DNA from: an uncultured Clostridia bacterium
Lineage (GTDB): Bacteria; Bacillota; Clostridia; UBA1381
Length of the DNA: 64,000 bases
Assembly (NCBI GenBank): GCA_947631235.1
Contig: CANRKO010000005.1
Coordinates: forward strand, 1-64,000
Reading direction: 5' to 3'
This document shows positions 1 through 64,000 of this stretch, piece by piece; position 1 is the stretch's first letter, and each line of letters starts with the position of its first letter. Both the position numbers and the translations under genes were made by a program. The notes beneath the pieces are model-generated. The model did no database searches and was not told where the DNA came from. It saw only the letters and a list, made by a program, of their open reading frames with translations.

Positions 1-26
1 TACCACATAATCGGTATTATGTGGTA
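1..26. repeat. Perfect 11-bp inverted repeat at integrase 3' end
   Basis: Arms at 1-11 (TACCACATAAT) and 16-26 (ATTATGTGGTA) surround a 4-nt loop. The right arm covers the stop codon of the recombinase gene. It could be that gene's terminator stem or a recombination (att) site; the sequence beyond position 1 is not available to decide. Confidence 0.6.
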
Positions 27-865
27 AAGCAATGCAACAATCTCATTCGTTCAATCTGACGACGATGTACTTCGCCTGACTCCATTGTGTAAATGCGCGT
101 TGTATTGACGTTGCTGTGTCCGAGAATATCCGCAAGACGTACTATGTCACGCTCCAATGAATAGTAGGTACGCGCAAACAGATGACGAAGATTATGTGGA
201 AATACTTTACTCCGCGGTACGTTGGCGCTGTCGCACAGCTTTTTCATATCAGACCATATATTGCTCCGGTCGAGCGGCTTGCCGTTTCTGCTGGTGAAAA
301 CAGAACCGGTTTTTATTCTGTATTCTTTGATGTAACCCTTTAGCATTTTACACAGCTTCGCCGGGAGAATTATATTACGAATTTTTCCTTTACAGTTAAT
401 ATTAACCTGCATTAAATTTATCGCTTCAACAGTGATGTATTTTAACTCCGATACTCGTATTCCTGTCGAGCAAATTGTCTGCATAAGATAATATAAGCGT
501 TTATTTTTCTTATTATTTGCGGCATTGAGCAGGCGAGTATATTCCGCTTTGGTAAGCTCTCTGTTTTTGTCAGCAAATACCTGTTTTTGTATTTTCAGTG
601 TTTTCACTTTGCAATCGTGCCAGTTGAGATAATTAAACAGACTATTTAATGATGATAATATCGAATTTACGCTGCGTGGAGCATATGTTGACATTATTCT
701 TTCCTTGTATTTTAACAAGACTTTTTTCTCAACGTCGCGTCCATTCAACCATATGCAAAACGCTGATATATCACGTATATACTTATTAACCGTAGCCTGT
801 GATTTTTCTTCTTCTATAAGATATTTTTTGTATTTTTCAACTGTCTCAGTATTTATTATTCGCAT
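17..865 (-). CDS. Tyrosine recombinase (phage-type integrase family)
   Basis: This 282-aa protein has an N-terminal SAM-like DNA-binding domain (about residues 10-85) and a C-terminal catalytic domain. The catalytic set is visible: Arg137 (TGIRVSEL), His224 and Arg227 in HNLRH, His250 in LGHSN and the nucleophile Tyr259. The family cuts and rejoins DNA through a 3'-phosphotyrosine link, either for element integration or for XerC/D-like dimer resolution. The ATG at 865 follows AAAGGAG by 9 nt. A divergent XRE regulator and a small unknown gene stand beside it, which suits a small mobile or invertible element better than the housekeeping Xer. The specific target is not evident. Confidence 0.9.
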   Translation of the reverse strand: MRIINTETVEKYKKYLIEEEKSQATVNKYIRDISAFCIWLNGRDVEKKVLLKYKERIMSTYAPRSVNSILSSLNSLFNYLNWHDCKVKTLKIQKQVFADKNRELTKAEYTRLLNAANNKKNKRLYYLMQTICSTGIRVSELKYITVEAINLMQVNINCKGKIRNIILPAKLCKMLKGYIKEYRIKTGSVFTSRNGKPLDRSNIWSDMKKLCDSANVPRSKVFPHNLRHLFARTYYSLERDIVRLADILGHSNVNTTRIYTMESGEVHRRQIERMRLLHCFTT

Positions 866-904
866 ATTAACAACTCCTTTGAACTGATGATTTTACCATA
901 ATTC

Positions 905-935
905 AATATAATGCACATTCAAAAGAATTTGTCAA
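905..935 (-). promoter_or_regulatory. Promoter for the recombinase gene
   Basis: On the minus strand a -35 TTGACA (plus 930-935) and a -10 TATATT (plus 905-910) are separated by 19 bp. The spacer contains a small palindrome ATTC-AAAA-GAAT that could bind a regulator. Confidence 0.5.
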
Positions 936-967
936 TAATTTTCAGAATGAAAATGTCACAAATTGCT

Positions 968-1207
968 TCATTCCTGTTTTCTTATGCTCTTGTTGATTTT
1001 TCTTACGTATTGCAATATCTGATATGCCACATAGCTGTTGATGACACGGCAAAGTAATACATCAAACCACTCTGTCAGCCGTCTGTTTCTTGCGTCGGTT
1101 GCATGTTTACAACAAATATTACTCAAGTCGTAAGCAATAATTTTATTGTATTTTTTGGATAATCCTCTTTGTTTGGCTGTTGGGTGAAGTATGGCATCAC
1201 TGTTCAT
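968..1207 (-). CDS. Hypothetical protein, 79 aa
   Basis: I do not recognise this basic protein. It contains two adjacent Cys (NICCKHATDARNRR) and a hydrophobic helix-like stretch near the C terminus, with no clear signal peptide. It is probably real, because a strong Shine-Dalgarno (AGGAAGGA) precedes the ATG and a near-perfect sigma-A promoter lies upstream. It sits between the recombinase and the divergent XRE gene, so it may be an accessory protein of that module such as an excision or regulatory factor; this is inferred from position only. Confidence 0.55.
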   Translation of the reverse strand: MNSDAILHPTAKQRGLSKKYNKIIAYDLSNICCKHATDARNRRLTEWFDVLLCRVINSYVAYQILQYVRKINKSIRKQE

Positions 1208-1254
1208 TTAATCCTTCCTTTCATCCTGAATAGTATAATCGGTTATTATATTCA

Positions 1255-1283
1255 ATTATATCCTCTTAAATTGGATATGTCAA
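1255..1283 (-). promoter_or_regulatory. Consensus promoter with internal inverted repeat
   Basis: The minus-strand -35 is TTGACA (plus 1278-1283) and the -10 TATAAT (plus 1255-1260), with a 17-bp spacer. An inverted repeat ATATCC/GGATAT lies across the spacer. A related GATAT-7-ATATC repeat occurs near 1303-1319 before the XRE gene. These are plausible operators for the XRE repressor. Confidence 0.65.
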
Positions 1284-1358
1284 TAAAAATTACTTGTTTA
1301 ACTTGATATAATTTTAATATCTGTGCGGTACAATTATATATAGAGATGGGGTGATTTT

Positions 1359-1670
1359 GTGGATATATATGAGCAGTTTGCCGAGCGTCTTGCACAGCTT
1401 AGAATGATTAAGGGCGTCTCTGCAAGAGATATGAGTTTGTCACTTGGACAAAGTACAGGATATATTAATAATATTGAGAATAAAAATAATCTTCCATCTA
1501 TGACAGCTTTTTTCTATATATGTGAATACTTAAACATAGAGCCAAGAGATTTCTTTGATTTCAACTCGAACGACCCAGAAAAATTGAATGAAATTATTGC
1601 GGACTTGAAAAAGCTAACACCTGAACAATTTAACCATATATCAGAGGTTATAAAGGATTTAACGAAATAA
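1359..1670 (+). CDS. XRE-family helix-turn-helix regulator
   Basis: This 103-aa protein has an N-terminal Cro/C1-type HTH (about residues 8-65: AQLRMIKGVSARDMSLSLGQ, then IENKNNLPSMTAFFYICEYL). A short C-terminal helical part (KLNEIIADLKKLTPEQFNHI) probably mediates dimerisation. The start at 1359 is GTG, preceded by GGGG. It is divergent from the 79-aa gene and the recombinase, so by analogy with phage and conjugative-element repressors it probably controls that promoter region. Its DNA is AT-rich compared with the housekeeping genes, in line with horizontal origin. Confidence 0.85.
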   Translation: MDIYEQFAERLAQLRMIKGVSARDMSLSLGQSTGYINNIENKNNLPSMTAFFYICEYLNIEPRDFFDFNSNDPEKLNEIIADLKKLTPEQFNHISEVIKDLTK

Positions 1671-1687
1671 AGATTGTCTAAAAATTA

Positions 1688-1732
1688 AGAAGTGCAGACT
1701 ACATATATTATTATATGAGTGTCTGCACTTCT
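1688..1732. repeat. Long hairpin after the XRE gene
   Basis: AGAAGTGCAGAC (1688-1699) pairs perfectly with GTCTGCACTTCT (1721-1732), and the loop can fold further (CATATA/TATATG). No T-run follows, so it is not a classic intrinsic terminator. It may mark the end of the mobile module. The rest of 1671-1842 shows no gene. Confidence 0.6.
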
Positions 1733-1842
1733 ATAGCCAATATTCTCTCTTAAGCCATATATTTTATATATTAATTAAAACATTTCAAAAAATATTTCAT
1801 TTACCCTTGACAACACGACGAGTACTCGCCTCTATATAAATC

Positions 1843-1880
1843 AAAAAACGCAGAATATAAAATTATATTTTGCGCTTTTT
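1843..1880. terminator. Terminator of the gyrB operon
   Basis: A 12-bp stem (1849-1860 with 1863-1874, one G-T wobble) has an A-run on the left and a T-run on the right. It could act in both directions but is well placed to end the minus-strand gyrB operon. Confidence 0.8.
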
Positions 1881-1943
1881 GAGTACTCTTTCTATACTGT
1901 TTTATCTCGCACCGCCGTAAACGCCTGTTTTTTTATTCCTTTA

Positions 1944-3875
1944 TTAAATATCGAGATTTGAAACGTACTTCGCGTTTGCCTCGATAAACTCGCGGCGCGG
2001 CTCGACCTTGTCACCCATGAGGATCGTGAACGTCCTGTCGGCTGCAATCGCGTCGTCGAGACTTACTTTAAGCATTGTGCGTTTTGCGGGATCCATGGTC
2101 GTTTCCTTAAGCTCCGCGGGATCCATCTCGCCGAGACCCTTGTACCTCTGCACCTTCGCGCCCGGACCGAGTTCCTCGATAAGCCTGTCGCGCTCGTCCT
2201 CGTCAAACGCGAACTTCTCGACGAGCGTCTTGTTCTTACCCTTAAACACCTTGTAAAGCGGCGGCTGCGCGATGTAGATATTACCGTTCTCGATAAGCGG
2301 ACGCATATATCTGAAGAAGAACGTCAAAAGCAGCGTTCTTATATGCGCACCGTCAACGTCGGCATCAGCCATTATAACGACCTTACCGTATTTGAGGTTT
2401 GTAATGTCAAAATCCTCGCCGATACCCGTGCCGAGAGCCTGTATGACGGGGAGCAGCTTTTCGTTCGAGTACACCTTGTCTATACGCGATTTCTCGACGT
2501 TGAGCATCTTGCCCCACAGCGGAAGTATAGCCTGGAAACGTCTGTTGCGTCCCTGTTTCGCGCTGCCGCCCGCGCTGTCGCCCTCGACGATGAACAATTC
2601 CGCGTAGTCCGCGCCCTCGTCGGTGCATTTGGCAAGCTTGCCGAGCAGAGACGAGTTTGTGGCGTTGTTGTTCTTGCGCGTAAGCTCACGCGCACGCTTT
2701 GCCGCCTCTCTTGCGCGTGATGCGGTGATCGTCTTTTCCACAATCGTTCTCGCGACGCGCGGATTTTCCTCCAAAAATTCCGACAGCTTGTCGTTTAACG
2801 CGTACTCGACGAGCGTTCTCGCTTCGCTGTTGCCGAGTTTGGTCTTTGTCTGACCCTCGAACTGCGGTTCGGTCACCTTAACGCTTATTACAGCCGTAAG
2901 ACCCTCGCGCGTGTCCTCGCCCGAAAGGTTCTGATCCTTCTCTTTGAGTATATTGTTCTTTCTCGCGTAGTCGTTTATGACGCGCGTAAGACCCGCCTTA
3001 AAGCCCGTCTCGTGCGTGCCGCCGTCGCCGGTGTGAATGTTGTTCGCGAACGACAGAAGTATCTCCGAATACGCGGTCGTGTACTGCATCGCGACCTCTA
3101 CCATCATATCCTCGCGCGACGCTTCAAAGTAAATAATATCGTCGTGCAGCGGGTCTTTGCCGCGGTTTATATACGTGACAAATTCCTTGATGCCGCCCTC
3201 GGCGTGGAGCGTCACCGTTTCGGGATTTTCAACGCGGCGGTCGGTGAGCAGTATTTTTACGCCCTTGTTGAGAAACGCCTGCTCCCTCAAACGCTTCAGG
3301 AGTATTTCGTAGTCAAATTCAAGCACCTCGAAAATTTCGGGGTCGGGCTTAAACGTTATCTTAGTACCCGTTTTATCGGTGTCGCCTATTACCTTCAGCT
3401 TACACGTCGGCTTGCCGCGCTCGTAGCTTTGGTAGTACACGTGCGTACCGTCCGACACCTCTACCTCCAGCTTTTCCGACAGCGCGTTTACGACCGACGA
3501 ACCGACGCCGTGCAGACCGCCCGACACCTTATATCCGCCGCCGCCGAACTTACCGCCCGCGTGGAGGATCGTAAGCACGACCTCGACGGTCGGTATACCC
3601 TGCTGCGGGTGAATACCGACGGGTATACCGCGTCCGTTATCCGTTACCGTCACGGAGTTGTCGGGGTTGATGTCAACCTTGATTTCCGTACAGTAGCCCG
3701 CGAGAGCCTCGTCTATGGAGTTGTCCACAATTTCATACACAAGATGGTGCAGACCGGGCGAGGAGGTCGAGCCTATATACATTCCCGGGCGCTTGCGCAC
3801 CGCCTCCAGACCCTCCAAGACCTGTATCTGATTTTCGTCATAGGTCGTTTCAATCTTGTTTTCCATTTCACTCAT
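1944..3875 (-). CDS. gyrB: DNA gyrase subunit B
   Basis: GyrB is the ATPase subunit of gyrase, which with GyrA introduces negative supercoils. The 643-aa length is normal. The GHKL ATPase motifs are visible near the N terminus ([27 protein letters not shown]). The TOPRIM region contains [15 protein letters not shown] and a [17 protein letters not shown] metal site. A C-terminal gyrase B motif ([21 protein letters not shown]) follows. The ATG at 3875 has AAGGAG upstream. It is the last gene of the recJ-relA-yaaA-recF-remB-gyrB series, 18 nt after remB. gyrA does not follow, unlike the usual Bacillus order. Confidence 0.98.
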
Positions 3876-3893
3876 CGTTTTATCTCCTTGTTA

Positions 3894-4139
3894 TTATTTA
3901 CTTCTGTTCGCTAATATTTTTGACGATACGGAGGAAATTAAAACCTCCGTCGCGCCGTTTGCGTTTGTCACAACGAAGGATTTCGGCAAATCGTCCGTCG
4001 TGTTTATTATAAGACCTCTCTTTTCCGCGCTCGGCAGAAAGTTCCGTCCGAGCCGAGAGACGGTCGTATTATCCATGTCAAATATTCCGACTATGTCCTT
4101 GCCGCGCACAACGGCGTCGTCCTCTATTCGTATATACAT
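3894..4139 (-). CDS. remB: RemB (YaaB) extracellular matrix/biofilm regulator family (DUF370)
   Basis: This 81-aa protein opens MYIRIEDDAVVRGKDIVGIF and contains the RGLIINTTDDLPKSFVVT region typical of the DUF370 family. In Bacillus the gene is yaaB/remB, between recF and gyrB. RemA and RemB influence biofilm matrix genes there, but the role in this organism is not known. The start lies one base after the recF stop, which implies translational coupling, and gyrB follows after 18 nt. Gene order and size support the call. Confidence 0.88.
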   Translation of the reverse strand: MYIRIEDDAVVRGKDIVGIFDMDNTTVSRLGRNFLPSAEKRGLIINTTDDLPKSFVVTNANGATEVLISSVSSKILANRSK

Positions 4140-4140
4140 T

Positions 4141-5223
4141 CTATATCACCGTTCCGCCTTTTATATGAATCAGTTTCGTTATGTCGGTGCTGAGCTTCAA
4201 ATCCGTGTCGGTCGAGGTTATAAGCACCTGTCTGCCGCGTATTCTTTCGGCGAGGTAAGCGCGTCTGTGCGCGTCAAGCTCGCTCATTATGTCGTCCAGC
4301 AGCAGTACGGGGTACTCGTTCTTTATATTCTCGATATAATCAGCCTGCGCTATCTTCATCGAAAGCGCGGCGGTGCGCTGCTGACCCTGCGACCCGTAAA
4401 GCCGTGCGTCCTTACCGTTTACCGATATTACGAGGTCGTCGCGCTGCACTCCGACCTGCGCCGACGCAAGCTTGATCTCGCGGTACCTGTTTTGCTCGAA
4501 ATAGTTGTATATGGTATCCTTGTCGTACGCGCCGCATTTGACGCCCGGAAGATACTCTATTTCGAGTTTCTCTTTTGAAATCTCGCTCTGCACGCGAGAC
4601 GCGAACGAGTTTATCAGCTTTACAAATTCAAGGCGGTATTTTATAATTTTCTCCGCCTCGACCGCGAGACGGTCGTTCCACACCGACAGCATTGTATCGC
4701 TGCGCGCGTCCGACGTTTTTAAGGTTTTAAGCAGGCTGTTTTTCTGCATAAGAGCCTTGTGGTAATCTATAAGGCTCGTTAGGTAACGCGGATAAAGCTG
4801 ACTTATCGCCGCATCCGTGAACCGCCGCCTTGCCGACGGCGAACCCTTTACGAGCGTCAAATCCTCAGGCGAAAACATGACCGCGTTCAGATAATTCATA
4901 AGCATCGAAAGCCGCGTTATCTGCACGCCGTTTATTCTGATGTTCTTTTTGCCGTTTTTTATTATCTGCAAAACAGCCTTATAGTCGCGCTCCGCGTCGT
5001 GGAACTCCAGACCGAGTTTCGCGAACTCCTCTCCGAACCGTATAAGCTCGCCGTCGGTTTTCGTCCTGTGGCTGCGCCCCTGTGAGAAGATGTACACGGC
5101 TTCGAGGATATTCGTCTTGCCCTGCGCGTTGTCGCCGTATATGACGTTCGTGTGGGGTGAGAACTCTATTTGTTCTTTGCGGTAGTTACGGAAATTCGTA
5201 AGAGTAAGGGATGAAATGTACAT
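4141..5223 (-). CDS. recF: DNA replication/repair protein RecF
   Basis: RecF is an SMC-like ATPase that helps load RecA at gapped DNA together with RecO and RecR. The 360-aa protein has a Walker A motif (YGDNAQGKTNILEAVY, about residues 29-44), an ABC signature-like region (YGSQGQQRTAALSMKIAQ) and a Walker B/D-loop (PVLLLDDIMSELDAHRR). Its ATG overlaps the stop of the upstream S4 gene by one base (TAATG), and remB begins one base after its stop. It normally follows dnaN, which is absent here. Confidence 0.97.
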   Translation of the reverse strand: MYISSLTLTNFRNYRKEQIEFSPHTNVIYGDNAQGKTNILEAVYIFSQGRSHRTKTDGELIRFGEEFAKLGLEFHDAERDYKAVLQIIKNGKKNIRINGVQITRLSMLMNYLNAVMFSPEDLTLVKGSPSARRRFTDAAISQLYPRYLTSLIDYHKALMQKNSLLKTLKTSDARSDTMLSVWNDRLAVEAEKIIKYRLEFVKLINSFASRVQSEISKEKLEIEYLPGVKCGAYDKDTIYNYFEQNRYREIKLASAQVGVQRDDLVISVNGKDARLYGSQGQQRTAALSMKIAQADYIENIKNEYPVLLLDDIMSELDAHRRAYLAERIRGRQVLITSTDTDLKLSTDITKLIHIKGGTVI

Positions 5224-5459
5224 TATCCGTCCTCCACCGTAATTTCGACCGTTCCGTCCTCAAACGCGACCGTCGCAGCGTCGCCGGCGCGTATTTTCCT
5301 GCCGCGCATGGTACACGTTTCGCCGTTTACGGAAACGATGCCGTCGAGTATCATTTCCTTCGCCATAGCCCCATGCTCCGCGAGCGCAGAAAATTTCAGG
5401 AGCTGGTCAAGCTTTATATATTCCGTTGTAATGGGTATCGTCATCTTTTCCATATTCAT
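5223..5459 (-). CDS. yaaA: S4-domain RNA-binding protein, YaaA type
   Basis: This 78-aa single-domain S4 protein carries the typical pattern IKLDQLLKFSALAEHGAMAK..ILDGIVSVNGETCTMRGRKIRAGD. In Bacillus the same small gene lies between dnaN and recF and is linked to late 50S ribosome assembly. Here it starts 4 nt after the relA/spoT stop and its own stop overlaps the recF start. The start could also be at the second Met (5453); the Shine-Dalgarno is weak (TTAAGG). Confidence 0.88.
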   Translation of the reverse strand: MNMEKMTIPITTEYIKLDQLLKFSALAEHGAMAKEMILDGIVSVNGETCTMRGRKIRAGDAATVAFEDGTVEITVEDG

Positions 5460-5463
5460 TACC

Positions 5464-7725
5464 TTAATTCGACAGTCTCGCCACGCTTATAACGCCGTGC
5501 AGCTGGAGCAATTTTTTCCGCAGCAGCGCGAGATCCGATGTGTTCCGTATCTCCACGCCAAGCTGTATTATCGCGATTTCGTCCTTGTTTACGTACGCGT
5601 TTACGGACTTGAACGGTATTTTGAGGTTCGCGAGTATGTTTGTGATTTCAAGCAGTACGCCGTCGCGGTTGTGGCACTCTACTTTGAGATTTGCCGTGTA
5701 CGACGTGGAACGCTCGCTGTCCCACATTACTTCTATAAACCGTCCTCTGTCCTCCTCGCTCATAACGTCGGGGTTCATGTTCGGGCAGTCGCGGCGGTGT
5801 ACGCTCACTCCCCTGCCCTTAGTGATAAAGCCGACAATATCGTCGCCCGCGACGGGGTTGCAGCACCGCGCCAGACGCACAAGGCAGTTGTCAATATCCT
5901 TAACGACGATACCCTTGCTCGACGCGTACCGTTTCGCGGGCTCGGCTTCAACGGTCTTGCTTTCCTCGTTGTATACCGCCTCGAGCTTTTTCTTCTGCTC
6001 CTGCTCGCGGTTCTGCTTTATCCATTCCTCGCGCAGTCTCATAACGACCTTCTGCGACGTGAGACCGCCGTAGCCGACGCTCGCGTAAAGGTCGTCGAGC
6101 GTCTGGAAACCGTAACGCTTAATCAGCAGGTTTATCCATTCGGGCTTAAAGAGCTGCTCGTGCGTGTTGCCTATGCGGCGCAAATCACGCTCTATAAGCT
6201 CCTTGCCGCGCTCTATATTCTCGTCGCGCCGCTCGCGCTTGAACCACTGATTTATCTTGTTCTTCGCCGTGGACGTGCGGCAAAGTTTGAGCCAGTCGCG
6301 GCTCGGGCCGTGCGTGTTCGCGGTGAGTATCTCCACGATCTCGCCGTTCTGCACCTGGTAGTTGTTCGGTACTATTTTGCCGTTCACCTTCGCGCCGCTC
6401 ATTTTATATCCGACCTGCGAGTGGATAGCGAACGCGAAGTCTATAACGGTACTGCGCGCCGGCAGCGATATGACTTTGCCCTGCGGCGTGAACACGAACA
6501 CCTCGTCCTCGAACAAATCAAATTTAAGCGTGTTGTAGAAGTCGTCGGTGTCTATGAGGTTCGTCTGCGTGTCGAGCAGCTGCCTTACCCATTCAAGCTT
6601 TGAGTCCATATCGGTCGAACCAGATATGCCTTCTTTATATTTCCAGTGCGCCGCGATACCGTTTTCCGCTATGCGGTGCATCTCCCACGTCCTTATCTGT
6701 ATTTCAAACGGCGTGCCGTTCGGCCCTATGACCGTCGTGTGCAGCGACTGGTACATATTGGGCTTGGGCATCGCGATGTAGTCCTTAAACCGCATCGGCA
6801 CGGGCGTGTACAGGTCGTGTACCATGCCGAGCACGGCATAGCAGTCCGCGACCGTATCGACTATGACGCGTACCGCAAACAGGTCGTAAAGTTCGTCGAG
6901 CGTCTTGTTCTGCGTGTACATCTTGCGGAAAATCGAGTAAAAATGCTTAGCGCGTCCCGTCACCTGACCCTTTATGCCCATTTCTTCAAGCTTTGCGCGG
7001 AGTATATCCATAATATCGCTTATGTATTTTTCGCGCTCCTCTTTTTTCTGGTTTATGCTCTGCCTGATTTCCTCGTACGCCACGGGGTCAAGGTATTTGA
7101 GAGCCAAATCCTCAAGCTCTATTTTAATCTTCGACATACCGAGGCGGTGAGCGAGCGGCGCGTAAACGTCGAGCGTCTCCTTCGATATGAGCAGTTGTTT
7201 CGCGCGCGGCATAAAGTTAAGCGTGCGCATATTATGAAGGCGGTCGATAAGCTTTATTATAACGACGCGTATATCCTTCGCCATCGCAAGGAACATTTTG
7301 CGCAGATTTTCGACCTGCTGCTCCTCACGCGTGTTGTACTGTATTTGTTTGAGGTGTGTAACGCCGTCCACAAGTTCCGCGACGCTCTTGCCGAACAATG
7401 CCTCGATATCCTCGTAGGTGTACGGCGTGTCCTCAACAACGTCGTGCAAAAGAGCCGCACTTATCGCCGTCGCGTCAAGCGAAAGCTGCGACGCGATATA
7501 CGCTATCTGAACGGGATGCTCTATATACGGCGCACCGCTGCGCCTGAACTGGTGCGAGTGCGCCGATTTCGCCAGCCGGTAGGCAACGTAGATAAGGTCG
7601 GTGTTCGCGTTGGGGCTGTAGCCCTTCACGGACTCGATTATTTTGTCCACAAGAACGTCGGTATCGTCAACGTGCTGCGGTATTTTTTCGGGTGAGAGTA
7701 TTACCTGTTCTTTTGTTTCGGGCAT
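5464..7725 (-). CDS. relA: Bifunctional (p)ppGpp synthetase/hydrolase, Rel/SpoT family
   Basis: This 753-aa long-form RSH enzyme makes and degrades (p)ppGpp in the stringent response. It has an HD hydrolase domain (HPVQIAYI.., ALLHDVVEDTPYT, RLHNMRTL), a synthetase domain (TGRAKHFYSIFRKM, RFKDYIAMPKPNMYQSLHTT), a TGS domain (VFTPQGKVISLPARSTVIDFAF), a Cys-containing zinc-finger-type region (LARCCNPVAGDDIVGFIT) and a C-terminal ACT domain. Both catalytic halves look intact. An AAGGAGG site precedes the ATG at 7725. recJ lies 16 nt upstream and the yaaA-like gene 4 nt downstream, so ppGpp metabolism is co-transcribed with recF and gyrB. Confidence 0.96.
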   Translation of the reverse strand: MPETKEQVILSPEKIPQHVDDTDVLVDKIIESVKGYSPNANTDLIYVAYRLAKSAHSHQFRRSGAPYIEHPVQIAYIASQLSLDATAISAALLHDVVEDTPYTYEDIEALFGKSVAELVDGVTHLKQIQYNTREEQQVENLRKMFLAMAKDIRVVIIKLIDRLHNMRTLNFMPRAKQLLISKETLDVYAPLAHRLGMSKIKIELEDLALKYLDPVAYEEIRQSINQKKEEREKYISDIMDILRAKLEEMGIKGQVTGRAKHFYSIFRKMYTQNKTLDELYDLFAVRVIVDTVADCYAVLGMVHDLYTPVPMRFKDYIAMPKPNMYQSLHTTVIGPNGTPFEIQIRTWEMHRIAENGIAAHWKYKEGISGSTDMDSKLEWVRQLLDTQTNLIDTDDFYNTLKFDLFEDEVFVFTPQGKVISLPARSTVIDFAFAIHSQVGYKMSGAKVNGKIVPNNYQVQNGEIVEILTANTHGPSRDWLKLCRTSTAKNKINQWFKRERRDENIERGKELIERDLRRIGNTHEQLFKPEWINLLIKRYGFQTLDDLYASVGYGGLTSQKVVMRLREEWIKQNREQEQKKKLEAVYNEESKTVEAEPAKRYASSKGIVVKDIDNCLVRLARCCNPVAGDDIVGFITKGRGVSVHRRDCPNMNPDVMSEEDRGRFIEVMWDSERSTSYTANLKVECHNRDGVLLEITNILANLKIPFKSVNAYVNKDEIAIIQLGVEIRNTSDLALLRKKLLQLHGVISVARLSN

Positions 7726-7741
7726 ATAAATAACCTCCTTC

Positions 7742-9466
7742 CTACGCTTTCGGCTCTCCTTTTTTCTTTATATCCTTTAACACAAGCTGTACGCTTTCCG
7801 TACGCTGGTATGAATTTATATCCATGTGAAAAGCTATGTGAACGACGTCGCCCTCGCGGAGCGTCTCTGCGAGCGCGCCCATCCCGAAGCCTATACAGTT
7901 TATGGTTCTGTTGTTTTTTAAAGCCCTGAGCCTTAAATGCTTACTGTCCGCGCCGACAGCCGAGACAGCCGTCACAGTCACGGACGAAACCGCGAACACG
8001 GGCTTTTCGTTGCCCATGCCGAACGGTTCGAGCCGTGAGAGCATATGCGCGTTTTCGAGCGTCAATGACTGCTCCGACAGCGGACAGTCGATCTCGACGG
8101 TCGGTATCATGTCCTTTTCGCCGAGCGTTTCGTCGGCATACTTGTTTATCGCCTTTTCAAAGTTTTCAATTTCGTTTTGGTTTATGTTAAGTCCCGCCGC
8201 GACGGCGTGACCGCCGAAGTCGGTAAGGTGCTTTTCACACGCGGAAAGCGCGTCGAACAGATTAAACGTCTTTATGCTCCGACCGCTGCCCTTTCCCGCG
8301 CCGTTATCGGTGGAAATCAGTATGCAGGGCTTATAGTACATATCGCACAGCCGTGACGCGACTATGCCGATAACGCCCTGATGCCATCCCTCGCGTGCGA
8401 GGACGATAACCTTCTTTTTCTCGAAATTCGCGTCCTTGGCTATCATCTGCAGCGTCTCGTCAAATATTTCCTTTTCGGTCTGCTGGCGTTCCTTGTTTTC
8501 CTCGTCGAGCGCAAGCGCGATTTCACGCGCTCGGTTTTCGTCACGCGTAAGCAGGAGTTCAACAGCTGTAGTCGCCGTGCCGAGCCTGCCGGCGGCGTTA
8601 AGGCGCGGCGCGATAGCGAACGCAATCGTGGACGCAGTAAACGGCTTATCTGTAACGCCCGCGACCTCCTCCAAAGCGCGTATGCCGACGCGCGTCGGAT
8701 TTTGCAAAGCGCAAAGTCCTTTGTCCACAATAATTCTGTTTTCGCCCAAAAGCGGTACAACATCGGCTATAGTGCCGAGCGCGGCGAGGTCAATGTATTC
8801 GTCAAACACCTCTCTGCTGCTCATGCCCCTACTTACCGCGAGAGCAAGTATCAGCTTAAACGCCACTCCAACGCCCGCGAGCGAGTCGAACGGGTATTCG
8901 CAGTCGGGACGCTTCGGGTTCAAAATCGCGGCAGCCGCTGTCGGAAGTCTGTCCTTGCAGGTGTGGTGGTCGGTTATTATAACGTCCATCTTCTGCAGTT
9001 TTGCAAACTCAACCTCGCCTATCGCCGTAATGCCGCAGTCGACAGTTATAAGCAGCTTTACGCCGCGTCGGAGCAGCTTGTTCACAGCCATTATGTTTAT
9101 GCCGTAGCCCTCGCCCTTGCGGTCGGGTATATAGTATTCAACGTTCGCGCCGAACTTTTCAAGAAATTCGTACATAAGAGCCGTGGACGTTATGCCGTCA
9201 ACGTCGTAGTCGCCGTACACGACAATTTTTTCGCCGCTTTCAATCGCGGAGTTTATGCGCTTTACCGCCTTGTCCATGTCGAGCATACGTGACGGGTCTA
9301 TGATGTTTGCCATTGATTTTTTTATGAACGACGGAACATCCTCTTTGCTCACGCCGCGGTTTAAGAGTATGGTCGCAATCATTTTGGGTATGTGATATTC
9401 GTTTGCAATATCCGTGATGTCATTTTCTTTCAGACGAAGATGTCTGAAAATCCATGCCTTCTCCAT
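7742..9466 (-). CDS. recJ: Single-stranded-DNA-specific exonuclease RecJ
   Basis: RecJ is a 5'-3' ssDNA exonuclease of the DHH phosphoesterase family acting in recombination and mismatch repair. Motifs seen are VVYGDYDVDGITSTALM (motif I), ITVDCGITA, ITDHHTC (DHH) and, in the DHHA1 domain, FGGHAVAAGL. I chose the ATG at 9466 (574 aa, MEKAWIFRHL): it has GGAGCAGGA just upstream, whereas an in-frame ATG at 9526 would start almost at the transcription start site. It is the first gene of the operon running to gyrB. Confidence 0.95.
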   Translation of the reverse strand: MEKAWIFRHLRLKENDITDIANEYHIPKMIATILLNRGVSKEDVPSFIKKSMANIIDPSRMLDMDKAVKRINSAIESGEKIVVYGDYDVDGITSTALMYEFLEKFGANVEYYIPDRKGEGYGINIMAVNKLLRRGVKLLITVDCGITAIGEVEFAKLQKMDVIITDHHTCKDRLPTAAAAILNPKRPDCEYPFDSLAGVGVAFKLILALAVSRGMSSREVFDEYIDLAALGTIADVVPLLGENRIIVDKGLCALQNPTRVGIRALEEVAGVTDKPFTASTIAFAIAPRLNAAGRLGTATTAVELLLTRDENRAREIALALDEENKERQQTEKEIFDETLQMIAKDANFEKKKVIVLAREGWHQGVIGIVASRLCDMYYKPCILISTDNGAGKGSGRSIKTFNLFDALSACEKHLTDFGGHAVAAGLNINQNEIENFEKAINKYADETLGEKDMIPTVEIDCPLSEQSLTLENAHMLSRLEPFGMGNEKPVFAVSSVTVTAVSAVGADSKHLRLRALKNNRTINCIGFGMGALAETLREGDVVHIAFHMDINSYQRTESVQLVLKDIKKKGEPKA

Positions 9467-9537
9467 TCTATCCTGCTCCAAACCACCGAATTTAAGTCCG
9501 CGCCGCCCCTGTGTGATGGCGGACACATATATATTTT

Positions 9538-9566
9538 ATTATACCATTTTTTCACGAAAAAAGCAA
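9538..9566 (-). promoter_or_regulatory. Promoter of the recJ-gyrB operon
   Basis: The minus-strand -35 is TTGCTT (plus 9561-9566) and the -10 TATAAT (plus 9538-9543), with a 17-bp spacer. Predicted transcription starts near 9530, giving a leader of about 65 nt before the recJ ATG. No other obvious promoter was seen in the operon. Confidence 0.7.
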
Positions 9567-9619
9567 GTAAAATAAGCAATAAACCGCATTTTTGTAGGGA
9601 AATATTAAGGGATGACATT

Positions 9620-9739
9620 TGCCTCCCTTGTTAAAGGGAGGGGGACCGCCGTAGGCGGTGGAGGGATTCATTATGAAATCAGAAAAGGAATCCCCCAGTC
9701 ACGCTACGCGTGACAGCCCCCTTTGACAAGGGGCCTTGC
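9620..9739. repeat. MITE-like palindromic intergenic repeat, copy 1
   Basis: About 120 bp form an imperfect inverted repeat. The left end is GCCTCCCTTGTTAAAGGGAGG, then a GACCGCCGTAGGCGGTGG hairpin. The right end contains CAGTCACGCTACGCGTGACAG and CCCCTTTGACAAGGGGCC. A related copy with the same layout is at 61477-61590. There is no coding potential, so it would have to be moved in trans. Confidence 0.75.
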
Positions 9740-9754
9740 TCGGGGTGTATTATT

Positions 9755-10627
9755 TTACCTCAGCCTTTCAACTGTTTTCTTCAAAAACTCCGCAAATTCG
9801 TCCTTTAAATCCTCCCGCGCAAGTGCAAAATCAACGGTCGCGGACAAAAACCCCTGTTTGTTCCCTATATCGTACCGCTTACCCTCGAAATCGTACGCGT
9901 ACATTTCCTCGCTCTTTGCGAGCGACACGAGCGCGTCGGTAAGCTGTATCTCGCCGCCCGCGCCCTTGGGCGTTTTTTCTATACACTCAAATATCGCGGG
10001 CGTTATGACGTACCTGCCCAGTACCGCTATGTCGGACGGCGCGTCCTCCTTCGCGGGCTTTTCGACCATACCCTTTACGCGGTACAGCCTTCCGCCTACG
10101 CCGTCGCAGTCCACTATGCCGTACTTCGACACGTCGTCCGCGCCAACTTTCTGCACGCCGAGAACGGTCGCGCCCGTTTTGTCGTACTCGTCAATAAGCT
10201 GACCGATACACGGCTTTTCCGATACGACCACGTCATCGCCGAGCAGTACCGCGAACGGCTCGTTTCCGACAAAGCTTTTCGCGCACAGTATCGCGTGACC
10301 CAAGCCCTTCTGCTCGCGCTGACGCACGAAATGCACGTTTATCTTATCCGTGACGCCGCGTGCGAGCGACAAAAGCTCGTACTTGCCGTCACGCGTGAGA
10401 ACGCTTTCAAGCTCGTGAGCGCGGTCGAAGTGGTTCACAATCGCGTCCTTGCCGCGCGAGGTTATTATGAGCAAATCCTCGATCCCAGCCGCAGCCGCCT
10501 CTTCGGCGATGTACTGTATCGTCGGCTTGTCCACTATCGGGAGCATCTCTTTGGGTACAGCCTTTGTCGCGGGAAGAAAACGTGTGCCGAAACCCGCCGC
10601 CGGTATTACAGCCTTTCTGACCTTCAT
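9755..10627 (-). CDS. galU: UTP-glucose-1-phosphate uridylyltransferase
   Basis: GalU makes UDP-glucose from UTP and glucose-1-phosphate for envelope polysaccharides and galactose metabolism. The 290-aa protein starts MKVRKAVIPAAGFGTRFLPA, the nucleotide-binding GxGTRxxPxTK signature, followed by KEMLPIVDKPTIQYI. ACGTAGGG-type sugar-binding regions (EKPCIGQLID.., MVEKPAKEDAPS, GGEIQLTDAL) are conserved. A terminator-like hairpin lies before the gene and no clear own promoter was seen; it may be read partly from the small membrane-protein operon upstream. Confidence 0.95.
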   Translation of the reverse strand: MKVRKAVIPAAGFGTRFLPATKAVPKEMLPIVDKPTIQYIAEEAAAAGIEDLLIITSRGKDAIVNHFDRAHELESVLTRDGKYELLSLARGVTDKINVHFVRQREQKGLGHAILCAKSFVGNEPFAVLLGDDVVVSEKPCIGQLIDEYDKTGATVLGVQKVGADDVSKYGIVDCDGVGGRLYRVKGMVEKPAKEDAPSDIAVLGRYVITPAIFECIEKTPKGAGGEIQLTDALVSLAKSEEMYAYDFEGKRYDIGNKQGFLSATVDFALAREDLKDEFAEFLKKTVERLR

Positions 10628-10650
10628 CTTGTCTACCTCCGTTAAAAATT

Positions 10651-10680
10651 AAAGCGGCTTGCGCTGTGTCAAACCGCTTT
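10651..10680 (-). terminator. Terminator between the small membrane genes and galU
   Basis: AAAGCGG (10651-10657) pairs with CCGCTTT (10674-10680), extended by TTG/CAA. On the minus strand it is followed by TTTAATTTTT, so it probably attenuates read-through into galU. Confidence 0.6.
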
Positions 10681-10685
10681 ATGTA

Positions 10686-10997
10686 TCAATTTTTACCTTT
10701 AAGCATAGCCTTAACTCTGCCCTCGGGGTCTTTTATGAGCAACACGGCAAGCCATATAACCATGCCGAGCACGATTACCGACAGTCCGAGAAACGCATCG
10801 TTAAGCATATCCGCCGCCGCGGGCGTGAAATATTCCGCGCCGACCTCGGCGTACTCTACAACCGCGTCCACGAGCCACATCAGCGACGCGCCCCAGTACA
10901 TGAGACACAGCGTGCCTATCTTCATTTTGCTCGCGGGTCTTACGTACCAGATTACCGTCGCCGTTACCGCAGCAATAACGGTTAAAAGCAGTGTCAT
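10686..10997 (-). CDS. Small membrane protein, unknown function (103 aa)
   Basis: The protein has about three hydrophobic segments (residues 2-20, 27-45 and 70-90) and a short basic C terminus (RVKAMLKGKN). I cannot assign a function. Its ATG overlaps the stop of the upstream 130-aa gene by one base (TAATG), which indicates coupled translation and perhaps a two-subunit membrane complex. The sequence GTLCLMYWGASLMWLVDA is probably the most conserved part, but that is only an impression. Confidence 0.7.
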   Translation of the reverse strand: MTLLLTVIAAVTATVIWYVRPASKMKIGTLCLMYWGASLMWLVDAVVEYAEVGAEYFTPAAADMLNDAFLGLSVIVLGMVIWLAVLLIKDPEGRVKAMLKGKN

Positions 10998-11389
10998 TAC
11001 GCGTTACCTCCCTCGGTAAACTCACTCTGCGCCGCGCGTTTTTGCGCGATATTCGTCACAACGACCATAGCCGCCCACGCTGCCGTCACAAGCGCAGCCA
11101 TCGCCGCGCCCGACACAGCCATTTCGCCGAGCATTTCGGCTATCGCGGCACTGCCCTTTTCAGCCGCCGTCAAAAACGGGAACCACGGCACGACCTCGCC
11201 GTGCCACACATGCTCAAACGCCAAAAGCGCGCTGCCGCCCCACAGCATATTGTTGAGCCAATTCATTCTCTTTACGAACGGATTTTTTATCTCCTTATGT
11301 GAATTTTTTGCCGACACGTCCGCGCCCTTTTTAACGGCGGTCGTGATTACCGCCTCGGCGGCGGGTACCAAAAAACAAGCCATTTTCAT
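10997..11389 (-). CDS. Small membrane protein, unknown function (130 aa)
   Basis: The N terminus (MKMACFLVPAAEAVITTAVK) is one hydrophobic segment. A soluble loop follows, then NWLNNMLWGGSALLAFEHVWHGEVVPWFP with a His/Trp-rich patch, then another long Ala-rich helix (AVSGAAMAALVTAAWAAMVV). It is probably an inner-membrane protein partnered with the overlapping 103-aa gene. An AGGAGGA site is close upstream of the ATG and a consensus promoter precedes it. The function is unknown; the HVWHGE patch could bind a metal or heme, but that is speculative. Confidence 0.7.
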   Translation of the reverse strand: MKMACFLVPAAEAVITTAVKKGADVSAKNSHKEIKNPFVKRMNWLNNMLWGGSALLAFEHVWHGEVVPWFPFLTAAEKGSAAIAEMLGEMAVSGAAMAALVTAAWAAMVVVTNIAQKRAAQSEFTEGGNA

Positions 11390-11416
11390 TTCCTCCTAAA
11401 TATAAATTTCGAGTAT

Positions 11417-11445
11417 AGTATACCATAATTATCCGATATTTGCAA
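11417..11445 (-). promoter_or_regulatory. Promoter for the small membrane-protein pair
   Basis: The minus-strand -35 is TTGCAA (11440-11445) and the -10 TATACT (plus 11417-11422), with a 17-bp spacer. It lies back to back with the metF promoter. Confidence 0.65.
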
Positions 11446-11475
11446 CGTTTATTTTAACAAAAATCGGCTTTCCAC

Positions 11476-11504
11476 TTGTTATTGTCCGCAAATTATGGTA
11501 AAAT
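11476..11504 (+). promoter_or_regulatory. Promoter of metF-metH
   Basis: The -35 TTGTTA (11476-11481) and -10 TAAAAT (11499-11504) are 17 bp apart. The leader to the metF ATG is only about 30 nt, which leaves no room for a SAM or cobalamin riboswitch. Confidence 0.65.
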
Positions 11505-11538
11505 GGCAGTGCATGATTATTCGATAAGGAGCAGCAGT

Positions 11539-12405
11539 ATGTTTATAAAGGATATATTCAAAAAGAAAAAGCCGGTGCTGTCGTTCGAGGTGTTTCCGCC
11601 AAAGCAAAGCAGCGGTCTTGACGCGGTTCTCGGCGCGGTGGACAGAATGTCAAATCTGCCGATAGACTACATGAGCGTCACGTACGGCGCTGGCGGCGCG
11701 GGCAGTAAAAGCACGGCAAAAATCGCGTCGTACCTTAAGGACACGCTCTCCGTTCCGTCGCTCGCGCACCTCACGTGCGTCGCGAACACGAGAGAGGCGG
11801 TAAAGGAGCGTCTTAACGAGTACCGCGCGCTCGGTATAGATAATATTCTCGCGCTGCGCGGAGACAAGCCGAAGGACTATTACGGTCAGCTTTTCCCCGG
11901 CTACAAGTATGCGTCGGAGCTTATAGAGGAAATTAAAGGGTACGGCAATTTTTGTGTCGGCGGAGCGTGCTACCCCGAGGGTCATCCCGACTCGGACAGT
12001 CTCGACGCGGATATTGACAACCTCAAAATCAAGGTTGACGCGGGCGCGGACTTCCTCGTGACGCAGATGTTTTTTGACAACGACAAGTTTTACGCGTTCC
12101 GCGACAAGTGCGTTAAAAAGGGCATAAACGTGCCGATCAACCCGGGCATTATGCCGCTGACGAGCGCGAGCCAGATACAGCGCATGGCGATTTTGTCGGG
12201 CGGCTCGTCGATGCCGGCGAAGTTTTTGAGGATAATCTCGAAATATCAAGACAACCCCGACGCGTTAAAGCAGGCGGGTATCGCGTACGCGGTGGAGCAG
12301 ATTATAGACCTTCTGTCAAACGACGCCGACGGCATACACATATACACGATGAACAAGCCCGAAATCGCGGAAAAGATTGTCACGGTTGTCAGCAGCCTGT
12401 TCTGA
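11539..12405 (+). CDS. metF: 5,10-methylenetetrahydrofolate reductase
   Basis: MetF reduces 5,10-methylene-THF to 5-methyl-THF, the methyl donor for MetH. The 288-aa TIM-barrel protein contains SFEVFPPK near the N terminus, the YMSVTYGAGG motif, HLTCVANT and DNILALRGD. The start at 11539 has AAGGAG 7 nt upstream; an earlier in-frame TTG at 11476 overlaps the -35 box and is not credible. metH begins 14 nt after its stop, so substrate supply and use are in one operon. Confidence 0.95.
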   Translation: MFIKDIFKKKKPVLSFEVFPPKQSSGLDAVLGAVDRMSNLPIDYMSVTYGAGGAGSKSTAKIASYLKDTLSVPSLAHLTCVANTREAVKERLNEYRALGIDNILALRGDKPKDYYGQLFPGYKYASELIEEIKGYGNFCVGGACYPEGHPDSDSLDADIDNLKIKVDAGADFLVTQMFFDNDKFYAFRDKCVKKGINVPINPGIMPLTSASQIQRMAILSGGSSMPAKFLRIISKYQDNPDALKQAGIAYAVEQIIDLLSNDADGIHIYTMNKPEIAEKIVTVVSSLF

Positions 12406-12419
12406 AGGGAGTAACGCGT

Positions 12420-14831
12420 ATGGCGAATATAAGAGATTTGCTCGGTAAAAAGCTGCTATTTTTTGACGGCGGCATGGGTACAATGCTGCAGAAAAACGGT
12501 ATGGGCGCGGGTGAAATCCCCGAAACGCTCAACTTGACAAACCCCGAGCTTATAGAAAAAATACATTCCGAATACCTCGACGCGGGCGCGGATATTATCA
12601 CGACAAACACGTTCGGCGCGAACCCTTTAAAGTTCGAAACGGACGCGGGTATTGACGTTATAATCGCGGCTGCGGTGGGCTGCGCGAAAAAAGCCGTGAG
12701 CCGTTACCAATCGGAGGACAAGCCGCGTTTTGTCGCGTTCGATATGGGGCCGTGCGGTTCTCTTTTGGAGCCGCTTGGCGAGCTGTCGTTCGACGACTGC
12801 TGCGCGGCGTTCGGCTCTATCGCGAAAACTGCCGAAAGGTGCGGCGCGGATTTGGTGATAATCGAAACGATGTCCGACACGCTCGAAGCGAAGGCGGCTG
12901 TGCTGGCGGTGAAGGAAAACACGTCTCTCCCCGTGTTCTGCACAATGACGTTCGACGAAAGCTACAAGACGCTCACGGGCGGCGACGTTAAGGTCATGTC
13001 GGCGATTATGGAGGGTCTGGGCGTTGACTGCGTGGGTATAAACTGCGGTCTCGGTCCGGAGCAGATAGGCGAGATGATGGAAGAGCTTGCAGCCGTTTCG
13101 TCGATACCCATAATGGCGCAGCCGAACGCAGGTCTGCCGCAGATAGAAAACGGCGAAACGGTGTACAAGGTGTCGCCCGAAGAATTTGCCGCGCAAAGTG
13201 AAAGAATGGCAAGGCTCGGCGCGTCGGTACTGGGCGGCTGCTGCGGCACAACACCGGAGCATATACGCCGTCTGGTCGAACGGTGCGGCGCGTACAAGCC
13301 TATCGTGGAGGAAAAAAATTTTACCGTCGTTGCGTCATACTCAAAAACCGTCGTGCTCGGCGATTCTCCGAAAATCGTCGGCGAGAGAATAAACCCGACG
13401 GGCAAGAAAAAGTTTAAGGACGCCTTGCGCGGCGGCGATATTAACTACATTCTCGGCGAGGCGTTCGCGCAGCGTGACGCGGGCGCGCACATACTTGACG
13501 TAAATGTCGGACTGCCAGAAATAGACGAGTGCGCGATGATGGAGCGCGCCGTTAAAGCGATAAGCGCGGCTGTAAATCTGCCGCTGCAGATAGACAGCTC
13601 CGACCCTGTGACGGTCGAGCGCGCTCTGAGGATTTACAACGGCAAGCCGATGGTAAACTCCGTCAACGGCAAAGAGGAAAGCATACGGGCGATCATGCCG
13701 ATTGTGAAAAAGTACGGAGGCGTGCTTGTCGGGCTGTGCCTTGACGAAAACGGCATACCGCCGACAGCCGACGAGCGCGTGGAAATAGCGAAAAAAATAC
13801 GCTCCCGCGCCGAGGAGTACGGCATAAAGCCGAAAGATCTCGTAATGGACGCGCTGACGCTCACCATATCGGCGCAGCAGCGCGAATCGGCGGAAACGAT
13901 TAAGGCGCTCGCGAAAATTAAGAACGAACTCGGACTTTGCACGACTCTCGGCGTGTCGAACATATCGTTCGGACTGCCGCGCCGCGAGATTGTAAACGGT
14001 ACTTTCTTCGCGCTCGCACTGCACTCCGGGCTTGACGCTTGCATAATAAACCCTTGCGCCGACGCGATGATGAACACGTACCGCGCGTACATGGCTCTCT
14101 CGTGCCACGACCGCGACTGCGCGGATTACGTCGCGGCATACGCGGGTACGAAGTCGGAAACGACGGTGACGCGTGAAAACAAGACGGAGGAAAAGGCGGA
14201 AAACGCGAACCCGCTTTTTGACATAATCGTAAAGGGGCTTAAGGACGCGGCGTACGGCGAGACGGTAAAACAGCTTGAAACGACCGATCCTATGGAGCTT
14301 GTAAGCGGCGTGCTTGTCGAAGCTTTAAACGTCGTCGGACGCGAGTTTGAAAAGGGCGCGATGTTTTTGCCGCAGCTTATGATGAGCGCGGAAACGGTCG
14401 CGTCGTCGTTTGAAGCTATAAAGGAGCATCTCGCGAAAAGCGGTAAGGAGCGCGAAAGCCGCGGTAAAATAATTGTCGCGACGGTAAAGGGCGACATTCA
14501 CGACATCGGTAAAAATATAGTAAAAGTGCTTTTGGAAAATTACGGCTACGAGGTACACGACCTCGGTAAGGACGTGCCGCCCGAGACGGTCGTGGAGGAA
14601 TTAAAAAAGAACGACATTCACCTTTGCGGACTGTCGGCGCTAATGACAACAACGGTCGTAAGCATGGAGGAAACGATAAAAGCCGTGCGTAAGGCCGGTC
14701 TTGACGCTAAAATATGGGTAGGCGGCGCGGTGCTGACGCAGGAGTACGCCGATATGATAGGCGCGGACAAGTATTGTCCCGACGCGCTCTCGTCCGTTCA
14801 TTACGCGAACGAGTTTTTCGGGTATGAGTAA
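12420..14831 (+). CDS. metH: Cobalamin-dependent methionine synthase, without activation domain
   Basis: MetH transfers the methyl group of 5-methyl-THF through cobalamin to homocysteine. Its 803 aa carry a homocysteine-binding barrel (FFDGGMGTMLQ; zinc cysteines in GINCGLG and LGGCCGTTPEH), a pterin-binding barrel (VGERINPTGKKKF, HILDVNVGLP, PLQIDSSDP) and a B12 cap plus Rossmann domain with the DVKGDIHDIGKNIV-type motif, seen here as TVKGDIHDIGKNI. The SAM-dependent activation domain of about 330 aa found in E. coli MetH is missing. This short form is common in Clostridia, where a separate protein may reactivate oxidised cobalamin; no such gene is adjacent. Confidence 0.95.
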   Translation: MANIRDLLGKKLLFFDGGMGTMLQKNGMGAGEIPETLNLTNPELIEKIHSEYLDAGADIITTNTFGANPLKFETDAGIDVIIAAAVGCAKKAVSRYQSEDKPRFVAFDMGPCGSLLEPLGELSFDDCCAAFGSIAKTAERCGADLVIIETMSDTLEAKAAVLAVKENTSLPVFCTMTFDESYKTLTGGDVKVMSAIMEGLGVDCVGINCGLGPEQIGEMMEELAAVSSIPIMAQPNAGLPQIENGETVYKVSPEEFAAQSERMARLGASVLGGCCGTTPEHIRRLVERCGAYKPIVEEKNFTVVASYSKTVVLGDSPKIVGERINPTGKKKFKDALRGGDINYILGEAFAQRDAGAHILDVNVGLPEIDECAMMERAVKAISAAVNLPLQIDSSDPVTVERALRIYNGKPMVNSVNGKEESIRAIMPIVKKYGGVLVGLCLDENGIPPTADERVEIAKKIRSRAEEYGIKPKDLVMDALTLTISAQQRESAETIKALAKIKNELGLCTTLGVSNISFGLPRREIVNGTFFALALHSGLDACIINPCADAMMNTYRAYMALSCHDRDCADYVAAYAGTKSETTVTRENKTEEKAENANPLFDIIVKGLKDAAYGETVKQLETTDPMELVSGVLVEALNVVGREFEKGAMFLPQLMMSAETVASSFEAIKEHLAKSGKERESRGKIIVATVKGDIHDIGKNIVKVLLENYGYEVHDLGKDVPPETVVEELKKNDIHLCGLSALMTTTVVSMEETIKAVRKAGLDAKIWVGGAVLTQEYADMIGADKYCPDALSSVHYANEFFGYE

Positions 14832-14856
14832 TATGCGGCAAAATTGCGCAAAAAAT

Positions 14857-14884
14857 GACTTCCCTTTCGGGAAGTCGTTTTTTA
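14857..14884. terminator. Bidirectional terminator, metH / GH13 gene
   Basis: GACTTCCC (14857-14864) and GGGAAGTC (14869-14876) form the stem with a TTTC loop, with A-rich and T-rich flanks. The genes on either side converge. Confidence 0.85.
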
Positions 14885-16810
14885 TTCCGTTTTATATACT
14901 TTCAGGAAGTGGCGCGGTATCTCGATATAGAAAATACCGTCGCTTGACTCGGTAGTTTCCGCGTCAAGCGTTATGCCGACAATCTTACGTATGCCGTAAC
15001 GCGCCGCGTCAACTCTCACCTTTTCCGTACCGGCGCTGAAATTTACTATTACAAGAAAGCTTTCGTCCTCGTAGCGTCTCAGAAATGCGTAAACGCTGCC
15101 TATGGTGTACACGCTTTCAAACTCGCCTATCGAGAACGCCTTTGACATATTGCGCAGCGTTATCATGTTCTTGTAGCGCGTCCGCACAAGTCCGTCGGGG
15201 TCGATCTCGTCTATGCCGTCCCACGGGAAGGTCGCGCGGCAGAACGGGTCGCCGTAGCCCTGCATACCTATCTCGTCGCCGTAGAAAATGCACGGAACGC
15301 CCGGGAGCGTCATCTGTAGGCCGAGAACGAGCGTCGCTCTTTCACGCGCAAGTTCGAGCGCGTATCCGTCAAGCTTAAAATGCGCCTGATATTCCTTATC
15401 GACGTCGTGCTTTGACGGCGCATCGCCCATCAGCGTCATTATTCTTTCAACGTCATGGCTCGTTACCATGTTGAGCAGCGAATAGTACGCGGGCGCGGGG
15501 TAGTTTTCCTTTAAACTCATAAGCCTTTCGTCGAGACCTGCCGCGTCAATTCTGCCGAGCGACGCGTCTATAAGCGCGTTGCGCATGGGGTAGTTCATTA
15601 CGCCGTCAAGCTCACCGCCGAGAAAGTATTCGCGTCTCTCGCCGTAAGCTGTTTTGTGGGACGCGTCCTCCCACACCTCGCCGATTATAACGGCGTCCTC
15701 GTCTACGCTCTTTATTTCCCTGCGCAGTTCCTTCACGAAAAAGCCGGGCAGTTCGTCCACAACGTCAAGTCTCCAGCCCGACGCGCCGTTTCTTATCCAC
15801 TTTTTCACGATTGCATTTTTGTCGGACAGAAGGTATTTTCTGAGTTCCTCGCTGTGTTCCTCGACCTGCGGCAGCGTCGTCATGCCCCACCACGACTCGT
15901 ACACGTTGGGCCAGTCCATAAAGCGGTACCACGTGTAATACGGCGAGTCCTGCGACTGGAACGCGCCCACACTGTCATACTTGCCCTTTTTGTTGAAGTA
16001 TTTGCTGTCCGAGCCGGTGTGGTTGAACACGCCGTCGAGAATTATACGTATGCCGAGTTTTTTCGCCTCGGCGCACAGTTCCTTAAACGTCTCCTCGTCG
16101 CCGAACATCGGGTCGATTTCCTCATAATTGCCCGTGTCGTACTTATGGTTGGAGTACGCCCTGAAAATCGGGTTCAGATATATGACCGAAATTCCCAAAT
16201 CGCTCAGATACGGCAGCTTTTTAATAATACCCTTCAAATTACCGCCGTAGAAGTCGTTCGCGAGGTACTCTCCGCCGAACTGCTCGGCTTTGTAGTACGG
16301 CTGTTCGCCCCATTCGCGCTTTATTATATCGGTGCGGCTGCCGAGGAACGAGCCGTCCTCGTTGCCGTTATAAAAGCGGTCGGGGAAAATCTGATACGCG
16401 ATACCCGTTTTGAACCATTCGGGCGTTTTGTATTCCTCGTTGTAAACCGTTATCTGATATGAGTTCGCGGGCTTTTCAAAACTCATTTCACCCTTACCGC
16501 CAAGCTGACGGCAGTTGTTGCCGTAGTATACCATGCCGCGGTCGGTTTTAAGTTCAAAATAGTACCATATAAGACCCGCCTTTTCGGGCATTTTTATTTT
16601 TACCGTGTATATGCAGTTGCCGTTTATATCGAACGCGTACGACATATCGGCGCGGCGTTCGTCCTTGCCGTCCTCTTTATAGACAAGCTTTACCTCCGAC
16701 GGTATGCCCGCGCCGTACACCGCGAGACGCAGACGTATCTCCGTGCCGCACGTGACCGCGCCGAACGGACGGCGGTAAAATTTTTCACGCGAATTATGCT
16801 CTATATCCAT
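14882..16810 (-). CDS. GH13 alpha-amylase/neopullulanase-type glycosidase
   Basis: This 642-aa protein has an N-terminal beta-sandwich (about residues 1-130, CBM34-like). A GH13 TIM barrel follows, with GVFNHTGSDSKYF (region I), GWRLDVVDELP (nucleophile Asp), IIGEVWEDA (acid Glu) and MVTSHDVERI (transition-state Asp, with His-Asp). No signal peptide is visible, so it probably acts inside the cell on maltodextrins or glycogen branches. It is the last gene of the glycogen locus, 64 nt after glgP with a hairpin in between. The exact specificity (neopullulanase, cyclomaltodextrinase or alpha-amylase) cannot be read from sequence alone. Confidence 0.9.
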   Translation of the reverse strand: MDIEHNSREKFYRRPFGAVTCGTEIRLRLAVYGAGIPSEVKLVYKEDGKDERRADMSYAFDINGNCIYTVKIKMPEKAGLIWYYFELKTDRGMVYYGNNCRQLGGKGEMSFEKPANSYQITVYNEEYKTPEWFKTGIAYQIFPDRFYNGNEDGSFLGSRTDIIKREWGEQPYYKAEQFGGEYLANDFYGGNLKGIIKKLPYLSDLGISVIYLNPIFRAYSNHKYDTGNYEEIDPMFGDEETFKELCAEAKKLGIRIILDGVFNHTGSDSKYFNKKGKYDSVGAFQSQDSPYYTWYRFMDWPNVYESWWGMTTLPQVEEHSEELRKYLLSDKNAIVKKWIRNGASGWRLDVVDELPGFFVKELRREIKSVDEDAVIIGEVWEDASHKTAYGERREYFLGGELDGVMNYPMRNALIDASLGRIDAAGLDERLMSLKENYPAPAYYSLLNMVTSHDVERIMTLMGDAPSKHDVDKEYQAHFKLDGYALELARERATLVLGLQMTLPGVPCIFYGDEIGMQGYGDPFCRATFPWDGIDEIDPDGLVRTRYKNMITLRNMSKAFSIGEFESVYTIGSVYAFLRRYEDESFLVIVNFSAGTEKVRVDAARYGIRKIVGITLDAETTESSDGIFYIEIPRHFLKVYKTE

Positions 16811-16844
16811 AAAATCCTCCTACGGGAAATAATCACCTTACACA

Positions 16845-16874
16845 TTTTAACCCCCTCTTTCGAGGGGGTTAAAA
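16845..16874. terminator. Perfect 13-bp hairpin between glgP and the GH13 gene
   Basis: TTTTAACCCCCTC (16845-16857) and GAGGGGGTTAAAA (16862-16874) flank a 4-nt loop directly after the glgP stop. It can attenuate transcription into the GH13 gene. The core matches the CCCCCTC/GAGGGGG palindromes at 28701-28897 and 61652-61678. Confidence 0.7.
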
Positions 16875-19346
16875 TTACTTTATCGGCTTTAAGTGCCAGA
16901 TTTGGTCGTTGTACTCCTTAATGGTACGGTCGCTGGAGAAGAATCCCGACATAGCCGTGTTCATAATAGCCATTTCAAGCCATTTATCTCTGTTCTTGTA
17001 GTCCTCCGAGATTATCTCCTGCGTCTTCATGTAATCCTCGAAGTCGCGCAGTACCATGTACGTGTCGGGGTAGCCGTAGTCGCCGAACAGCAACGTGTTG
17101 TACAGGTCGCTGAATATCGTCGTGTTGCCCGGGATAATGCTGCCGTCTATGAGCATTTCAAGCGCGCGGCGCAGCGACGCGTTTGTGGAGTAAATGTGCT
17201 TTACCTCGTCGTTGCCGGGGTATTTAAGTCTCGCGGCAACCTCGTCGTCCTTAAGACCGAAGATGTAGATGTTGTCCTTGCCCACCTTTTCGGCCATTTC
17301 GACGTTCGCGCCGTCGAGCGTGCCTATGGTAAGCGCGCCGTTAAGCATAAACTTCATGCAGCCCGTACCCGACGCCTCCTTGCCGGCGGTCGAAATCTGC
17401 TCCGACACATCGGCGGCGGTAACGATTTTCTCCGCTATCGAAACGCCGTAGTTCTCGATAAACACTACCTTTATCTTATTCTCGATGCGCTTGTCGTTGT
17501 TGATTATATCGGCGATAGAGTTAATAAGCTTTATAATATTCTTCGCTCTCACGTAGCCCGGCGCGGCTTTCGCGCCGAATATATACGTCTTGGGATAGAA
17601 GTTCTTTAAGTACTTGGGATCCTCAAGCAGCTTGTTGTACTCCGCGATTATGTGGAGTACGTTCATCATCTGACGCTTGTACTCGTGAAGTCTCTTGCAC
17701 TGCACGTCAAATATCGAGTCGGGGTTGACCTCAACGCCGTTATGCTCCTTGATATACTCCGCGAGCGCGGCTTTGTTGTCGCGCTTAATCTTGTCAAACT
17801 TCTTCTGGAAGTCCTTATCCTTCGCGTACTTCGCGAGCTCCGCAAGCTTATCCGCGTCTTTGAGCCAGCCCTTGCCTATCTTTGAGTCGATAAGCTTTGT
17901 AAGGGCGGGGTTACAGTTGGCTATCCATCTTCTGAACGTGATACCGTTCGTTATCGCGTGGAAACGATCCGGATCGAGTACGTAATAGTCATGGAAAATG
18001 TCGTCCTTAAGTATCTGCGTGTGCAGCTGCGACACGCCGTTTACGGCAAAGCAGCTTGCGAGACAAAGGTTCGCCATGTTGACCTGACCGTTCGCGATAA
18101 CAGCCATCCAGTCAAGCTTGCCTTGGTCGTCGCCGTACACCGCGCGCAGCTTTTCCATAAGACGGCGGTTGATTTCGGCAACTATCTCGTATATTCTCGG
18201 CATAAGCGAACGGAACATATTCTCGTTCCACTTTTCGAGAGCCTCGCTCATTACGGTGTGGTTCGTGTACGCAAACACGTGCGTCACAATCTCCCACGCC
18301 TCGTCCCAGCCGAGACCCTTCTCATCCATGAGAAGGCGCATCATCTCGGGTATCGCGAGCGTCGGGTGCGTGTCGTTTATGTGAATTACGACCTTGTCGG
18401 GGAGTTTCGACCAGTTTACGCCGTTTCTTTCCTCAAATTCTCTCAAAATCCACTGCAGCGTTGCCGATACGAGGAAATACTGCTGGCTCAAACGAAGTCT
18501 CTTACCCTCGTCGGTCGTGTCGTCGGGGTAAAGGATGCCCGAAATTCTCTGCGCTATCGCCTTCGCCTCCATTACGCGGTTGAATGTGTCCTGATTGTAA
18601 TTTACGAAGTCGTAGTCGTTCGGAACGGTCGCGCCCCAAAGTCTCAGTTTGTTTACGATTTTTGAGTTGTAGCCCACGAGCGGAACGTCGTAAGGTACGG
18701 CGAGAACCGTTCTCGCGTTATGGTACTTTATCTCAGCCTTACCGTCGTTCCATACCGTCTCGACACTGCCGCCGAAGTGTACCTTTACAGCCTCCTCGGG
18801 ACGCGCTATCTCCCACGCGTTTCCGTTTTCAAGCCATGAGTCGGGAAGTTCCGTCTGGTAGCCCTCGACTATCTTCTGACGGAACAGACCGTGTTCGTAA
18901 CGTATCGAGCAGCCGTAAGCCGGCAGGTCGAGCGTTGTGAGCGAGTCGATAAAGCACGCGGCAAGTCTGCCAAGACCGCCGTTGCCGAGACCCGCGTCGT
19001 TTTCCATTTCGGCAATGTCGTTAAACGTGTAGCCGAGGTCGGCAAGCACGTTCTGATATGCCTTTGTCTGCATCAGGTTCAAAATGTTTGTGCTTAAAAG
19101 TCTGCCCATGAGGAACTCGAAGGAAAGATAATAAAGCTTTTTTGAACCCTTGTCTCTTACCACCTTGTGCGACTTCGACCACTGTTCCATGATTTGGTCG
19201 CGCACGGTGAGAGCGCACGCGGTATAAATCATGTGCGGAGTCGCGTCCTCCATGCCCTTACCGAAATGCCGTCTTACCTTGCCTATAATTTCGTTCTTCA
19301 GCGCCTCTTCGGAGGCGGTGAGCTTTGATGTTTTAGCCTGTGCCAT
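16875..19346 (-). CDS. glgP: Glycogen phosphorylase
   Basis: GlgP releases glucose-1-phosphate from glycogen or maltodextrin ends by phosphorolysis. The 823-aa length is typical. Conserved stretches include YYLSFEFLMGR, GNGGLGRLAACFIDSL, HINDTHPTLAIPEMMR and the PLP-lysine region SGTGCMKFMLNGALTIGTLDG; a Cys replaces the common Asn in TGNMKF. It lies 19 nt downstream of glgA, so synthesis and breakdown genes share the locus. Confidence 0.97.
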   Translation of the reverse strand: MAQAKTSKLTASEEALKNEIIGKVRRHFGKGMEDATPHMIYTACALTVRDQIMEQWSKSHKVVRDKGSKKLYYLSFEFLMGRLLSTNILNLMQTKAYQNVLADLGYTFNDIAEMENDAGLGNGGLGRLAACFIDSLTTLDLPAYGCSIRYEHGLFRQKIVEGYQTELPDSWLENGNAWEIARPEEAVKVHFGGSVETVWNDGKAEIKYHNARTVLAVPYDVPLVGYNSKIVNKLRLWGATVPNDYDFVNYNQDTFNRVMEAKAIAQRISGILYPDDTTDEGKRLRLSQQYFLVSATLQWILREFEERNGVNWSKLPDKVVIHINDTHPTLAIPEMMRLLMDEKGLGWDEAWEIVTHVFAYTNHTVMSEALEKWNENMFRSLMPRIYEIVAEINRRLMEKLRAVYGDDQGKLDWMAVIANGQVNMANLCLASCFAVNGVSQLHTQILKDDIFHDYYVLDPDRFHAITNGITFRRWIANCNPALTKLIDSKIGKGWLKDADKLAELAKYAKDKDFQKKFDKIKRDNKAALAEYIKEHNGVEVNPDSIFDVQCKRLHEYKRQMMNVLHIIAEYNKLLEDPKYLKNFYPKTYIFGAKAAPGYVRAKNIIKLINSIADIINNDKRIENKIKVVFIENYGVSIAEKIVTAADVSEQISTAGKEASGTGCMKFMLNGALTIGTLDGANVEMAEKVGKDNIYIFGLKDDEVAARLKYPGNDEVKHIYSTNASLRRALEMLIDGSIIPGNTTIFSDLYNTLLFGDYGYPDTYMVLRDFEDYMKTQEIISEDYKNRDKWLEMAIMNTAMSGFFSSDRTIKEYNDQIWHLKPIK

Positions 19347-19365
19347 ATTATAAAACCCCTTTTAC

Positions 19366-21066
19366 TTATTTCTTTGTTTTTCCCGTTTTCTTTGCTGTTG
19401 ATTTTTTCGCCGTTGTTTTCTTTGCCGTTGTTTTCTTTGTCGGCTTTTCCTCGTCGAACGGATTTTCCACCTTGACTATTTCCGGTTCCTTGCGTGATTT
19501 AACCGCTTTTTCCGTGGCTTTGTCGGCGTCCGCCTTGATGTTTTTATCGAAGTCGGACGTCTTTTTCTTCACCGCCGTCTTTTTTGCCGGCGCTTTTTTC
19601 TTTGCCGGCTCGGCAGCGGGTTCGTCATAGATACCCGTCAAATCGCGGTACATCTTGATGTACTTGTCTGCCGAAACATTCCACGAGTAGTCCATAGCCA
19701 TGCCGTTATCGACAATGTTGTTCCACTCGTCTTTTCTGTCGTAGTAAATCTGCATCGCGTACCAGATAATGTTCATCATCTCGTCCGCGTTGTAGTTCGC
19801 GAACGAAAAGCCCGTACCCTCGCCCGTGTACTCGTTGTACGGCTGCACCGTGTCCTTTAAGCCGCCCGTCTCGCGCACGATGGGAACCGTGCCGTAACGA
19901 AGGCTTATAAGCTGCGACAGTCCGCACGGCTCGAACCGCGACGGCATGAGGAACGCGTCGGACGCGGCGTAAATCTTGTGCGACATTTCGTTCGAGAAGT
20001 AAATCTGCGCCGAGAAACGGTCGGGATACTTCCACGCGTAATGTCTGAACAGATTTTCGTACTTTTCGTCGCCCGTTCCGAGAACGACTACCTGTGCGCC
20101 GCCCTCGCAAAGCTGCTCCATCTTGTACGCCACAAGGTCAAAGCCCTTCTGGTCGGTAAGGCGCGAAACAACGCCTATCATCATCTTGTCGGGATCTACG
20201 GGCAGTCCGAGTTCTTCCTGCAGTTTCTTCTTGTTTTCGACCTTGTTCTTGTGAACGGTCTTGGCGGTGTAATTCCTGTAAATCATCTTATCCTTCGCGG
20301 GATCCCAGTCCGTGTAGGATATGCCGTTTACTATGCCGATAAGGTCGCCGCTTCTCGCGCGGAGAAGATTGTGCAGACCCTCGCCGTACTCCTCGCTCTG
20401 AATTTCGCCCGCGTACGTTTCGCTTACTGTCGAAATCTTGTTCGCGTATACCATGCCGCCCTTTAAAAGATTCGCGTCACGGTAAAATTCGAGTTTATCC
20501 GAGGTGAAGTAGTAGTCACTTATGCCCATTACGTCCTTTATAGCCTTGAAATCCCAGCGTCCCTGGAATTTGAGGTTATGTATCGTCATAACCGTCTTTA
20601 TGCCTTGGAAGAACGGATTGTCCTGGAACGTGTCAAGGAACACGGGTATCGGTCCCGTCTGCCAGTCGTTGCAGTTTATAACGTCGGGTCTGAAACCTAT
20701 CGTCGGCAAGAGCGACAGAACCGCCTTCGAGAAGAATATGAACTTCTCGCAGTCGAGGTGGATATAGTCGTAGGGCTTGTCGCCGTTGAAGTAGAACTTG
20801 TTATCCACAAAATAGTAGATACAGCCGTCATGCTCCAGCTCAAACACGCCCGCGTACTGACTTCTCCAGCCGATATTGATATAGATGTGGTCGATGTAGC
20901 GCATCTTATCCTTGTACTCCTGCGGTATGCACTTGTACAAAGGCAGGATAACTCGCGCGTCAACTCCCTTTTGTCTCAATACCGCGGGGAGCGAACCGGC
21001 TACGTCGCCCAAGCCGCCCGTTTTTACAAAGGGCGCACATTCGGATGTTGCGAATAATACATTCAT
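19366..21066 (-). CDS. glgA: Glycogen synthase GlgA with lysine-rich C-terminal tail
   Basis: GlgA (GT5) elongates alpha-1,4-glucan from ADP-glucose. The N-terminal KTGGLGDVAGSLP motif binds ADP-glucose, and the C-terminal GT-B domain includes SRFEPCGLSQLISLRYGTVPIVRETGGL. I chose the ATG at 21066 (566 aa), which has AAAGGAG upstream; an in-frame ATG at 21082-21084 overlaps that site. The catalytic part ends near residue 480. About 86 extra residues follow, rich in Lys, Ala and Thr (repeats such as TAKKTTAKK), likely disordered and very basic. GlgB has a similar shorter tail. Confidence 0.95.
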   Translation of the reverse strand: MNVLFATSECAPFVKTGGLGDVAGSLPAVLRQKGVDARVILPLYKCIPQEYKDKMRYIDHIYINIGWRSQYAGVFELEHDGCIYYFVDNKFYFNGDKPYDYIHLDCEKFIFFSKAVLSLLPTIGFRPDVINCNDWQTGPIPVFLDTFQDNPFFQGIKTVMTIHNLKFQGRWDFKAIKDVMGISDYYFTSDKLEFYRDANLLKGGMVYANKISTVSETYAGEIQSEEYGEGLHNLLRARSGDLIGIVNGISYTDWDPAKDKMIYRNYTAKTVHKNKVENKKKLQEELGLPVDPDKMMIGVVSRLTDQKGFDLVAYKMEQLCEGGAQVVVLGTGDEKYENLFRHYAWKYPDRFSAQIYFSNEMSHKIYAASDAFLMPSRFEPCGLSQLISLRYGTVPIVRETGGLKDTVQPYNEYTGEGTGFSFANYNADEMMNIIWYAMQIYYDRKDEWNNIVDNGMAMDYSWNVSADKYIKMYRDLTGIYDEPAAEPAKKKAPAKKTAVKKKTSDFDKNIKADADKATEKAVKSRKEPEIVKVENPFDEEKPTKKTTAKKTTAKKSTAKKTGKTKK

Positions 21067-21159
21067 TTTAAAAACTCCTTTCATTAAAGAAGCATCTGTG
21101 CCGCGTTTTTCCGTTCAAATCGTTCGGTTTGCACGTTCAAACAGCGCATAGACCTTGTA

Positions 21160-21189
21160 ATTATACTATCTCGGTATTCATTTTGTCAA
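21160..21189 (-). promoter_or_regulatory. Internal promoter for glgA-glgP
   Basis: The minus-strand -35 is TTGACA (plus 21184-21189) and the -10 TATAAT (plus 21160-21165), with an 18-bp spacer. It lies in the 207-bp gap between glgD and glgA, so glgA and glgP can be expressed apart from glgB-C-D. Confidence 0.75.
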
Positions 21190-21230
21190 GTCTTGTGTTA
21201 AAATATCGTAAAATTATACAAAAACGTAAC

Positions 21231-21259
21231 AGGGCTGCCCCTATATATGAGGCAGTCCT
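21231..21259 (-). terminator. Hairpin after glgD
   Basis: AGGGCTGCC (21231-21239) pairs with GGCAGTCCT (21251-21259) with one mismatch, and a T-rich stretch follows on the minus strand. It probably ends the glgB-C-D transcript in part. Confidence 0.55.
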
Positions 21260-21273
21260 ATTATGTAAATTGC

Positions 21274-22392
21274 TTATATTTGCGTTCCCTTTGCTATGCA
21301 CAGGGGGTACGATTCCTGACCGATAAGCTTTCTGCCCTTCGTCACACATACCTCCTTATCGAACACAACATGGCTCAGTTCCACGTTCTCCTCGATAACG
21401 CTGTCCTGCATTATGATCGAGTTCTTCACAACCGCACCCTTCATAACCTTTACGCCGCGCGACAGAACGCTGTTTATAACCGTTCCCTCTATAACGCAGC
21501 CGTCCGACACAAAGCTGTTCTTTACGTCGGCGTCCGCGCCGTACTTCGTCGGCGACTGATCCTTTGTCTTTGTGTAGATAGGTCTCGCGGGGTTGAACAA
21601 CTCGTCGCGGACTTCTTTCTTCAGGAAGTCCATATTCGCTCTGTAGTAAGCCTTCAGGGAATCGAGTTTTTCGGTGTAGCCCTTGAACTCGTAGCCGTAG
21701 ATATGTAAGCCGTCAATCTTCTTTACGAGCGCGTCCTTTACGAAGTCGCTGTCGCCGCGCGCGCTGCACTCGTCTATGATACTTTCGAGCAGCGCCTTTT
21801 CCATAACGTACACGTCCATACCGGCGGTGCTTGTCTTGGGGTAATACGGCTGAACCTCTATATCGACCACGCGCTTATCGTCATTAAGTTCCAGCATCGT
21901 GAAACGCGACAGCTCTCTCTCGTCGGCGCCCGTCATGTCGGTGTAAATCGTCGTAACGTCCGCCTGGCTCTCGATGTGCTTTTCGATTACGTCCTCGAAG
22001 TCGATGTTGTAGATGTTGTTGCCGAGCGACAGTATAACATACGTCTGCGGACTTCTCTGTATAAAGTCCTGAATACCGGCGAGCATGTCAATGTTGCCCT
22101 TTATCGCGCCGTACGTCATTTTTTCAAGGCTCGGGGGGAGAATGTTAAGTCCCCAGTTCTTTCTGTCAAGATCCCACGGGCTGCCGCTTCTGATGTGGTC
22201 CATAAGTGATGAGTAGTTCGACTCCGTGGCAACGCCGATATTTGTAATACCGGCATTTGCCATATTGGAAAGCACGAAGTCGATTATTCTGTAACGTCCC
22301 GCAACGGGGAGCGCGCTGTTTGCTCTTATATCGGTTATAGGAGGTATTCTGTCGTTATTCGTCAGAATAATACCCATTGTTTCTCGTCTCAT
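21274..22392 (-). CDS. glgD: Glucose-1-phosphate adenylyltransferase subunit GlgD
   Basis: GlgD is the non-catalytic or weakly catalytic partner of GlgC in Firmicute ADP-glucose pyrophosphorylase and modulates the enzyme. The 372-aa protein keeps the fold (PVAGRYRIIDFVLSNM, GSPWDLDRKNWGLNILPPS). The N-terminal nucleotide loop is degenerate (GIILTNNDRIPPITDIRANSALP, without the GGxGxRL signature). The C terminus is a left-handed beta-helix with hexapeptide-type repeats. It starts 18 nt after the glgC stop. Confidence 0.93.
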   Translation of the reverse strand: MRRETMGIILTNNDRIPPITDIRANSALPVAGRYRIIDFVLSNMANAGITNIGVATESNYSSLMDHIRSGSPWDLDRKNWGLNILPPSLEKMTYGAIKGNIDMLAGIQDFIQRSPQTYVILSLGNNIYNIDFEDVIEKHIESQADVTTIYTDMTGADERELSRFTMLELNDDKRVVDIEVQPYYPKTSTAGMDVYVMEKALLESIIDECSARGDSDFVKDALVKKIDGLHIYGYEFKGYTEKLDSLKAYYRANMDFLKKEVRDELFNPARPIYTKTKDQSPTKYGADADVKNSFVSDGCVIEGTVINSVLSRGVKVMKGAVVKNSIIMQDSVIEENVELSHVVFDKEVCVTKGRKLIGQESYPLCIAKGTQI

Positions 22393-22410
22393 TGGCTCTG
22401 TCCCCTTTCT

Positions 22411-23616
22411 TTAGGCTTCTACCATACTGCCCTTGTAGATATTCTCGCCGACGCTCACGTTCGCGCCGCCCTCGATAAGCACAAGGTCGTTGGTACATAA
22501 TTTGGATGCGTACTTGTTATCGTCCGATTTGTCAACGCCGATTTTCGCGCCGTCGCCGATTACGGCTTCACTTCCGATAACCGTTCTTTCAATGATAACG
22601 TTTCTGCCGATTTTCGCGCCCGGCATAACGACCGAGTCGGTTATGACGCTGCCCTCGCCGAGCTCCACGCCGCCGAATATTACCGAGTGGTTAATCTCGC
22701 CGTCAATGTAGCAGCCTTCGGTCACGGTCGATTTTGTTATCTTCGCGTGTTCGCCTACGTAGTGGGGCGCGAGCGCCATATTTCTCGAATATATGCTCCA
22801 CCGTCTGTCGCCGAGGTCAAACTTCGGGGGATCGTCGATAAGATCCATATTTGCCTCCCACAGACTGTGTATCGTTCCGACGTCCTTCCAGTAACCCTCG
22901 AAACGGTACGTCACCATCTTTTCGCCGTCCGCAAGCATCGTCGGGATAATGTTCTTACCAAAGTCGTTTGACGATTCGGGGTTTCTTTCGTCGTCCTCGA
23001 GGTACTTTTTGAGCATATCGTAACGGAAGATGTATATACCCATCGAAGCGAGATTACTCTTCGGGTTTGCGGGCTTTTCCTCAAACTCCGTTATAACGCC
23101 GCTTTCGTCCACGTTCATAATGCCGAAACGGCTCGCCTCCTCCCAGGGAACGGGCATAACCGCTATCGTCGCAGCCGCGCCCGACTCCTTGTGAGCCTTC
23201 AGCATTTCGCCGTAGTGCATCTTGTAAATATGGTCGCCCGAAAGAATAAGCACGTTTTCGGGGTTAAAACCTTCGAGAAAACTCAAATTCTGATATATCG
23301 CGTTCGCCGTACCCTTGTACCATTCCTCTGTCTTAGCGCTCTGGTAAGGGGGCAGAACGTACACGCCGCCGTGACTTCTGTCGAGATCCCACGGGTTGCC
23401 GTTACCTATATAACGGTTAAGTTCAAGCGGCTGATACTGCGTCAGCACGCCGACGGTATCTATGCCGGAATGAACACAGTTTGAAAGCGGGAAGTCTATA
23501 ATTCTGTACTTTCCGCCGAACGGGACAGCGGGCTTGGCGACGTTCTTCGTCAGCGCGCCGAGTCTTGAACCCTGACCGCCTGCAAGTATCATTGCAACGC
23601 AATCCTTTGATACCAT
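22411..23616 (-). CDS. glgC: Glucose-1-phosphate adenylyltransferase catalytic subunit
   Basis: GlgC forms ADP-glucose from ATP and glucose-1-phosphate, the committed step of glycogen synthesis. The 401-aa protein has [16 protein letters not shown] (nucleotide binding), [31 protein letters not shown] (catalytic Asp region) and [18 protein letters not shown] hexapeptide beta-helix ends the protein. It follows glgB by 19 nt and precedes glgD. Confidence 0.96.
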
Positions 23617-23635
23617 TTAAATCATCTCCTATATA

Positions 23636-25630
23636 TTAATTTTCTGTCTTTTTCTTTGTTTCTGTTTTCTTTGCCGCGCTCTTTTTCGCGGGGGCTTTCT
23701 TGGCGGGAGCCTTCTTTTTCGGCGCTTCCTGCTTTTTCTTCAGCATCATAATCGAATTTCCGTCAACCTCGACAACGAGCGTATAGCCCATATCGCTGTA
23801 CGGCTCGCTTACGGTCTTGTAGGTCTTTTTCGCGATGCGTCTCGTTCCGCCGTACTTCGCGGCGTTGGAATGTATTATCACCTCGTAGCTGCCCGCGACG
23901 GGAACGCCTATCTTGTAAATAGGGCGCGATACCGGCGTGAAGTTTGCCACGACCACGACGTTATCATTTACATTTTTACCGCGTCTTATATACGAAAGCA
24001 CGGAATTTTCGCTGTCCGCCTCGTTTATCCATCTAAAGCCGTCCCAGCTCGTCTCGTTCTCCCACAGACCCTTGTTTTCAAGGTAGAACCGGTTGATGTC
24101 CTTGACGTACTGATGCAGCTTTTTGTGCTTATCTATTTCAAGCACGTTCCATTCAAGCTGGTCGTCGTAACGCCATTCGAGGAACTGACCTATCTCGCCG
24201 CCCATGAACATCAGCTTTTTGCCCGGCATCGTCATGTAATAGCCGAGGAGCGCTCTGTACGCGTCAAACTTCTCGTCATAGCTGCCGAACATCTTGTCGA
24301 TAAGCGAGTGCTTGCCGTGTACGACCTCGTCGTGCGAAAGCGGAAGTATGAAGTTTTCGCTGTAGGCGTACATCATCACAAACGTCAAAAGGCTGTGATT
24401 GTCCTTTCTGAAATACGGGTCCATGGACATATACCTTATAGTGTCGTTCATCCAACCCATATTCCATTTGTAGTTAAAGCCCAGTCCGTCGTTGTCGGGC
24501 GGGGCGGTAACCATGGGCCACGCCGTCGATTCCTCGGCAATCATCATAAAGTTCGCGAACTCCGTACCCATTATGCGGTTTAATTTCCTCAGGAAATCGA
24601 CCGCCTCCAGGTTCCCGTTGCCGCCGTACTTGTTAGGCACCCATTCGCCGTCGTTTCTGGAATAGTCACGGTAGAGCATCGACGATACCGCGTCCACGCG
24701 TATGCCGTCCATGTGGTACTCCTTCGCCCAGAAGTAAGCCGACGATATGAGGAACGATATTACCTCGCTCTTTTCATAGTCGAACACCATCGTACCCCAG
24801 TCCTTATGCTCGCCCATGCGCGGGTCTGCATACTCGTAGGTCGGCGTGCCGTCGAACATTCTAAGTCCGTGAGCGTCGCGCGGGAAGTGCGCGGGAACCC
24901 AGTCCATGATAACGCCTATTCCCGCCTTGTGGCACTTGTCAACAAAATACTGAAGCTCGTGACAGTCGCCGTAGCGCGTGGTCGCCGAGAAATATCCCGT
25001 TACCTGATAGCCCCACGAGCCGTCAAACGGGTATTCCGTGACCGGCATCATTTCTATATGTGTGTAACCCATGTCCTTAACATAGGGTACAAGCTCGTCC
25101 GCGAGCTCCTTATAAGTATACAGGCTGCCGTCCTCGTGAACCTTCCACGAGCCGACGTGCATTTCGTAGATATTTACCGGTTTGAGGAGCGTCGACTCCT
25201 TCTCGCGCTCCGCAAGCCACTTTTTATCTCCCCATTTGTAGCCCGCCAAATCCTTCGTGAGCGACGCCGTTCCCGGTCTCAGCTCACATTTCACGGCGAA
25301 CGGATCGGCTTTGTAAACCGTCTCGCCGTTTTGAGTCTCTATGGCATACTTATAAAGCATGTTTTCCTTTATATCGGTAAAAAAGCCGTACCAGATGCCG
25401 CTTGTCTCGATAGGTTCAAGCTTTTTGTCCCAGCCGTCCCAGCCGTTGAAATCGCCGACCACCCGGACGCTTTTGGCGTGCGGCGCCCATACGGCGAACC
25501 GCCAGCCTTCCTTGCCGTCAAGCTTTATTTTATGCGCTCCGAGCATTTTATACGACTGGAAATTTTCTCCCGAATTGAAAAGATAAACCTGAAAACGGCT
25601 TATGCCCGCCCATGTCATCTCTTCTGCCAT
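23636..25630 (-). CDS. glgB: 1,4-alpha-glucan branching enzyme GlgB with lysine-rich tail
   Basis: GlgB introduces alpha-1,6 branches into glycogen. The 664-aa protein has a CBM48 domain (GWRFAVWAPHAKSVRVVGDFNGW), a GH13 barrel with DGIRVDAVSSMLYRDY (nucleophile Asp), MIAEESTAWPMVT (acid Glu) and PLSHDEVVHGK, and the all-beta C-terminal domain. Residues from about 631 form a Lys/Ala/Pro-rich extension (APAKKAPAKKSAAKK), unlike typical GlgB ends but like the tail of GlgA here. AGGAGG lies upstream of the ATG, and it is the first gene of the glycogen locus. Confidence 0.96.
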   Translation of the reverse strand: MAEEMTWAGISRFQVYLFNSGENFQSYKMLGAHKIKLDGKEGWRFAVWAPHAKSVRVVGDFNGWDGWDKKLEPIETSGIWYGFFTDIKENMLYKYAIETQNGETVYKADPFAVKCELRPGTASLTKDLAGYKWGDKKWLAEREKESTLLKPVNIYEMHVGSWKVHEDGSLYTYKELADELVPYVKDMGYTHIEMMPVTEYPFDGSWGYQVTGYFSATTRYGDCHELQYFVDKCHKAGIGVIMDWVPAHFPRDAHGLRMFDGTPTYEYADPRMGEHKDWGTMVFDYEKSEVISFLISSAYFWAKEYHMDGIRVDAVSSMLYRDYSRNDGEWVPNKYGGNGNLEAVDFLRKLNRIMGTEFANFMMIAEESTAWPMVTAPPDNDGLGFNYKWNMGWMNDTIRYMSMDPYFRKDNHSLLTFVMMYAYSENFILPLSHDEVVHGKHSLIDKMFGSYDEKFDAYRALLGYYMTMPGKKLMFMGGEIGQFLEWRYDDQLEWNVLEIDKHKKLHQYVKDINRFYLENKGLWENETSWDGFRWINEADSENSVLSYIRRGKNVNDNVVVVANFTPVSRPIYKIGVPVAGSYEVIIHSNAAKYGGTRRIAKKTYKTVSEPYSDMGYTLVVEVDGNSIMMLKKKQEAPKKKAPAKKAPAKKSAAKKTETKKKTEN

Positions 25631-25697
25631 ATATCTCCCTCCTTTGTTGTTTATTTTTATCCGGTACGCTCATCAGAGCATACAATCTATGGTATAC

Positions 25698-25726
25698 ATT
25701 GTAACATATTTTTTTTAGTCAGTAAA
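25698..25726 (-). promoter_or_regulatory. Promoter of the glycogen operon
   Basis: The minus-strand -35 is TTTACT (plus 25721-25726) and the -10 TACAAT (plus 25698-25703) with a TG extension, 17-bp spacer. It is divergent from the rny promoter at 25906. The DNA between (25727-25905) is very AT-rich and shows no gene. Confidence 0.7.
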
Positions 25727-25905
25727 GACTATATATAAATAAAATTATTTTAAATTTTTGTGCATTTTGACGATATACTATTAGTTTGTCTTTTTTCGAT
25801 TGTTTTATGCTTTTTTTGATAAAATATTTGTTTTTTCGTACATTTCCGCATAGGCACTCTCGCGAAGGAAAAATTTACCGTTATATTACAAATAATCGCC
25901 GCTGC

Positions 25906-25934
25906 TTGACATATTCGCGAAAATGGTATACAAT
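25906..25934 (+). promoter_or_regulatory. Promoter of rny
   Basis: The -35 TTGACA (25906-25911) and -10 TACAAT (25929-25934) have a 17-bp spacer. The predicted start near 25941 gives a leader of about 230 nt. Confidence 0.75.
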
Positions 25935-25996
25935 ATGATGTGCTTAATATTCTTTAAATATAAGTTTTCTGTAAAATATGAAATTTGATATGTAAT

Positions 25997-26173
25997 CCCA
26001 ATACTTAAAATGGAGCCGTCTTAAAGAGACTGCTCCGTATGATTACAGCCCGCGCCGGCGCTCTTTACCTGCATTTGCGCCGCCATAGGTTCGTCCCTCG
26101 GGACGGTGTTTCATAGGCAGCAGTCATTTTAAGAAAGCCCCCATTGGCAGGTCTTGGAGAAAAATTTAGGGGG
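25997..26173 (+). ncRNA. Candidate structured leader RNA of rny (or independent sRNA)
   Basis: A closing stem CTTAAAATG (26004-26012) pairs perfectly with CATTTTAAG (26125-26133). Inside are hairpins GGAGC/GCTCC (26012-26036), GGCGC/GCGCC (about 26057-26081) and CGTCCC/GGGACG (about 26092-26105). Outside, CCAAT (25998-26002) can pair with ATTGG (26143-26147). CCCCC (26138-26142) is complementary to GGGGG (26169-26173), which overlaps the rny ribosome-binding site. This suggests cis control of RNase Y synthesis. I cannot match it to a known RNA family. Confidence 0.5.
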
Positions 26174-27741
26174 TGTTACCGATTAACATTACATTGATAA
26201 TCGTTATAATCGCGGCGGTTATACTCTGCGCAGCGGCAGCCGTTATCGGCTTTAACGGCGGCGTCGCTCACAGAAAGAAAATCGCCGAGGCCCAACTCGG
26301 CTCCGCCGAGGAACAGGCAAAGTCTATAATTGCCGAGGCTGAGAAGAACGCGTCAGCCAAAAAGCGCGAAATGATGCTCGAAGCGAAAGAGGAAAATCAA
26401 AAGCTTCGCGCGCAGTTCGACGCGGAGGTTAAGGAACGCAGAAACGAACTTAACCGTCAGGAACGCAGAATTGCTCAGAAAGAGGAAAATTTAGACAAAA
26501 AGACAGACAACTTGGACAGAAAGGAACAGTCTTACAATCAGAAGATTAAGAACCTGGAAGCCAAAGAAGCAGAAATAGCAGAAATTAAGGAACAGCAGAT
26601 GGCGCTTATCGAAAAGATTTCCGGTCTTACGGCAGAAGAGGCAAAAGAACTTTTGCTGAAGAACATCGAGGAAACGACGAGACACGAGGCAGCCGTCATG
26701 GTTAAAGAAATTGAGCAGGAGGCAAAGGATAACGCGGAAAGAAACGCAAGAAACATCGTTGCGCTTTCGATACAGAAGGTTGCCGCGGATCACGTTGCCG
26801 AAACAACCGTATCGGTTGTAAACCTTCCCAACGACGAAATGAAGGGTCGTATAATAGGCAGAGAGGGACGAAATATAAGAACGCTCGAAACGCTCACCGG
26901 CGTCGATTTTATCATCGACGACACTCCGGAGGCGGTTATAGTGTCAAGTTTCGACCCCATAAGGCGCGAGGTTGCGCGTCTTGCGCTCGAAAAACTCATT
27001 GTCGACGGACGTATTCATCCGGCGCGCATTGAGGAAACGGTCGAAAAGTCTCGCAGGGAGGTTGAGGCGATTATCAAGCAGGAGGGCGAGAACGCCACGT
27101 TCGAGACGGGCGTGCACGGACTTCATCCCGAACTCGTCAAGCTGCTCGGTAAGCTGAAATTCAGAACAAGCTACGGTCAGAACGTCCTCAAGCACAGTAT
27201 CGAGGTTTCGCACCTTGCGGGCGTTATGGCAGGTGAACTGGGAGTCGACGTCAATCTCGCCAAGAGGGCGGGTCTTTTGCACGACATCGGCAAAGCGGTT
27301 GACCATGAAGTCGAGGGCTCGCACGTAACTATCGGCGCAGATATAGTGAAGAAGTTCCGTGAAAACAAAGATGTTGTGCATGCCGTTATGGCGCATCACG
27401 GCGACGTTGAGGCGAAAACGATTGTCGCGACGCTCATACAGGCGGCTGACGCAATATCGGCGGCGCGTCCGGGAGCCAGACGCGAAAATCTCGAAACCTA
27501 CATCAAACGCTTGGAAAAGCTGGAGGAAATTGCCGACGGCTTTAACGGTGTCGAAAAGTCCTACGCCATTCAGGCGGGACGCGAAGTGCGCATAATGATC
27601 AAGCCGGAGGTCATAAACGACGACGGCATGATCCTTGTAGCGAAGGACATCGTAAAGCGTATCGAGGCGGAGCTCGAATATCCCGGTCAGATCAAAGTAA
27701 GTCTGATACGCGAAACGAGAGCCGTTGATTACGCCAAGTAA
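26173..27741 (+). CDS. rny: Ribonuclease Y
   Basis: RNase Y is the membrane-anchored endonuclease that starts much of mRNA decay in Firmicutes. The 522-aa protein has an N-terminal membrane segment (about residues 5-28), a long Glu/Lys/Gln-rich coiled coil (30-200), a KH domain ([21 protein letters not shown]) and an HD domain ([28 protein letters not shown]). The start is uncertain. GTG at 26173 overlaps the GGGGG ribosome-binding run, and a rare ATT at 26182 has better spacing; both give the same mature domain content. ymdB follows, as in Bacillus. Confidence 0.95.
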
Positions 27742-27764
27742 TCAAAAAAAAGAAAAATGGGGGT

Positions 27765-27870
27765 TATTACAGAGCGTAAATCTCATCGGAGGAGATACTT
27801 TGCGATAAAGGCACTGTACGCGCCGCTTGTGGTTTGCTTCTACCCGTTCTGTAATACGCTCCTTTTTTTT
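27765..27870 (+). ncRNA. Structured rny-ymdB intergenic RNA ending in a T-run
   Basis: TATTACAGA (27765-27773) is perfectly complementary to TCTGTAATA (27848-27856). The enclosed region has a further ATCTC/GAGAT hairpin (27780-27796). CGCTCC and eight T (27863-27870) follow, like an intrinsic terminator. It may be the rny terminator or an attenuator in front of ymdB. No known riboswitch was recognised. Confidence 0.5.
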
Positions 27871-27901
27871 CGGTAATTTTGTAAGCAGAAAGGCAACGGA
27901 T

Positions 27902-28687
27902 ATGAAAATATTATGTGTCGGAGATGTGGTAAGCGCCGTGGGGCGCGAAATGCTCTTTAAATATGTTGACGATATGAAATACGGTAAAGGCGTCGATATG
28001 TGCATCGTAAACGGTGAGAACGCCACGCACGGCAGAGGTATGGCGCGCTCGGCGTACAACGAGCTTGTGCGCGCGGGCGCGGACGTTATAACAATGGGCA
28101 ACCACACGTGGGACTGTAAGGAAATTTCGGCTATCATGCGCAAGGAGGACAACGTTATACGCCCCGCGAATTACAACAAGGCTTGCCCCGGCGAGGGCAG
28201 CCTGGTGTACACCGCGAAAAACGGCGTAAAGGTCGGCGTTATAAACCTCATCGGCAGAACGTTCCTCGAATACCAGCAGGGCTCTCCGTTCGACAAGGCG
28301 GAGGAGGAAATAGAAAAGCTGCACGAAAAGACGAATATAATTATGGTGGACTTTCACGCCGAGGCTACGAGCGAAAAACTCGCGATGGGATTTTTCCTCG
28401 ACGGTAAGGTGAGCGCAGTTTTCGGCACGCACACGCACGTGCAGACGGCTGACGAAATGATACTCCCCGGCGGCACGGGATATATAACCGACCTCGGCAT
28501 GACCGGCGTGGGTCTCTCCATTCTCGGCAGGGGCATAACGCCGATTGTGGAGCGTTTCCGCACAGGTATGCCGCAGAAGTTCGACCTTGCCATCGGCAGC
28601 GGTCAGTTCTGCGGGTGCATATTCGATATTGACGAAAGCAGCGGCAAGTGCGTCGGCACGGAAAGGATTTTTATTAAGGATAAATAA
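27902..28687 (+). CDS. ymdB: YmdB-family metallophosphoesterase
   Basis: The 261-aa protein belongs to the calcineurin-like family typified by Bacillus YmdB, a phosphodiesterase (2',3'-cAMP reported) that influences biofilm and motility. Metal ligands are visible in MKILCVGDVVSAVGRE, VNGENATHGRG, MGNHTWDCKEI, DFHAEATSEK and GTHTHVQTADEM. The ATG at 27902 has AAAGG about 10 nt upstream, and upstream in-frame codons lie in the structured terminator region. Its position after rny matches the Bacillus arrangement and supports the name. Confidence 0.93.
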   Translation: MKILCVGDVVSAVGREMLFKYVDDMKYGKGVDMCIVNGENATHGRGMARSAYNELVRAGADVITMGNHTWDCKEISAIMRKEDNVIRPANYNKACPGEGSLVYTAKNGVKVGVINLIGRTFLEYQQGSPFDKAEEEIEKLHEKTNIIMVDFHAEATSEKLAMGFFLDGKVSAVFGTHTHVQTADEMILPGGTGYITDLGMTGVGLSILGRGITPIVERFRTGMPQKFDLAIGSGQFCGCIFDIDESSGKCVGTERIFIKDK

Positions 28688-28700
28688 GTAGCGCAAAATA

Positions 28701-28897
28701 AGACCCCCTCTCCGAGGGGCGCATAAAATAAAACACAATAAGACCCCCTCTATGAGGGGGTCGAAATCTTTGATTTCGGGGGGTGTGCAATATTGCACAA
28801 AAAAACACCCCCCAAAACTTGCAAGCAAGTTTTGACCCCCTCGGAGAGGGGGTCACGCGTATAGTGGCGCAATTTAATCCCCCTCGGAGAGGGGGTC
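28701..28897. repeat. Cluster of palindromes between ymdB and fbp
   Basis: Several hairpins follow one another: CCCCCTC/GAGGGG at about 28703-28719, GACCCCCTC/GAGGGGGTC at 28742-28762, GAAATC/GATTTC at 28763-28778, GGGGGGTG/CACCCCCC closing over GTGCAATATTGCAC (about 28778-28813), AAAACTTGC/GCAAGTTTT (28814-28833), another GACCCCCTC/GAGGGGGTC (28834-28854) and CCCCCTC/GAGGGGG (28879-28897). They can terminate both converging genes. No gene is present in 28688-28920. Confidence 0.75.
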
Positions 28898-28920
28898 TTT
28901 CTATTATGGGTTTTTGATCT

Positions 28921-30876
28921 TTATCTCTTTTCCGCTACAACGCCCTGTCTGTACGCTTTAATAAGTTCCTTCAAATCGTCTATTCTCTCTTTGAGCCGCT
29001 TGCCGTTATCGGTGTCGCCGACGAGTATTCTGTTCGCCGAATGTCTGACGGCGACCTGGTTCGACACAATATCCCTGTTATTGTAAATAACGTCCTCCGC
29101 GCCGCTGAACGGCTCGTGCGCCGTGAGTGTGAGACCGTAGGAATTATACGTTAGCGTGTAGCCGGCTATGCCCGTCACGGTCTGGTACGCCTTTGAAAAA
29201 CCGCCGTCTATCATTATCACCTTGCCGCCGCACTTCAGCGGATTTTCGCCCTCTCCCTGATGCACGGGAACGTGACCGTTTATTATGTGTCCCGTTTCGT
29301 CAAGCCCGAACTCCGCGAGGATTTTGTCGGCTGTTTCCACATTGTTTATAAGCGTGTAATACGCGTTTTTATGCTCCTTGTGCGTTTCCTTGTCCTCTAT
29401 AAAATACCTCTCGAACGTCGTCATTTTGTCGCGTCCGAAAAGCGGCGACGTCGGACCGTTCCACAGATACCACATCAAATCCGCGCCGCGCACGCGTTCC
29501 TTTATGTCGGGCGACAGCAGCGAGCGTCTTATCGCCGCCTCAAACGCGTCGTAGAGCGCCTTGCCGCCGTAACGTTTGCCGCCGAACGTCATTTCCTTGA
29601 ACGTGCCGTCGCTGTTCATCGGCACGCAGCCGTGGAACAGGAGGTTGCCGTTGTATACCTTGTACAGACTGCCCTTCTGCATGAGAAGGCGCGTGTGACG
29701 CTGCAGCTTTTGACAGCGCACGAACGCCGAACGCAGCTTTTCCATTACCTCGCTTTCCTTCTCGGTGAGCGCGTACGGGTCGGCGGGGTCTATCGTCGGG
29801 AAATTCGTATCGAGCATCGGGTACGTTTTGCCCTCTATCTCGACCGTTCCGTTTTTGAAATCTATGCGGTGCAGGAGTCTGCGCGAGTCCATTTCAAACT
29901 CGGGGTACTTCGCGATAAGCTGACCCTCGAGCTTAAACTGTATCACCGCTATCGCCTTGTGCAGTTTCATCTCGATGTCGTTGTCGGCTACGTCGGTAAC
30001 TCTCCTGCCGAGACGCTTTATCTTAAATCTCTCGCACTTGTCGTCCTCGTAGGCAGCCATCGCGAATGTCGCGAGCGGCAGCATGTTTATGCCGTAGCCG
30101 TCCTCCAGAACGTCCATATTGCCGTAACGCACGCTGTTACGGATAATATTCGCGATACACGTCGTGTTGCCCGCAGCCGCGCCCATCCACATAACGTCGT
30201 GATTGCCCCACTGTATGTCGAGCGAGTGGTAGTCGCACAGCTTGTCCATTATGTCGTGCGGCGCTCTGCCGCGGTCGAATATGTCGCCGAGGACGTGCAG
30301 GTGGTCAACGACGAGACGGTGTACCAGTTCAGCCATCGCTATAATGAATTTCTCCGCTATGCCGACCTCCAAAATCGTGTCCACTATGCCGTCAAAGTAC
30401 GCGCCGCGGTTCAGTACCTCCGGCTTTTCGGTGATAAGCTCCTCTATGACGTACGCGTACGCCTTCGGCAGCGCCTTTCTCACCTTCGAGCGCGTGTATT
30501 TCGACGATACGACGCGGCATATGTCGATAAGTCGGTAAAGCATTATTTTATACCAGTTTTCCGTGTCCTTGCCCTGGTGCTTTATGTAGCTTATTTTCTG
30601 CGTCGGGTAGTAGACGAGCGACGCGAGTTCGCGCTTGTCTTGTATGCTCAGCGTGTGACCGAATACGTCGTCGATTTTTTTGCTAACCGCGCCCGAGCCG
30701 TTGCGCAGAACATGCGAAAACGCGGCGTACTCGCCGTGTATATCGCTTAAAAAATGCTCCGTTCCCTTCGGGAGATTTAGTATCGCCTGCATGTTTATAA
30801 TCTCCGTCGCCGCGCTGTCCACCGTCGGATAAAGTTCCGACAGCCGTTCGAGATATTTTATTTCGCTTTTGTTCAT
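28921..30876 (-). CDS. fbp: Fructose-1,6-bisphosphatase class III
   Basis: This gluconeogenic enzyme hydrolyses fructose-1,6-bisphosphate to fructose-6-phosphate. The 651-aa length and calcineurin-like metal motifs (FLSDIHGEYAAFSHVL, HVLGDIFDRGRAPHDIM, QWGNHDVMWMGAAAGN, INGHVPVHQGEGENPLKCGGK) are typical of the Bacillus/Clostridia class III enzyme. It is last in the acyltransferase-mnmA-cdaA-cdaR-fbp series, 64 nt after cdaR. Its product feeds sugar phosphates toward cell-wall and glycogen synthesis. Confidence 0.96.
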   Translation of the reverse strand: MNKSEIKYLERLSELYPTVDSAATEIINMQAILNLPKGTEHFLSDIHGEYAAFSHVLRNGSGAVSKKIDDVFGHTLSIQDKRELASLVYYPTQKISYIKHQGKDTENWYKIMLYRLIDICRVVSSKYTRSKVRKALPKAYAYVIEELITEKPEVLNRGAYFDGIVDTILEVGIAEKFIIAMAELVHRLVVDHLHVLGDIFDRGRAPHDIMDKLCDYHSLDIQWGNHDVMWMGAAAGNTTCIANIIRNSVRYGNMDVLEDGYGINMLPLATFAMAAYEDDKCERFKIKRLGRRVTDVADNDIEMKLHKAIAVIQFKLEGQLIAKYPEFEMDSRRLLHRIDFKNGTVEIEGKTYPMLDTNFPTIDPADPYALTEKESEVMEKLRSAFVRCQKLQRHTRLLMQKGSLYKVYNGNLLFHGCVPMNSDGTFKEMTFGGKRYGGKALYDAFEAAIRRSLLSPDIKERVRGADLMWYLWNGPTSPLFGRDKMTTFERYFIEDKETHKEHKNAYYTLINNVETADKILAEFGLDETGHIINGHVPVHQGEGENPLKCGGKVIMIDGGFSKAYQTVTGIAGYTLTYNSYGLTLTAHEPFSGAEDVIYNNRDIVSNQVAVRHSANRILVGDTDNGKRLKERIDDLKELIKAYRQGVVAEKR

Positions 30877-30940
30877 CGCTTGCCCTCCGCTTGTCTTAAA
30901 ACCTTACAGTAAATGTGCCGCGTGAAATTACATCACGTAA

Positions 30941-31906
30941 TCAGCCCGTTTCTCCGTCACTGTCAACCGGCTTTTCGTGTGTGTTGACGTTTACTTTTAC
31001 CGTCCGGCTGTCCTTCGGTATGTATATACCCTCCGCAGCGTCTATTTGCATTTCCTTTTCGCCGCTTTCTATAGTCGGGATCGTCACGGTCAGACGGTCG
31101 GGCGCGGACGCGCCGTCCTCTATGCCGACTTTAACGGTATCCGGCTCGACCTTGGGGTCGTCAAGCTCGTAGCCGCCGCTCAGTCCGTCGGACAGCTTCG
31201 TCTCCACGGGCAGCGTCACAGCGTCGTATATCTTATTCACAACGTCCGCCTCACTGCTCGGGCTCTCTATCGTCTCGTTTTCCGTTATGGGCGCTCCTGA
31301 GGAATTTATCAGCATATAGTCTATCCGAGCCGCGCCCTCCCTTACTTCCTGCCAGTTCATAACCGCCCTCGCGCGGTCAACCTCGTTTATCTCGCTTTCC
31401 GCCCCGCTTATCTTCACCACGGGGTTTTTAATATCGGTGCGCACGAGCTTATCGTCCGGCACGCCCCTACAAATCGTCTCGATCTCCACTTCCTTTGAAA
31501 CAATCTTTTCCGCGTTTACTGTGATGTCGCCGAAATTTTCCTTTTCAACGCCTATGCGCGTTGTCGGTATCGTGGTTTTACCGACAAGGCTGTACGTACC
31601 CGCGTCTGTTATATTGCTCAAATCGACCTGCACGTAAATATCGTCCATATAATTCATAAGGTCTCCGCGGTTCCCTCTGACCGTCACCGACAGCGGCGGT
31701 ATGTCCCCGCGTCCCGTCACGGTCAGCTCCCTGTCGCGCAGCGTCGTTTCGCCGATGAACCGAACCTTTAAATTCGTAAGCGTGACGGTTATGGTCGGGT
31801 TTGTAAGCGACATTACCATGAACCATACGATTACGGCGAGCAGCAGGGAAAGCGCCATTGTACGGATTTTTTTCTTTTGTGGTTTTGTTTCGTTGTTATC
31901 AGCCAT
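30941..31906 (-). CDS. cdaR: CdaR, YbbR-domain regulator of diadenylate cyclase
   Basis: The 321-aa protein has a cytoplasmic basic start (KPQKKKIRTMA), one membrane segment (LSLLLAVIVWFMVMSL, about residues 18-33) and repeated extracytoplasmic YbbR-type beta domains (V.VRFIGE.., LSVTVRGNRGDLMNYMDDIYVQVDLS, PVVKISGAESEINEVDRARAVMN). In Bacillus and related bacteria it sits next to CdaA and modulates c-di-AMP synthesis. It starts 26 nt after the cdaA stop. glmM, the third member of the common operon, is not here. Confidence 0.92.
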   Translation of the reverse strand: MADNNETKPQKKKIRTMALSLLLAVIVWFMVMSLTNPTITVTLTNLKVRFIGETTLRDRELTVTGRGDIPPLSVTVRGNRGDLMNYMDDIYVQVDLSNITDAGTYSLVGKTTIPTTRIGVEKENFGDITVNAEKIVSKEVEIETICRGVPDDKLVRTDIKNPVVKISGAESEINEVDRARAVMNWQEVREGAARIDYMLINSSGAPITENETIESPSSEADVVNKIYDAVTLPVETKLSDGLSGGYELDDPKVEPDTVKVGIEDGASAPDRLTVTIPTIESGEKEMQIDAAEGIYIPKDSRTVKVNVNTHEKPVDSDGETG

Positions 31907-31932
31907 TTTACCTAACTCCCTTCAATCCGTTT

Positions 31933-32784
31933 TTACTGCGCCTTTGTTTTCCAAAACTTTATTTTGTCTATCTTCTTCTGCTGCGTTTCCGGTTTCTGTA
32001 TGATTAGCTTTTTAAGCGCCTTGCCGAGTGAATCACGGTTAAGGTTGCGCGTCAGCGAACCGTTTAATGCTATCGAGATTTTACCCGTTTCCTCGCTCAC
32101 CACAACTATTACCGCGTCCGTGACCTCGCTAAGTCCTATAGCGGCTCTGTGGCGCGTGCCGAGGTCGCGCGAGAGGTTGTTGTTAGCCGTGAGGGGCAGA
32201 AGGCAGCCCGCGGTGATTATCTTGCTGCCGCGTATTATTACCGCGCCGTCGTGGAGTGGTGTGTTCGGTACGAATATGTTTTCCAAAAGACCGCTCGACA
32301 CGTTCGCTTCAAGCATTGTGCCGGTGCTTATAAACTCGCCCAGACGCGTGCTGCGCTCTATGACTATGAGCGCGCCCGTTTTTGTGAGCGACAGATTTTC
32401 AGCCGCGAGCGATATCGACTCTATCGTCCTCGCAAGCTCCTCCTCACTGTTATCGACGGCGAAGTCGATAATCTTACCGACCTTGAAACGTCCCATTCTT
32501 TCGAGCAGACTTCTAAGCTCCGGCTGGAACAGTACGATTATGGCGAACGCGCCTATCTGCATCGCGCCGCCGAGTATGTAGTTGAGCGCGTTTAGGTTGA
32601 GCCGCTGGCTCAGGAAAAACACGGCGAACAGGAATATTATTCCCTTTACAAGCTGCATCGCGCGCGTCTCTCTGATAAGATTTATAAGGTAATAGAAAAT
32701 CACGGCTACTATCACAACGTCAATAAAATCCGTTATGCGCAGCAGTTGTATATATTTTATTACCCCGTCCATAAATGCGTCCAT
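31933..32784 (-). CDS. cdaA: Membrane-bound diadenylate cyclase CdaA
   Basis: CdaA condenses two ATP to the second messenger c-di-AMP, which controls potassium and osmolyte uptake and wall homeostasis. The 283-aa protein has about three N-terminal membrane helices (residues 10-80) and a DAC domain with the catalytic DGA motif (PLHDGAVIIRG) and RHR motif (LGTRHRAAIGLSE). It lies 13 nt after mnmA and upstream of cdaR. The C-terminal extension after residue 240 is basic (KKLIIQKPETQQKKIDKIKF). Confidence 0.95.
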   Translation of the reverse strand: MDAFMDGVIKYIQLLRITDFIDVVIVAVIFYYLINLIRETRAMQLVKGIIFLFAVFFLSQRLNLNALNYILGGAMQIGAFAIIVLFQPELRSLLERMGRFKVGKIIDFAVDNSEEELARTIESISLAAENLSLTKTGALIVIERSTRLGEFISTGTMLEANVSSGLLENIFVPNTPLHDGAVIIRGSKIITAGCLLPLTANNNLSRDLGTRHRAAIGLSEVTDAVIVVVSEETGKISIALNGSLTRNLNRDSLGKALKKLIIQKPETQQKKIDKIKFWKTKAQ

Positions 32785-32797
32785 AGCGTCCTCCTTT

Positions 32798-33868
32798 TCA
32801 TATTACCGTTCCGCCGCCGAGCACTATATCGCCGTCGTAAAACACGACCGCCTGTCCCGGCGTTACGGCGCGTACCGGCTCTTTAAACGCGAGCCGTACC
32901 TTGCCGCCCGTAAGCGGCGTTAAGACCGCATCGCGCGGCGGAGCCTGATAGCGTATACGAGCGGTGACGTTTATTTCTTCCTTCGGCGTTTCGCCCGATA
33001 TAAAATTAACATCCTCCGCCGTAAGCTCCGACGAAAATTCCATACCCTTCTCGCCGAGCGTTATCGTGTTGTTTTCCGCGTCGATTTTCATTACGAACAT
33101 CGGTCTGCCGTAAGCGCCTATGCCCTTGCGCTGACCTATCGTGTAGTATATAAGCCCGCGGTGTCTGCCTATGACGTTTCCGTTTACGTCAAGTATATCG
33201 CCCTCGCGGGGCGTGTAATCCGAATAGTCGGTAATAAATTTCGCGTAATCGTCGTCCTCGACAAAGCATATCTCCTGACTGTCGCGCTTGCGCGCCACGC
33301 CGAGTTCCAGTTCCTCCGCTTTTGCGCGAACCCAATCCTTGTCATAGCCGCCAAGCGGCATGAGCGTGTGCGCGAGCCGGTCCTGTGTAAAGTTATATAA
33401 AACGTAGCTTTGATCCTTCTTTGCCGCCTCCGATGCGCGGAGTATATATTTGCCGTCCGTGCCGCGCTCTATTTTCGCGTAGTGACCGGTCGCGACGTAA
33501 TCTATTCCCATCGCGAGCGCTCTTTTCATAAACGCGTCGAATTTCAGATATTTGTTGCACGCGATACAGGGGTTAGGCGTTCTGCCGCGCGTGTACTCGC
33601 GTACAAAGTAATCGACCACCTTGTCTCGGAACTCGTCTTTAAAATTCATAACGTAAAAGTCTATGCCGAGTTTGTCGCATACGCGCCTTGCGTCCTCTAC
33701 CGCGCTTTCGGCGCAGCAGCCCTCGTGCTTTGAATTTGCCGCGTCCGAGTACGTCCACAGCCGCATCGTCGCGCCTATCACATGATAGCCCTGCTCCTTT
33801 AACAGCGCAGCCGCGACGGACGAGTCAACTCCGCCCGACATGCCTATTAAAACGCTCTTTTCTCCCAT
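32798..33868 (-). CDS. mnmA: tRNA-specific 2-thiouridylase
   Basis: MnmA inserts sulfur at C2 of uridine 34 in tRNA-Lys, -Glu and -Gln. The 356-aa protein begins with the PP-loop (GMSGGVDSSVAAALLKEQGY) and contains the catalytic Cys regions NPCIACNKYLKF and SQEICFVEDDDYAKFI. The RNA-binding C-terminal barrel follows (AEDVNFISGE, VRAVTPGQAVVFYDGDIVLGGG). It lies between the acyltransferase gene (20 nt) and cdaA (13 nt) and is presumably co-transcribed with them. Confidence 0.96.
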   Translation of the reverse strand: MGEKSVLIGMSGGVDSSVAAALLKEQGYHVIGATMRLWTYSDAANSKHEGCCAESAVEDARRVCDKLGIDFYVMNFKDEFRDKVVDYFVREYTRGRTPNPCIACNKYLKFDAFMKRALAMGIDYVATGHYAKIERGTDGKYILRASEAAKKDQSYVLYNFTQDRLAHTLMPLGGYDKDWVRAKAEELELGVARKRDSQEICFVEDDDYAKFITDYSDYTPREGDILDVNGNVIGRHRGLIYYTIGQRKGIGAYGRPMFVMKIDAENNTITLGEKGMEFSSELTAEDVNFISGETPKEEINVTARIRYQAPPRDAVLTPLTGGKVRLAFKEPVRAVTPGQAVVFYDGDIVLGGGTVI

Positions 33869-33888
33869 TGTTTCCTCCGAATGTTATG

Positions 33889-35019
33889 TCAGAAATCACT
33901 GTCTTTGCCGTCATGCGGCTCATCTTTTGCCGCCTTCGTTTCGGGCGGCGCAATCGGAACGGTAACCGTTTCGATGCGCGGTTTGCTCTTAAAAAGCCGC
34001 GCGACGGTGTCGTCCACAAGATAATACGATATAAACGCCAATACCGCAGAAACGGCGTAAGCCGCGATTACATAGCCGATATTGCCGATAAGTCCGAGAT
34101 GTACGAACACATCGACGACAATCATATGGTAGAGGTACAGTCCGTATGACAAATCAATACTAAATCTCAGTTTGCCGAAACTGTAGCCGACGCCTATTGT
34201 AAGCATGATAAGCAAAAGCACGATTACCATGTCCTGATACTCGCCCACACGCGGCGCGCCGTTCATGAGCCAAATGCCGCGCCCTATTATGAGCAGCGCG
34301 AGCAGTACCTTTGCGCGGCACAGCATGGGTACGATCGTTTCGCGCCAGCGGTATATGAACCAGCCCGCAAAGTAGATGTAGAAAAACGGCAGGCAGGTGT
34401 GTGAAATCACGTTCTTTACAGCCACCGGAACGCTTGCCTGAACATACGGCGTGACGATATTAAGAGCCATCGATAACACCAGCACGCCTATCCACACGCC
34501 GATTTTTCGGTTTTTGATCGCCTTGTACACGAGCGCGGTGATGATGTAAAACTGCACCGTGTAAATCATCGTCCACAAATTGCCCTGAAAATTACCCGTT
34601 CCGAACGCGGATATAAAGTCGGGCTGCGGGAAGTCGCGTATAAAACAAAGCTGACCGATAAACCATTTTGTAAACGTGCCGTTCCATGTAAAGCCGCAGA
34701 ACGCGGCGGCAACGATTACGCCGATTATTATACATATCCACAGCGACGGTATTATGCGCAGAACTCTCTTTTTGAGAAATTCGCCCACTCCCCTGCTGCG
34801 CTCCATCGACGCGGGTATCAGAAAGCCGCTTATGCAGAACAGCACGACGACCCCACTCCACCAGTTAAAGAAGGGCGGCGTTTCAACGTGAAGAATGTGG
34901 CGCAGTATGTGCTGCGTCATAACGTGCAGCGCGCTCAAAAGCCGCAGCAAATCAAAGCAGTTTGAGCCGAAATAAAAATTCTCGCCCGTTATTTTTCGCA
35001 CTTCCTTCACCGCCCCCAT
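33889..35019 (-). CDS. Acyltransferase family 3 membrane protein
   Basis: This 376-aa integral membrane protein has about ten hydrophobic helices and matches the Acyl_transf_3/OafA type (FDLLRLLSALHVMTQHILRH near the N terminus carries the catalytic His/Arg region, then GVVVLFCISGFLIPASM and FLKKRVLRIIPSLWICI). Such enzymes O-acetylate or otherwise acylate surface polysaccharides or peptidoglycan. The substrate is unknown. It is the first gene after a consensus promoter and precedes mnmA-cdaA-cdaR-fbp. Confidence 0.9.
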   Translation of the reverse strand: MGAVKEVRKITGENFYFGSNCFDLLRLLSALHVMTQHILRHILHVETPPFFNWWSGVVVLFCISGFLIPASMERSRGVGEFLKKRVLRIIPSLWICIIIGVIVAAAFCGFTWNGTFTKWFIGQLCFIRDFPQPDFISAFGTGNFQGNLWTMIYTVQFYIITALVYKAIKNRKIGVWIGVLVLSMALNIVTPYVQASVPVAVKNVISHTCLPFFYIYFAGWFIYRWRETIVPMLCRAKVLLALLIIGRGIWLMNGAPRVGEYQDMVIVLLLIMLTIGVGYSFGKLRFSIDLSYGLYLYHMIVVDVFVHLGLIGNIGYVIAAYAVSAVLAFISYYLVDDTVARLFKSKPRIETVTVPIAPPETKAAKDEPHDGKDSDF

Positions 35020-35034
35020 ACTTTCCTATTATAT

Positions 35035-35063
35035 ATTGTACCCCATATAAGCCCATAAGTCAA
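35035..35063 (-). promoter_or_regulatory. Promoter of the acyltransferase-mnmA-cdaA-cdaR-fbp series
   Basis: The minus-strand -35 is TTGACT (plus 35058-35063) and the -10 TACAAT (plus 35035-35040), with a 17-bp spacer. It gives a very short leader before the ATG at 35019. The remaining 35064-35168 is AT-rich with no gene. Confidence 0.7.
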
Positions 35064-35168
35064 GCCGCGTAAAAATAAAATGAAGTGCGAGAAAACAATA
35101 GTATTAAAGAGAATAAGGGCGATTTTGGAAGATTTATATAAAAATTTTTATTTTGTTCAAAAAAAGTG

Positions 35169-35197
35169 TTGACAACGGAAGGTAAAGATAGTAAAAT
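35169..35197 (+). promoter_or_regulatory. Promoter of rplM-rpsI
   Basis: The -35 TTGACA (35169-35174) and -10 TAAAAT (35192-35197) are 17 bp apart. The leader contains a GTTAAG/CTTAAC hairpin (about 35209-35227) just where Firmicutes can carry an L13 autoregulatory leader; the match is not close enough to name it. Confidence 0.75.
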
Positions 35198-35254
35198 AGC
35201 CGTTGTGAGTTAAGAAAGACCTTAACATATTGAATAAAACAGGAGGAAACAACA

Positions 35255-35695
35255 ATGAATTCAAGCTATTTGCAAAAGCCGGCTGACGTTGAGCGCAAGT
35301 GGTATGTGGTTGACGCCGCAGACAAGCCGCTCGGACGCGTCGCAGCGACAGTCGCAAGTATTTTAAGAGGAAAGCATCTCCCCACCTTCACTCCGAATGT
35401 GGACTGCGGAGATCACGTTATCGTCATTAACGCCGATAAGATTATCCTCACGGGCAACAAGCTCAATCAGAAAATTCGCTACTATCACACAGGCTGGGTA
35501 GGCGGTATCAAGGAGATACACTACGACAAGCTGATGGCTGAGCAGCCCGAAAAGGCTGTTATGTACGCCGTAAACGGTATGCTGCCGAACAACACGATTG
35601 GCAGAAAGGCTCTCACGAGACTTCGCGTTTACAAGGGCGCGGAGCATGAGCACGCGGCGCAGAAACCTATCGAATGGACAGGCGAAATAAAGTAA
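35255..35695 (+). CDS. rplM: 50S ribosomal protein L13
   Basis: L13 is an early-assembly 50S protein. The 146-aa sequence has the family signature ([45 protein letters not shown]-type, [19 protein letters not shown]). AGGAGG precedes the ATG by 7 nt. It is paired with rpsI, the universal order in Firmicutes, after a strong promoter. Confidence 0.98.
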
Positions 35696-35708
35696 GGAGG
35701 ATATGAAA

Positions 35709-36104
35709 ATGGCAAAAGAACAGTATTACGGCACAGGCAGAAGAAAGTCGTCCGTCGCGAGAGTTCGTCTTGTTCCCGGCAACGGCACGATTACCATAAA
35801 CGGCAGATCAATTGATGATTATTTCGGTCTTGAAACATTAAAGCTTATCGTTCGTCAGCCGCTTGAACTTACAAAGACAGGCGATAAGTTCGACGTTATC
35901 GCCAAGGTTGAGGGCGGCGGTTTCACCGGTCAGGCGGGCGCTATCCGTCACGGCATTTCGAGAGCGCTTTTGGAGGTTGACAGCGAGACGTACAGACCCG
36001 ACCTTAAAGCCGCGGGCTTCCTTACCCGTGACTCGAGAATGAAGGAAAGAAAGAAGTACGGTCTCAAAGCCGCACGTCGCGCACCGCAGTTCAGTAAGAG
36101 ATAA
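35709..36104 (+). CDS. rpsI: 30S ribosomal protein S9
   Basis: S9 contacts the P-site tRNA through its C-terminal tail. The 131-aa protein starts [19 protein letters not shown] and ends [11 protein letters not shown] chose the ATG at 35709, 9 nt after AGGAGG; another ATG at 35703 is too close to that site. The last 17 codons plus the following bases (36056-36114) are repeated at 37026-37084, beyond a toxin-antitoxin cassette. The present 3' end may therefore have arrived with the insertion. The encoded protein is unchanged. Confidence 0.97.
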
Positions 36105-36114
36105 ATTTATATAT
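36056..36114 (+). repeat. 59-bp direct repeat, left copy (rpsI 3' end)
   Basis: This stretch covers the last 17 rpsI codons and 10 following bases. It is identical to 37026-37084 except at one silent position (C at 36092, T at 37062). The pair bounds a 970-bp unit holding the toxin-antitoxin genes. Confidence 0.95.
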
Positions 36115-36124
36115 GCAATGGTAG

Positions 36125-36158
36125 AAAACTCCATAGTTGTAAGGCTATGGAGTTTTTT
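36125..36158 (+). terminator. Terminator after the left rpsI end
   Basis: AAAACTCCATAG (36125-36136) pairs perfectly with CTATGGAGTTTT (36145-36156), and more T follow. It differs from the terminator after the right repeat copy, so it was probably supplied by the inserted unit. Confidence 0.85.
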
Positions 36159-36183
36159 GTTTCTAAAAATTTTTATAAGTCTA

Positions 36184-36212
36184 TTGACTGGCGATAACAA
36201 ATGTGTTATCAT
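36184..36212 (+). promoter_or_regulatory. Toxin-antitoxin promoter with overlapping operator
   Basis: The -35 TTGACT (36184-36189) and -10 TATCAT (36207-36212) are 17 bp apart; a TATAAT also overlaps at 36212-36217. A 7-4-7 inverted repeat GATAACA/TGTTATC (36193-36199 and 36204-36210) fills the spacer. This is a good operator for autorepression by the HTH antitoxin. Confidence 0.75.
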
Positions 36213-36232
36213 ATAATAGAAAGAAGGTGTGT

Positions 36233-36601
36233 ATGGTGTATGAGGTAGAGTTTTACTATGATAAAAACGGGAACTCGGAAATCGTTGATTTTCTTGATGG
36301 ACTAAAGGCAAAATCAAAAACAAGTAAAACGGACAGAATAAACAGAGAGAAAATCCTTGCCTACATCGGAGCACTTGCACGCTACGGAACAAGAATAGGA
36401 AAGCCTTATGTAAAACACATCGAAAATGAATTATGGGAATTGCGCCCGCTGGGAAACAGGATATTTTTCTTTTATTGGAAAGATAATAAATTCGTTCTTT
36501 TACATTATTTTATTAAAAAGTCACAAAAGACACCGCCGAAAGAAATTGAAAAGGCAAAAAACAATCTCAAAGATTTTTTGGAAAGGAATGATACTATATG
36601 A
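36233..36601 (+). CDS. RelE/HigB-type toxin (phage-derived Gp49-like family)
   Basis: The 122-aa protein resembles PF05973 toxins: residues FYYDKNGNSEIVDFLDGL, then KHIENELWELRPLGNRIFFFYW and FVLLHYFIKKSQKTPPKEIEKA. Relatives cleave mRNA on the ribosome. The ATG at 36233 has GAAGG upstream. Its stop overlaps the antitoxin start (ATGA, 36598-36601), and the toxin-first order is that of HigBA. The DNA is AT-rich compared with rpsI. The pair sits between two copies of the rpsI 3' end, which indicates acquisition as a unit. Confidence 0.87.
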   Translation: MVYEVEFYYDKNGNSEIVDFLDGLKAKSKTSKTDRINREKILAYIGALARYGTRIGKPYVKHIENELWELRPLGNRIFFFYWKDNKFVLLHYFIKKSQKTPPKEIEKAKNNLKDFLERNDTI

Positions 36602-36885
36602 AACAGGTAAAAACTTTTTCCGAGTATATGAATGATGAAGAAAGGGTATCACCCGCCGAAAGAGAAAAAATAAACTTTGAAATCGAACTTATCGGGAAAA
36701 TGATCGAGGCTCGCGAGCAAAAGGGATTATCGCAGCGGGAGCTTGCCGAAATCAGCGGAGTAAAACAGCCCGCAATCGCAAGGCTTGAAAGCATGAAAAC
36801 GACCCCGCAAATTGACACCTTATTCAAAGTATTAAATCCGTTGGGCTACACTATTTCAATCGTTCCGATCAACGCAAAAAAATAA
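36598..36885 (+). CDS. HTH (XRE) antitoxin, HigA-like
   Basis: The 95-aa protein has an N-terminal helical part and an XRE HTH at about residues 38-80 (MIEAREQKGLSQRELAEISG, then VKQPAIARLESMKTTP). It should bind and neutralise the upstream toxin and, through the HTH, repress the promoter at 36184-36212. Translation is coupled to the toxin by a 4-base overlap. The C terminus (NPLGYTISIVPI) is typical of HigA-like antitoxins beside Gp49-type toxins. Confidence 0.88.
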   Translation: MKQVKTFSEYMNDEERVSPAEREKINFEIELIGKMIEAREQKGLSQRELAEISGVKQPAIARLESMKTTPQIDTLFKVLNPLGYTISIVPINAKK

Positions 36886-37025
36886 AATATCAAGATGTCG
36901 TCAAAATTATCAGTAGTGAAAAATGAAATCGACAGTTTCCTCAACTGCCTATCGGAACATCGAAGGCTGATAAACGAATAAAGCAGCGCAATCCGCAAAC
37001 CCGCTTGGTGCTGAAATCTGCACCG
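36886..37025 (+). other. Non-coding remainder of the inserted unit
   Basis: These 140 bases lie between the antitoxin stop and the right repeat copy. They contain only a 28-codon reading frame from 36895 with no recognisable product. They may be the remnant of a once larger element, for example a lost integrase, or element-end DNA. Confidence 0.4.
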
Positions 37026-37084
37026 GTACGGTCTCAAAGCCGCACGTCGCGCACCGCAGTTTAGTAAGAGATAAATTTATATAT
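37026..37084 (+). repeat. 59-bp direct repeat, right copy (displaced rpsI 3' end)
   Basis: It repeats codons 115-131 and the stop of rpsI without the rest of the gene. It is followed at once by an intrinsic terminator that was probably the original rpsI terminator. Confidence 0.95.
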
Positions 37085-37088
37085 ATAC

Positions 37089-37114
37089 AAAAAGACGCCT
37101 TGGCGTCTTTTTTG
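37089..37114 (+). terminator. Probable original rpsI terminator
   Basis: AAAAAGACGCC (37089-37099) and GGCGTCTTTTT (37102-37112) form an 11-bp stem with a 2-nt loop, running into T. It now lies about 1 kb from the functional rpsI stop. Confidence 0.88.
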
Positions 37115-37148
37115 TGTGGTGCAAATCATCAAAATATCCATATACCTA

Positions 37149-37177
37149 TTGCAATACGCGCAGTTTTATTATATAAT
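37149..37177 (+). promoter_or_regulatory. Promoter of the MATE gene
   Basis: The -35 TTGCAA (37149-37154) and -10 TATAAT (37172-37177) are separated by 17 bp. Confidence 0.7.
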
Positions 37178-37209
37178 GGTAGCGGTTATATGCAAAAGGA
37201 GAGAGATTG

Positions 37210-38583
37210 ATGGAACAGGTAAAAGAGAACAAGATGGGCACGATGCCGATAAACAGGCTGCTCATCACAATGGCGCTGCCGATGGTAATATCCATGCTCG
37301 TGCAGTCGCTTTACAATATAGTTGACAGCGTTTTCGTGTCGCGGCTGTCGGAGAACGCGCTCACAGCCGTGTCGATGGCGTTCCCTATGCAGAACCTAAT
37401 GATTTCGGTCGGTTCGGGACTGGGCGTGGGTATGAACGCGCTACTGTCGCGCTCGCTAGGACAGAAAAACTACAAGGCGGCGAACAAGGTCGCAATGAAC
37501 GGATTGTTCCTCGAGGCAATCGGCTGCATACTGTTTGTGCTGATAGGAATATTCTTTGTAAAGCCGTTTTTCGCGGCGCAGACGAACGACGCTGAAATAG
37601 CGAGTCTCGGCGTTTCGTACACACAGATATGTCTTATACTTTCGGTCGGCATATTCGGGCAGTTCACGTTCGAGCGAATGTTACAAAGCACGGGACGCAC
37701 GCTGTACACGATGATAACGCAGATCACGGGCGCGGTCATAAACATAATCCTCGACCCTATCATGATTTTCGGTCTGCTTGGTATGCCGAGAATGGGCGTC
37801 GCGGGCGCGGCTGTCGCTACGGTAACGGGACAAATTGGCGCGGGCATACTCGCGTATATAATGAACATCAAGTGCAACCCCGACGTAAAACTCAGATTTA
37901 AGGGTTTCCGCCCCGAAATGTCGTACATAAAAACCATCCTCGCCGTCGGCGTACCGTCGATAATCATGGCGTCCGTCGGCTCGGTGATGACGTTCGGCAT
38001 GAATATAATACTCGGTATGTACCTCGCGTCCTCGACCGCCGTCGCGGTATTCGGCGTGTACTTCAAGCTCAACAGTTTCATATTTATGCCGATATTCGGT
38101 CTCAACAACGGCATGGTGCCTATCGTTTCCTACAACTACGGCGCGCGCAAAAAAGACCGTATCGTAAAAACAATACGCTACTCCGCGATATACGCGGTGT
38201 CCATGATGCTTATAGGTATCGCGCTGTTCTGGCTCATACCGGACAAGCTGCTCGGACTGTTTAACGCGTCGCCCGAAATGCTCATCATAGGCACGTGGGC
38301 GCTGCGCGTAATAAGTTTGAGTTTCGCATTCGCGGGCGTGTGTATCATATTCTCGTCGACGTTCCAGGCGCTCGGACACGGTTTCCTCAGTATGTTCGTG
38401 TCGATTGTGCGCCAGCTTGTCGTGCTGCTGCCGTCGGCGTTTATCCTCGCGTACCTCGGCGGTATAAACGCGGTATGGTGGTCGTACCCGATAGCGGAGA
38501 TTTTCTCGCTCGCGATGAGCCTTATATGTTTCCGCTACCTGTACAACAAAATCATTAAACCCCTCGACCTGCCCGTCGAGTAA
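37210..38583 (+). CDS. MATE-family multidrug efflux transporter
   Basis: This 457-aa protein has about twelve membrane helices in two similar halves and the NorM/MepA-type opening (LLITMALPMVISMLVQSLYNIVDSVFVSRLSENALTAVSMAFP). MATE proteins export cationic drugs or metabolites with Na+ or H+ entry. The substrate here is unknown. The ATG at 37210 has AAGGAG upstream and a TTG one codon earlier is less likely. It is a single-gene unit between its own promoter and terminator. Confidence 0.93.
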   Translation: MEQVKENKMGTMPINRLLITMALPMVISMLVQSLYNIVDSVFVSRLSENALTAVSMAFPMQNLMISVGSGLGVGMNALLSRSLGQKNYKAANKVAMNGLFLEAIGCILFVLIGIFFVKPFFAAQTNDAEIASLGVSYTQICLILSVGIFGQFTFERMLQSTGRTLYTMITQITGAVINIILDPIMIFGLLGMPRMGVAGAAVATVTGQIGAGILAYIMNIKCNPDVKLRFKGFRPEMSYIKTILAVGVPSIIMASVGSVMTFGMNIILGMYLASSTAVAVFGVYFKLNSFIFMPIFGLNNGMVPIVSYNYGARKKDRIVKTIRYSAIYAVSMMLIGIALFWLIPDKLLGLFNASPEMLIIGTWALRVISLSFAFAGVCIIFSSTFQALGHGFLSMFVSIVRQLVVLLPSAFILAYLGGINAVWWSYPIAEIFSLAMSLICFRYLYNKIIKPLDLPVE

Positions 38584-38603
38584 AAACAATTAAAGACATT
38601 TTG

Positions 38604-38646
38604 CGGCGGCGAGTATCGGTAAATACCGGACGCGCCGCCGTTTTTT
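38604..38646 (+). terminator. Terminator of the MATE gene
   Basis: CGGCGGCG (38604-38611) pairs with CGCCGCCG (38633-38640), with an inner CGGT/ACCG hairpin, followed by six T. Confidence 0.85.
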
Positions 38647-38655
38647 ATATTTATA

Positions 38656-38685
38656 TTGACTAATTCCCATATTTTGTGATATAAT
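38656..38685 (+). promoter_or_regulatory. Promoter of the RNase J gene
   Basis: The -35 TTGACT (38656-38661) and -10 TATAAT (38680-38685) have an 18-bp spacer. Confidence 0.7.
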
Positions 38686-38743
38686 AGTATTGTTGTAATA
38701 ATGTTCGGAAAAATACGATGAAAACAGGAGGTTTAATTTAATA

Positions 38744-40411
38744 GTGGCAAAAGCTAAAAAACTGAAAATCATACCATTGGGCGGTCTTGACGAGATCGGA
38801 AAAAATCTGACCGCCATTGAGTACGGAAACGAGATTATAATGGTAGATTGCGGTATGGCTTTCCCCGATGACGATATGCCCGGTATAGATATGGTTATAA
38901 ACGACATAACGTATCTTGAGAAAAACTATCAGAAGATTAAGGGCGTTTTTTTGACGCACGGACACGAGGACCACATCGGCGGACTGCCTTATTTCCTGAA
39001 GTCGATAAACGTGCCGGTATACGGTACGCGGCTTACGATAGGACTTGTCGAACACAAACTGAAGGAACACAATCTGCTCTCGCGCGTAAAACTGGTGCGC
39101 GTAAAGTACGGAACGGTCGTGAAGGCGGGACAGTGTTTCACGGTCGAGTTTGTACGCACAAATCACTCCATCGCCGACAGCGCGGCTCTCGCGATAAAAA
39201 CGCCGGTGGGCATGGTCGTGCATATGGGAGACTTCAAAATCGACACCACGCCGATCGTCGGCGAAATGATAGACCTTACGCGTCTGGGCGAGCTCGGCAA
39301 AGAGGGCGTACTCGCGCTCATGTCGGACAGTACGAACGTGGAGCGCAAGGGCTACACGATGAGCGAGCGCACCGTCGGGGAAAAGTTTGACAGCATATTC
39401 CAGAACAGCAAAAAGCGTATTATAGTCGCGACCTTCGCCTCGAACGTGCACCGCGTGCAGCAGATTATCGACGCGGCTGTACGAAACGGCAGAAAGGTCG
39501 CCGTTTCCGGCAGGAGCATGGAAAATATCGTTGAAATTTCAATACTTTTGGGTTATATGAACGTACCCGAAGGCACGCTTATAAACATTGACAACATAAA
39601 AAAATACAGACCGAATCAAGTAGTTATTATTACAACCGGCTCGCAGGGCGAGCCAATGAGCGCGCTTACGCGTATGGCATATTCCGACCACAGAAAGGTT
39701 GAAATCACGAAGGACGACCTCATAATAATCAGCGCGACCCCCATTCCGGGCAACGAGCGTTCAATATCGAACGTCATAAACGAACTGTTCAAGATAGGCT
39801 GCGAGGTTGTGTACAGCGCGCTGACCGACGTGCACGTGTCGGGTCACGCGTGCCAGGAGGAGTTAAAGCTGATACTCGCGCTGTTAAAGCCGAAATTCTT
39901 TATACCCGTACACGGCGAACGCCGCCACCTCGTGCTGCACAAGGAACTTGCCGAAAGCGTCGGCATACCGTCCAAAAACTGTTTTATACTCGCGAACGGA
40001 CGCATATTGGAGCTTGACTCGCGCAGCGCAAAGGTAAACGGCTCGGTGCAGGCGGGTAAGATACTTGTGGACGGTTTGGGCGTCGGCGACGTCGGCAATA
40101 TCGTCCTGCGCGACAGAAAGCATTTGAGCGAGGACGGACTTATCATCGTTGTTGTGACAATATCGCACGACGGCAAACAGATGATTTCGCGGCCCGACGT
40201 TATATCGCGCGGCTTTGTTTACGTGCGCGAGGCGGAGACGCTTATGGACGGCGTACGCGCCGTCGCGGCGGACTGCGTGAACGCGAGTCTCGGCAAACGC
40301 GGCATGGACTGGTCGCTGCTCAAGAGCGGTATGCGCGCCGCTGTGTCACACTACATCTACGAGCAGACAATGCGCTCGCCGATGATATTGCCCATAATCG
40401 AGGAAATTTAA
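38744..40411 (+). CDS. rnj: Ribonuclease J
   Basis: RNase J combines 5'-3' exonuclease and endonuclease activity in RNA maturation and decay. The 555-aa protein has the metallo-beta-lactamase zinc motif LTHGHEDHIGGLPYFL, the beta-CASP domain (GEPMSALTRMA, SATPIPGNE, DVHVSGHACQEELKLIL) and the PVHGERRHL motif. A C-terminal domain ends the protein. The start is GTG at 38744 with AGGAGG 12 nt upstream, a rather long spacing. It is not clustered with rny, but both decay nucleases are in this window. Confidence 0.95.
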   Translation: MAKAKKLKIIPLGGLDEIGKNLTAIEYGNEIIMVDCGMAFPDDDMPGIDMVINDITYLEKNYQKIKGVFLTHGHEDHIGGLPYFLKSINVPVYGTRLTIGLVEHKLKEHNLLSRVKLVRVKYGTVVKAGQCFTVEFVRTNHSIADSAALAIKTPVGMVVHMGDFKIDTTPIVGEMIDLTRLGELGKEGVLALMSDSTNVERKGYTMSERTVGEKFDSIFQNSKKRIIVATFASNVHRVQQIIDAAVRNGRKVAVSGRSMENIVEISILLGYMNVPEGTLINIDNIKKYRPNQVVIITTGSQGEPMSALTRMAYSDHRKVEITKDDLIIISATPIPGNERSISNVINELFKIGCEVVYSALTDVHVSGHACQEELKLILALLKPKFFIPVHGERRHLVLHKELAESVGIPSKNCFILANGRILELDSRSAKVNGSVQAGKILVDGLGVGDVGNIVLRDRKHLSEDGLIIVVVTISHDGKQMISRPDVISRGFVYVREAETLMDGVRAVAADCVNASLGKRGMDWSLLKSGMRAAVSHYIYEQTMRSPMILPIIEEI

Positions 40412-40417
40412 CGCGGA

Positions 40418-40441
40418 AAGGGATTGCTTATGCAATCCCTT
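40418..40441. repeat. Hairpin after the RNase J gene
   Basis: AAGGGATTGC (40418-40427) and GCAATCCCTT (40432-40441) form a perfect 10-bp stem with a TTAT loop but without a clear T-run. It is probably an mRNA 3'-end or weak terminator. Confidence 0.6.
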
Positions 40442-40495
40442 CTGATTAGTTGCCGCTTAAATATCTAAGAAAATTTAAGAAGGAGCTGTGATAAA

Positions 40496-42109
40496 ATGAA
40501 ACGAAAGCTATTGATTTTAACCGCATTATTGATGTTATTCGACATTACCGCCGCTGCGGAAAATGTCGGCGATGTTATAGGCGAAGTGTATCCGACAGAT
40601 ATAAGAACGGATATATGCGGATATGAAATACCCGCGTACAACATAGGCGGCGAAACAGCAGTATTGGTGTCAACTCTGTCAAACTACGGTTTTGATGTAA
40701 AATTTGAGGACGGCATTGCGTATGCGGATTATAATGGGCAAAAAGAAAAAACGCCTGTTCCGGCGCCGACAAAATCCAATATAAATGTTCTGTATACGGA
40801 TATTAAGGTTAAAATAAACGGGATAGAGGTTCCGTCATTTAACATTGACGGTTCAATGGCTATACCCATTGAGCGTACCTGTGAAACATATTTGGAAGCA
40901 AATAAGGATAATGAAATTTCGGATTTCAGTCTGAATTATATATGGTGTGAGCCTGACAAAACACTGTCGCTTGATATTTCCGATGACAGAGTTTCATATC
41001 AGGACTTTATGATAGACCTCATCAAAGCGGCTCACATGGATTTTAACAGTAATTTCTATAACCACTATGTAAAAACCGATGATGAAGAAAATACAAATCT
41101 TGCTTATCTTGAAAAATTCAGCGATATAAAAAATACAAAGATAGAAAAATACATAGATTTGCTTGTTAAGGCAGATCTTATAGACGCGTACGGTTATGAG
41201 GACGGAAGTAAGCTGCATCCATACAGAGGCGTCACCCGCACCGATGCGGCGTTTTTGATTTCGAGACTTCTGGGATGCCCGTATGACTATACAGAGGCTT
41301 TTGATTACTATATAAGTACATATGACAGATATGATTATACGGTACCAATCTTGGAAGCATACAAAGAAACAATACCTGATTATGCAAACTATGACATTCC
41401 CGCTTATGACGCATATAAAATTCAGGAATGGTCAAAACCGTATTTTGCACATTTATTGGATATAAATATATTGGCTTTTGATGATAATAATTATATAAAA
41501 CCAAATGACTTTTTAACGAAAGACAGTGAGAATAAGCTGATAACTTTAATGCTGCAATATATGGAAGAAGGTATGACAGATAAAGAAATCGGTTTTGTAG
41601 TAGACAGTGATTATGGTGATTTTAAAGATGATTCTAATATGGTTCATACTCTGACTTCACCCGCACAAACGGTTGATGGCATTTTATATGTTCCGATGTA
41701 TTCAATTTTTAATAAAACATATCGTGAACATTTTGAATACAACCCCTACGCCGATGCTTTGAAGCCTAATGTATCCAAAGAAAATGTTATTACAATTATT
41801 GCAGGAGAGCATATTTATATTTTTAATAATCATTATTTGTTTATGGGCGATTGGGGTATAGTATACAATGTTTTCCCCGGGATTAACGCTTACGTTGAAA
41901 TGCGTTCTAATCAAGGATCCGGAGGGGCATATATACCGCATTTAACTCAACTTGATTATCCTATCAGAAAGCTATATGGTGAACCCATGATTCCGATATA
42001 CGATTATAATACCGGATCTCAGATTAAAAACTCATTCGGAACGAATTTTGATACCGAAACCAATATATATACCTTTGAGTATCGTAAAGCTATTTTTAAC
42101 GGATCATGA
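40496..42109 (+). CDS. Secreted protein with stalk (Cu-amine-oxidase-like) and SLH-like domains
   Basis: The 537-aa protein begins with a signal peptide (MKRKLLILTALLMLFDITAAAE). Residues about 25-165 resemble the copper amine oxidase N-terminal-like 'stalk' repeats (IPAYNIGGETAVLVSTLSNYGF, IKVKINGIEVPSFNIDGSMAIPIER). An SLH-like unit follows (KFSDIKNTKIEKYIDLLVKADLI, then GVTRTDAAFLISRLLG), a second weaker one near residues 290-350, and another stalk-like region at the C terminus. SLH domains attach proteins to the wall or S-layer. No enzyme motif is visible. Codon use is clearly AT-richer than in neighbouring genes, which suggests acquisition or weak expression. Confidence 0.75.
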   Translation: MKRKLLILTALLMLFDITAAAENVGDVIGEVYPTDIRTDICGYEIPAYNIGGETAVLVSTLSNYGFDVKFEDGIAYADYNGQKEKTPVPAPTKSNINVLYTDIKVKINGIEVPSFNIDGSMAIPIERTCETYLEANKDNEISDFSLNYIWCEPDKTLSLDISDDRVSYQDFMIDLIKAAHMDFNSNFYNHYVKTDDEENTNLAYLEKFSDIKNTKIEKYIDLLVKADLIDAYGYEDGSKLHPYRGVTRTDAAFLISRLLGCPYDYTEAFDYYISTYDRYDYTVPILEAYKETIPDYANYDIPAYDAYKIQEWSKPYFAHLLDINILAFDDNNYIKPNDFLTKDSENKLITLMLQYMEEGMTDKEIGFVVDSDYGDFKDDSNMVHTLTSPAQTVDGILYVPMYSIFNKTYREHFEYNPYADALKPNVSKENVITIIAGEHIYIFNNHYLFMGDWGIVYNVFPGINAYVEMRSNQGSGGAYIPHLTQLDYPIRKLYGEPMIPIYDYNTGSQIKNSFGTNFDTETNIYTFEYRKAIFNGS

Positions 42110-42117
42110 GAATACAT

Positions 42118-42152
42118 AAAAAGCGGTTCACTTCTGAAGTGAACCGCTTTTT
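42118..42152. terminator. Bidirectional terminator
   Basis: A perfect 16-bp stem (42118-42133 with 42137-42152) has a 3-nt loop, five A at the left and T at the right. It separates the converging SLH-like gene and the AraC gene. Confidence 0.92.
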
Positions 42153-42976
42153 TATATTCTTTCAACGGCGGTTTTGCGGTATGCGCTCGGACACATGCCT
42201 TCCGATGTGCGGAAAACGCGGCTGAAGTAGAGCGCATCCGTATACCCGACGGCTGCGGCGACCTCCGACACTGACATAAACGTTGAGCGCAGCAGGCGGC
42301 GGGCGTTATTCATTCTCACGCTTGTATGGTACTGCTGCATGGTCATATTTTTCTCGCGCTTGAAAACCGCAGCCATATATTTGTAGCTTAAATAAAACTC
42401 CTTTTCCAAATCCGAAACCGAAAACGGCTTGACGTAATTCGCCGCGAGATACGCGCATATTTTATCGGACAGGCGCGGCTCTTCCGGGTTGTTAAAAACC
42501 GCGATTTGCGCGAGCAACTCAAACAGTCTTATATTTATATCCCACAGTTTCATCGGGTCGTTTGAATAATAATAATCTGTGTACCTCTCTATCATTCTTT
42601 CAATACGGCTGTTTTTCAGCCCCGACAGTTTTTTCGGCAATACCGCGCTTTTTTTGAACATTCGGGCGGCGCAGTTTTCGTCCATGCAATCCGGCTCGCC
42701 GCCGCTGTTGCAGAAATGTATGTAGTACCAGCGCGTGCCTTTTTGTATTTCACGCCGTCCGCAGTGGCGTATGCCGCTTTTTAAAAACAGCATCTCCCCC
42801 ACGCCGACAGCGTAATCCGTGCCGTCCTCCGTGACGTAAATCATGCCGTCGGTGACGTATATCAAAACATTAAAGCCGGCGGTTCTGTCCATGTGGTAAA
42901 ACGGCTCGGCAGCGGCAAGCAGTCCGCACTCCGAAAGCAGCGGCGGGCAAATGTTGGATAAGATAATCTCATTCAC
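42152..42976 (-). CDS. AraC-family transcriptional regulator
   Basis: The 274-aa protein has an N-terminal cupin sensor domain (YAVGVGEMLFLKSGIRHCG, GTRWYYIHF) and a C-terminal pair of HTH motifs (FSVSDLEKEFYLSYKYMAAVFKREK; MSVSEVAAAVGYTDALYFSRVF). The start is GTG at 42976, with GGAG upstream. It is divergent from the large GH127-type gene, and an inverted repeat lies in the shared intergenic region, so it very probably senses arabinose-containing sugars and controls that gene. The ligand is an inference. Confidence 0.92.
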   Translation of the reverse strand: MNEIILSNICPPLLSECGLLAAAEPFYHMDRTAGFNVLIYVTDGMIYVTEDGTDYAVGVGEMLFLKSGIRHCGRREIQKGTRWYYIHFCNSGGEPDCMDENCAARMFKKSAVLPKKLSGLKNSRIERMIERYTDYYYSNDPMKLWDINIRLFELLAQIAVFNNPEEPRLSDKICAYLAANYVKPFSVSDLEKEFYLSYKYMAAVFKREKNMTMQQYHTSVRMNNARRLLRSTFMSVSEVAAAVGYTDALYFSRVFRTSEGMCPSAYRKTAVERI

Positions 42977-43021
42977 GACAATTCTCCATATTATTCCGAC
43001 TATAATCTATTTTTTTCGCTT

Positions 43022-43041
43022 TGTATTAAGATTATAATACA
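43022..43041. promoter_or_regulatory. Inverted repeat operator candidate
   Basis: TGTATTA (43022-43028) and TAATACA (43035-43041) flank 6 bp and cover a TATAAT -10-like box (43033-43038) directed at the GH127-type gene. It is a likely site for the divergent AraC regulator. Confidence 0.55.
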
Positions 43042-43083
43042 TATAAGAGGAAATGTCAATATGGGGCGAAAGGAGAAAGGACT

Positions 43084-46000
43084 ATGAGAATGAGGAAAAC
43101 GGCGGCTGCCGCAATAGCCGTGTCAATCGTAATGTCGGCGTTTACGGCTGTACCGTCATTCGCGGCGACGGCTGTGTCGAACGAGAACGGCTTGGCAAAC
43201 GCTATCACGTCGGGCGGAGATTACGAACTTTCGGCGGATATATCGGCGGCGAACGCGGGAATCAACAAAACTCCGTCAACAGGAACGCTCGACGGCAAGG
43301 GACACACAATAACCAAGAGCAATTCCAAATGGGGCGACGCAATTCTCTACCAGAACTGCGCCGGAAACTGGACGTTTAAGAATTTGACGATTGACGGAAA
43401 CAAGTCGGTCGGCACGTTCACCGACGCGGCTCTGTGGTATATGGCGGGGTCGGTAAAATTCGATAACGTGACTGTACGGAATTTTAAAACGTCTACCGCC
43501 GCGCGCTACGCTATTAACTGCAACGGCACGGCGAGTATGACGCTCAATAACGTGACGTTTAAGGATAACGAGGACGCGGCTGCCGCGGTAACGCCCTCCG
43601 ATGTGTACATAGACGGCGGAACGCTCGCGCTTTCGGGAAATACCAAAGCGAACGTGTATTACGCGGGCGGCTCGATAGACGTTTCAGGTCTTACAAAGAA
43701 CTGCGGCGTTACGATCACGGCTGCGGACGCGGATAAGTATAAATCGCTTAAAGCGCTCGTCACCTCGGCAGCTGTTAAAATGACGGCGAACGACGGCGCG
43801 AAATCGGTTAGCTTTGCAAGCTCCGGCGTGGAATGGGATTTGAGCGCGGAACGGTCAAAAGCGTCAGACGGCAAGGTCACGGTGTACGCGTCGGTATCGA
43901 ATTTCACCGACAGCGAGGCGACAGTCAGTGTGACGGCAGCAGCGTATGACGGTGAAAGTGCAGGAGATACGCAGAGCGCGGACGTGACAGTCGGGGCAAA
44001 TGCCACGGAGAACGTCTCAATCGAACTGAACGCATCGGACGATAGCGTTATAAAAGTAAAGCTGACTTCGTCGGGTGAGGATCTCACGGATGAGATAACG
44101 GTAACCAAAATACGGGAGGACAATCTTCCATACTATTATGACTTCGAGAATCCCGCCGACACGTCGTCGCTCCTGCGCGGCGGAGCGTCGATCGCGAGCG
44201 GCAAGGGTATATCCGGGAGCGCGCTGAGCCTTGACGGCACAAGCGGCTACATGCAGCTTCCCGACAATATACTTACCGCAAGCATGACGGTTACGGCATG
44301 GGTCAAAACCGACGCGGTTCAGGATTGGGCGAGACTGTTCGACTTCGGCTCGGATCAGAATAATTACTTCTTCTACTCCCCGTCGAACGGACGCGTCGAG
44401 TCGAGCGTCGGCGGCGTTAAGGACACAATGGACGTTACGCCGTTCACAAATACGGGCGTATGGGAGCATTACGCGGTCGTGCACAGCGCAAATCACGTTT
44501 GGCTCTACCGCAACGGCGCGCTTGTGAGCGATAAAGCGTGCGCGCAAGCGCTCACAAGTATTCCGAACACATCAAACTATATAGGCAAATCGCATTACGC
44601 GACGGACAAGTATTTTAAGGGAACTATGGACGAGATTAAAATTTACAATAAAACCTGTACCGCCGAGGAGATAAAGGCGGAATACGACAAATACGCGGCG
44701 CAGATAAGCGCGGCAGCGGCGTACAAGGACTACACCGACCTCGATTTCGGCACGACCGAACTTACGGACGGCGCGTCGCTCCCCGCAAAGGGCTCGAACG
44801 GCAGCGACATTACATGGACGTGTACGGACAGCGGCGTGATTAAAAATAACGCGATAGCCGCGCCCGCAGCGGGTAACGCCGACAAGCGCGTAACGCTTAC
44901 CGCGACGATTAAAAACGGCGACGCTGTTTACACGAAAACGTTTAACATGACGATACTCGCCGCGCCGTCAATTACGGGGCTTTCCGATTACAGTATGACG
45001 GACGTTGAGATGAAGGACGATTACCTCTTAAACGGCACGGAAAAAATGGCTGCGTATCTGAATGATTTCGACGTAAACAAGCTTGCGTCGGGCTTTAGGC
45101 GCACGGCGGGACTGTCAGCGACGTCCGACACATACGGCGGCTGGGAAACGAGCCTTATCGCCGGTCACGCGGTCGGTCATTACATGACGGCTGTCGCGCA
45201 GGGCTACAACAATACAGGCGACGAGGGACTGCTTAAAAAGTCGCAAGACCTTATAGACGCATTGTACGAGGCGCAAATCAAGGAGGACAAGACTATAAAC
45301 GGCAACGCCGTAAAGAAGGGCTACCTGTTCGCGACAACAGATCCGCTTAACGGCAGCGGCAAGGTAATAAGCGGTGAAAACCAGTTTGACAGCATAGAGA
45401 GAGGAACGACTGTTGATACGTGGGTGCCGTGGTACACGATGCACAAGATACTCGCCGGTCTTGTCGATACGTACAAGCTCACAGGCAACAAAAAGGCTCT
45501 CGAAACAGCCGACGCGCTCGGTACGTGGGTTTACAACAGAGTCGGAAACTATAACTCGACCACGCAGGCGCGTGTACTCAACGTCGAGTACGGCGGCATG
45601 AACGACGCGCTGTACGAACTTTACAAGATTACGAAAGACCCCAATCACGCGAAAGCGGCGCATATGTTCGATGAGGTGAGCCTGTTCGACAGTATTTACA
45701 ATCATAATGACGTGCTCGCGAACAAGCACGCGAATACCACTATACCGAAAATCATCGGCGCGCTTAACCGCGTAAGGACTATCGACGCGACGAACGGTCA
45801 GCTTGAAAAGGACGCTCCCGACGCGGCGCGTAACAGGGAATATTACTTGAAGGTCGCGGAGAATTTTTGGGATATAGTCGTAAACGACCATTCGTACATC
45901 ACCGGCGGCAACAGCGAAAACGAGCATTTCCGCGCGGCGCACACCGAAAACGCGTACCGCGACGAGGTAAACTGCGAAACGTGCAACACTTACAATATGC

Positions 46001-47922
46001 TCAAACTCTCGCGCGAACTGTATAAGCTGACGGGCGAAAAAAAGTACAAGGACTACTACGAGGGTACGTTCCTCAACGCCATAGTGTCGAGCCAGAACCC
46101 CGAAACGGGTATGACGATGTACTTCCAGCCGATGGCGACGGGTTACTTTAAGGTATTTTCAAAGCCGTGGACTGATTTCTGGTGCTGCACCGGCTCGGGT
46201 ATGGAGAACTTCACAAAGCTTACGGACAGCATCTATTATAAAAAGAATAATACGATAGTCGTAAACCAGTATATAAGCTCCGTTCTGACGGACAAGTCCA
46301 ACGGCATAAAGCTTACGCAGGATTCGACGCTCCCCGACGGCGAGACGGCGAAACTCACCGTTGATGTGATTGACAATAGCGGATGGACGCTTGACACTCA
46401 AAAAAGCACATCAAACGGTACGGCTACGGTGACGGGTACGGTTACGAATAACAGCGGCAAAACGGCGTCCGCCATGCTCTACGCCGCGTCATACGAAGGC
46501 GGCGCGCTTAAAGAGGTAAAGAAGGTTGACTACACGCTCGAAAATGCGGAAAGTAAAGATGTCAGCGTAAGTCTCGATGCGGGCGATGAGGTAAAGACCT
46601 TCCTTTGGGACGGTATGGAACCGGTAAACACAGCGAATGACGGTTCTGCGGCGATAGCGCTGCGCGTACCCGAATGGTGCGCGTCTGTTCCGACGATAAA
46701 GGTAAACGGCGAAGATTACGCATACACGCAGTCGGCGGGCTATGTGACGATCGAGCGCGAGTGGAAATCGGGCGACACGATTGAAATTACGATGCCGATG
46801 GAAATGCGCGCATACGGGCTTGCGGATAACGACGCGGTAACGGCGTTCAAATACGGTCCTACGCTGCTGAGCGTCGGCTTGGGAAAGGAAAATATGACCG
46901 AAACAAGCCACGGCATAGCGGTAAGAAAGCCCGCGTCAAAGGCGGACGTGAACGAGTACGTAATAATAGACTCCGATTACGGAACACGCGAGGAATGGCT
47001 CAATAACCTCGATGAAAATATGGTAAAGACCGAGGGCAAGCTCGAATTTACGATGAAAAATACCGACCAACCGCTTGTATTCACGCCGTACTACAAACGT
47101 TACGACGAGCGTTACGGCATTTACTGGTACGTGTCGGGAATGACCGAGGAGGAGCAGCAGGCGCAGATACTCGCCGACAAGCAAAAAGGACGCGACGAAA
47201 ACATCATCATCGACTCGATAGAGCCGTCGCACGACCAGCAGGAGAACGGTCACGGCTACACGCAGGACAAATCCACCGGCGTGGAGGGTACAGGCGATAT
47301 GCCCAATTACCGCGAAATCGCAAGCGGCGGATATGTCGATTACCCGATGGCTGTCAAAAAGGGCGTTAAGAATTATCTGTCGGTTACGTATCCTTCAAGC
47401 GACAGGGACACTAAAATGACAATCTATGTCGGGGACACTAAACTCGCCGACGTGGTTGCAAACGGCAAGGATGAAACAGTGCTTTACGAAATCCCCGAAA
47501 CGTCCGTAAACGCTGCGCAGCCAGCGTCGTCGGGTACGACGATTGCCGGACGCGACGCGCTCCATATAGTGTTCCGCGCCGACAAGGGTACGGACGCGCC
47601 GAAAATATGCGGCAAGGTTAAAATCGTGACCGACTACGGCATGAACGCGTCGCTGTCGTCACTGACGTTTGAGGGCGGCACTCTTGCGCCGTCGTTTGAC
47701 GCGAATGTGACGGAGTACACGCTGACCGTTCCGACAGGTGCGGAGAGCATTGCGTTAAAAGCCGCGCCCGCAGACAAATACGGGCTCGTGTACGTGAACG
47801 ATATTCTGATAAACGATACCGTGCCGAAAACGATTCCCGTGTCCGACACGATTACGATCAATGTTTACGCGGAGGATCACGAAACATCGAAAACGTATAA
47901 TGTATCGTCTGCATGGGAGTAA
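43084..47922 (+). CDS. Large secreted GH127/GH146-type beta-L-arabinofuranosidase
   Basis: This 1612-aa protein starts with a signal peptide (ending near SFAATA). In order it has a right-handed beta-helix-like region (about 30-215), a beta-sandwich (230-345), a LamG-type lectin fold (350-545; YYYDFENPADTSSLL to GTMDEIKIYNKT), an Ig-like domain (550-630) and the GH127-type alpha/alpha barrel from about 635 (LSDYSMTDVEM.., GWETSLIAGHAVGHYMTA). The cysteine site is present: CETC at 964-967 and CC at 1034-1035, with Glu residues at 945-947 and 961 as acid candidates. A cadherin-like domain closes the C terminus. Family members remove beta-L-arabinofuranose from plant glycoproteins or pectin. Confidence 0.9.
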   Translation: MRMRKTAAAAIAVSIVMSAFTAVPSFAATAVSNENGLANAITSGGDYELSADISAANAGINKTPSTGTLDGKGHTITKSNSKWGDAILYQNCAGNWTFKNLTIDGNKSVGTFTDAALWYMAGSVKFDNVTVRNFKTSTAARYAINCNGTASMTLNNVTFKDNEDAAAAVTPSDVYIDGGTLALSGNTKANVYYAGGSIDVSGLTKNCGVTITAADADKYKSLKALVTSAAVKMTANDGAKSVSFASSGVEWDLSAERSKASDGKVTVYASVSNFTDSEATVSVTAAAYDGESAGDTQSADVTVGANATENVSIELNASDDSVIKVKLTSSGEDLTDEITVTKIREDNLPYYYDFENPADTSSLLRGGASIASGKGISGSALSLDGTSGYMQLPDNILTASMTVTAWVKTDAVQDWARLFDFGSDQNNYFFYSPSNGRVESSVGGVKDTMDVTPFTNTGVWEHYAVVHSANHVWLYRNGALVSDKACAQALTSIPNTSNYIGKSHYATDKYFKGTMDEIKIYNKTCTAEEIKAEYDKYAAQISAAAAYKDYTDLDFGTTELTDGASLPAKGSNGSDITWTCTDSGVIKNNAIAAPAAGNADKRVTLTATIKNGDAVYTKTFNMTILAAPSITGLSDYSMTDVEMKDDYLLNGTEKMAAYLNDFDVNKLASGFRRTAGLSATSDTYGGWETSLIAGHAVGHYMTAVAQGYNNTGDEGLLKKSQDLIDALYEAQIKEDKTINGNAVKKGYLFATTDPLNGSGKVISGENQFDSIERGTTVDTWVPWYTMHKILAGLVDTYKLTGNKKALETADALGTWVYNRVGNYNSTTQARVLNVEYGGMNDALYELYKITKDPNHAKAAHMFDEVSLFDSIYNHNDVLANKHANTTIPKIIGALNRVRTIDATNGQLEKDAPDAARNREYYLKVAENFWDIVVNDHSYITGGNSENEHFRAAHTENAYRDEVNCETCNTYNMLKLSRELYKLTGEKKYKDYYEGTFLNAIVSSQNPETGMTMYFQPMATGYFKVFSKPWTDFWCCTGSGMENFTKLTDSIYYKKNNTIVVNQYISSVLTDKSNGIKLTQDSTLPDGETAKLTVDVIDNSGWTLDTQKSTSNGTATVTGTVTNNSGKTASAMLYAASYEGGALKEVKKVDYTLENAESKDVSVSLDAGDEVKTFLWDGMEPVNTANDGSAAIALRVPEWCASVPTIKVNGEDYAYTQSAGYVTIEREWKSGDTIEITMPMEMRAYGLADNDAVTAFKYGPTLLSVGLGKENMTETSHGIAVRKPASKADVNEYVIIDSDYGTREEWLNNLDENMVKTEGKLEFTMKNTDQPLVFTPYYKRYDERYGIYWYVSGMTEEEQQAQILADKQKGRDENIIIDSIEPSHDQQENGHGYTQDKSTGVEGTGDMPNYREIASGGYVDYPMAVKKGVKNYLSVTYPSSDRDTKMTIYVGDTKLADVVANGKDETVLYEIPETSVNAAQPASSGTTIAGRDALHIVFRADKGTDAPKICGKVKIVTDYGMNASLSSLTFEGGTLAPSFDANVTEYTLTVPTGAESIALKAAPADKYGLVYVNDILINDTVPKTIPVSDTITINVYAEDHETSKTYNVSSAWE

Positions 47923-47941
47923 AATAACGGCGTGAATATAT

Positions 47942-47970
47942 TTGCATTACGGCTCTGTTTGTGATAGAAT
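47942..47970 (+). promoter_or_regulatory. Promoter of the VanX-like gene
   Basis: The -35 TTGCAT (47942-47947) and -10 TAGAAT (47965-47970) are 17 bp apart. Confidence 0.65.
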
Positions 47971-48009
47971 TAAAAGCGAAGTTTTAAGCGTTTAAAAGGA
48001 GATATTAAT

Positions 48010-48768
48010 ATGATCAAAAAAATAATCAAATTGGCGGCGGTGTCTGCCGCTGTGGCGGCTATGGCGTCATGTGCCGCGTCAAACGCGCCCGCGCCGACCG
48101 AAACCGCCTCTCAGGCTGAAAACACGGCGGTAACGGACGCGTCGGACTTCGTTCTGCTCGCGGAAGAAGTACCCGACGCGATAATGGAGATACGGTACTA
48201 TTCCACGTATAACTTTGTCGGCGACAGAATTGACGGCTATGACGAGCCGTGCGCACTTATGACGAAGGAAGCCGCCGCCGCGCTCAAAAACGCGTCGGAC
48301 GACGCTGTGGCAAAGGGCTACAGGCTTAAAATCTACGACGCGTACAGACCACAGACAGCCGTTCAAAACTTTGTCGAGTGGGCGGAGGACACAGACGATA
48401 CGCGCATGAAGGAATATTTCTATCCCGAACTTGACAAGTCGGTGCTGTTCGACCAGGGCTATATCGCCGAAAAGTCGGGTCACAGCAGGGGCAGCACGGT
48501 CGACCTCACGCTGTTTGACATGAGTAAGGGCAAGGAGGTTGACATGGGCGGCACGTTCGACTATTTCGGCGAACTTTCCCACCCCGATTACACCGGCGAG
48601 CTGACGGAGGAGCAGATACAAAACAGAAATATCCTGCGTGATATAATGCTTGAAAATGGCTTTAACCCGCTCGACACGGAGTGGTGGCACTTCACGCTTG
48701 CCGACGAGCCGTACCCCGACACGTATTTTGACTTCCCCGTAAGCGGCAAGTCGGTCGGAGTTAAGTGA
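48010..48768 (+). CDS. D-alanyl-D-alanine dipeptidase, VanX/DdpX family lipoprotein
   Basis: The 252-aa protein has a lipoprotein signal peptide (VAAMASC, lipidated Cys at about 21) and a peptidase M15D domain. Metal and catalytic residues are visible: His158 and Asp165 in SGHSRGSTVDL, and Glu224 and His227 in EWWHF. VanX-type enzymes split D-Ala-D-Ala. Membrane-anchored forms outside vancomycin clusters are thought to recycle wall peptides. No vanH or vanA genes are nearby, so resistance is not implied. The next gene is an NlpC/P60 wall hydrolase. Confidence 0.9.
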   Translation: MIKKIIKLAAVSAAVAAMASCAASNAPAPTETASQAENTAVTDASDFVLLAEEVPDAIMEIRYYSTYNFVGDRIDGYDEPCALMTKEAAAALKNASDDAVAKGYRLKIYDAYRPQTAVQNFVEWAEDTDDTRMKEYFYPELDKSVLFDQGYIAEKSGHSRGSTVDLTLFDMSKGKEVDMGGTFDYFGELSHPDYTGELTEEQIQNRNILRDIMLENGFNPLDTEWWHFTLADEPYPDTYFDFPVSGKSVGVK

Positions 48769-48789
48769 TTGCCCGTCGGAGCGCGGAGC

Positions 48790-48808
48790 GTTTCACACCG
48801 TGTGAAGC
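48790..48808. repeat. Short palindrome downstream of the VanX-like gene
   Basis: TTCACAC and GTGTGAA face each other across one base, inside a GC-rich context just before the next promoter. It could be a protein-binding site or a weak terminator stem. Confidence 0.45.
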
Positions 48809-48824
48809 GGCGTTTACGCACAAA

Positions 48825-48856
48825 GTATTGATTTTTTGATTAAAATATGGTATAAT
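48825..48856 (+). promoter_or_regulatory. Promoter of the NlpC/P60-partner-switch operon
   Basis: The -35 TTGATT (48828-48833) and -10 TATAAT (48851-48856) are 17 bp apart. The 21 bases from 48825 match 56598-56618, in front of the second STAS-kinase gene, at 20 positions. Confidence 0.75.
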
Positions 48857-48913
48857 TGTTGTATATGGACTATATTTTTGCCGCCGCGCAAGGCGGCAAA
48901 GGGAGATAGCAAA

Positions 48914-50491
48914 ATGAAATTAAAAGCCATTGTTGCCGCGCTTACAGCGGCAGCCGTCATTTCGCCCGCAGCGTACGCGGCGGAGGACGCAGTATACATA
49001 TGCGCGTATTACAACGACAGCGGAGCGCTCATAGACGCGAAGCAGTTTAACGAAAGCGAGCTTAAAAACGTACTCGACTCGCTCGCCCCCGACGACGCGG
49101 CAAAGGCGAAGCTGTTCCAATGGAACGATAATCTGCAGCCCGTGGGCGAAATGATTGTGTCGGATTACACGCGCGGAGCGGGCGACGTGCTTAACAACAT
49201 GGACAGCACGGTTAAAGCTTTGAACGTTACGAGCGAGATGTGCGCCGCGTCGTTCTGGCACAACAAGGAAAATTGCTCGGACGAAATTGTTATGACGGCG
49301 GATGAAATCGCGGCGTTTAACCGCAAAATCCTTGATACTTCGGCTACCTGCACTAATGATTTGGAGTCGGTAGGGGCAAACGAAATGTACAACGGCGTAT
49401 CTCTTGCCCAAAGCTGCGCGGATGAGATTGTGTCAAGAAATCTGTACCTGAACGGAGAACCCGTTCCCGAAAGCTATTACGAGACTATCCGTGAAAACAT
49501 CAGAAACGCGGACGTTACAACCGCGATGCCGTACAAATTCGGTTTTGCGGTAAACAGGACGGTTATGAAGGCGTACCCGTACGAGGACTACCTCTCCGAC
49601 GACCCCACAGACCCCGAATGGGATGAACTTGTCAACACGGGCGTAGCCGTGAACGAGCCGCTTGTGCTGCTGTTTGCGACAGAGGACGGCAAATTTACCT
49701 TGGCGAGAAGTCAATGCTGCACCGGCTGGGTCCCGACGGAGGATATAGCCGTTTGTGCCGATAAGGCGGAATGGGAAAAATACTTAAATCCCGATAAATT
49801 CCTCGTTGTGACGGGCGAGAAGGTGTATCTCGAGCCGAGCGCGGACGCGGATTTGAACGAGAAAATGCTCACAATGGGAACGGTGCTGCCGCTCGTGACG
49901 GATGAGACCGGCACTGTGTCGTACAGGCTGCCGTGGAACAATTACGTCGTTAAAATGCCCGCGAGGAACGAGGACGGAAGCTTTTACCAAAAGGACGCTC
50001 TCATTCCGGCGAACCGCGACGTGAACGTCGGCTACCTCCCCTACTCGACCGCTAACGTTGTCACTCAGGCTTTTAAGTCGCTCGGCAACCGCTACGGCTG
50101 GGGCGGTATGATGAATTCGCAGGACTGCTCGTCGTTCGCGCGCGAGGTGTACCGCTGTTTCGGTTTTGAACTGCCGAGAAACACGACATGGCAGTCGGCA
50201 ATGCCGGCGGAAGTGACGGTTATGAGCAGTATGACGGACGGCGAAAAGAAAGCCGTTCTCGACACTCTTCCGGCGGGAACGATACTGATATTCCCGGGGC
50301 ATGAAATGCTCTACCTCGGCAAAGACAACGGTCTGTACTACACGATAAACGACGTAAGTTCGCTCGTTTCACCCGAGCAGCCCGGCGTGATTATAAAACC
50401 GAGGAGCGTCATAGTGAACGACCTCTCGACGCTCCGCGCCAACGGCTCTACGTGGCTCGCGAATTTAAGCCACGCGGTGGTTGTAAAATAA
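48914..50491 (+). CDS. Secreted NlpC/P60 endopeptidase with SH3-like domain
   Basis: The 525-aa protein begins with a signal peptide (MKLKAIVAALTAAAVISPAAYA). A long N-terminal helical domain and an SH3b-like part (about 215-370) precede an NlpC/P60 domain with catalytic Cys405 (RYGWGGMMNSQDCSSFAREVY) and His463 (FPGHEMLYLG). Such enzymes cut the D-Glu to diamino-acid bond of wall peptides. The ATG at 48914 has AAAGGGAG upstream. The STAS-kinase gene starts 17 nt after its stop, so a wall hydrolase is co-transcribed with the partner-switch genes. Confidence 0.9.
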   Translation: MKLKAIVAALTAAAVISPAAYAAEDAVYICAYYNDSGALIDAKQFNESELKNVLDSLAPDDAAKAKLFQWNDNLQPVGEMIVSDYTRGAGDVLNNMDSTVKALNVTSEMCAASFWHNKENCSDEIVMTADEIAAFNRKILDTSATCTNDLESVGANEMYNGVSLAQSCADEIVSRNLYLNGEPVPESYYETIRENIRNADVTTAMPYKFGFAVNRTVMKAYPYEDYLSDDPTDPEWDELVNTGVAVNEPLVLLFATEDGKFTLARSQCCTGWVPTEDIAVCADKAEWEKYLNPDKFLVVTGEKVYLEPSADADLNEKMLTMGTVLPLVTDETGTVSYRLPWNNYVVKMPARNEDGSFYQKDALIPANRDVNVGYLPYSTANVVTQAFKSLGNRYGWGGMMNSQDCSSFAREVYRCFGFELPRNTTWQSAMPAEVTVMSSMTDGEKKAVLDTLPAGTILIFPGHEMLYLGKDNGLYYTINDVSSLVSPEQPGVIIKPRSVIVNDLSTLRANGSTWLANLSHAVVVK

Positions 50492-50508
50492 TATGGAGGA
50501 AAAATTAT

Positions 50509-51684
50509 ATGAAACATTCTTACAGCGACGGCATTTTGACAATCAAATTATTGAAAAGAATAGACTCTAACAACGCGTCCGAGGTCGATAAGGAATTGTT
50601 CGCGGCGATTGAAAAAAGCAGCGCGAAAAGCGTTATTCTCGACGCGGCTGACACCGAATATATTTCGAGCGCGGGGTTAAGAGTTGTGTTAAAGCTAAAA
50701 AAAGCGGTAGCCGACTCGAAAATAATAAACGCCTCGCCCGAGGTGTACGATATTTTCAGCATGACGGGCTTTATCGACATTATCGACGTGAAAAAGGCGT
50801 TCCGCGAGGTTTCCGTCGAGGGCTGCGAAATTATAGGCAAGGGCGGTCACGGCACGGTTTACCGCCTTAACGGCGACACCATATTAAAAATGTACGCCGA
50901 AACGGAACCGCTTGCCGAGATAGAGCGTGAGATCGAGTACGCCAGAAACGCGTTTGTCGCGGGTATTCCGACGGCTATCGCGTTTGACGTGGTTAAGTGC
51001 GGCAACTGCTACGGCTCGGTATTTGAACTTATAAACGCCGATACGCTCGGTAACCTACTTGCCGCGAACCCCGACAGATACGACGAGTATTCAAAGAAGT
51101 ATATCGAGCTTGTGAACACGCTCCACACCACCGAGGCGGACACGAGCCGCCTGTCAAACATAAAGGGCTTGTACAACCAATGGGCTGACGAAATGGCTGA
51201 ACTGCTTACGGCTGACGAAATAGGTATTCTTCACGAGATAATAAACAGCGTTCCGGACAGGAACACGTTCGTACACGGCGATATTCACCCGCAAAACGTA
51301 ATGGTTCAGGACGGCGAACTTGTGTTTATCGACCTTGCCGATATGACGTACGGTCACCCCGTTTTCGATTATATGGGCATGGCGCTCACGCACGTGATCG
51401 CGGGCAGCAGAGCGCCGCAAAGGTCGGTGCAGATAATGGGCATAGACTACGATACGGGCGTAAGGCTGTGGAACGATATGATAAAGGCGCGTTTCGGCTC
51501 TTTGGGCGAGGAAGGCTTGAAGAAGATGAACGGTCTTTTGACGGCGTTCGGTATGATGAAATTCACCGTCGCGTCAGCCGTGAACAAGACAAATACCCGC
51601 GAACTCAAAGAAACGCTTATAAAGATAAGCAGACAGACATTCTTCCCGAATGCAAAGAACTTAATCGGCGCGGTAAAATTCTGA
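50509..51684 (+). CDS. STAS domain fused to APH-like phosphotransferase, copy 1
   Basis: This 391-aa protein joins a STAS (anti-sigma antagonist) domain (residues 1-95, with LDAADTEYISSAGLRVVLKL) to a kinase-like domain of the TIGR02172/aminoglycoside-phosphotransferase type. The latter has a glycine loop IIGKGGHGTVYRL (108-120), the catalytic VHGDIHPQN (255-263) and the metal motif FIDLAD. The ATG at 50509 follows GGAGG by 9 nt. The ISSAG serines are normal STAS phosphorylation sites. The kinase substrate is unknown; it could be the STAS domain itself, its partners, or a small molecule. A paralog with the same layout is at 56672-57859. Confidence 0.88.
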   Translation: MKHSYSDGILTIKLLKRIDSNNASEVDKELFAAIEKSSAKSVILDAADTEYISSAGLRVVLKLKKAVADSKIINASPEVYDIFSMTGFIDIIDVKKAFREVSVEGCEIIGKGGHGTVYRLNGDTILKMYAETEPLAEIEREIEYARNAFVAGIPTAIAFDVVKCGNCYGSVFELINADTLGNLLAANPDRYDEYSKKYIELVNTLHTTEADTSRLSNIKGLYNQWADEMAELLTADEIGILHEIINSVPDRNTFVHGDIHPQNVMVQDGELVFIDLADMTYGHPVFDYMGMALTHVIAGSRAPQRSVQIMGIDYDTGVRLWNDMIKARFGSLGEEGLKKMNGLLTAFGMMKFTVASAVNKTNTRELKETLIKISRQTFFPNAKNLIGAVKF

Positions 51685-51755
51685 TTATACCCGCAAACAA
51701 CGTATTAAATTTATATTATATAATTTAATGAATAAAAAATAAGGAGAGATTTGTA

Positions 51756-52052
51756 ATGACAATCAAACAGACAAACGAAAGCGAAAAATTAACGCTCGCA
51801 TTATCGGGCAGACTCGACACGGTGACTGCTCCCGAACTTGAGACGGTTATCGACACGGCTCTGGGCGGCGCGACGGAACTTTGTTTCGACTTCACCGACC
51901 TCGAATACATCTCATCGGCGGGACTTCGCGTACTCTTAAAGGCGCAGAAAATTATGAATGCAAAGGGTAAGATGACAATTACCGGCGTTAACGAAACGAT
52001 TATGGAAGTGTTCGATATTACCGGCTTTGTCGATATTCTTACAATCGAGTAA
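51756..52052 (+). CDS. STAS-domain anti-sigma factor antagonist
   Basis: This is a 98-aa single STAS domain of the SpoIIAA/RsbV type, with CFDFTDLEYISSAGLRVLLKAQKIM containing the conserved phosphorylatable serine pair. It follows the STAS-kinase gene by 71 nt (an AT-rich palindrome and a TATAAT lie in this gap, so extra transcription may begin here) and precedes the phosphatase/kinase sensor by 23 nt. It is the natural substrate for both enzymatic domains of that sensor. Confidence 0.93.
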   Translation: MTIKQTNESEKLTLALSGRLDTVTAPELETVIDTALGGATELCFDFTDLEYISSAGLRVLLKAQKIMNAKGKMTITGVNETIMEVFDITGFVDILTIE

Positions 52053-52075
52053 TTCGATAAAAGGAAGTGTATCCG

Positions 52076-54907
52076 ATGGTTTTTACACTTATACTTACAG
52101 CTCTGTACAACGCGATTTTGGCGGTGCTTATATACATCGCCGAAAAAAAGACCGCATTCGGACGAATCGGGCGTAAAAAGAAACAGATAATTATAGGTAT
52201 TCTGTTCGGCGCGATGGCTGCGTTCGCAAGCACGAGCATCGCGGGCGTGGATATAGGCGACGGCACGATTATGAACGTCCGCGACGCGGCTCCGCTATGC
52301 GCGGGACTTATTTTCGGCGCGCCCGCAGGTATTATCGCCGGTATCATAGGCGGACTGTACCGATATATATCCGCGTTCTTCGGGCTTACGGGGGCGTACA
52401 CGCAGCTTGCATGCTCCATCTCCACAATGCTAGCCGGATTTATCGCGGCGGCGTTGAGGAAATTCATGTTCGACGACAAAAAGCCGGGCTGGATCTACGG
52501 TCTCGGTATCGGCATGATTTGTGAAGTCATACATATGCTGATGATTTTCTTCACGAACGCGAACGACCCGAGTACCGCGTTCGGTTTCGTGAAGGTATGC
52601 TCGCTGCCGATGATGCTTTGCAACGGCTTTTCGGTCGGCGCGGCTGTGCTTGTAATATCGCTGCTCGGTAAGGACAGGGACGCCGTGCAGTTCGGCAAAA
52701 GGCATATTTCGCGGACGTTCCAGACGTGGCTGTTTATATGTATCGTCGTGGCATACGTGCTGACGAGCACGTACACCTATATGCTGCAGAGCCAGATGTC
52801 CAACACGGAGACGGAAACGGTCATAAAGACGAGCATCGACGACGTTAATCAGGATATTCAGGATACGTCGGACGAAAATCTGCTCAATAAAACAAACCTC
52901 ATAAAGAGCGACTATATCGCGTCAAACAATAAAAGCGAGGAATTTCTGCAGTCGCTCGCGGACAAGTACAACGTCGCGGAAATTCATATTATCGACGATA
53001 ACGGCATAATCGTGAACACAAACGTTCCGCATTACATCGGCTTCGATATGGCAAGCGGCGAGCAGTCGGCTGAATTTCTCGTACTCCTTGACGGCACGCA
53101 TAAGTCGTTCGCGCAGGAGTACCGTCCGCAGTCATACGACAGCAGCGTCGCGTACAAATACGGCGGCGTGGCGCTCCAGGGCGGCGGATTTTTACAGGTC
53201 GGCTACGACGCGAGCGAGTTCAGAGCAGATATTGACAGCACCGTTAAAAAAATAGCGACAAACCGCCACATAGGCGAAAACGGTTTTATCGTGATATGTG
53301 ACGAAGAGTGGAACATAGTCAGCGAGGGAACGGATTACACCGGCTACAACCTCGCGAGCCTCGGCATATGGGTCGATACCGAAAAGTACGCGGAAAACAC
53401 CATATTCAGTACCGAATTTAACGGCAAGCCGTATCTGGGCGAATATGAGTTCGCGGAAGGTTACTATATTGTCGGAGTAATCGGCGAGGAAGAGGCGCTG
53501 TTTATGCGCGACGTTTCGGTGTATCTGAGTTCGTTTATGGAAGTGCTGATTTTCGCGGCTCTGTTCGCACTCGTGTACTTCCTTATAAAGAAACTTATCA
53601 TAGACAATCTGACCGAAGTAAACCGTGCGCTCTCAAAAATCACGAACGGTAACCTCGACGTTACCGTGGACGTGCGCGACAACGAGGAATTCGCGTCGCT
53701 GTCGGACGATATTAACTCCACGGTAGACACGCTGAAACGCTACATCTCCGAGGCAGAGGCGCGTATCGACGCGGAACTTGAATTCGCGAAACAAATTCAG
53801 AGTTCGGCTCTGCCGTCCGTGTTCCCGCCCTACCCCAACCGCAGGGAATTTGACATCTACGCTCAAATGGATACCGCAAAAGAGGTCGGCGGCGATTTCT
53901 ACGACTTCTATATGCTCGACGACTCGACGATAGCGTTCCTTATCGCGGATGTGTCGGGTAAGGGTATTCCCGCGGCGATGTTTATGATGAAGGCTAAGAC
54001 CATTATAAAAGACCTCGCGGAAAGCGGTTTGGAGGTAAACGACATATTCACGCAGGCGAACGCAAAGCTGTGCGAAAACAATGACGCGGGTATGTTCGTG
54101 ACGGCGTGGATGGCGATAGTAGATTTAAAAACGGGCGTTATGAGCGTCGCGAACGCAGGACACAACCCGCCCGTCATAAAGCGCGCAAACGGTGAATTCG
54201 CGTACGAGAAACAGCGCGCAGGCTTTGTTCTCGCGGGTATGGAGGGACTTAAATACAGAAAGACCGAAATACAGCTATCCCCCGGCGACCAAATTTACCT
54301 TTACACCGACGGCGTTACCGAGGCGACCGACAAGGACGACGGGCTTTACGGCGAGGACAGACTTGTCGATTTCTTAAACACGCTCGCCGACACCGACGTA
54401 AAATCGATCTGCGAGGAAGTAAAGCGCGACATAGACCGTTTCGTCGGCGACGCGCCGCAGTTTGACGATATTACGATGGTAAGCTTTAAGATAAACTTTA
54501 TAAAGGGCGACAATAAACTATCGTTTATCCCCGGTAGGGACGCGGGCGTTGCCGTGAGCGATTTCGCGCAGCAGATTACGTCAAAGCTCGATGTGCTCCC
54601 GAAAATTTCGAGCAAGGTGAGCATCGCTATTGACGAGATCGCCTCGAATATAATCAATTACAGCAAGGCGAAAACCGCCGAGATTTCATACTCGATAGAA
54701 AACGATAAGCTGAATTTGACGTTTGAGGACGACGGTCAGCCGTATAACCCGCTTGAAACGGAGGATCCCGACATAACGCTGTCAGCCGAGGAACGGCAAA
54801 TCGGAGGTCTTGGGATTTTCATGGTTAAGAAAATGACCGAGAGCATGGATTACAAATATGAAAACAATAAAAATATTTTAAAGCTTGTGATGGCTTTAAA
54901 CTCATAA
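52076..54907 (+). CDS. Membrane sensor with SpoIIE phosphatase and RsbW-like kinase domains
   Basis: This 943-aa protein has a 5TM-LYT type membrane domain (about residues 1-200), another helix (215-235), a dCache-like extracellular sensor (240-480), a helix (485-510), HAMP (510-565), a PP2C/SpoIIE phosphatase (580-790; VGGDFYDFYMLDD, IADVSGKGIPAAMFM, VANAGHNPP, YTDGVTEATD) and a GHKL ATPase (805-940; IAIDEIASNIINYS, FEDDGQPYNP, GGLGIFMVKK). It should therefore both dephosphorylate and phosphorylate STAS proteins. ATG 52076 is preferred over GTG 52067, since AAAGGAAG lies 8 nt before it. Confidence 0.92.
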   Translation: MVFTLILTALYNAILAVLIYIAEKKTAFGRIGRKKKQIIIGILFGAMAAFASTSIAGVDIGDGTIMNVRDAAPLCAGLIFGAPAGIIAGIIGGLYRYISAFFGLTGAYTQLACSISTMLAGFIAAALRKFMFDDKKPGWIYGLGIGMICEVIHMLMIFFTNANDPSTAFGFVKVCSLPMMLCNGFSVGAAVLVISLLGKDRDAVQFGKRHISRTFQTWLFICIVVAYVLTSTYTYMLQSQMSNTETETVIKTSIDDVNQDIQDTSDENLLNKTNLIKSDYIASNNKSEEFLQSLADKYNVAEIHIIDDNGIIVNTNVPHYIGFDMASGEQSAEFLVLLDGTHKSFAQEYRPQSYDSSVAYKYGGVALQGGGFLQVGYDASEFRADIDSTVKKIATNRHIGENGFIVICDEEWNIVSEGTDYTGYNLASLGIWVDTEKYAENTIFSTEFNGKPYLGEYEFAEGYYIVGVIGEEEALFMRDVSVYLSSFMEVLIFAALFALVYFLIKKLIIDNLTEVNRALSKITNGNLDVTVDVRDNEEFASLSDDINSTVDTLKRYISEAEARIDAELEFAKQIQSSALPSVFPPYPNRREFDIYAQMDTAKEVGGDFYDFYMLDDSTIAFLIADVSGKGIPAAMFMMKAKTIIKDLAESGLEVNDIFTQANAKLCENNDAGMFVTAWMAIVDLKTGVMSVANAGHNPPVIKRANGEFAYEKQRAGFVLAGMEGLKYRKTEIQLSPGDQIYLYTDGVTEATDKDDGLYGEDRLVDFLNTLADTDVKSICEEVKRDIDRFVGDAPQFDDITMVSFKINFIKGDNKLSFIPGRDAGVAVSDFAQQITSKLDVLPKISSKVSIAIDEIASNIINYSKAKTAEISYSIENDKLNLTFEDDGQPYNPLETEDPDITLSAEERQIGGLGIFMVKKMTESMDYKYENNKNILKLVMALNS

Positions 54908-54931
54908 AACACGGAAAGAAGGAATAAAAAC

Positions 54932-55546
54932 ATGAAAACGGATATTTGCACGATTTCGAGCGACAAGGAAACATTCGGCGCGATATTTACCGAGGTTGAA
55001 AAGTCAGTCGATTACAACAAGCTTCCGAAGAAGCAAGCGCTTCAGTTAAGACTTCTCGCGGAGGAGCTTGTGGGTATGCTGCCCGAGCTTTTGGAAGTCG
55101 GCGACGGTAAGTTCTGGATCGAGAATGAAGGGAACAACTTCGAACTGCACGCGTCAATCAAGGCGGAGCGTCTGTCGATGTTTGATAAGGAGGACATTCT
55201 CTCCCTTTCAAAATCGGGTAAAAACGCCGCGTCCAAGGGAATTATAAACAAAATACGTCTCGTTGCCGAGGGTATGCTTGACGGCTACCTCGAAGCATCA
55301 AAGGTGTCGGGCGGCGGCGAATATTACGACATCTACGACATGGGCGTATGCTCCGCGAACGCGTATGACGACAGGTGGCTCCACGCGTGGTCGCTTAGCA
55401 GCTACAAGGACTGCGCCGGCGACAACAAGGACGGCGACGCCTGGGATGAGCTTGAAAAATCCATAATCGCCAACCTCGCGGACGACGTTATCGTCGGCGT
55501 TATCGGCAGAAACGTGGATATTGTAATTAAAAAGAAGTTCGCATAA
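54932..55546 (+). CDS. Unrecognised 204-aa protein of the partner-switch operon
   Basis: No domain is clear. The N-terminal half (KKQALQLRLLAEELVGMLPELLEVGDGKFWIENEGNNFELHASI) resembles the start of a GHKL ATPase with an N-box-like AEEL helix followed by a beta strand, but the ATP-lid glycine motifs are not evident. It may be a degenerate RsbW-like binding module. The rest is acidic and ends in KKKFA. It starts 24 nt after the sensor gene and ends before a strong terminator, so it belongs to the same operon. The function is unknown. Confidence 0.75.
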   Translation: MKTDICTISSDKETFGAIFTEVEKSVDYNKLPKKQALQLRLLAEELVGMLPELLEVGDGKFWIENEGNNFELHASIKAERLSMFDKEDILSLSKSGKNAASKGIINKIRLVAEGMLDGYLEASKVSGGGEYYDIYDMGVCSANAYDDRWLHAWSLSSYKDCAGDNKDGDAWDELEKSIIANLADDVIVGVIGRNVDIVIKKKFA

Positions 55547-55555
55547 AGGGACATA

Positions 55556-55589
55556 AAAAAAACAGACCGCAGGGGCGGTCTGTTTTTTT
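55556..55589. terminator. Bidirectional terminator
   Basis: A 14-bp stem (55556-55569 with 55576-55589) has a 6-nt loop and A/T-run flanks. It closes both the partner-switch operon and the converging phosphatase gene. Confidence 0.9.
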
Positions 55590-55592
55590 GCG

Positions 55593-56519
55593 TTATTCAA
55601 GAAATTTATCTCGCAATGCGGTTATATCTTCGTCCGTTAAGCCGAGACCCTCGGTGAGATAATTTTTAACCGTGCCGTACTCCGCTTTAACGCCGTCAAT
55701 CGCGGTGTTAAAGAAATCCTCGTATACGGCGATGGCTGTTCCGACGTATTCCTTCGTTTCGTCCTCGGTAAGACCAAGCTCCGCCGCATGTGCCTCGCTC
55801 CCTGCAATCCGATCCTTGTTGTACGCGTCGTTTGTCAGGAGATAGTCCTGTTTAATAGTGTCCTCGTCCGCGCCGAGCGCGTACAAAAGCAGCACGGCAG
55901 CCATTCCGGCTCTGTCCTTACCCTGCGTGCAGTGCCACAAAACAGCCTCTCCGTCGCCGACGGTGAGAAGCTTATCGAAAAACTCCGAGTATGCCTTTTT
56001 GCCCTCGTCTGTCAGGAGCATTTTTGAATATATCGTCGAAAGACCATGATGCTTTGCGAGAGTTATGTATGCCAGCTCGGGGTCGTTCGTCTTTCTTGCC
56101 TCCATTATCGCAGCCACTGTTTCATCGTCGTACAGTGACGATGTGAACACCGGCAGCCATACGTTTTCCGCACCCTCGACCTCTTTGTCGGGCAGCACAT
56201 TGCGCTCCGTTTCCGTTCTGAAGTCGAACACATACCTTAAATGATACTTGTCGGCGAGCGTTTCCGCGCCCTCGTCCGTAAGTGTGGACAGCGCGGCACT
56301 CCTTAAAAGCACGCCGTCCTTTATCTTCCGACCGTCGGCGCATACGTAGCCGCCGAGCTGACGTGCGTTGCCCACACCGTCAATCTCTATCGCCTGCGTT
56401 TCGAGCGAAACGGTCGGAGGCTGTTCCTCCTTTTCCTGCGTTACCCCGCCCGAGCACGCGGCGGTCAAAATAACCGACGACGCAGCCAAAACCGTTACCG
56501 CCCGCTTTATATTATTCAT
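55593..56519 (-). CDS. Tyrosine/serine protein phosphatase (DSP family) lipoprotein
   Basis: The 308-aa protein has a lipoprotein signal (VILTAACSGG, lipidated Cys near 22) and a Y_phosphatase3-type domain. It begins with GNARQLGGYVCADGRKIKDGVLLRSA and carries the P-loop HCTQGKDRAGMAA (CxxGKDRxG). Relatives dephosphorylate phosphotyrosine, phosphoserine or phosphoinositides. The protein would act outside the membrane. It lies between the two STAS-kinase arms, in the opposite direction. Confidence 0.9.
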   Translation of the reverse strand: MNNIKRAVTVLAASSVILTAACSGGVTQEKEEQPPTVSLETQAIEIDGVGNARQLGGYVCADGRKIKDGVLLRSAALSTLTDEGAETLADKYHLRYVFDFRTETERNVLPDKEVEGAENVWLPVFTSSLYDDETVAAIMEARKTNDPELAYITLAKHHGLSTIYSKMLLTDEGKKAYSEFFDKLLTVGDGEAVLWHCTQGKDRAGMAAVLLLYALGADEDTIKQDYLLTNDAYNKDRIAGSEAHAAELGLTEDETKEYVGTAIAVYEDFFNTAIDGVKAEYGTVKNYLTEGLGLTDEDITALRDKFLE

Positions 56520-56562
56520 TTGATAATCCCTCCTTTGTGAGCATCAATATTTTTACATTATA

Positions 56563-56591
56563 ATTATATATCCGTTTATATAATTTTGCAA
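56563..56591 (-). promoter_or_regulatory. Promoter of the phosphatase gene
   Basis: The minus-strand -35 is TTGCAA (56586-56591) and the -10 TATAAT (plus 56563-56568), with a 17-bp spacer. It is back to back with the promoter of STAS-kinase copy 2. Confidence 0.7.
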
Positions 56592-56597
56592 GATTTT

Positions 56598-56629
56598 GTA
56601 TTGATTTTTTGAATAAAACGGAGTAAAAT
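56598..56629 (+). promoter_or_regulatory. Promoter of STAS-kinase copy 2
   Basis: The -35 TTGATT (56601-56606) and -10 TAAAAT (56624-56629) are 17 bp apart. The block 56598-56618 matches 48825-48845 at 20 of 21 positions. Confidence 0.75.
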
Positions 56630-56671
56630 TAGAAAAGGATTTACTGAAATTATATGATGGGGAGAAATGAA

Positions 56672-57859
56672 ATGGAACACACATACAATGACGGAGTTTT
56701 AACAATCAGCTTGTACGAAAGAACGGACTCGACCAACGCCGACGCGGTTGAAAACGAAATATTTAACCTTGTGCGTGAGTGCGGCGCAAAAAGCGTCGTG
56801 CTTGACGCGGCGGACACAAAGTACATATCGAGCGCGGGGCTTAGAGTTATACTAAAGCTGAAAAAGACGATAGATAATTCAAAGGTTATAAACGCGTCGC
56901 CCGAGGTGTACGAGATATTTGAAATAACGGGGTTCGCCGAGATAATCGGCATAGAGAAGGCTCTGCGTGAAATATCCGTCGAGGGCTGTGAAAAAATCGG
57001 CGAGGGCGGGTTCGGAATAGTGTACCGCCTTGACGATGAAACCATTGTGAAGATATACAAGTCAGCCGGAACGGACACGATAAAGCGCGAGATGAATTAT
57101 GCGAAACAGGCGTTTATAAAGGGCGTTCCGACGGCGATTTCATACGATATGGTAAAGTGCGGCGACCGTTACGGCGTGGTGTTCGAACTTATAAAGTCCG
57201 ACACGCTGGCGAACGCGCTTACCGCCAATCCCGAAAAATTCGACGAGTACGCGGAGAAATATATAAATCTGGTAAAGACCGTACATTCCACGGACGTGAG
57301 CGATATTATTTCCGCGCGCGCAAACGACTTGTACCGCGACACGTTCGCCAAGATAAAAAAATATCTGACGGACGAGGAATACGCCGAACTTATGCGCCTT
57401 TTTGACGCGATACCCGACAGGAACACGATGGTTCACGGCGATTTGCACGCGCGAAACATTATGATTCAAAACGGCGAACTGCTGCTTATCGACATGGATG
57501 AGATAATGTGCGGACACCCGATATACGACCTGTGCAATATTTATTACGCGTACACCGAGATGCCAAAGCGCGGCGACGCGGACACAATTCGGTATCTCGG
57601 CATAAGCGCGGATATGTGCAAAAGACTTGTCGAAAAGTTCAACGAAAAATATTTCGGAGGTCTCACTGACGACCGGTTCAAGGCTGCGGTTGACGGCATG
57701 AACGTGTTCGCGCAAATGCGGTACGCGTATCTGCGCCTTATCGTAAATAGCAAAGTCAGTTCATATGAGGAAAGAGTAAAAGGCGTGGTGCAAAGTATTA
57801 AGGATGTAATACTTCCGCAGATCGATACCGCGATCAAGTCGCTCGAATTTATAGGCTGA
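56672..57859 (+). CDS. STAS domain fused to APH-like phosphotransferase, copy 2
   Basis: This 395-aa protein is a clear paralog of the 50509-51684 product. The STAS domain contains LDAADTKYISSAGLRVILKL, then come a glycine loop KIGEGGFGIVYRL, the catalytic VHGDLHARN (254-262) and LLIDMDE. The copies are similar throughout, which points to a duplication of the whole fusion. The ATG at 56672 has GGGGAG 7 nt upstream; an ATG at 56654 overlaps that site. It stands alone between its promoter and a terminator. Two fusions with different kinase surfaces could respond to different signals through the same STAS partner network. Confidence 0.88.
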   Translation: MEHTYNDGVLTISLYERTDSTNADAVENEIFNLVRECGAKSVVLDAADTKYISSAGLRVILKLKKTIDNSKVINASPEVYEIFEITGFAEIIGIEKALREISVEGCEKIGEGGFGIVYRLDDETIVKIYKSAGTDTIKREMNYAKQAFIKGVPTAISYDMVKCGDRYGVVFELIKSDTLANALTANPEKFDEYAEKYINLVKTVHSTDVSDIISARANDLYRDTFAKIKKYLTDEEYAELMRLFDAIPDRNTMVHGDLHARNIMIQNGELLLIDMDEIMCGHPIYDLCNIYYAYTEMPKRGDADTIRYLGISADMCKRLVEKFNEKYFGGLTDDRFKAAVDGMNVFAQMRYAYLRLIVNSKVSSYEERVKGVVQSIKDVILPQIDTAIKSLEFIG

Positions 57860-57863
57860 CACA

Positions 57864-57897
57864 AAAAATCCCCGTTTGCGTGCAAACGGGGATTTTT
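57864..57897. terminator. Bidirectional terminator
   Basis: A perfect 16-bp stem (57864-57879 with 57882-57897) has a 2-nt loop and A/T-run flanks, between the converging STAS-kinase and PAP2 genes. Confidence 0.92.
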
Positions 57898-57904
57898 GAT
57901 GTGC

Positions 57905-58888
57905 TTATTTGTTTTCGGTCTTTTTCGGTACAAATTTTAAGATAAGTTCCGTCAACGCCGGCGCACCCGCTACGAAGTAGCACACGCGTACAAACTCGGC
58001 AAGCGCCTTTGTAACGCCGGAGTTCCAGCCCGCCGCGATAAGCGCGTTCGCGCCGACTCCCGCGAAGTGGTCGAGTGCGGTGTATGTAAACACGCAGAAT
58101 ATAAGTCTTATGATATTTGCGGTGTTATCGTCGGTCGAGAATTTTATAAACCGTCTTTCGATGAACCAGCCTATGAAAAAGCCTATACCCATACCGGCGT
58201 TTTTAAATGAGTCAACAGCCATTTTCGAACCTTCGACTATTACCGAGCCGTCGGCGACGTAATCCGTCGGGTACGACTTTAAAGCCGCGTAAAGTATAAG
58301 CAGCGCGCATAGAGCCACACCGCCGAGCATTACCCATATATCCATATTCGGACGCTCGTCGATAATCGGCATAAGCTTTGACATCAGAAACAGCACCACC
58401 GCGCCTATAACGAGCGCTACCACAACGTCCTGCGGCGTGTGAACGCCGAGGTAGTTTCTCGAAAACGCTATGAGCAGTACGAGTATTATCAGTATGACGG
58501 AAAACCATTTCGGGCATTTAACGCCGTCCTTTGCGGGAATAGCCGTTCCGCCCCATACGCTCGTCGCGTTCGCTGTGTGACCGCTCGGGAACGAGTAACC
58601 CGTCGCGTCAGCCTTAGCCTCGGGAACGGGCGTAATACGCGCGTCGCGTATCCACGGACGGTACACGCACGCCGTTATTTTGATGAAGCCGTTTATTATT
58701 CTGTTTGTGTAGAGCGAGAACATTAAAAATATTCCCTGTTTTTTGTTGAGACCCCAGTAAACCAAGCCGACGAAGAACACGATTATCGACGTTTCGCCCA
58801 GCTTTGTTATGTACTCGAAAAACGTGTTGAGGACGCCTCCCGTCGCGTCGCGCAGATTTTGCAGCGCAAGTAAGTAATTGATATCCAT
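57905..58888 (-). CDS. PAP2-family membrane phosphatase
   Basis: The 327-aa integral membrane protein carries the type 2 phosphatidic acid phosphatase signature in order: KITACVYRPWIRDARI (KX6RP-like), GYSFPSGHTANA (PSGH) and SRNYLGVHTPQDV (SRX5HX3D). Such enzymes hydrolyse lipid phosphates, for example undecaprenyl pyrophosphate or phosphatidic acid, at the membrane surface. The extended C-terminal part with several more helices is unusual and unassigned. Upstream genes on the same strand encode other phosphate- and wall-related enzymes. Confidence 0.9.
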   Translation of the reverse strand: MDINYLLALQNLRDATGGVLNTFFEYITKLGETSIIVFFVGLVYWGLNKKQGIFLMFSLYTNRIINGFIKITACVYRPWIRDARITPVPEAKADATGYSFPSGHTANATSVWGGTAIPAKDGVKCPKWFSVILIILVLLIAFSRNYLGVHTPQDVVVALVIGAVVLFLMSKLMPIIDERPNMDIWVMLGGVALCALLILYAALKSYPTDYVADGSVIVEGSKMAVDSFKNAGMGIGFFIGWFIERRFIKFSTDDNTANIIRLIFCVFTYTALDHFAGVGANALIAAGWNSGVTKALAEFVRVCYFVAGAPALTELILKFVPKKTENK

Positions 58889-58977
58889 ATTATTGTTTCC
58901 TTTCTTAAATCAATATATGGCAATTATACCATATATTTCAGATTTTATCCATAGGTCGTTTGCAACTCGGCGCAGAT

Positions 58978-59679
58978 TTATTCCCTGCCGTTCATCAGCA
59001 TTTCCGTGTAGTACTTTTCAAGTTCGGGATAATCGAGCAGCGCCCTGCGTCCCTCGTCGGTGATACGGTAAACGCCTTTTCGCACCTTTTCGTACCAGCC
59101 GTATGAATTGTACCCAAGTATGGTCTGCGTGTTGTCCGCGCCGCCGTAGCCGCGTATCTCCTTCGGACTTAATTCGCCGTACATGTCGAGTATACACGCT
59201 ATTTTTATGCACTTTTCCGTGTACGCGGTGACGATTTTCGTACCCGTCACGCCGCCGGTATTCGTGTCTATGCTCCGACCGTCTATTTCGCGCAGTATTT
59301 CCCTGCGCTTTTTTTGATTTTTGTACGTTGACGCGTACGGTTTCGGCTCGAACACAATCTCCGCGAACGAATGTGCGCCGCGCAGCGACACGAATATAAG
59401 ACCGAGTTCCAGCTTTTTCAGCACCGAAAACACCTGCCGAAACTTATTAAACGAGTAATTTTTCGGTTTCGGCACGGCGACAAACACGTCCGCGCCCGTC
59501 CTTTGACGTTTAAGCCCCTGAGCTAAAAGCGTGACCGTCATGTTGCGTTTTAGTTCGACAATAATAAACTCGTCGTCTTTAACAGCCGTCATGTCGCAGT
59601 CCTTGACCTCGGCGTTGACCTTGTAGCCGCGCTTTTCAAAAAGGTCGCGGACGGGCGGATAAAGTTCCTTCTCCGTCAT
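58978..59679 (-). CDS. DUF2161-family putative PD-(D/E)XK phosphodiesterase
   Basis: The 233-aa protein has a nuclease-like core near residues 10-65 (YPPVRDLFEKRGYKVNAEVKDCDMTAVKDDEFIIVELKRN), where Asp and VELK match the D...ExK pattern. A C-terminal winged-helix-like part follows (GELSPKEIRGYGG.., YEKVRKGVYRITDEGRRALLDYPEL). The family is annotated as putative phosphodiesterase/nuclease and has no experimentally clear role that I know. Its start overlaps the stop of the polysaccharide deacetylase gene by 4 bases (ATGA). Confidence 0.8.
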   Translation of the reverse strand: MTEKELYPPVRDLFEKRGYKVNAEVKDCDMTAVKDDEFIIVELKRNMTVTLLAQGLKRQRTGADVFVAVPKPKNYSFNKFRQVFSVLKKLELGLIFVSLRGAHSFAEIVFEPKPYASTYKNQKKRREILREIDGRSIDTNTGGVTGTKIVTAYTEKCIKIACILDMYGELSPKEIRGYGGADNTQTILGYNSYGWYEKVRKGVYRITDEGRRALLDYPELEKYYTEMLMNGRE

Positions 59680-60491
59680 ATCTCTTTAAGCTCCCCGCCC
59701 TTTACTTCTATATGCTCGCGGTTGACCTCGAGCCACACGGACGCGGCGTTCGGATTGTACACCTTATCGCAGTCGGCTGTGAATTTGAGGTTTTTCGCCG
59801 CGTTCATGTAATCGACTATCTCGATATTCGTCGCGTACCAAATATCGTCTCTGCCGCCGATAAACTCGCAGAACTCCTCCATATCGCCCCACGTGTTATC
59901 GCGGTCAAACTCGTAGCTGTGACCCCAGACGTACATCATGTAAAGGTACTGCGTCTTATGTAAATCGGCGAACCGCCGCGCGTTCTCCATGAGGTTGTGA
60001 CTGTGGTGGCAGGTGGCTTTCCATTCGAGGAAATCGTCGGGGAACCCGAATTCGTCGGTGTTGCCGACGACGCGGCTGTACTCGATGCCGCACGCGGGCA
60101 GAAGGTTTATTATATCTCGGCTGTACGAGCCGTTGGGGTAGCTTAATCCCCTCACGGGGTAGCCGCAGGCCTTTTCGAGCAGCTTTCTGTCCTCGACAAT
60201 CTGCTGCGTCACGAGCGTAAGAGGGCAGCGTTCTATCGTCGGATGCGTGAGCGTGTGGCACGACACCTCGTGACCCTTGTACAAATCCTTTACCTCGTCA
60301 AGCGTCACGCGGCGCTCGTCAACGCCCATAATGCCCGAATTTAAGTGAAACGTTCCCTTAATACCGTGCCTGTTGAAAATTTCGATAAGGCGGCGGTCGA
60401 ATATCTGACCGTCGTCGTAACTCATCGTGAGTACCTTGTGCTTTCCGCCGGGGAAACAGGTGTAAACTACCTTGGGTCTTTTGTTTTCCAT
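59676..60491 (-). CDS. Polysaccharide deacetylase family protein
   Basis: The 271-aa protein has the NodB-type metal motifs MSYDDGQIFDRRLIEIF (Asp pair) and SCHTLTHPTIE (two His), then RGLSYPNGSYSRDI and YMMYVWGHSYEFD. No signal peptide is visible, so it may act on a cytoplasmic or soluble N-acetylated sugar rather than wall glycan. It follows the metallophosphoesterase by 20 nt and overlaps the DUF2161 gene. Confidence 0.9.
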   Translation of the reverse strand: MENKRPKVVYTCFPGGKHKVLTMSYDDGQIFDRRLIEIFNRHGIKGTFHLNSGIMGVDERRVTLDEVKDLYKGHEVSCHTLTHPTIERCPLTLVTQQIVEDRKLLEKACGYPVRGLSYPNGSYSRDIINLLPACGIEYSRVVGNTDEFGFPDDFLEWKATCHHSHNLMENARRFADLHKTQYLYMMYVWGHSYEFDRDNTWGDMEEFCEFIGGRDDIWYATNIEIVDYMNAAKNLKFTADCDKVYNPNAASVWLEVNREHIEVKGGELKEI

Positions 60492-60511
60492 TTTGTATAT
60501 CTCCTTTGTAA

Positions 60512-61342
60512 TTAGTTTGCGTGTTTAAGCGTTATAACCGTGAGTTCGGGGCGGTTGAACAGTCTCGGTATAGCCATCGGGTTGCCGATACCGCGGCTCA
60601 CGAGCATTTCGCAGCCTTCCGACGCGTACCTGCCCGACGTGTATTTCGGGAAAAACATGCCGCTGCTCGTCCAGCCGGATTTCGGCGCGACAATGCCGCG
60701 TCCGCCGGGAAGTCTAACCTGCCCGCCGTGCATATGCCCCGAAAGTATAAGGTCAAAGCCCTGGTCCTTAACGCAGTCAAACAGATTGGCGCGGTGGAAC
60801 AGAAGTATGTCGTAACCGTCGTAGCCGCGTATTTTCGCAAGACACTTGCGCACCGTCTCGCCCGCCTTTGTGGAATTGAGCGTGAACGGGTCGTCTATGC
60901 CCGACAGCGACACGCTCTCGCCGCCCGACTCCAATATGACGCGCTCGTTGTGCAGCGTCGTTACGCCCGCGTTCGCGATGTCGCGCTCAAAATCGTTGTA
61001 ATCATCGCGCCACACGTCATGGTTGCCGGTTACGGCGTACACCGGCGCGACCGACGCGATCCTCTCGCACAGGTGCAGCGCGGGAAGGTAGCTGCCCTCG
61101 TCGTCGGCAAGGTCGCCGGTAGACACTATAATATCGGGTTTTATATCGCGCACAGCGTCCGTAACGCCCGGCACGCTGTCGTTGTGGTAATCTGAAATCT
61201 GCGCTATTTTAAAGCCGTCGAAGGACATAGGTATCTTGTCCGAGGTGACGGTGTAATCCGTGACTTCGAGCCGTCTGTCTATACCCTGCGCCAGCATGAA
61301 CGCGCCGCCCGTCACGGCGGCAAATTTGAATAACCTACCCAT
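60512..61342 (-). CDS. Membrane-anchored metallophosphoesterase, YkuE-like
   Basis: This 276-aa calcineurin-like protein has an N-terminal hydrophobic anchor (FKFAAVTGGAFMLAQG) and metal motifs QISDYHND, STGDLADDEG, TGNHDVWRDDYN and LSGHMHGGQVRLP in order. Relatives such as YkuE and LpxH-like enzymes act on wall- or lipid-linked phosphoesters at the membrane. The ATG at 61342 has AAAGGGG 9 nt before it; an ATG at 61384 lacks such a site. It is the first gene of the unit running to the DUF2161 gene. Confidence 0.9.
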   Translation of the reverse strand: MGRLFKFAAVTGGAFMLAQGIDRRLEVTDYTVTSDKIPMSFDGFKIAQISDYHNDSVPGVTDAVRDIKPDIIVSTGDLADDEGSYLPALHLCERIASVAPVYAVTGNHDVWRDDYNDFERDIANAGVTTLHNERVILESGGESVSLSGIDDPFTLNSTKAGETVRKCLAKIRGYDGYDILLFHRANLFDCVKDQGFDLILSGHMHGGQVRLPGGRGIVAPKSGWTSSGMFFPKYTSGRYASEGCEMLVSRGIGNPMAIPRLFNRPELTVITLKHAN

Positions 61343-61476
61343 TCGGTTCGCCCCTTTGATGTTCTTATGTGGATAGTATACCACCTATTTAAAAGAAAAA
61401 CCACATTTTCAGAGAAATTTTCAATTTTTTTTGCGAATTTCGTCATGTTTTTATACGGTAGGAGCGGCATATCGAA

Positions 61477-61590
61477 AGCCTCCCCTACTAGGGGAGGTGG
61501 CGGCGAAGCCGACGGAAGGGTTTTGAAATTATTATAAAATAAACCCCTCAGTCACACTACGTGTGACAGCTCCCCTAATAGGGGAGCCTT
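61477..61590. repeat. MITE-like palindromic intergenic repeat, copy 2
   Basis: The left end CCTCCCCTACTAGGGGAGG and a GGCGGCGAAGCC-type hairpin are followed by an AT-rich centre. CAGTCACACTACGTGTGACAG and CTCCCCTAATAGGGGAG complete it. The layout matches copy 1 at 9620-9739. Flanking DNA 61385-61476 shows no gene. Confidence 0.75.
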
Positions 61591-61629
61591 ACGTAGGGGA
61601 TGGCGCCCTCGACGTCCCATTCTCGTAGG

Positions 61630-61678
61630 GGCGACCCTTGCGGTCGCCTGCATGACCCCCTCTCTCCGAGGGGGTCAT
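61630..61678. repeat. Two short hairpin repeats
   Basis: GGCGACC/GGTCGCC (61630-61648) is followed by ATGACCCCCTC/GAGGGGGTCAT (61652-61678). The second belongs to the same palindrome type as 28701-28897 and 16845-16874. Confidence 0.65.
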
Positions 61679-61735
61679 ACACCGCGTTATATTTCACACA
61701 AAAACGGCTTTAAATCAAACCGATTTTGATAAAAA

Positions 61736-61763
61736 TTTACAAAAAATTGTTTAACACTATAAA
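61736..61763 (+). promoter_or_regulatory. Promoter of hpf
   Basis: The -35 TTTACA (61736-61741) and -10 TATAAA (61758-61763) are 16 bp apart. The leader of about 55 nt is too short for the known raiA-motif RNA. Confidence 0.55.
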
Positions 61764-61826
61764 ACCGCGGGTAAATATAAAGTAACGGGGAAAATCTCCG
61801 TAAAGACACATAAGGAGTGAACAGTC

Positions 61827-62366
61827 ATGAAATTTGAAATTATCGGCAGACGCTACGATGTCACTGACAAAATCAAGGATTACGTCGAGAAAAAGCTTTC
61901 AAAGCTCGACAAATTTTTTAAAGATGAGACAAAGGCGAGGGTCGTAATCGGCACAATCAAAGAAAACGACTACATCGAGGCAACCATTTACGCGGGCGGC
62001 ATGATTTACAGAGCCGAAAAATCCGATAAAGAAATACTCGCCGCAATCGACGGCATCGTTGACGTTATTGAAAGACAAATCAGAAAGAACAAGACGCGTC
62101 TCGAAAAGAAGATTAAGAGAGAGGCTGTTTCGGACAATCACCTTATTACCGGCGGCACGTATGTTGACGGCGAGGAGACGGGCGAATTTGAGATTGTTAA
62201 GACAAAACGCTTTATCGTTAAGCCGATGAGCGTCGAGGAGGCAATTTTACAGATGAAACTTCTCGGACACAGTTTCTTCGTATTCAAAAATCAGGAGACC
62301 GACGAAATGAATATCATTTATGCGAGAAACGACGGCAAGTTCGCCGTAATCGAATCTATCGAATAA
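61827..62366 (+). CDS. hpf: Ribosome hibernation promoting factor, long form
   Basis: Long-form HPF dimerises 70S ribosomes into inactive 100S particles in stationary phase. The 179-aa protein has the N-terminal S30AE domain (GRRYDVTDKIKDYVEKKLSKLDKFF, KIRRNKTR-like basic region) and the C-terminal dimerisation domain (VVKTKRFIVKP-like VKTKRFIVKPMSVEEAILQMKLLGHSFFVF). AAGGAG precedes the ATG. In many Firmicutes (p)ppGpp or CodY influence this gene; no site could be named here. Confidence 0.96.
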   Translation: MKFEIIGRRYDVTDKIKDYVEKKLSKLDKFFKDETKARVVIGTIKENDYIEATIYAGGMIYRAEKSDKEILAAIDGIVDVIERQIRKNKTRLEKKIKREAVSDNHLITGGTYVDGEETGEFEIVKTKRFIVKPMSVEEAILQMKLLGHSFFVFKNQETDEMNIIYARNDGKFAVIESIE

Positions 62367-62382
62367 ATAAAAACGACGTTAA

Positions 62383-62426
62383 CGCTCCGGATTTGTTGCA
62401 GTTATAACTTATCCGGAGCGATTTTA
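62383..62426 (+). terminator. Terminator of hpf
   Basis: CGCTCCGGAT (62383-62392) and ATCCGGAGCG (62411-62420) form a perfect 10-bp stem, followed by ATTTTATT. Confidence 0.75.
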
Positions 62427-62448
62427 TTGTGAAAGGAGAAATACGATT

Positions 62449-63327
62449 ATGAAGAAAAACGTGACTCTACTTACCGCCTGCATACTGTGCGCCGCGGGAA
62501 TAGCCATAGGCGCGTGCGCGGACGAGGTGGTAGAAAAAATCCAGGCGGAGGTGCGGCAGGATTTTACCGTTAAGATTGACGGCGAGGTAAAGACATTTAA
62601 GAGCGCAGACGGTAAAACGGTCTACCCCATTCTGTACGAGGGAACGACGTATCTGCCGCTGCGTGCGATAGGCAATATGATGGGCAAAACGGTTTACTGG
62701 TACGAGGCCGATAAGCTGATTGAGCTAAAGGACGAGGGTTCGACCGTTACCGACGCCGACGTTATTGTGCAGGATAAGAACAACAACGGAAATAACGGTA
62801 ACGGAAACGGCAACGGCAACGGACAGCTCAACGCGGGTCTTACTCCGACAGCCGACGAGATAACGCTCGATAAGGCGAAGTCAATCGCGTTTGAAAAAGC
62901 GGGAGTGAAGGAAACGGACATTACTCTGACAAAGGCGCGTCTGGAGATGGACGACGGCATACGCAAGTACGATATTGAATTTGTCGATTTGAGACAGGAC
63001 AGCAAGAGCGTCGAGTACAGCGCGGAAATAAGAGCGAGCGACGGCGTGCTTATCGACTGGGACATTGACGAGAAGTATATGGCAGGCGGCAGCAGCGGCG
63101 CAGCCGGCGTTCCTTCGGGAGAGATAACGGCAGACCAAGCGAAAGCAATCGCGCTGCAAAAGGCGGGTCTCGCTGAAACGGACGTAACCGGCATGAAAGT
63201 CGAAACCGACATGGAGCATGGGGCTAAACGGTACGAGGTCGAGTTCAGGCAGGGCAAAAAAGAGTACAATGCCGAAATAAACGCGGCTGACGGCTCGATT
63301 ATCAAATGGGAAGTAGATAACGACTGA
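62449..63327 (+). CDS. Secreted stalk-domain protein with two PepSY domains
   Basis: The 292-aa protein has a signal peptide (MKKNVTLLTACILCAAGIAIGACA) and a copper amine oxidase-like N-terminal 'stalk' domain (FTVKIDGEVKTFKSADGKTVYPILYEGTTYLPLRAIGNMMG). An Asn/Gly linker (about residues 106-126) follows, then two PepSY domains (ITLDKAKSIAFEKAGV..; ITADQAKAIALQKAGL..). PepSY domains are thought to inhibit peptidases or bind surface proteins. No promoter was seen between the hpf terminator and the gene. It ends before a strong terminator. The role is unknown beyond an extracellular location. Confidence 0.87.
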   Translation: MKKNVTLLTACILCAAGIAIGACADEVVEKIQAEVRQDFTVKIDGEVKTFKSADGKTVYPILYEGTTYLPLRAIGNMMGKTVYWYEADKLIELKDEGSTVTDADVIVQDKNNNGNNGNGNGNGNGQLNAGLTPTADEITLDKAKSIAFEKAGVKETDITLTKARLEMDDGIRKYDIEFVDLRQDSKSVEYSAEIRASDGVLIDWDIDEKYMAGGSSGAAGVPSGEITADQAKAIALQKAGLAETDVTGMKVETDMEHGAKRYEVEFRQGKKEYNAEINAADGSIIKWEVDND

Positions 63328-63340
63328 TATTTTAAAATTC

Positions 63341-63376
63341 AAAACGAACCGTAATAATATGCGGTTCGTTTTTTTC
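63341..63376 (+). terminator. Terminator of the PepSY gene
   Basis: AAAACGAACCG (63341-63351) pairs with CGGTTCGTTTT (63362-63372), followed by T. Confidence 0.9.
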
Positions 63377-63440
63377 TGCGGCTGTAATTCAAATATTATC
63401 CTAAAAAGCGCAAATTTACCGCGTCTCATTCCGTTTGGGG

Positions 63441-63469
63441 TTGAAATTTTTTCGCAAAAGTGATAGAAT
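63441..63469 (+). promoter_or_regulatory. Promoter of aroC
   Basis: The -35 TTGAAA (63441-63446) and -10 TAGAAT (63464-63469) are 17 bp apart. Confidence 0.65.
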
Positions 63470-63520
63470 ATATAATGTATAAATATAGGCTTTTTTAGCC
63501 GATGAACGGAGACATGAATT

Positions 63521-64000
63521 ATGCTGAGATATTTTACCGCAGGAGAAACGCACGGCAAATGCCTGACCGTAATAGTCGAGGGTATGCCGTCGGGAGTAAG
63601 GATAAGTGTTGACAAGATAAACGATTTGCTCGCGAAACGTCAGAAGGGCTACGGACGCGGCGGACGTATGGCGATTGAAAAGGACACGGTCGAAATTCTT
63701 TCGGGCGTGCGCGGCGGCGTGACGCTCGGAAGTCCTGTCGCGATGAAAATTTCAAACCGCGACTGGGCAAACTGGGAGAAGATTATGGGTACGGAGGATT
63801 GTACCGACGACAGGAGCGTATCGTTCCCCCGCCCCGGTCACGCCGACCTAACGGGCGGCATGAAGTACAACCACCGCGATTTGAGGAACGTTCTCGAACG
63901 CGCGAGCGCGAGAGAGACAGCCGCGAGAGTGGCGGTCGGCGCGCTTGCGCGTCAGGCTCTCGAACCGTTCGGGATTGAATTTTTGAGCCACGTAAAGAGC
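63521..64000 (+). CDS. aroC: Chorismate synthase, 5' part (runs off the window)
   Basis: The first 160 codons read [20 protein letters not shown], the N-terminal signature of chorismate synthase. [25 protein letters not shown] (FMN/EPSP-binding region), [16 protein letters not shown] and [19 protein letters not shown] follow. The enzyme converts EPSP to chorismate, the branch point for aromatic amino acids. GGAG lies about 9 nt before the ATG at 63521. The gene is open to the window end without a stop. Confidence 0.96.

Follow-up and report, generated by a model that had tools for sequence, protein, structure and literature searches.

A probable partner-switching module with STAS-APH kinase fusions in an uncultured Clostridia bacterium

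Partner switching is mostly taught as a form of sigma-factor control. The locus described here, part of a window of 64,000 nucleotides (the whole stretch of DNA that was analysed) from an uncultured Clostridia bacterium, raises the question of what such a switch might control when its antagonist domain is joined to an APH-type kinase. The first-pass annotation had listed two STAS-APH fusions (fusA and fusB), a free STAS protein, a membrane sensor, an unclassified 204-aa protein (p204) and a secreted phosphatase, and all six genes were found to be open at the positions given in Table 1. The start of fusB probably needs revision: 56654 is less likely than 56672, which has an upstream GGGGAG motif. 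Sequence reading also marks an ATG at 52076 as a possible true start of the sensor. A promoter/terminator scan returned 20 promoter-like and 20 terminator-like sites, where shuffled sequences gave 10.6 (sd 3.0) and 15.8 (sd 4.0), respectively; it missed both clear stem-loops of Table 1 and was given little weight.

Table 1. Features of the locus and its flanks (positions in the window).
Feature	Position	Strand	Remarks
fusA (STAS-APH fusion, 391 aa)	50509..51684	+	putative acceptor Ser54, ATP lysine K127, catalytic D258, N263, D275
Free STAS protein (98 aa, RsbV-like)	51756..52052	+	TIGR00377 69.7 bits, cut-off 53.45
Membrane sensor (946 aa)	52067..54907	+	5TM-LYT 34-195, SpoIIE 619-809, HATPase_c_2 829-941
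p204 (204 aa)	54932..55546	+	family without Pfam match
15-bp stem-loop with A and T runs	55556..55589		terminator-like on both strands; -22.8 kcal/mol, z -6.4
PTP (Y_phosphatase3)	55593..56519	-	lipoprotein-like N terminus (by eye), HCx5R intact
fusB (second STAS-APH fusion)	56672..57859	+	alternative start 56654; 43% identity to fusA
Stem-loop 3' of fusB, terminator-like	57864..57897		-23.7 kcal/mol, z -7.0
M15 peptidase and NlpC/P60 genes	48010..50491	+	recur next to fusA or fusB in relatives; linked neighbours
PAP2 phosphatase gene	57905..58888	-	recurs next to fusions and p204; linked neighbour

The sensor matched the Pfam families 5TM-5TMR_LYT (2.2e-25), SpoIIE (1.5e-50) and HATPase_c_2 (2e-14), with a weak HAMP match under the cut-off at residues 510-557. 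The E-x-x-S-N, DDG and GGLG motifs (N, G1 and G2 boxes) of its GHKL domain were read by eye, and its best NCBIfam match was NF038263 (SiaA) with 77 bits against a cut-off of 700. The description as a membrane sensor was correct but incomplete, since both an RsbU-like phosphatase and an RsbW-type GHKL kinase domain reside in this protein; counterparts of RsbU and RsbW are thus not absent from the locus but fused within one chain. The free STAS protein was recognised by Pfam STAS and carries the ISSAG motif. A STAS domain with a conserved serine, a SpoIIE/PP2C phosphatase with a sensor part and an RsbW/SpoIIAB-type GHKL kinase are thus all present as sequence features, and the locus is very probably a partner-switching module.

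Both fusions were confirmed by Pfam, with STAS at 2.9e-12 and 3.2e-12 and APH at 1.3e-17 and 9.8e-16 for fusA and fusB, respectively. The TIGR02172 label given to them was indeed the best NCBIfam match (3.2e-30 and 6.7e-30), but scores of 105-107 bits against a cut-off of 228.2 indicate that TIGR02172 is a relative of the fusions and not their family. As had been claimed, both copies carry the ISSAG serines and the HGD loop, which are retained across relatives, and catalytic competence is predicted. In the alignment of 54 fusions Ser54 is found in all 51 that have a letter at that column, K127 in 54/54, and D258, N263 and D275 in 53/53 each. The fusA structure model is weak (pLDDT 60) and uninformative on the STAS-APH interface. 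Elsewhere in the same genome two methyltransferase-like STAS fusions were seen. Two other functions were rejected. With PADLOC, run on seven proteins, the only hit bearing on anti-phage defence was a weak partial one to MkoA for fusA (19 bits, 5e-5), and the NCBIfam models for APH resistance proteins, with cut-offs from 205 to 725, gave at most about 22 bits (best model 22 bits against 680), which speaks against aminoglycoside resistance.

Within the order, 16 of 95 genomes carry STAS-APH fusions, after exclusion of G012 (APH-only match) from 17 matches; in a class sample 22 of 391 genomes do so, after exclusion from 26 matches of G203 and G226 (APH without STAS) and of G374 and G393 (matched by STAS only, and containing a stop). 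In all, 35 genomes yielded 54 fusion ORFs, 27 of which have a SpoIIE gene within 6 kb; fragments that did not carry both domains were excluded from the neighbourhood table, as were loci L213 and L214. Well-flanked fusions, those with 3 kb or more of sequence on each side, numbered 34 (neighbour distance 6 kb); among these, SpoIIE was near in 23, GHKL near or fused in 23 and free STAS near in 22, although these loci are not independent, many of them representing one syntenic cluster in one genus. No STAS, SpoIIE or GHKL gene lay within 6 kb of 9/34 (MATE-GHKL uncounted). The PTP gene (Pfam Y_phosphatase3, 1.9e-62), divergently oriented to fusB and paired with it, does lie between the two arms as annotated, but it is not a mere bystander, being linked to STAS-APH genes in 15 of the 34 loci, diverged genomes included. 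A scan of named genomes returned seven loci, all from bins with isolate names containing 'Lapin', which we read as rabbit gut.

A lack of joint conservation had been set beforehand as one half of the refuting outcome; the order fusA-STAS-sensor-p204 is in fact retained in eight relatives, whole in six (G023, G024, G025, G027, G008, G009) and truncated by contig ends in two (G028, G029), and also in G371, which belongs to another family. In G008, G009 and G371 fusB is clearly separate from the sensor. Outside the family of the window, SpoIIE was near the fusion in 11 and GHKL near or fused in 13 of 19 class-sample genomes. Neither was near in six (G109, G196, G271, G283, G301, G348), of which G271 carries a MATE-GHKL gene, G301 is cut by a contig end, and the lone fusions of G109, G196 and G283 have a sensor elsewhere in the genome (L200, L199 and L194). 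Since the genome of the window holds only three SpoIIE genes in 2.09 Mb, chance proximity is expected at about 2% per locus. The module of G371 shares 74-87% protein identity with the window in both arms, against 51% for FtsZ and 53% for MutS, so that an island seems, from these identities, to move between families. Misbinning as the source of this near-identical module is disfavoured and transfer preferred, because the MutS on the G371 fusB contig has its closer counterpart in the family of G371 (58%) and not in the genome of the window (53%). This check was made on the fusB contig, the fusA of G371 lying on contig C39, and a chimeric contig may still be the cause.

We propose, with somewhat more confidence than doubt, a sigma-independent form of partner switching: by setting the phosphorylation of STAS, the sensor would gate the fused APH kinase. 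The membrane sensor would receive an outside signal; judging from domain identity, its SpoIIE domain would remove phosphate from the conserved STAS serine and its GHKL domain would add it. Both the free STAS protein and the STAS domains that tag fusA and fusB would serve as substrates. The phosphorylation state would determine the choice of binding partner and, in this way, the activity of the APH kinase fused in cis, whose target would be a small molecule or a protein other than STAS. Control of APH by STAS in cis is, taken as a separate point, likewise moderately favoured.

The apparent mobility of the island and the nine well-flanked fusions without switch genes are also consistent with another reading, in which the STAS part of the fusions is a dimerisation or docking part that is never phosphorylated, APH acts constitutively on a small molecule, and linkage to switch genes reflects shared island transfer. 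We consider this unlikely. The acceptor serine is invariant (51/51), and transfer of a single island is inadequate as an explanation because the link to switch genes is seen again for diverged fusions (30-44% identity to fusA), with different gene orders and in triple fusions, nine loci, one of them from another class, encoding STAS-APH-GHKL as a single protein.

The first-pass annotation had suggested that APH may phosphorylate STAS serines or a small molecule, the second of which belongs to the reading proposed above. In the first version APH would be the kinase for Ser54, either in its own chain or in the sister fusion, and the SpoIIE domain of the sensor would reverse the reaction. APH is indeed fused straight to STAS, its glycine loop (G-x-G-x-x-G-x-V-Y) and invariant lysine resemble protein kinases as much as sugar or drug kinases, and structure matches of the weak fusA model include both kinds. 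This role nevertheless appears improbable, because a GHKL protein, the usual STAS kinase, is already near or fused in 23/34 well-flanked loci, and because some APH domains are joined to HD_4 in proteins that have no STAS (L158, L159); in the nine single-chain loci a second STAS kinase would be superfluous.

The statement that no sigma factor is present stood for the locus but not for its surroundings, since contig C5, which continues beyond the window, holds a spoIIA-like operon starting about 4.3 kb past the window end (68.3-69.8 kb, about 10.5-12 kb beyond fusB). It consists of SpoIIAA, a GHKL gene at the place of SpoIIAB and SigF, with SpoIIAA and SigF scoring slightly under the equivalog cut-offs, and the genome yielded just one further phosphatase/GHKL/STAS set, that of sporulation. 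With three sigma queries, a sigma-like gene was detected within 6 kb of 0/34 well-flanked fusions and of 1/54 overall. That the module feeds sporulation, its STAS proteins competing for SpoIIAB with release of SigF, is very improbable despite the shared contig, given this near absence of sigma-like genes, the GHKL kinase that the module owns and the mere 21% identity of the free STAS protein to SpoIIAA.

The protein p204 was rightly called unclassified: Pfam gave no match for it, nor for any of the 13 family members scanned. The p204 family travels with STAS/SpoIIE genes. STAS or SpoIIE was near in 26/30 well-flanked p204 loci, and in 14/18 of those without nearby STAS-APH (15/19 with L083 included, where a contig end truncates the fusion). 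The family occurs in 30 of the 391 class-sample genomes, neighbourhoods being fetched for 20 of these genomes at a single locus each, and 15 genomes are shared with the 24 that carry a fusion or APH (Fisher p 3e-13, kinship ignored; only G374 and G393 left out). The p204 model is poor (pLDDT 49, pTM 0.45), and its structure search gave no match at E <= 0.001 (best E 0.14), but ranks 1-9 were all anti-sigma factor entries (prob 0.72-0.87, query-length TM-scores 0.29-0.41). None of the 13 members matched a GHKL family, the sole weak NCBIfam hit being SagB (0.0059), and hhalign comparison of the p204 profile with the GHKL, MATE-GHKL, STAS, APH, SpoIIE, HD_4 and PTP sets gave nothing significant (highest probability HD_4 with 5.3%; GHKL 2.5%). 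The N-box Asn is absent from the 13-residue LRL..EE.. stretch in the 35 of 37 family proteins where this was located, and by eye no conserved DxG box is present in the 13-row alignment. From weak structural indications, the fold match and the helix-strand order, we take p204 to be probably GHKL-like, and it may have a GHKL-like fold without ATP motifs. Such a protein would be a STAS partner that has lost its ATP site and senses the STAS state without a kinase role.

If the proposed circuit is true, it would constitute a direct phospho-controlled enzyme switch, with the antagonist domain welded to a metabolic or signalling kinase, in little-studied gut bacteria. It suggests an undescribed kind of direct enzyme control in bacteria, a sensor and docking proteins being wired to small-molecule-type kinases; it offers Ser54 as a testable site, draws attention to p204 as a family without Pfam match, and opens a way to learn what APH-type kinases other than resistance genes do. 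More tentatively, partner switching might be a general post-translational control bus of gut Clostridia, in which one sensor phosphatase-kinase writes STAS tags on several enzymes (two APH kinases, two methyltransferase-like STAS fusions), GHKL folds without ATP site (p204, the tail of MATE transporters) read the STAS state, and a RelA/SpoT-type HD domain is reached in other lineages; this last domain would then tie the bus to alarmone metabolism.

How distinct, then, is this circuit? The first-pass claim of a distinct system is sustained as far as a sigma-free, STAS-APH-based circuit of the partner-switching type with linked genes is concerned, but sigma-free partner switching as such is already known from SiaABCD (PMC7647112) and from SypA/SypE and BtrV (PMC8256260). 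A full-text literature search, whose coverage leaves out preprints and most subscription papers, found no paper on STAS-APH fusions, and the review PMC8256260 uses neither 'fusion' nor 'fused'. With TIGR02172 and other APH-fold kinases (hygromycin-B kinase, YihE, choline and methylthioribose kinases) the fusions share the catalytic loop, the lysine and the metal aspartate, but differ by the sub-cut-off TIGR02172 score and by the fusion to STAS. The RsbU-RsbV-RsbW-SigB and SpoIIE-SpoIIAA-SpoIIAB-SigF systems have in common with the locus a SpoIIE phosphatase, a STAS protein with a conserved serine and a GHKL kinase, whereas here the locus is without sigma factor, phosphatase and kinase are fused, and STAS is fused to APH. 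According to PMC8256260, SypE-SypA of Vibrio fischeri and PA3346-PA3347 of Pseudomonas aeruginosa combine serine kinase and phosphatase in one protein acting on a STAS protein, as the sensor would do here, but their partners are STAS-only. In SiaABCD of P. aeruginosa, as described in PMC7647112 and PMC8457831, the PP2C phosphatase SiaA and the kinase SiaB set the phosphorylation of SiaC at T68, and SiaC, which has been likened to anti-sigma factor antagonists (PMC7647112), activates the diguanylate cyclase SiaD. No GGDEF or SiaB match was obtained for the six locus proteins in the Pfam/NCBIfam profile search. The likeness lies in a phosphatase and a kinase that control an antagonist-type protein acting on an enzyme and not on a sigma factor; in that system, however, SiaA and SiaB are separate and SiaC binds SiaD in trans, whereas in the locus described here phosphatase and kinase reside in one chain, the genome holds several STAS-tagged proteins, and the presumed output enzyme, an APH kinase, has STAS as part of its own chain.

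Every gene named by the first-pass annotation is present at the locus with an open reading frame. The fusion proteins FusA and FusB, each with a STAS and an APH domain, are 43% identical, and the free STAS protein (98 aa) is a STAS domain alone, scoring above the TIGR00377 cut-off. The sensor (946 aa) combines a 5TM-LYT membrane part, a SpoIIE phosphatase domain (nearly full model length, 2-191 of 192) and a C-terminal HATPase_c_2 domain in which the E-x-x-S-N, DDG and GGLG motifs of GHKL proteins are retained by eye; a HAMP match stayed under the cut-off. This one chain thus carries both RsbU and RsbW functions, missed as separate proteins by the first-pass annotation. The spacers between fusA, free STAS, sensor and p204 (the gene of the 204-aa protein) measure 71, 14 and 24 bases, and a strong stem-loop 3' of p204 ends the gene run, which fits one transcript from fusA to p204. 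fusB has its own stem-loop and faces, across about 150 bases, the minus-strand PTP gene, whose Y_phosphatase3 product keeps the HCx5R motif intact and begins like a lipoprotein.

Coordinates of the features (locus handles L are followed by positions within the locus)
Feature	Location	Strand	Remark
fusA	window 50509-51684	+	STAS + APH
free STAS	window 51756-52052	+	98 aa
sensor	window 52067-54907	+	946 aa
fusB	window 56672 or 56654 to 57859	+	STAS + APH
module compared with L137, L138 (G371)	window 48010-58888		74-87% identical; FtsZ 51%
HD_4 protein	window 5464-7725	-	753 aa, RelA/SpoT-type
spoIIA-like operon (L051)	own C5:68342-69825		SpoIIAA, GHKL gene, SigF; outside window
~415-aa protein	L052:1322-2599 (own C10)		C-terminal STAS close to free STAS
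~415-aa protein	L053:5971-7215 (own C1)		same
~415-aa protein	L152:858-2099		same
HD_4	L074:8101-8664		RelA/SpoT-type, adjacent or fused to STAS-APH or APH
HD_4	L079:1656-3389		same
HD_4	L158:5586-7061		same
HD_4	L159:5480-6973		same
MATE-GHKL	L054:2386-4248 (own C7)		MATE transporter, C-terminal GHKL-like domain
MATE-GHKL	L142:2209-3990		same
MATE-GHKL	L148:4158-5912		same
MATE-GHKL	L153:7098-8867		same
MATE-GHKL	L069:1668-3485		same
MATE protein of similar kind	L133:590-2377		MatE only in Pfam
tandem p204	L210:4965-6164		one ~400-aa protein, beside free STAS
tandem p204	L211:4974-6173		same
tandem p204	L212:4714-5961		same
second p204-STAS pair	L065:5932-6971 (G008)		sensor not adjoining; 1.2 kb from fusB

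The genome of the window (2.09 Mb, 16 contigs, 86% complete; window on contig C5) holds six STAS domains above the cut-off. Four are those of SpoIIAA, free STAS, FusA and FusB; the other two lie at the C terminus of two proteins of some 420 residues (L052, L053) and share 44-46% identity with free STAS. The N-terminal part of these two proteins matched neither Pfam nor a solved structure; by its sequence pattern it is a putative class I methyltransferase, and that of L152, again without a database match, likewise looks SAM methyltransferase-like. Two GHKL domains exceed the HATPase_c_2 cut-off, in the sensor and in the gene beside SpoIIAA, taken as SpoIIAB, and three matches are weaker. SpoIIE genes number three: the sensor, a 391-aa protein on contig C1 and the sporulation SpoIIE (TIGR02865, 1.4e-137, 459.9 bits against a cut-off of 490.8). 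The sensor is the only protein found with both STAS-type phosphatase and kinase domains; since the genome is 86% complete, others may be absent from this census. The spoIIA-like operon on the same contig implies that the host also has a classical partner switch. Seven loci of named relatives come from uncultured Clostridia bins with 'Lapin' isolate names, which we read as rabbit gut origin.

A two-row fusion profile matched 17 of 95 genomes of the order, the window's own included (E <= 1e-20), with the fusion in 16 (G012, an APH-only match, was left out). In an even sample of 391 genomes of the class (E <= 1e-25) 26 matched and 22 held the fusion, G203 and G226 being without STAS and G374 and G393 STAS-only matches; in a phylum sample of 398 (E <= 1e-30) it was present in three of six matching genomes (G203, G226 and G693 without STAS). 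Joint conservation, on which the first-pass annotation had in part hinged its proposal, is evident: the order fusA-STAS-sensor-p204 is whole in six relatives (G008, G009, G023, G024, G025, G027), in G028 and G029 a contig end interrupts it, and the divergent PTP neighbour of fusB is retained in relatives. In G008, G009 and G371 fusB clearly lies away from the sensor; contig ends leave G023 and G029 ambiguous.

Domains were mapped on 64 loci with profiles built for this analysis, and neighbours were counted within 6 kb of 54 fusion ORFs from 35 genomes. SpoIIE and free STAS were each found near 27, PTP near 20, p204 near 17, MATE-GHKL near 6 and a sigma-like gene near 1; GHKL was near or fused in 29 and HD_4 in 7. 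For the 34 fusions flanked by 3 kb or more on each side the counts were SpoIIE 23, GHKL 23, free STAS 22, p204 15, PTP 15, HD_4 5, MATE-GHKL 5 and sigma-like 0; nine lacked all three of STAS, SpoIIE and GHKL in their surroundings, MATE-GHKL left aside. A SpoIIE gene would be in reach of a random place with a chance of about 2%, if the density in the window's genome (three genes) is typical. Because many of the 54 belong to one syntenic cluster, a fairer count takes the 19 genomes of the class sample that fall outside the family of the window: SpoIIE lies within 6 kb in 11 and GHKL is near or fused in 13. Neither accompanies the fusion in six (G109, G196, G271, G283, G301, G348). In G271 a MATE-GHKL gene adjoins it; G109, G196 and G283 have a sensor with this domain architecture at another site in the genome, beside p204 (L200, L199, L194), so that control in trans is possible there.

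The first-pass annotation had proposed from the ISSAG serines and the catalytic loop that both fusions look active, and these motifs are retained across relatives. In an alignment of 54 fusions (FusA numbering) Ser54, which we presume to be the acceptor rather than Ser53 by alignment to SpoIIAA Ser58, is serine in all 51 with a letter at that column; the ATP lysine is retained in 54/54 and the catalytic Asp, Asn and metal Asp in 53/53 each, Glu141 (52/54) and the second His of the loop (51/53) being looser. That APH might be the kinase of STAS serines, as had been suggested, is the less likely reading. It is established for these families that SpoIIE domains remove the phosphate of the STAS serine and GHKL domains of RsbW type add it; where GHKL is nearby or in the same chain, as in 23 of the 34 well-flanked loci, the STAS-kinase role is already filled, which makes APH more probably the output of the switch. 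Its joining to STAS suggests control in cis, while free STAS and p204 may carry the signal elsewhere or buffer it. STAS, APH and GHKL form a single chain in nine loci (L076, L077, L139, L142, L144, L147, L148, L151 and L213, the last belonging to a different class of the same phylum); Pfam was run on L076 and confirmed all three domains there.

Among the sequence and structure matches of APH are protein kinases as well as hygromycin-B kinase, APH enzymes, YihE and the kinases of choline and methylthioribose. The gene context offers three hints as to its target: a PTP-family phosphatase, in some loci with no clear signal for export by eye (L068, 275 aa; L075, 274 aa; L141, 287 aa); PAP2 and peptidases of the cell wall close to genes of fusB type; and, in other lineages, a RelA/SpoT-type HD domain (TIGR00691, 4.3e-24 for L074). 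An HD_4-STAS-APH protein adjoins a SpoIIE-GHKL protein in L079, and HD_4 also lies near fusions in L139, L140, L144, L149 and L150 and near p204 in L201; an alarmone link is possible. The 753-aa HD_4 protein of the window is possibly the housekeeping Rel enzyme. The MATE-GHKL set matched the GHKL profile at 98.6% (hhalign); HATPase_c_2 in Pfam was over the cut-off for L142, L148 and L153, just below for L069 and weak for L054, the window genome's copy, which by eye seems to have lost both the N-box Asn and the DxG box.

Genome G371 belongs to another family (f19 against f1), yet its proteins are 87% (FusA), 85% (STAS, sensor, PTP, PAP2), 80% (p204, M15), 78% (FusB) and 74% (NlpC) identical to the window copies, against 51% for FtsZ (recognised by eye), an apparent island transfer. 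A chimeric contig is a possible alternative explanation of this likeness. MutS (by eye), encoded on the contig of G371 fusB, is closer to its counterparts in four genomes of that family (58% identity) than to the one in the genome of the window (53%), which argues for transfer; the fusB arm therefore seems to have moved between families.

p204 matched nothing in Pfam or NCBIfam; 13 family members gave no Pfam match and one weak NCBIfam match (SagB, 0.0059). Its profile matched 15/95 genomes of the order and 30/391 of the class sample, 15 shared with the 24/391 holding fusion or APH (Fisher p 3e-13, kinship ignored). A free STAS or SpoIIE gene lies within 6 kb in 34 of 40 p204 loci and 26 of 30 well-flanked ones; some of the 40 were fetched for their fusion, and the cleaner count from fusion-free, well-flanked loci (15/19, or 14/18 minus L083, whose fusion is cut by a contig end) links p204 with the STAS/SpoIIE module and not with the fusion itself. 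A poor model from five close sequences (mean pLDDT 49, pTM 0.45), searched against 350,542 chains, gave as best nine only entries of SpoIIAB, UsfX, another anti-SigF complex and RsbW (probability 0.72-0.87, E 0.14-0.59, TM-score by query length 0.29-0.41), none of 188 matches reaching E <= 0.001. The helix-strand order resembles, in our judgement, that of GHKL; profile-profile comparison with GHKL gave no support. The N-box asparagine is missing in 35 of 37 proteins, all in which the stretch was located. p204 is probably a GHKL-like STAS partner without kinase activity.

In the full-text library searched, neither STAS-APH fusions nor an association of MATE-GHKL fusions with STAS turned up in any report, the single paper that carries both terms of the former being on dermatophytes. 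The first-pass annotation had proposed a circuit without a sigma factor, and no sigma-like gene lay within 6 kb of any of the 34 well-flanked fusions; sigma-free partner switching as such is not new: SiaABCD is a sigma-free switch with an enzyme as output (PMC7647112, PMC8457831), and SypE and PA3346 combine kinase and phosphatase (PMC8256260).
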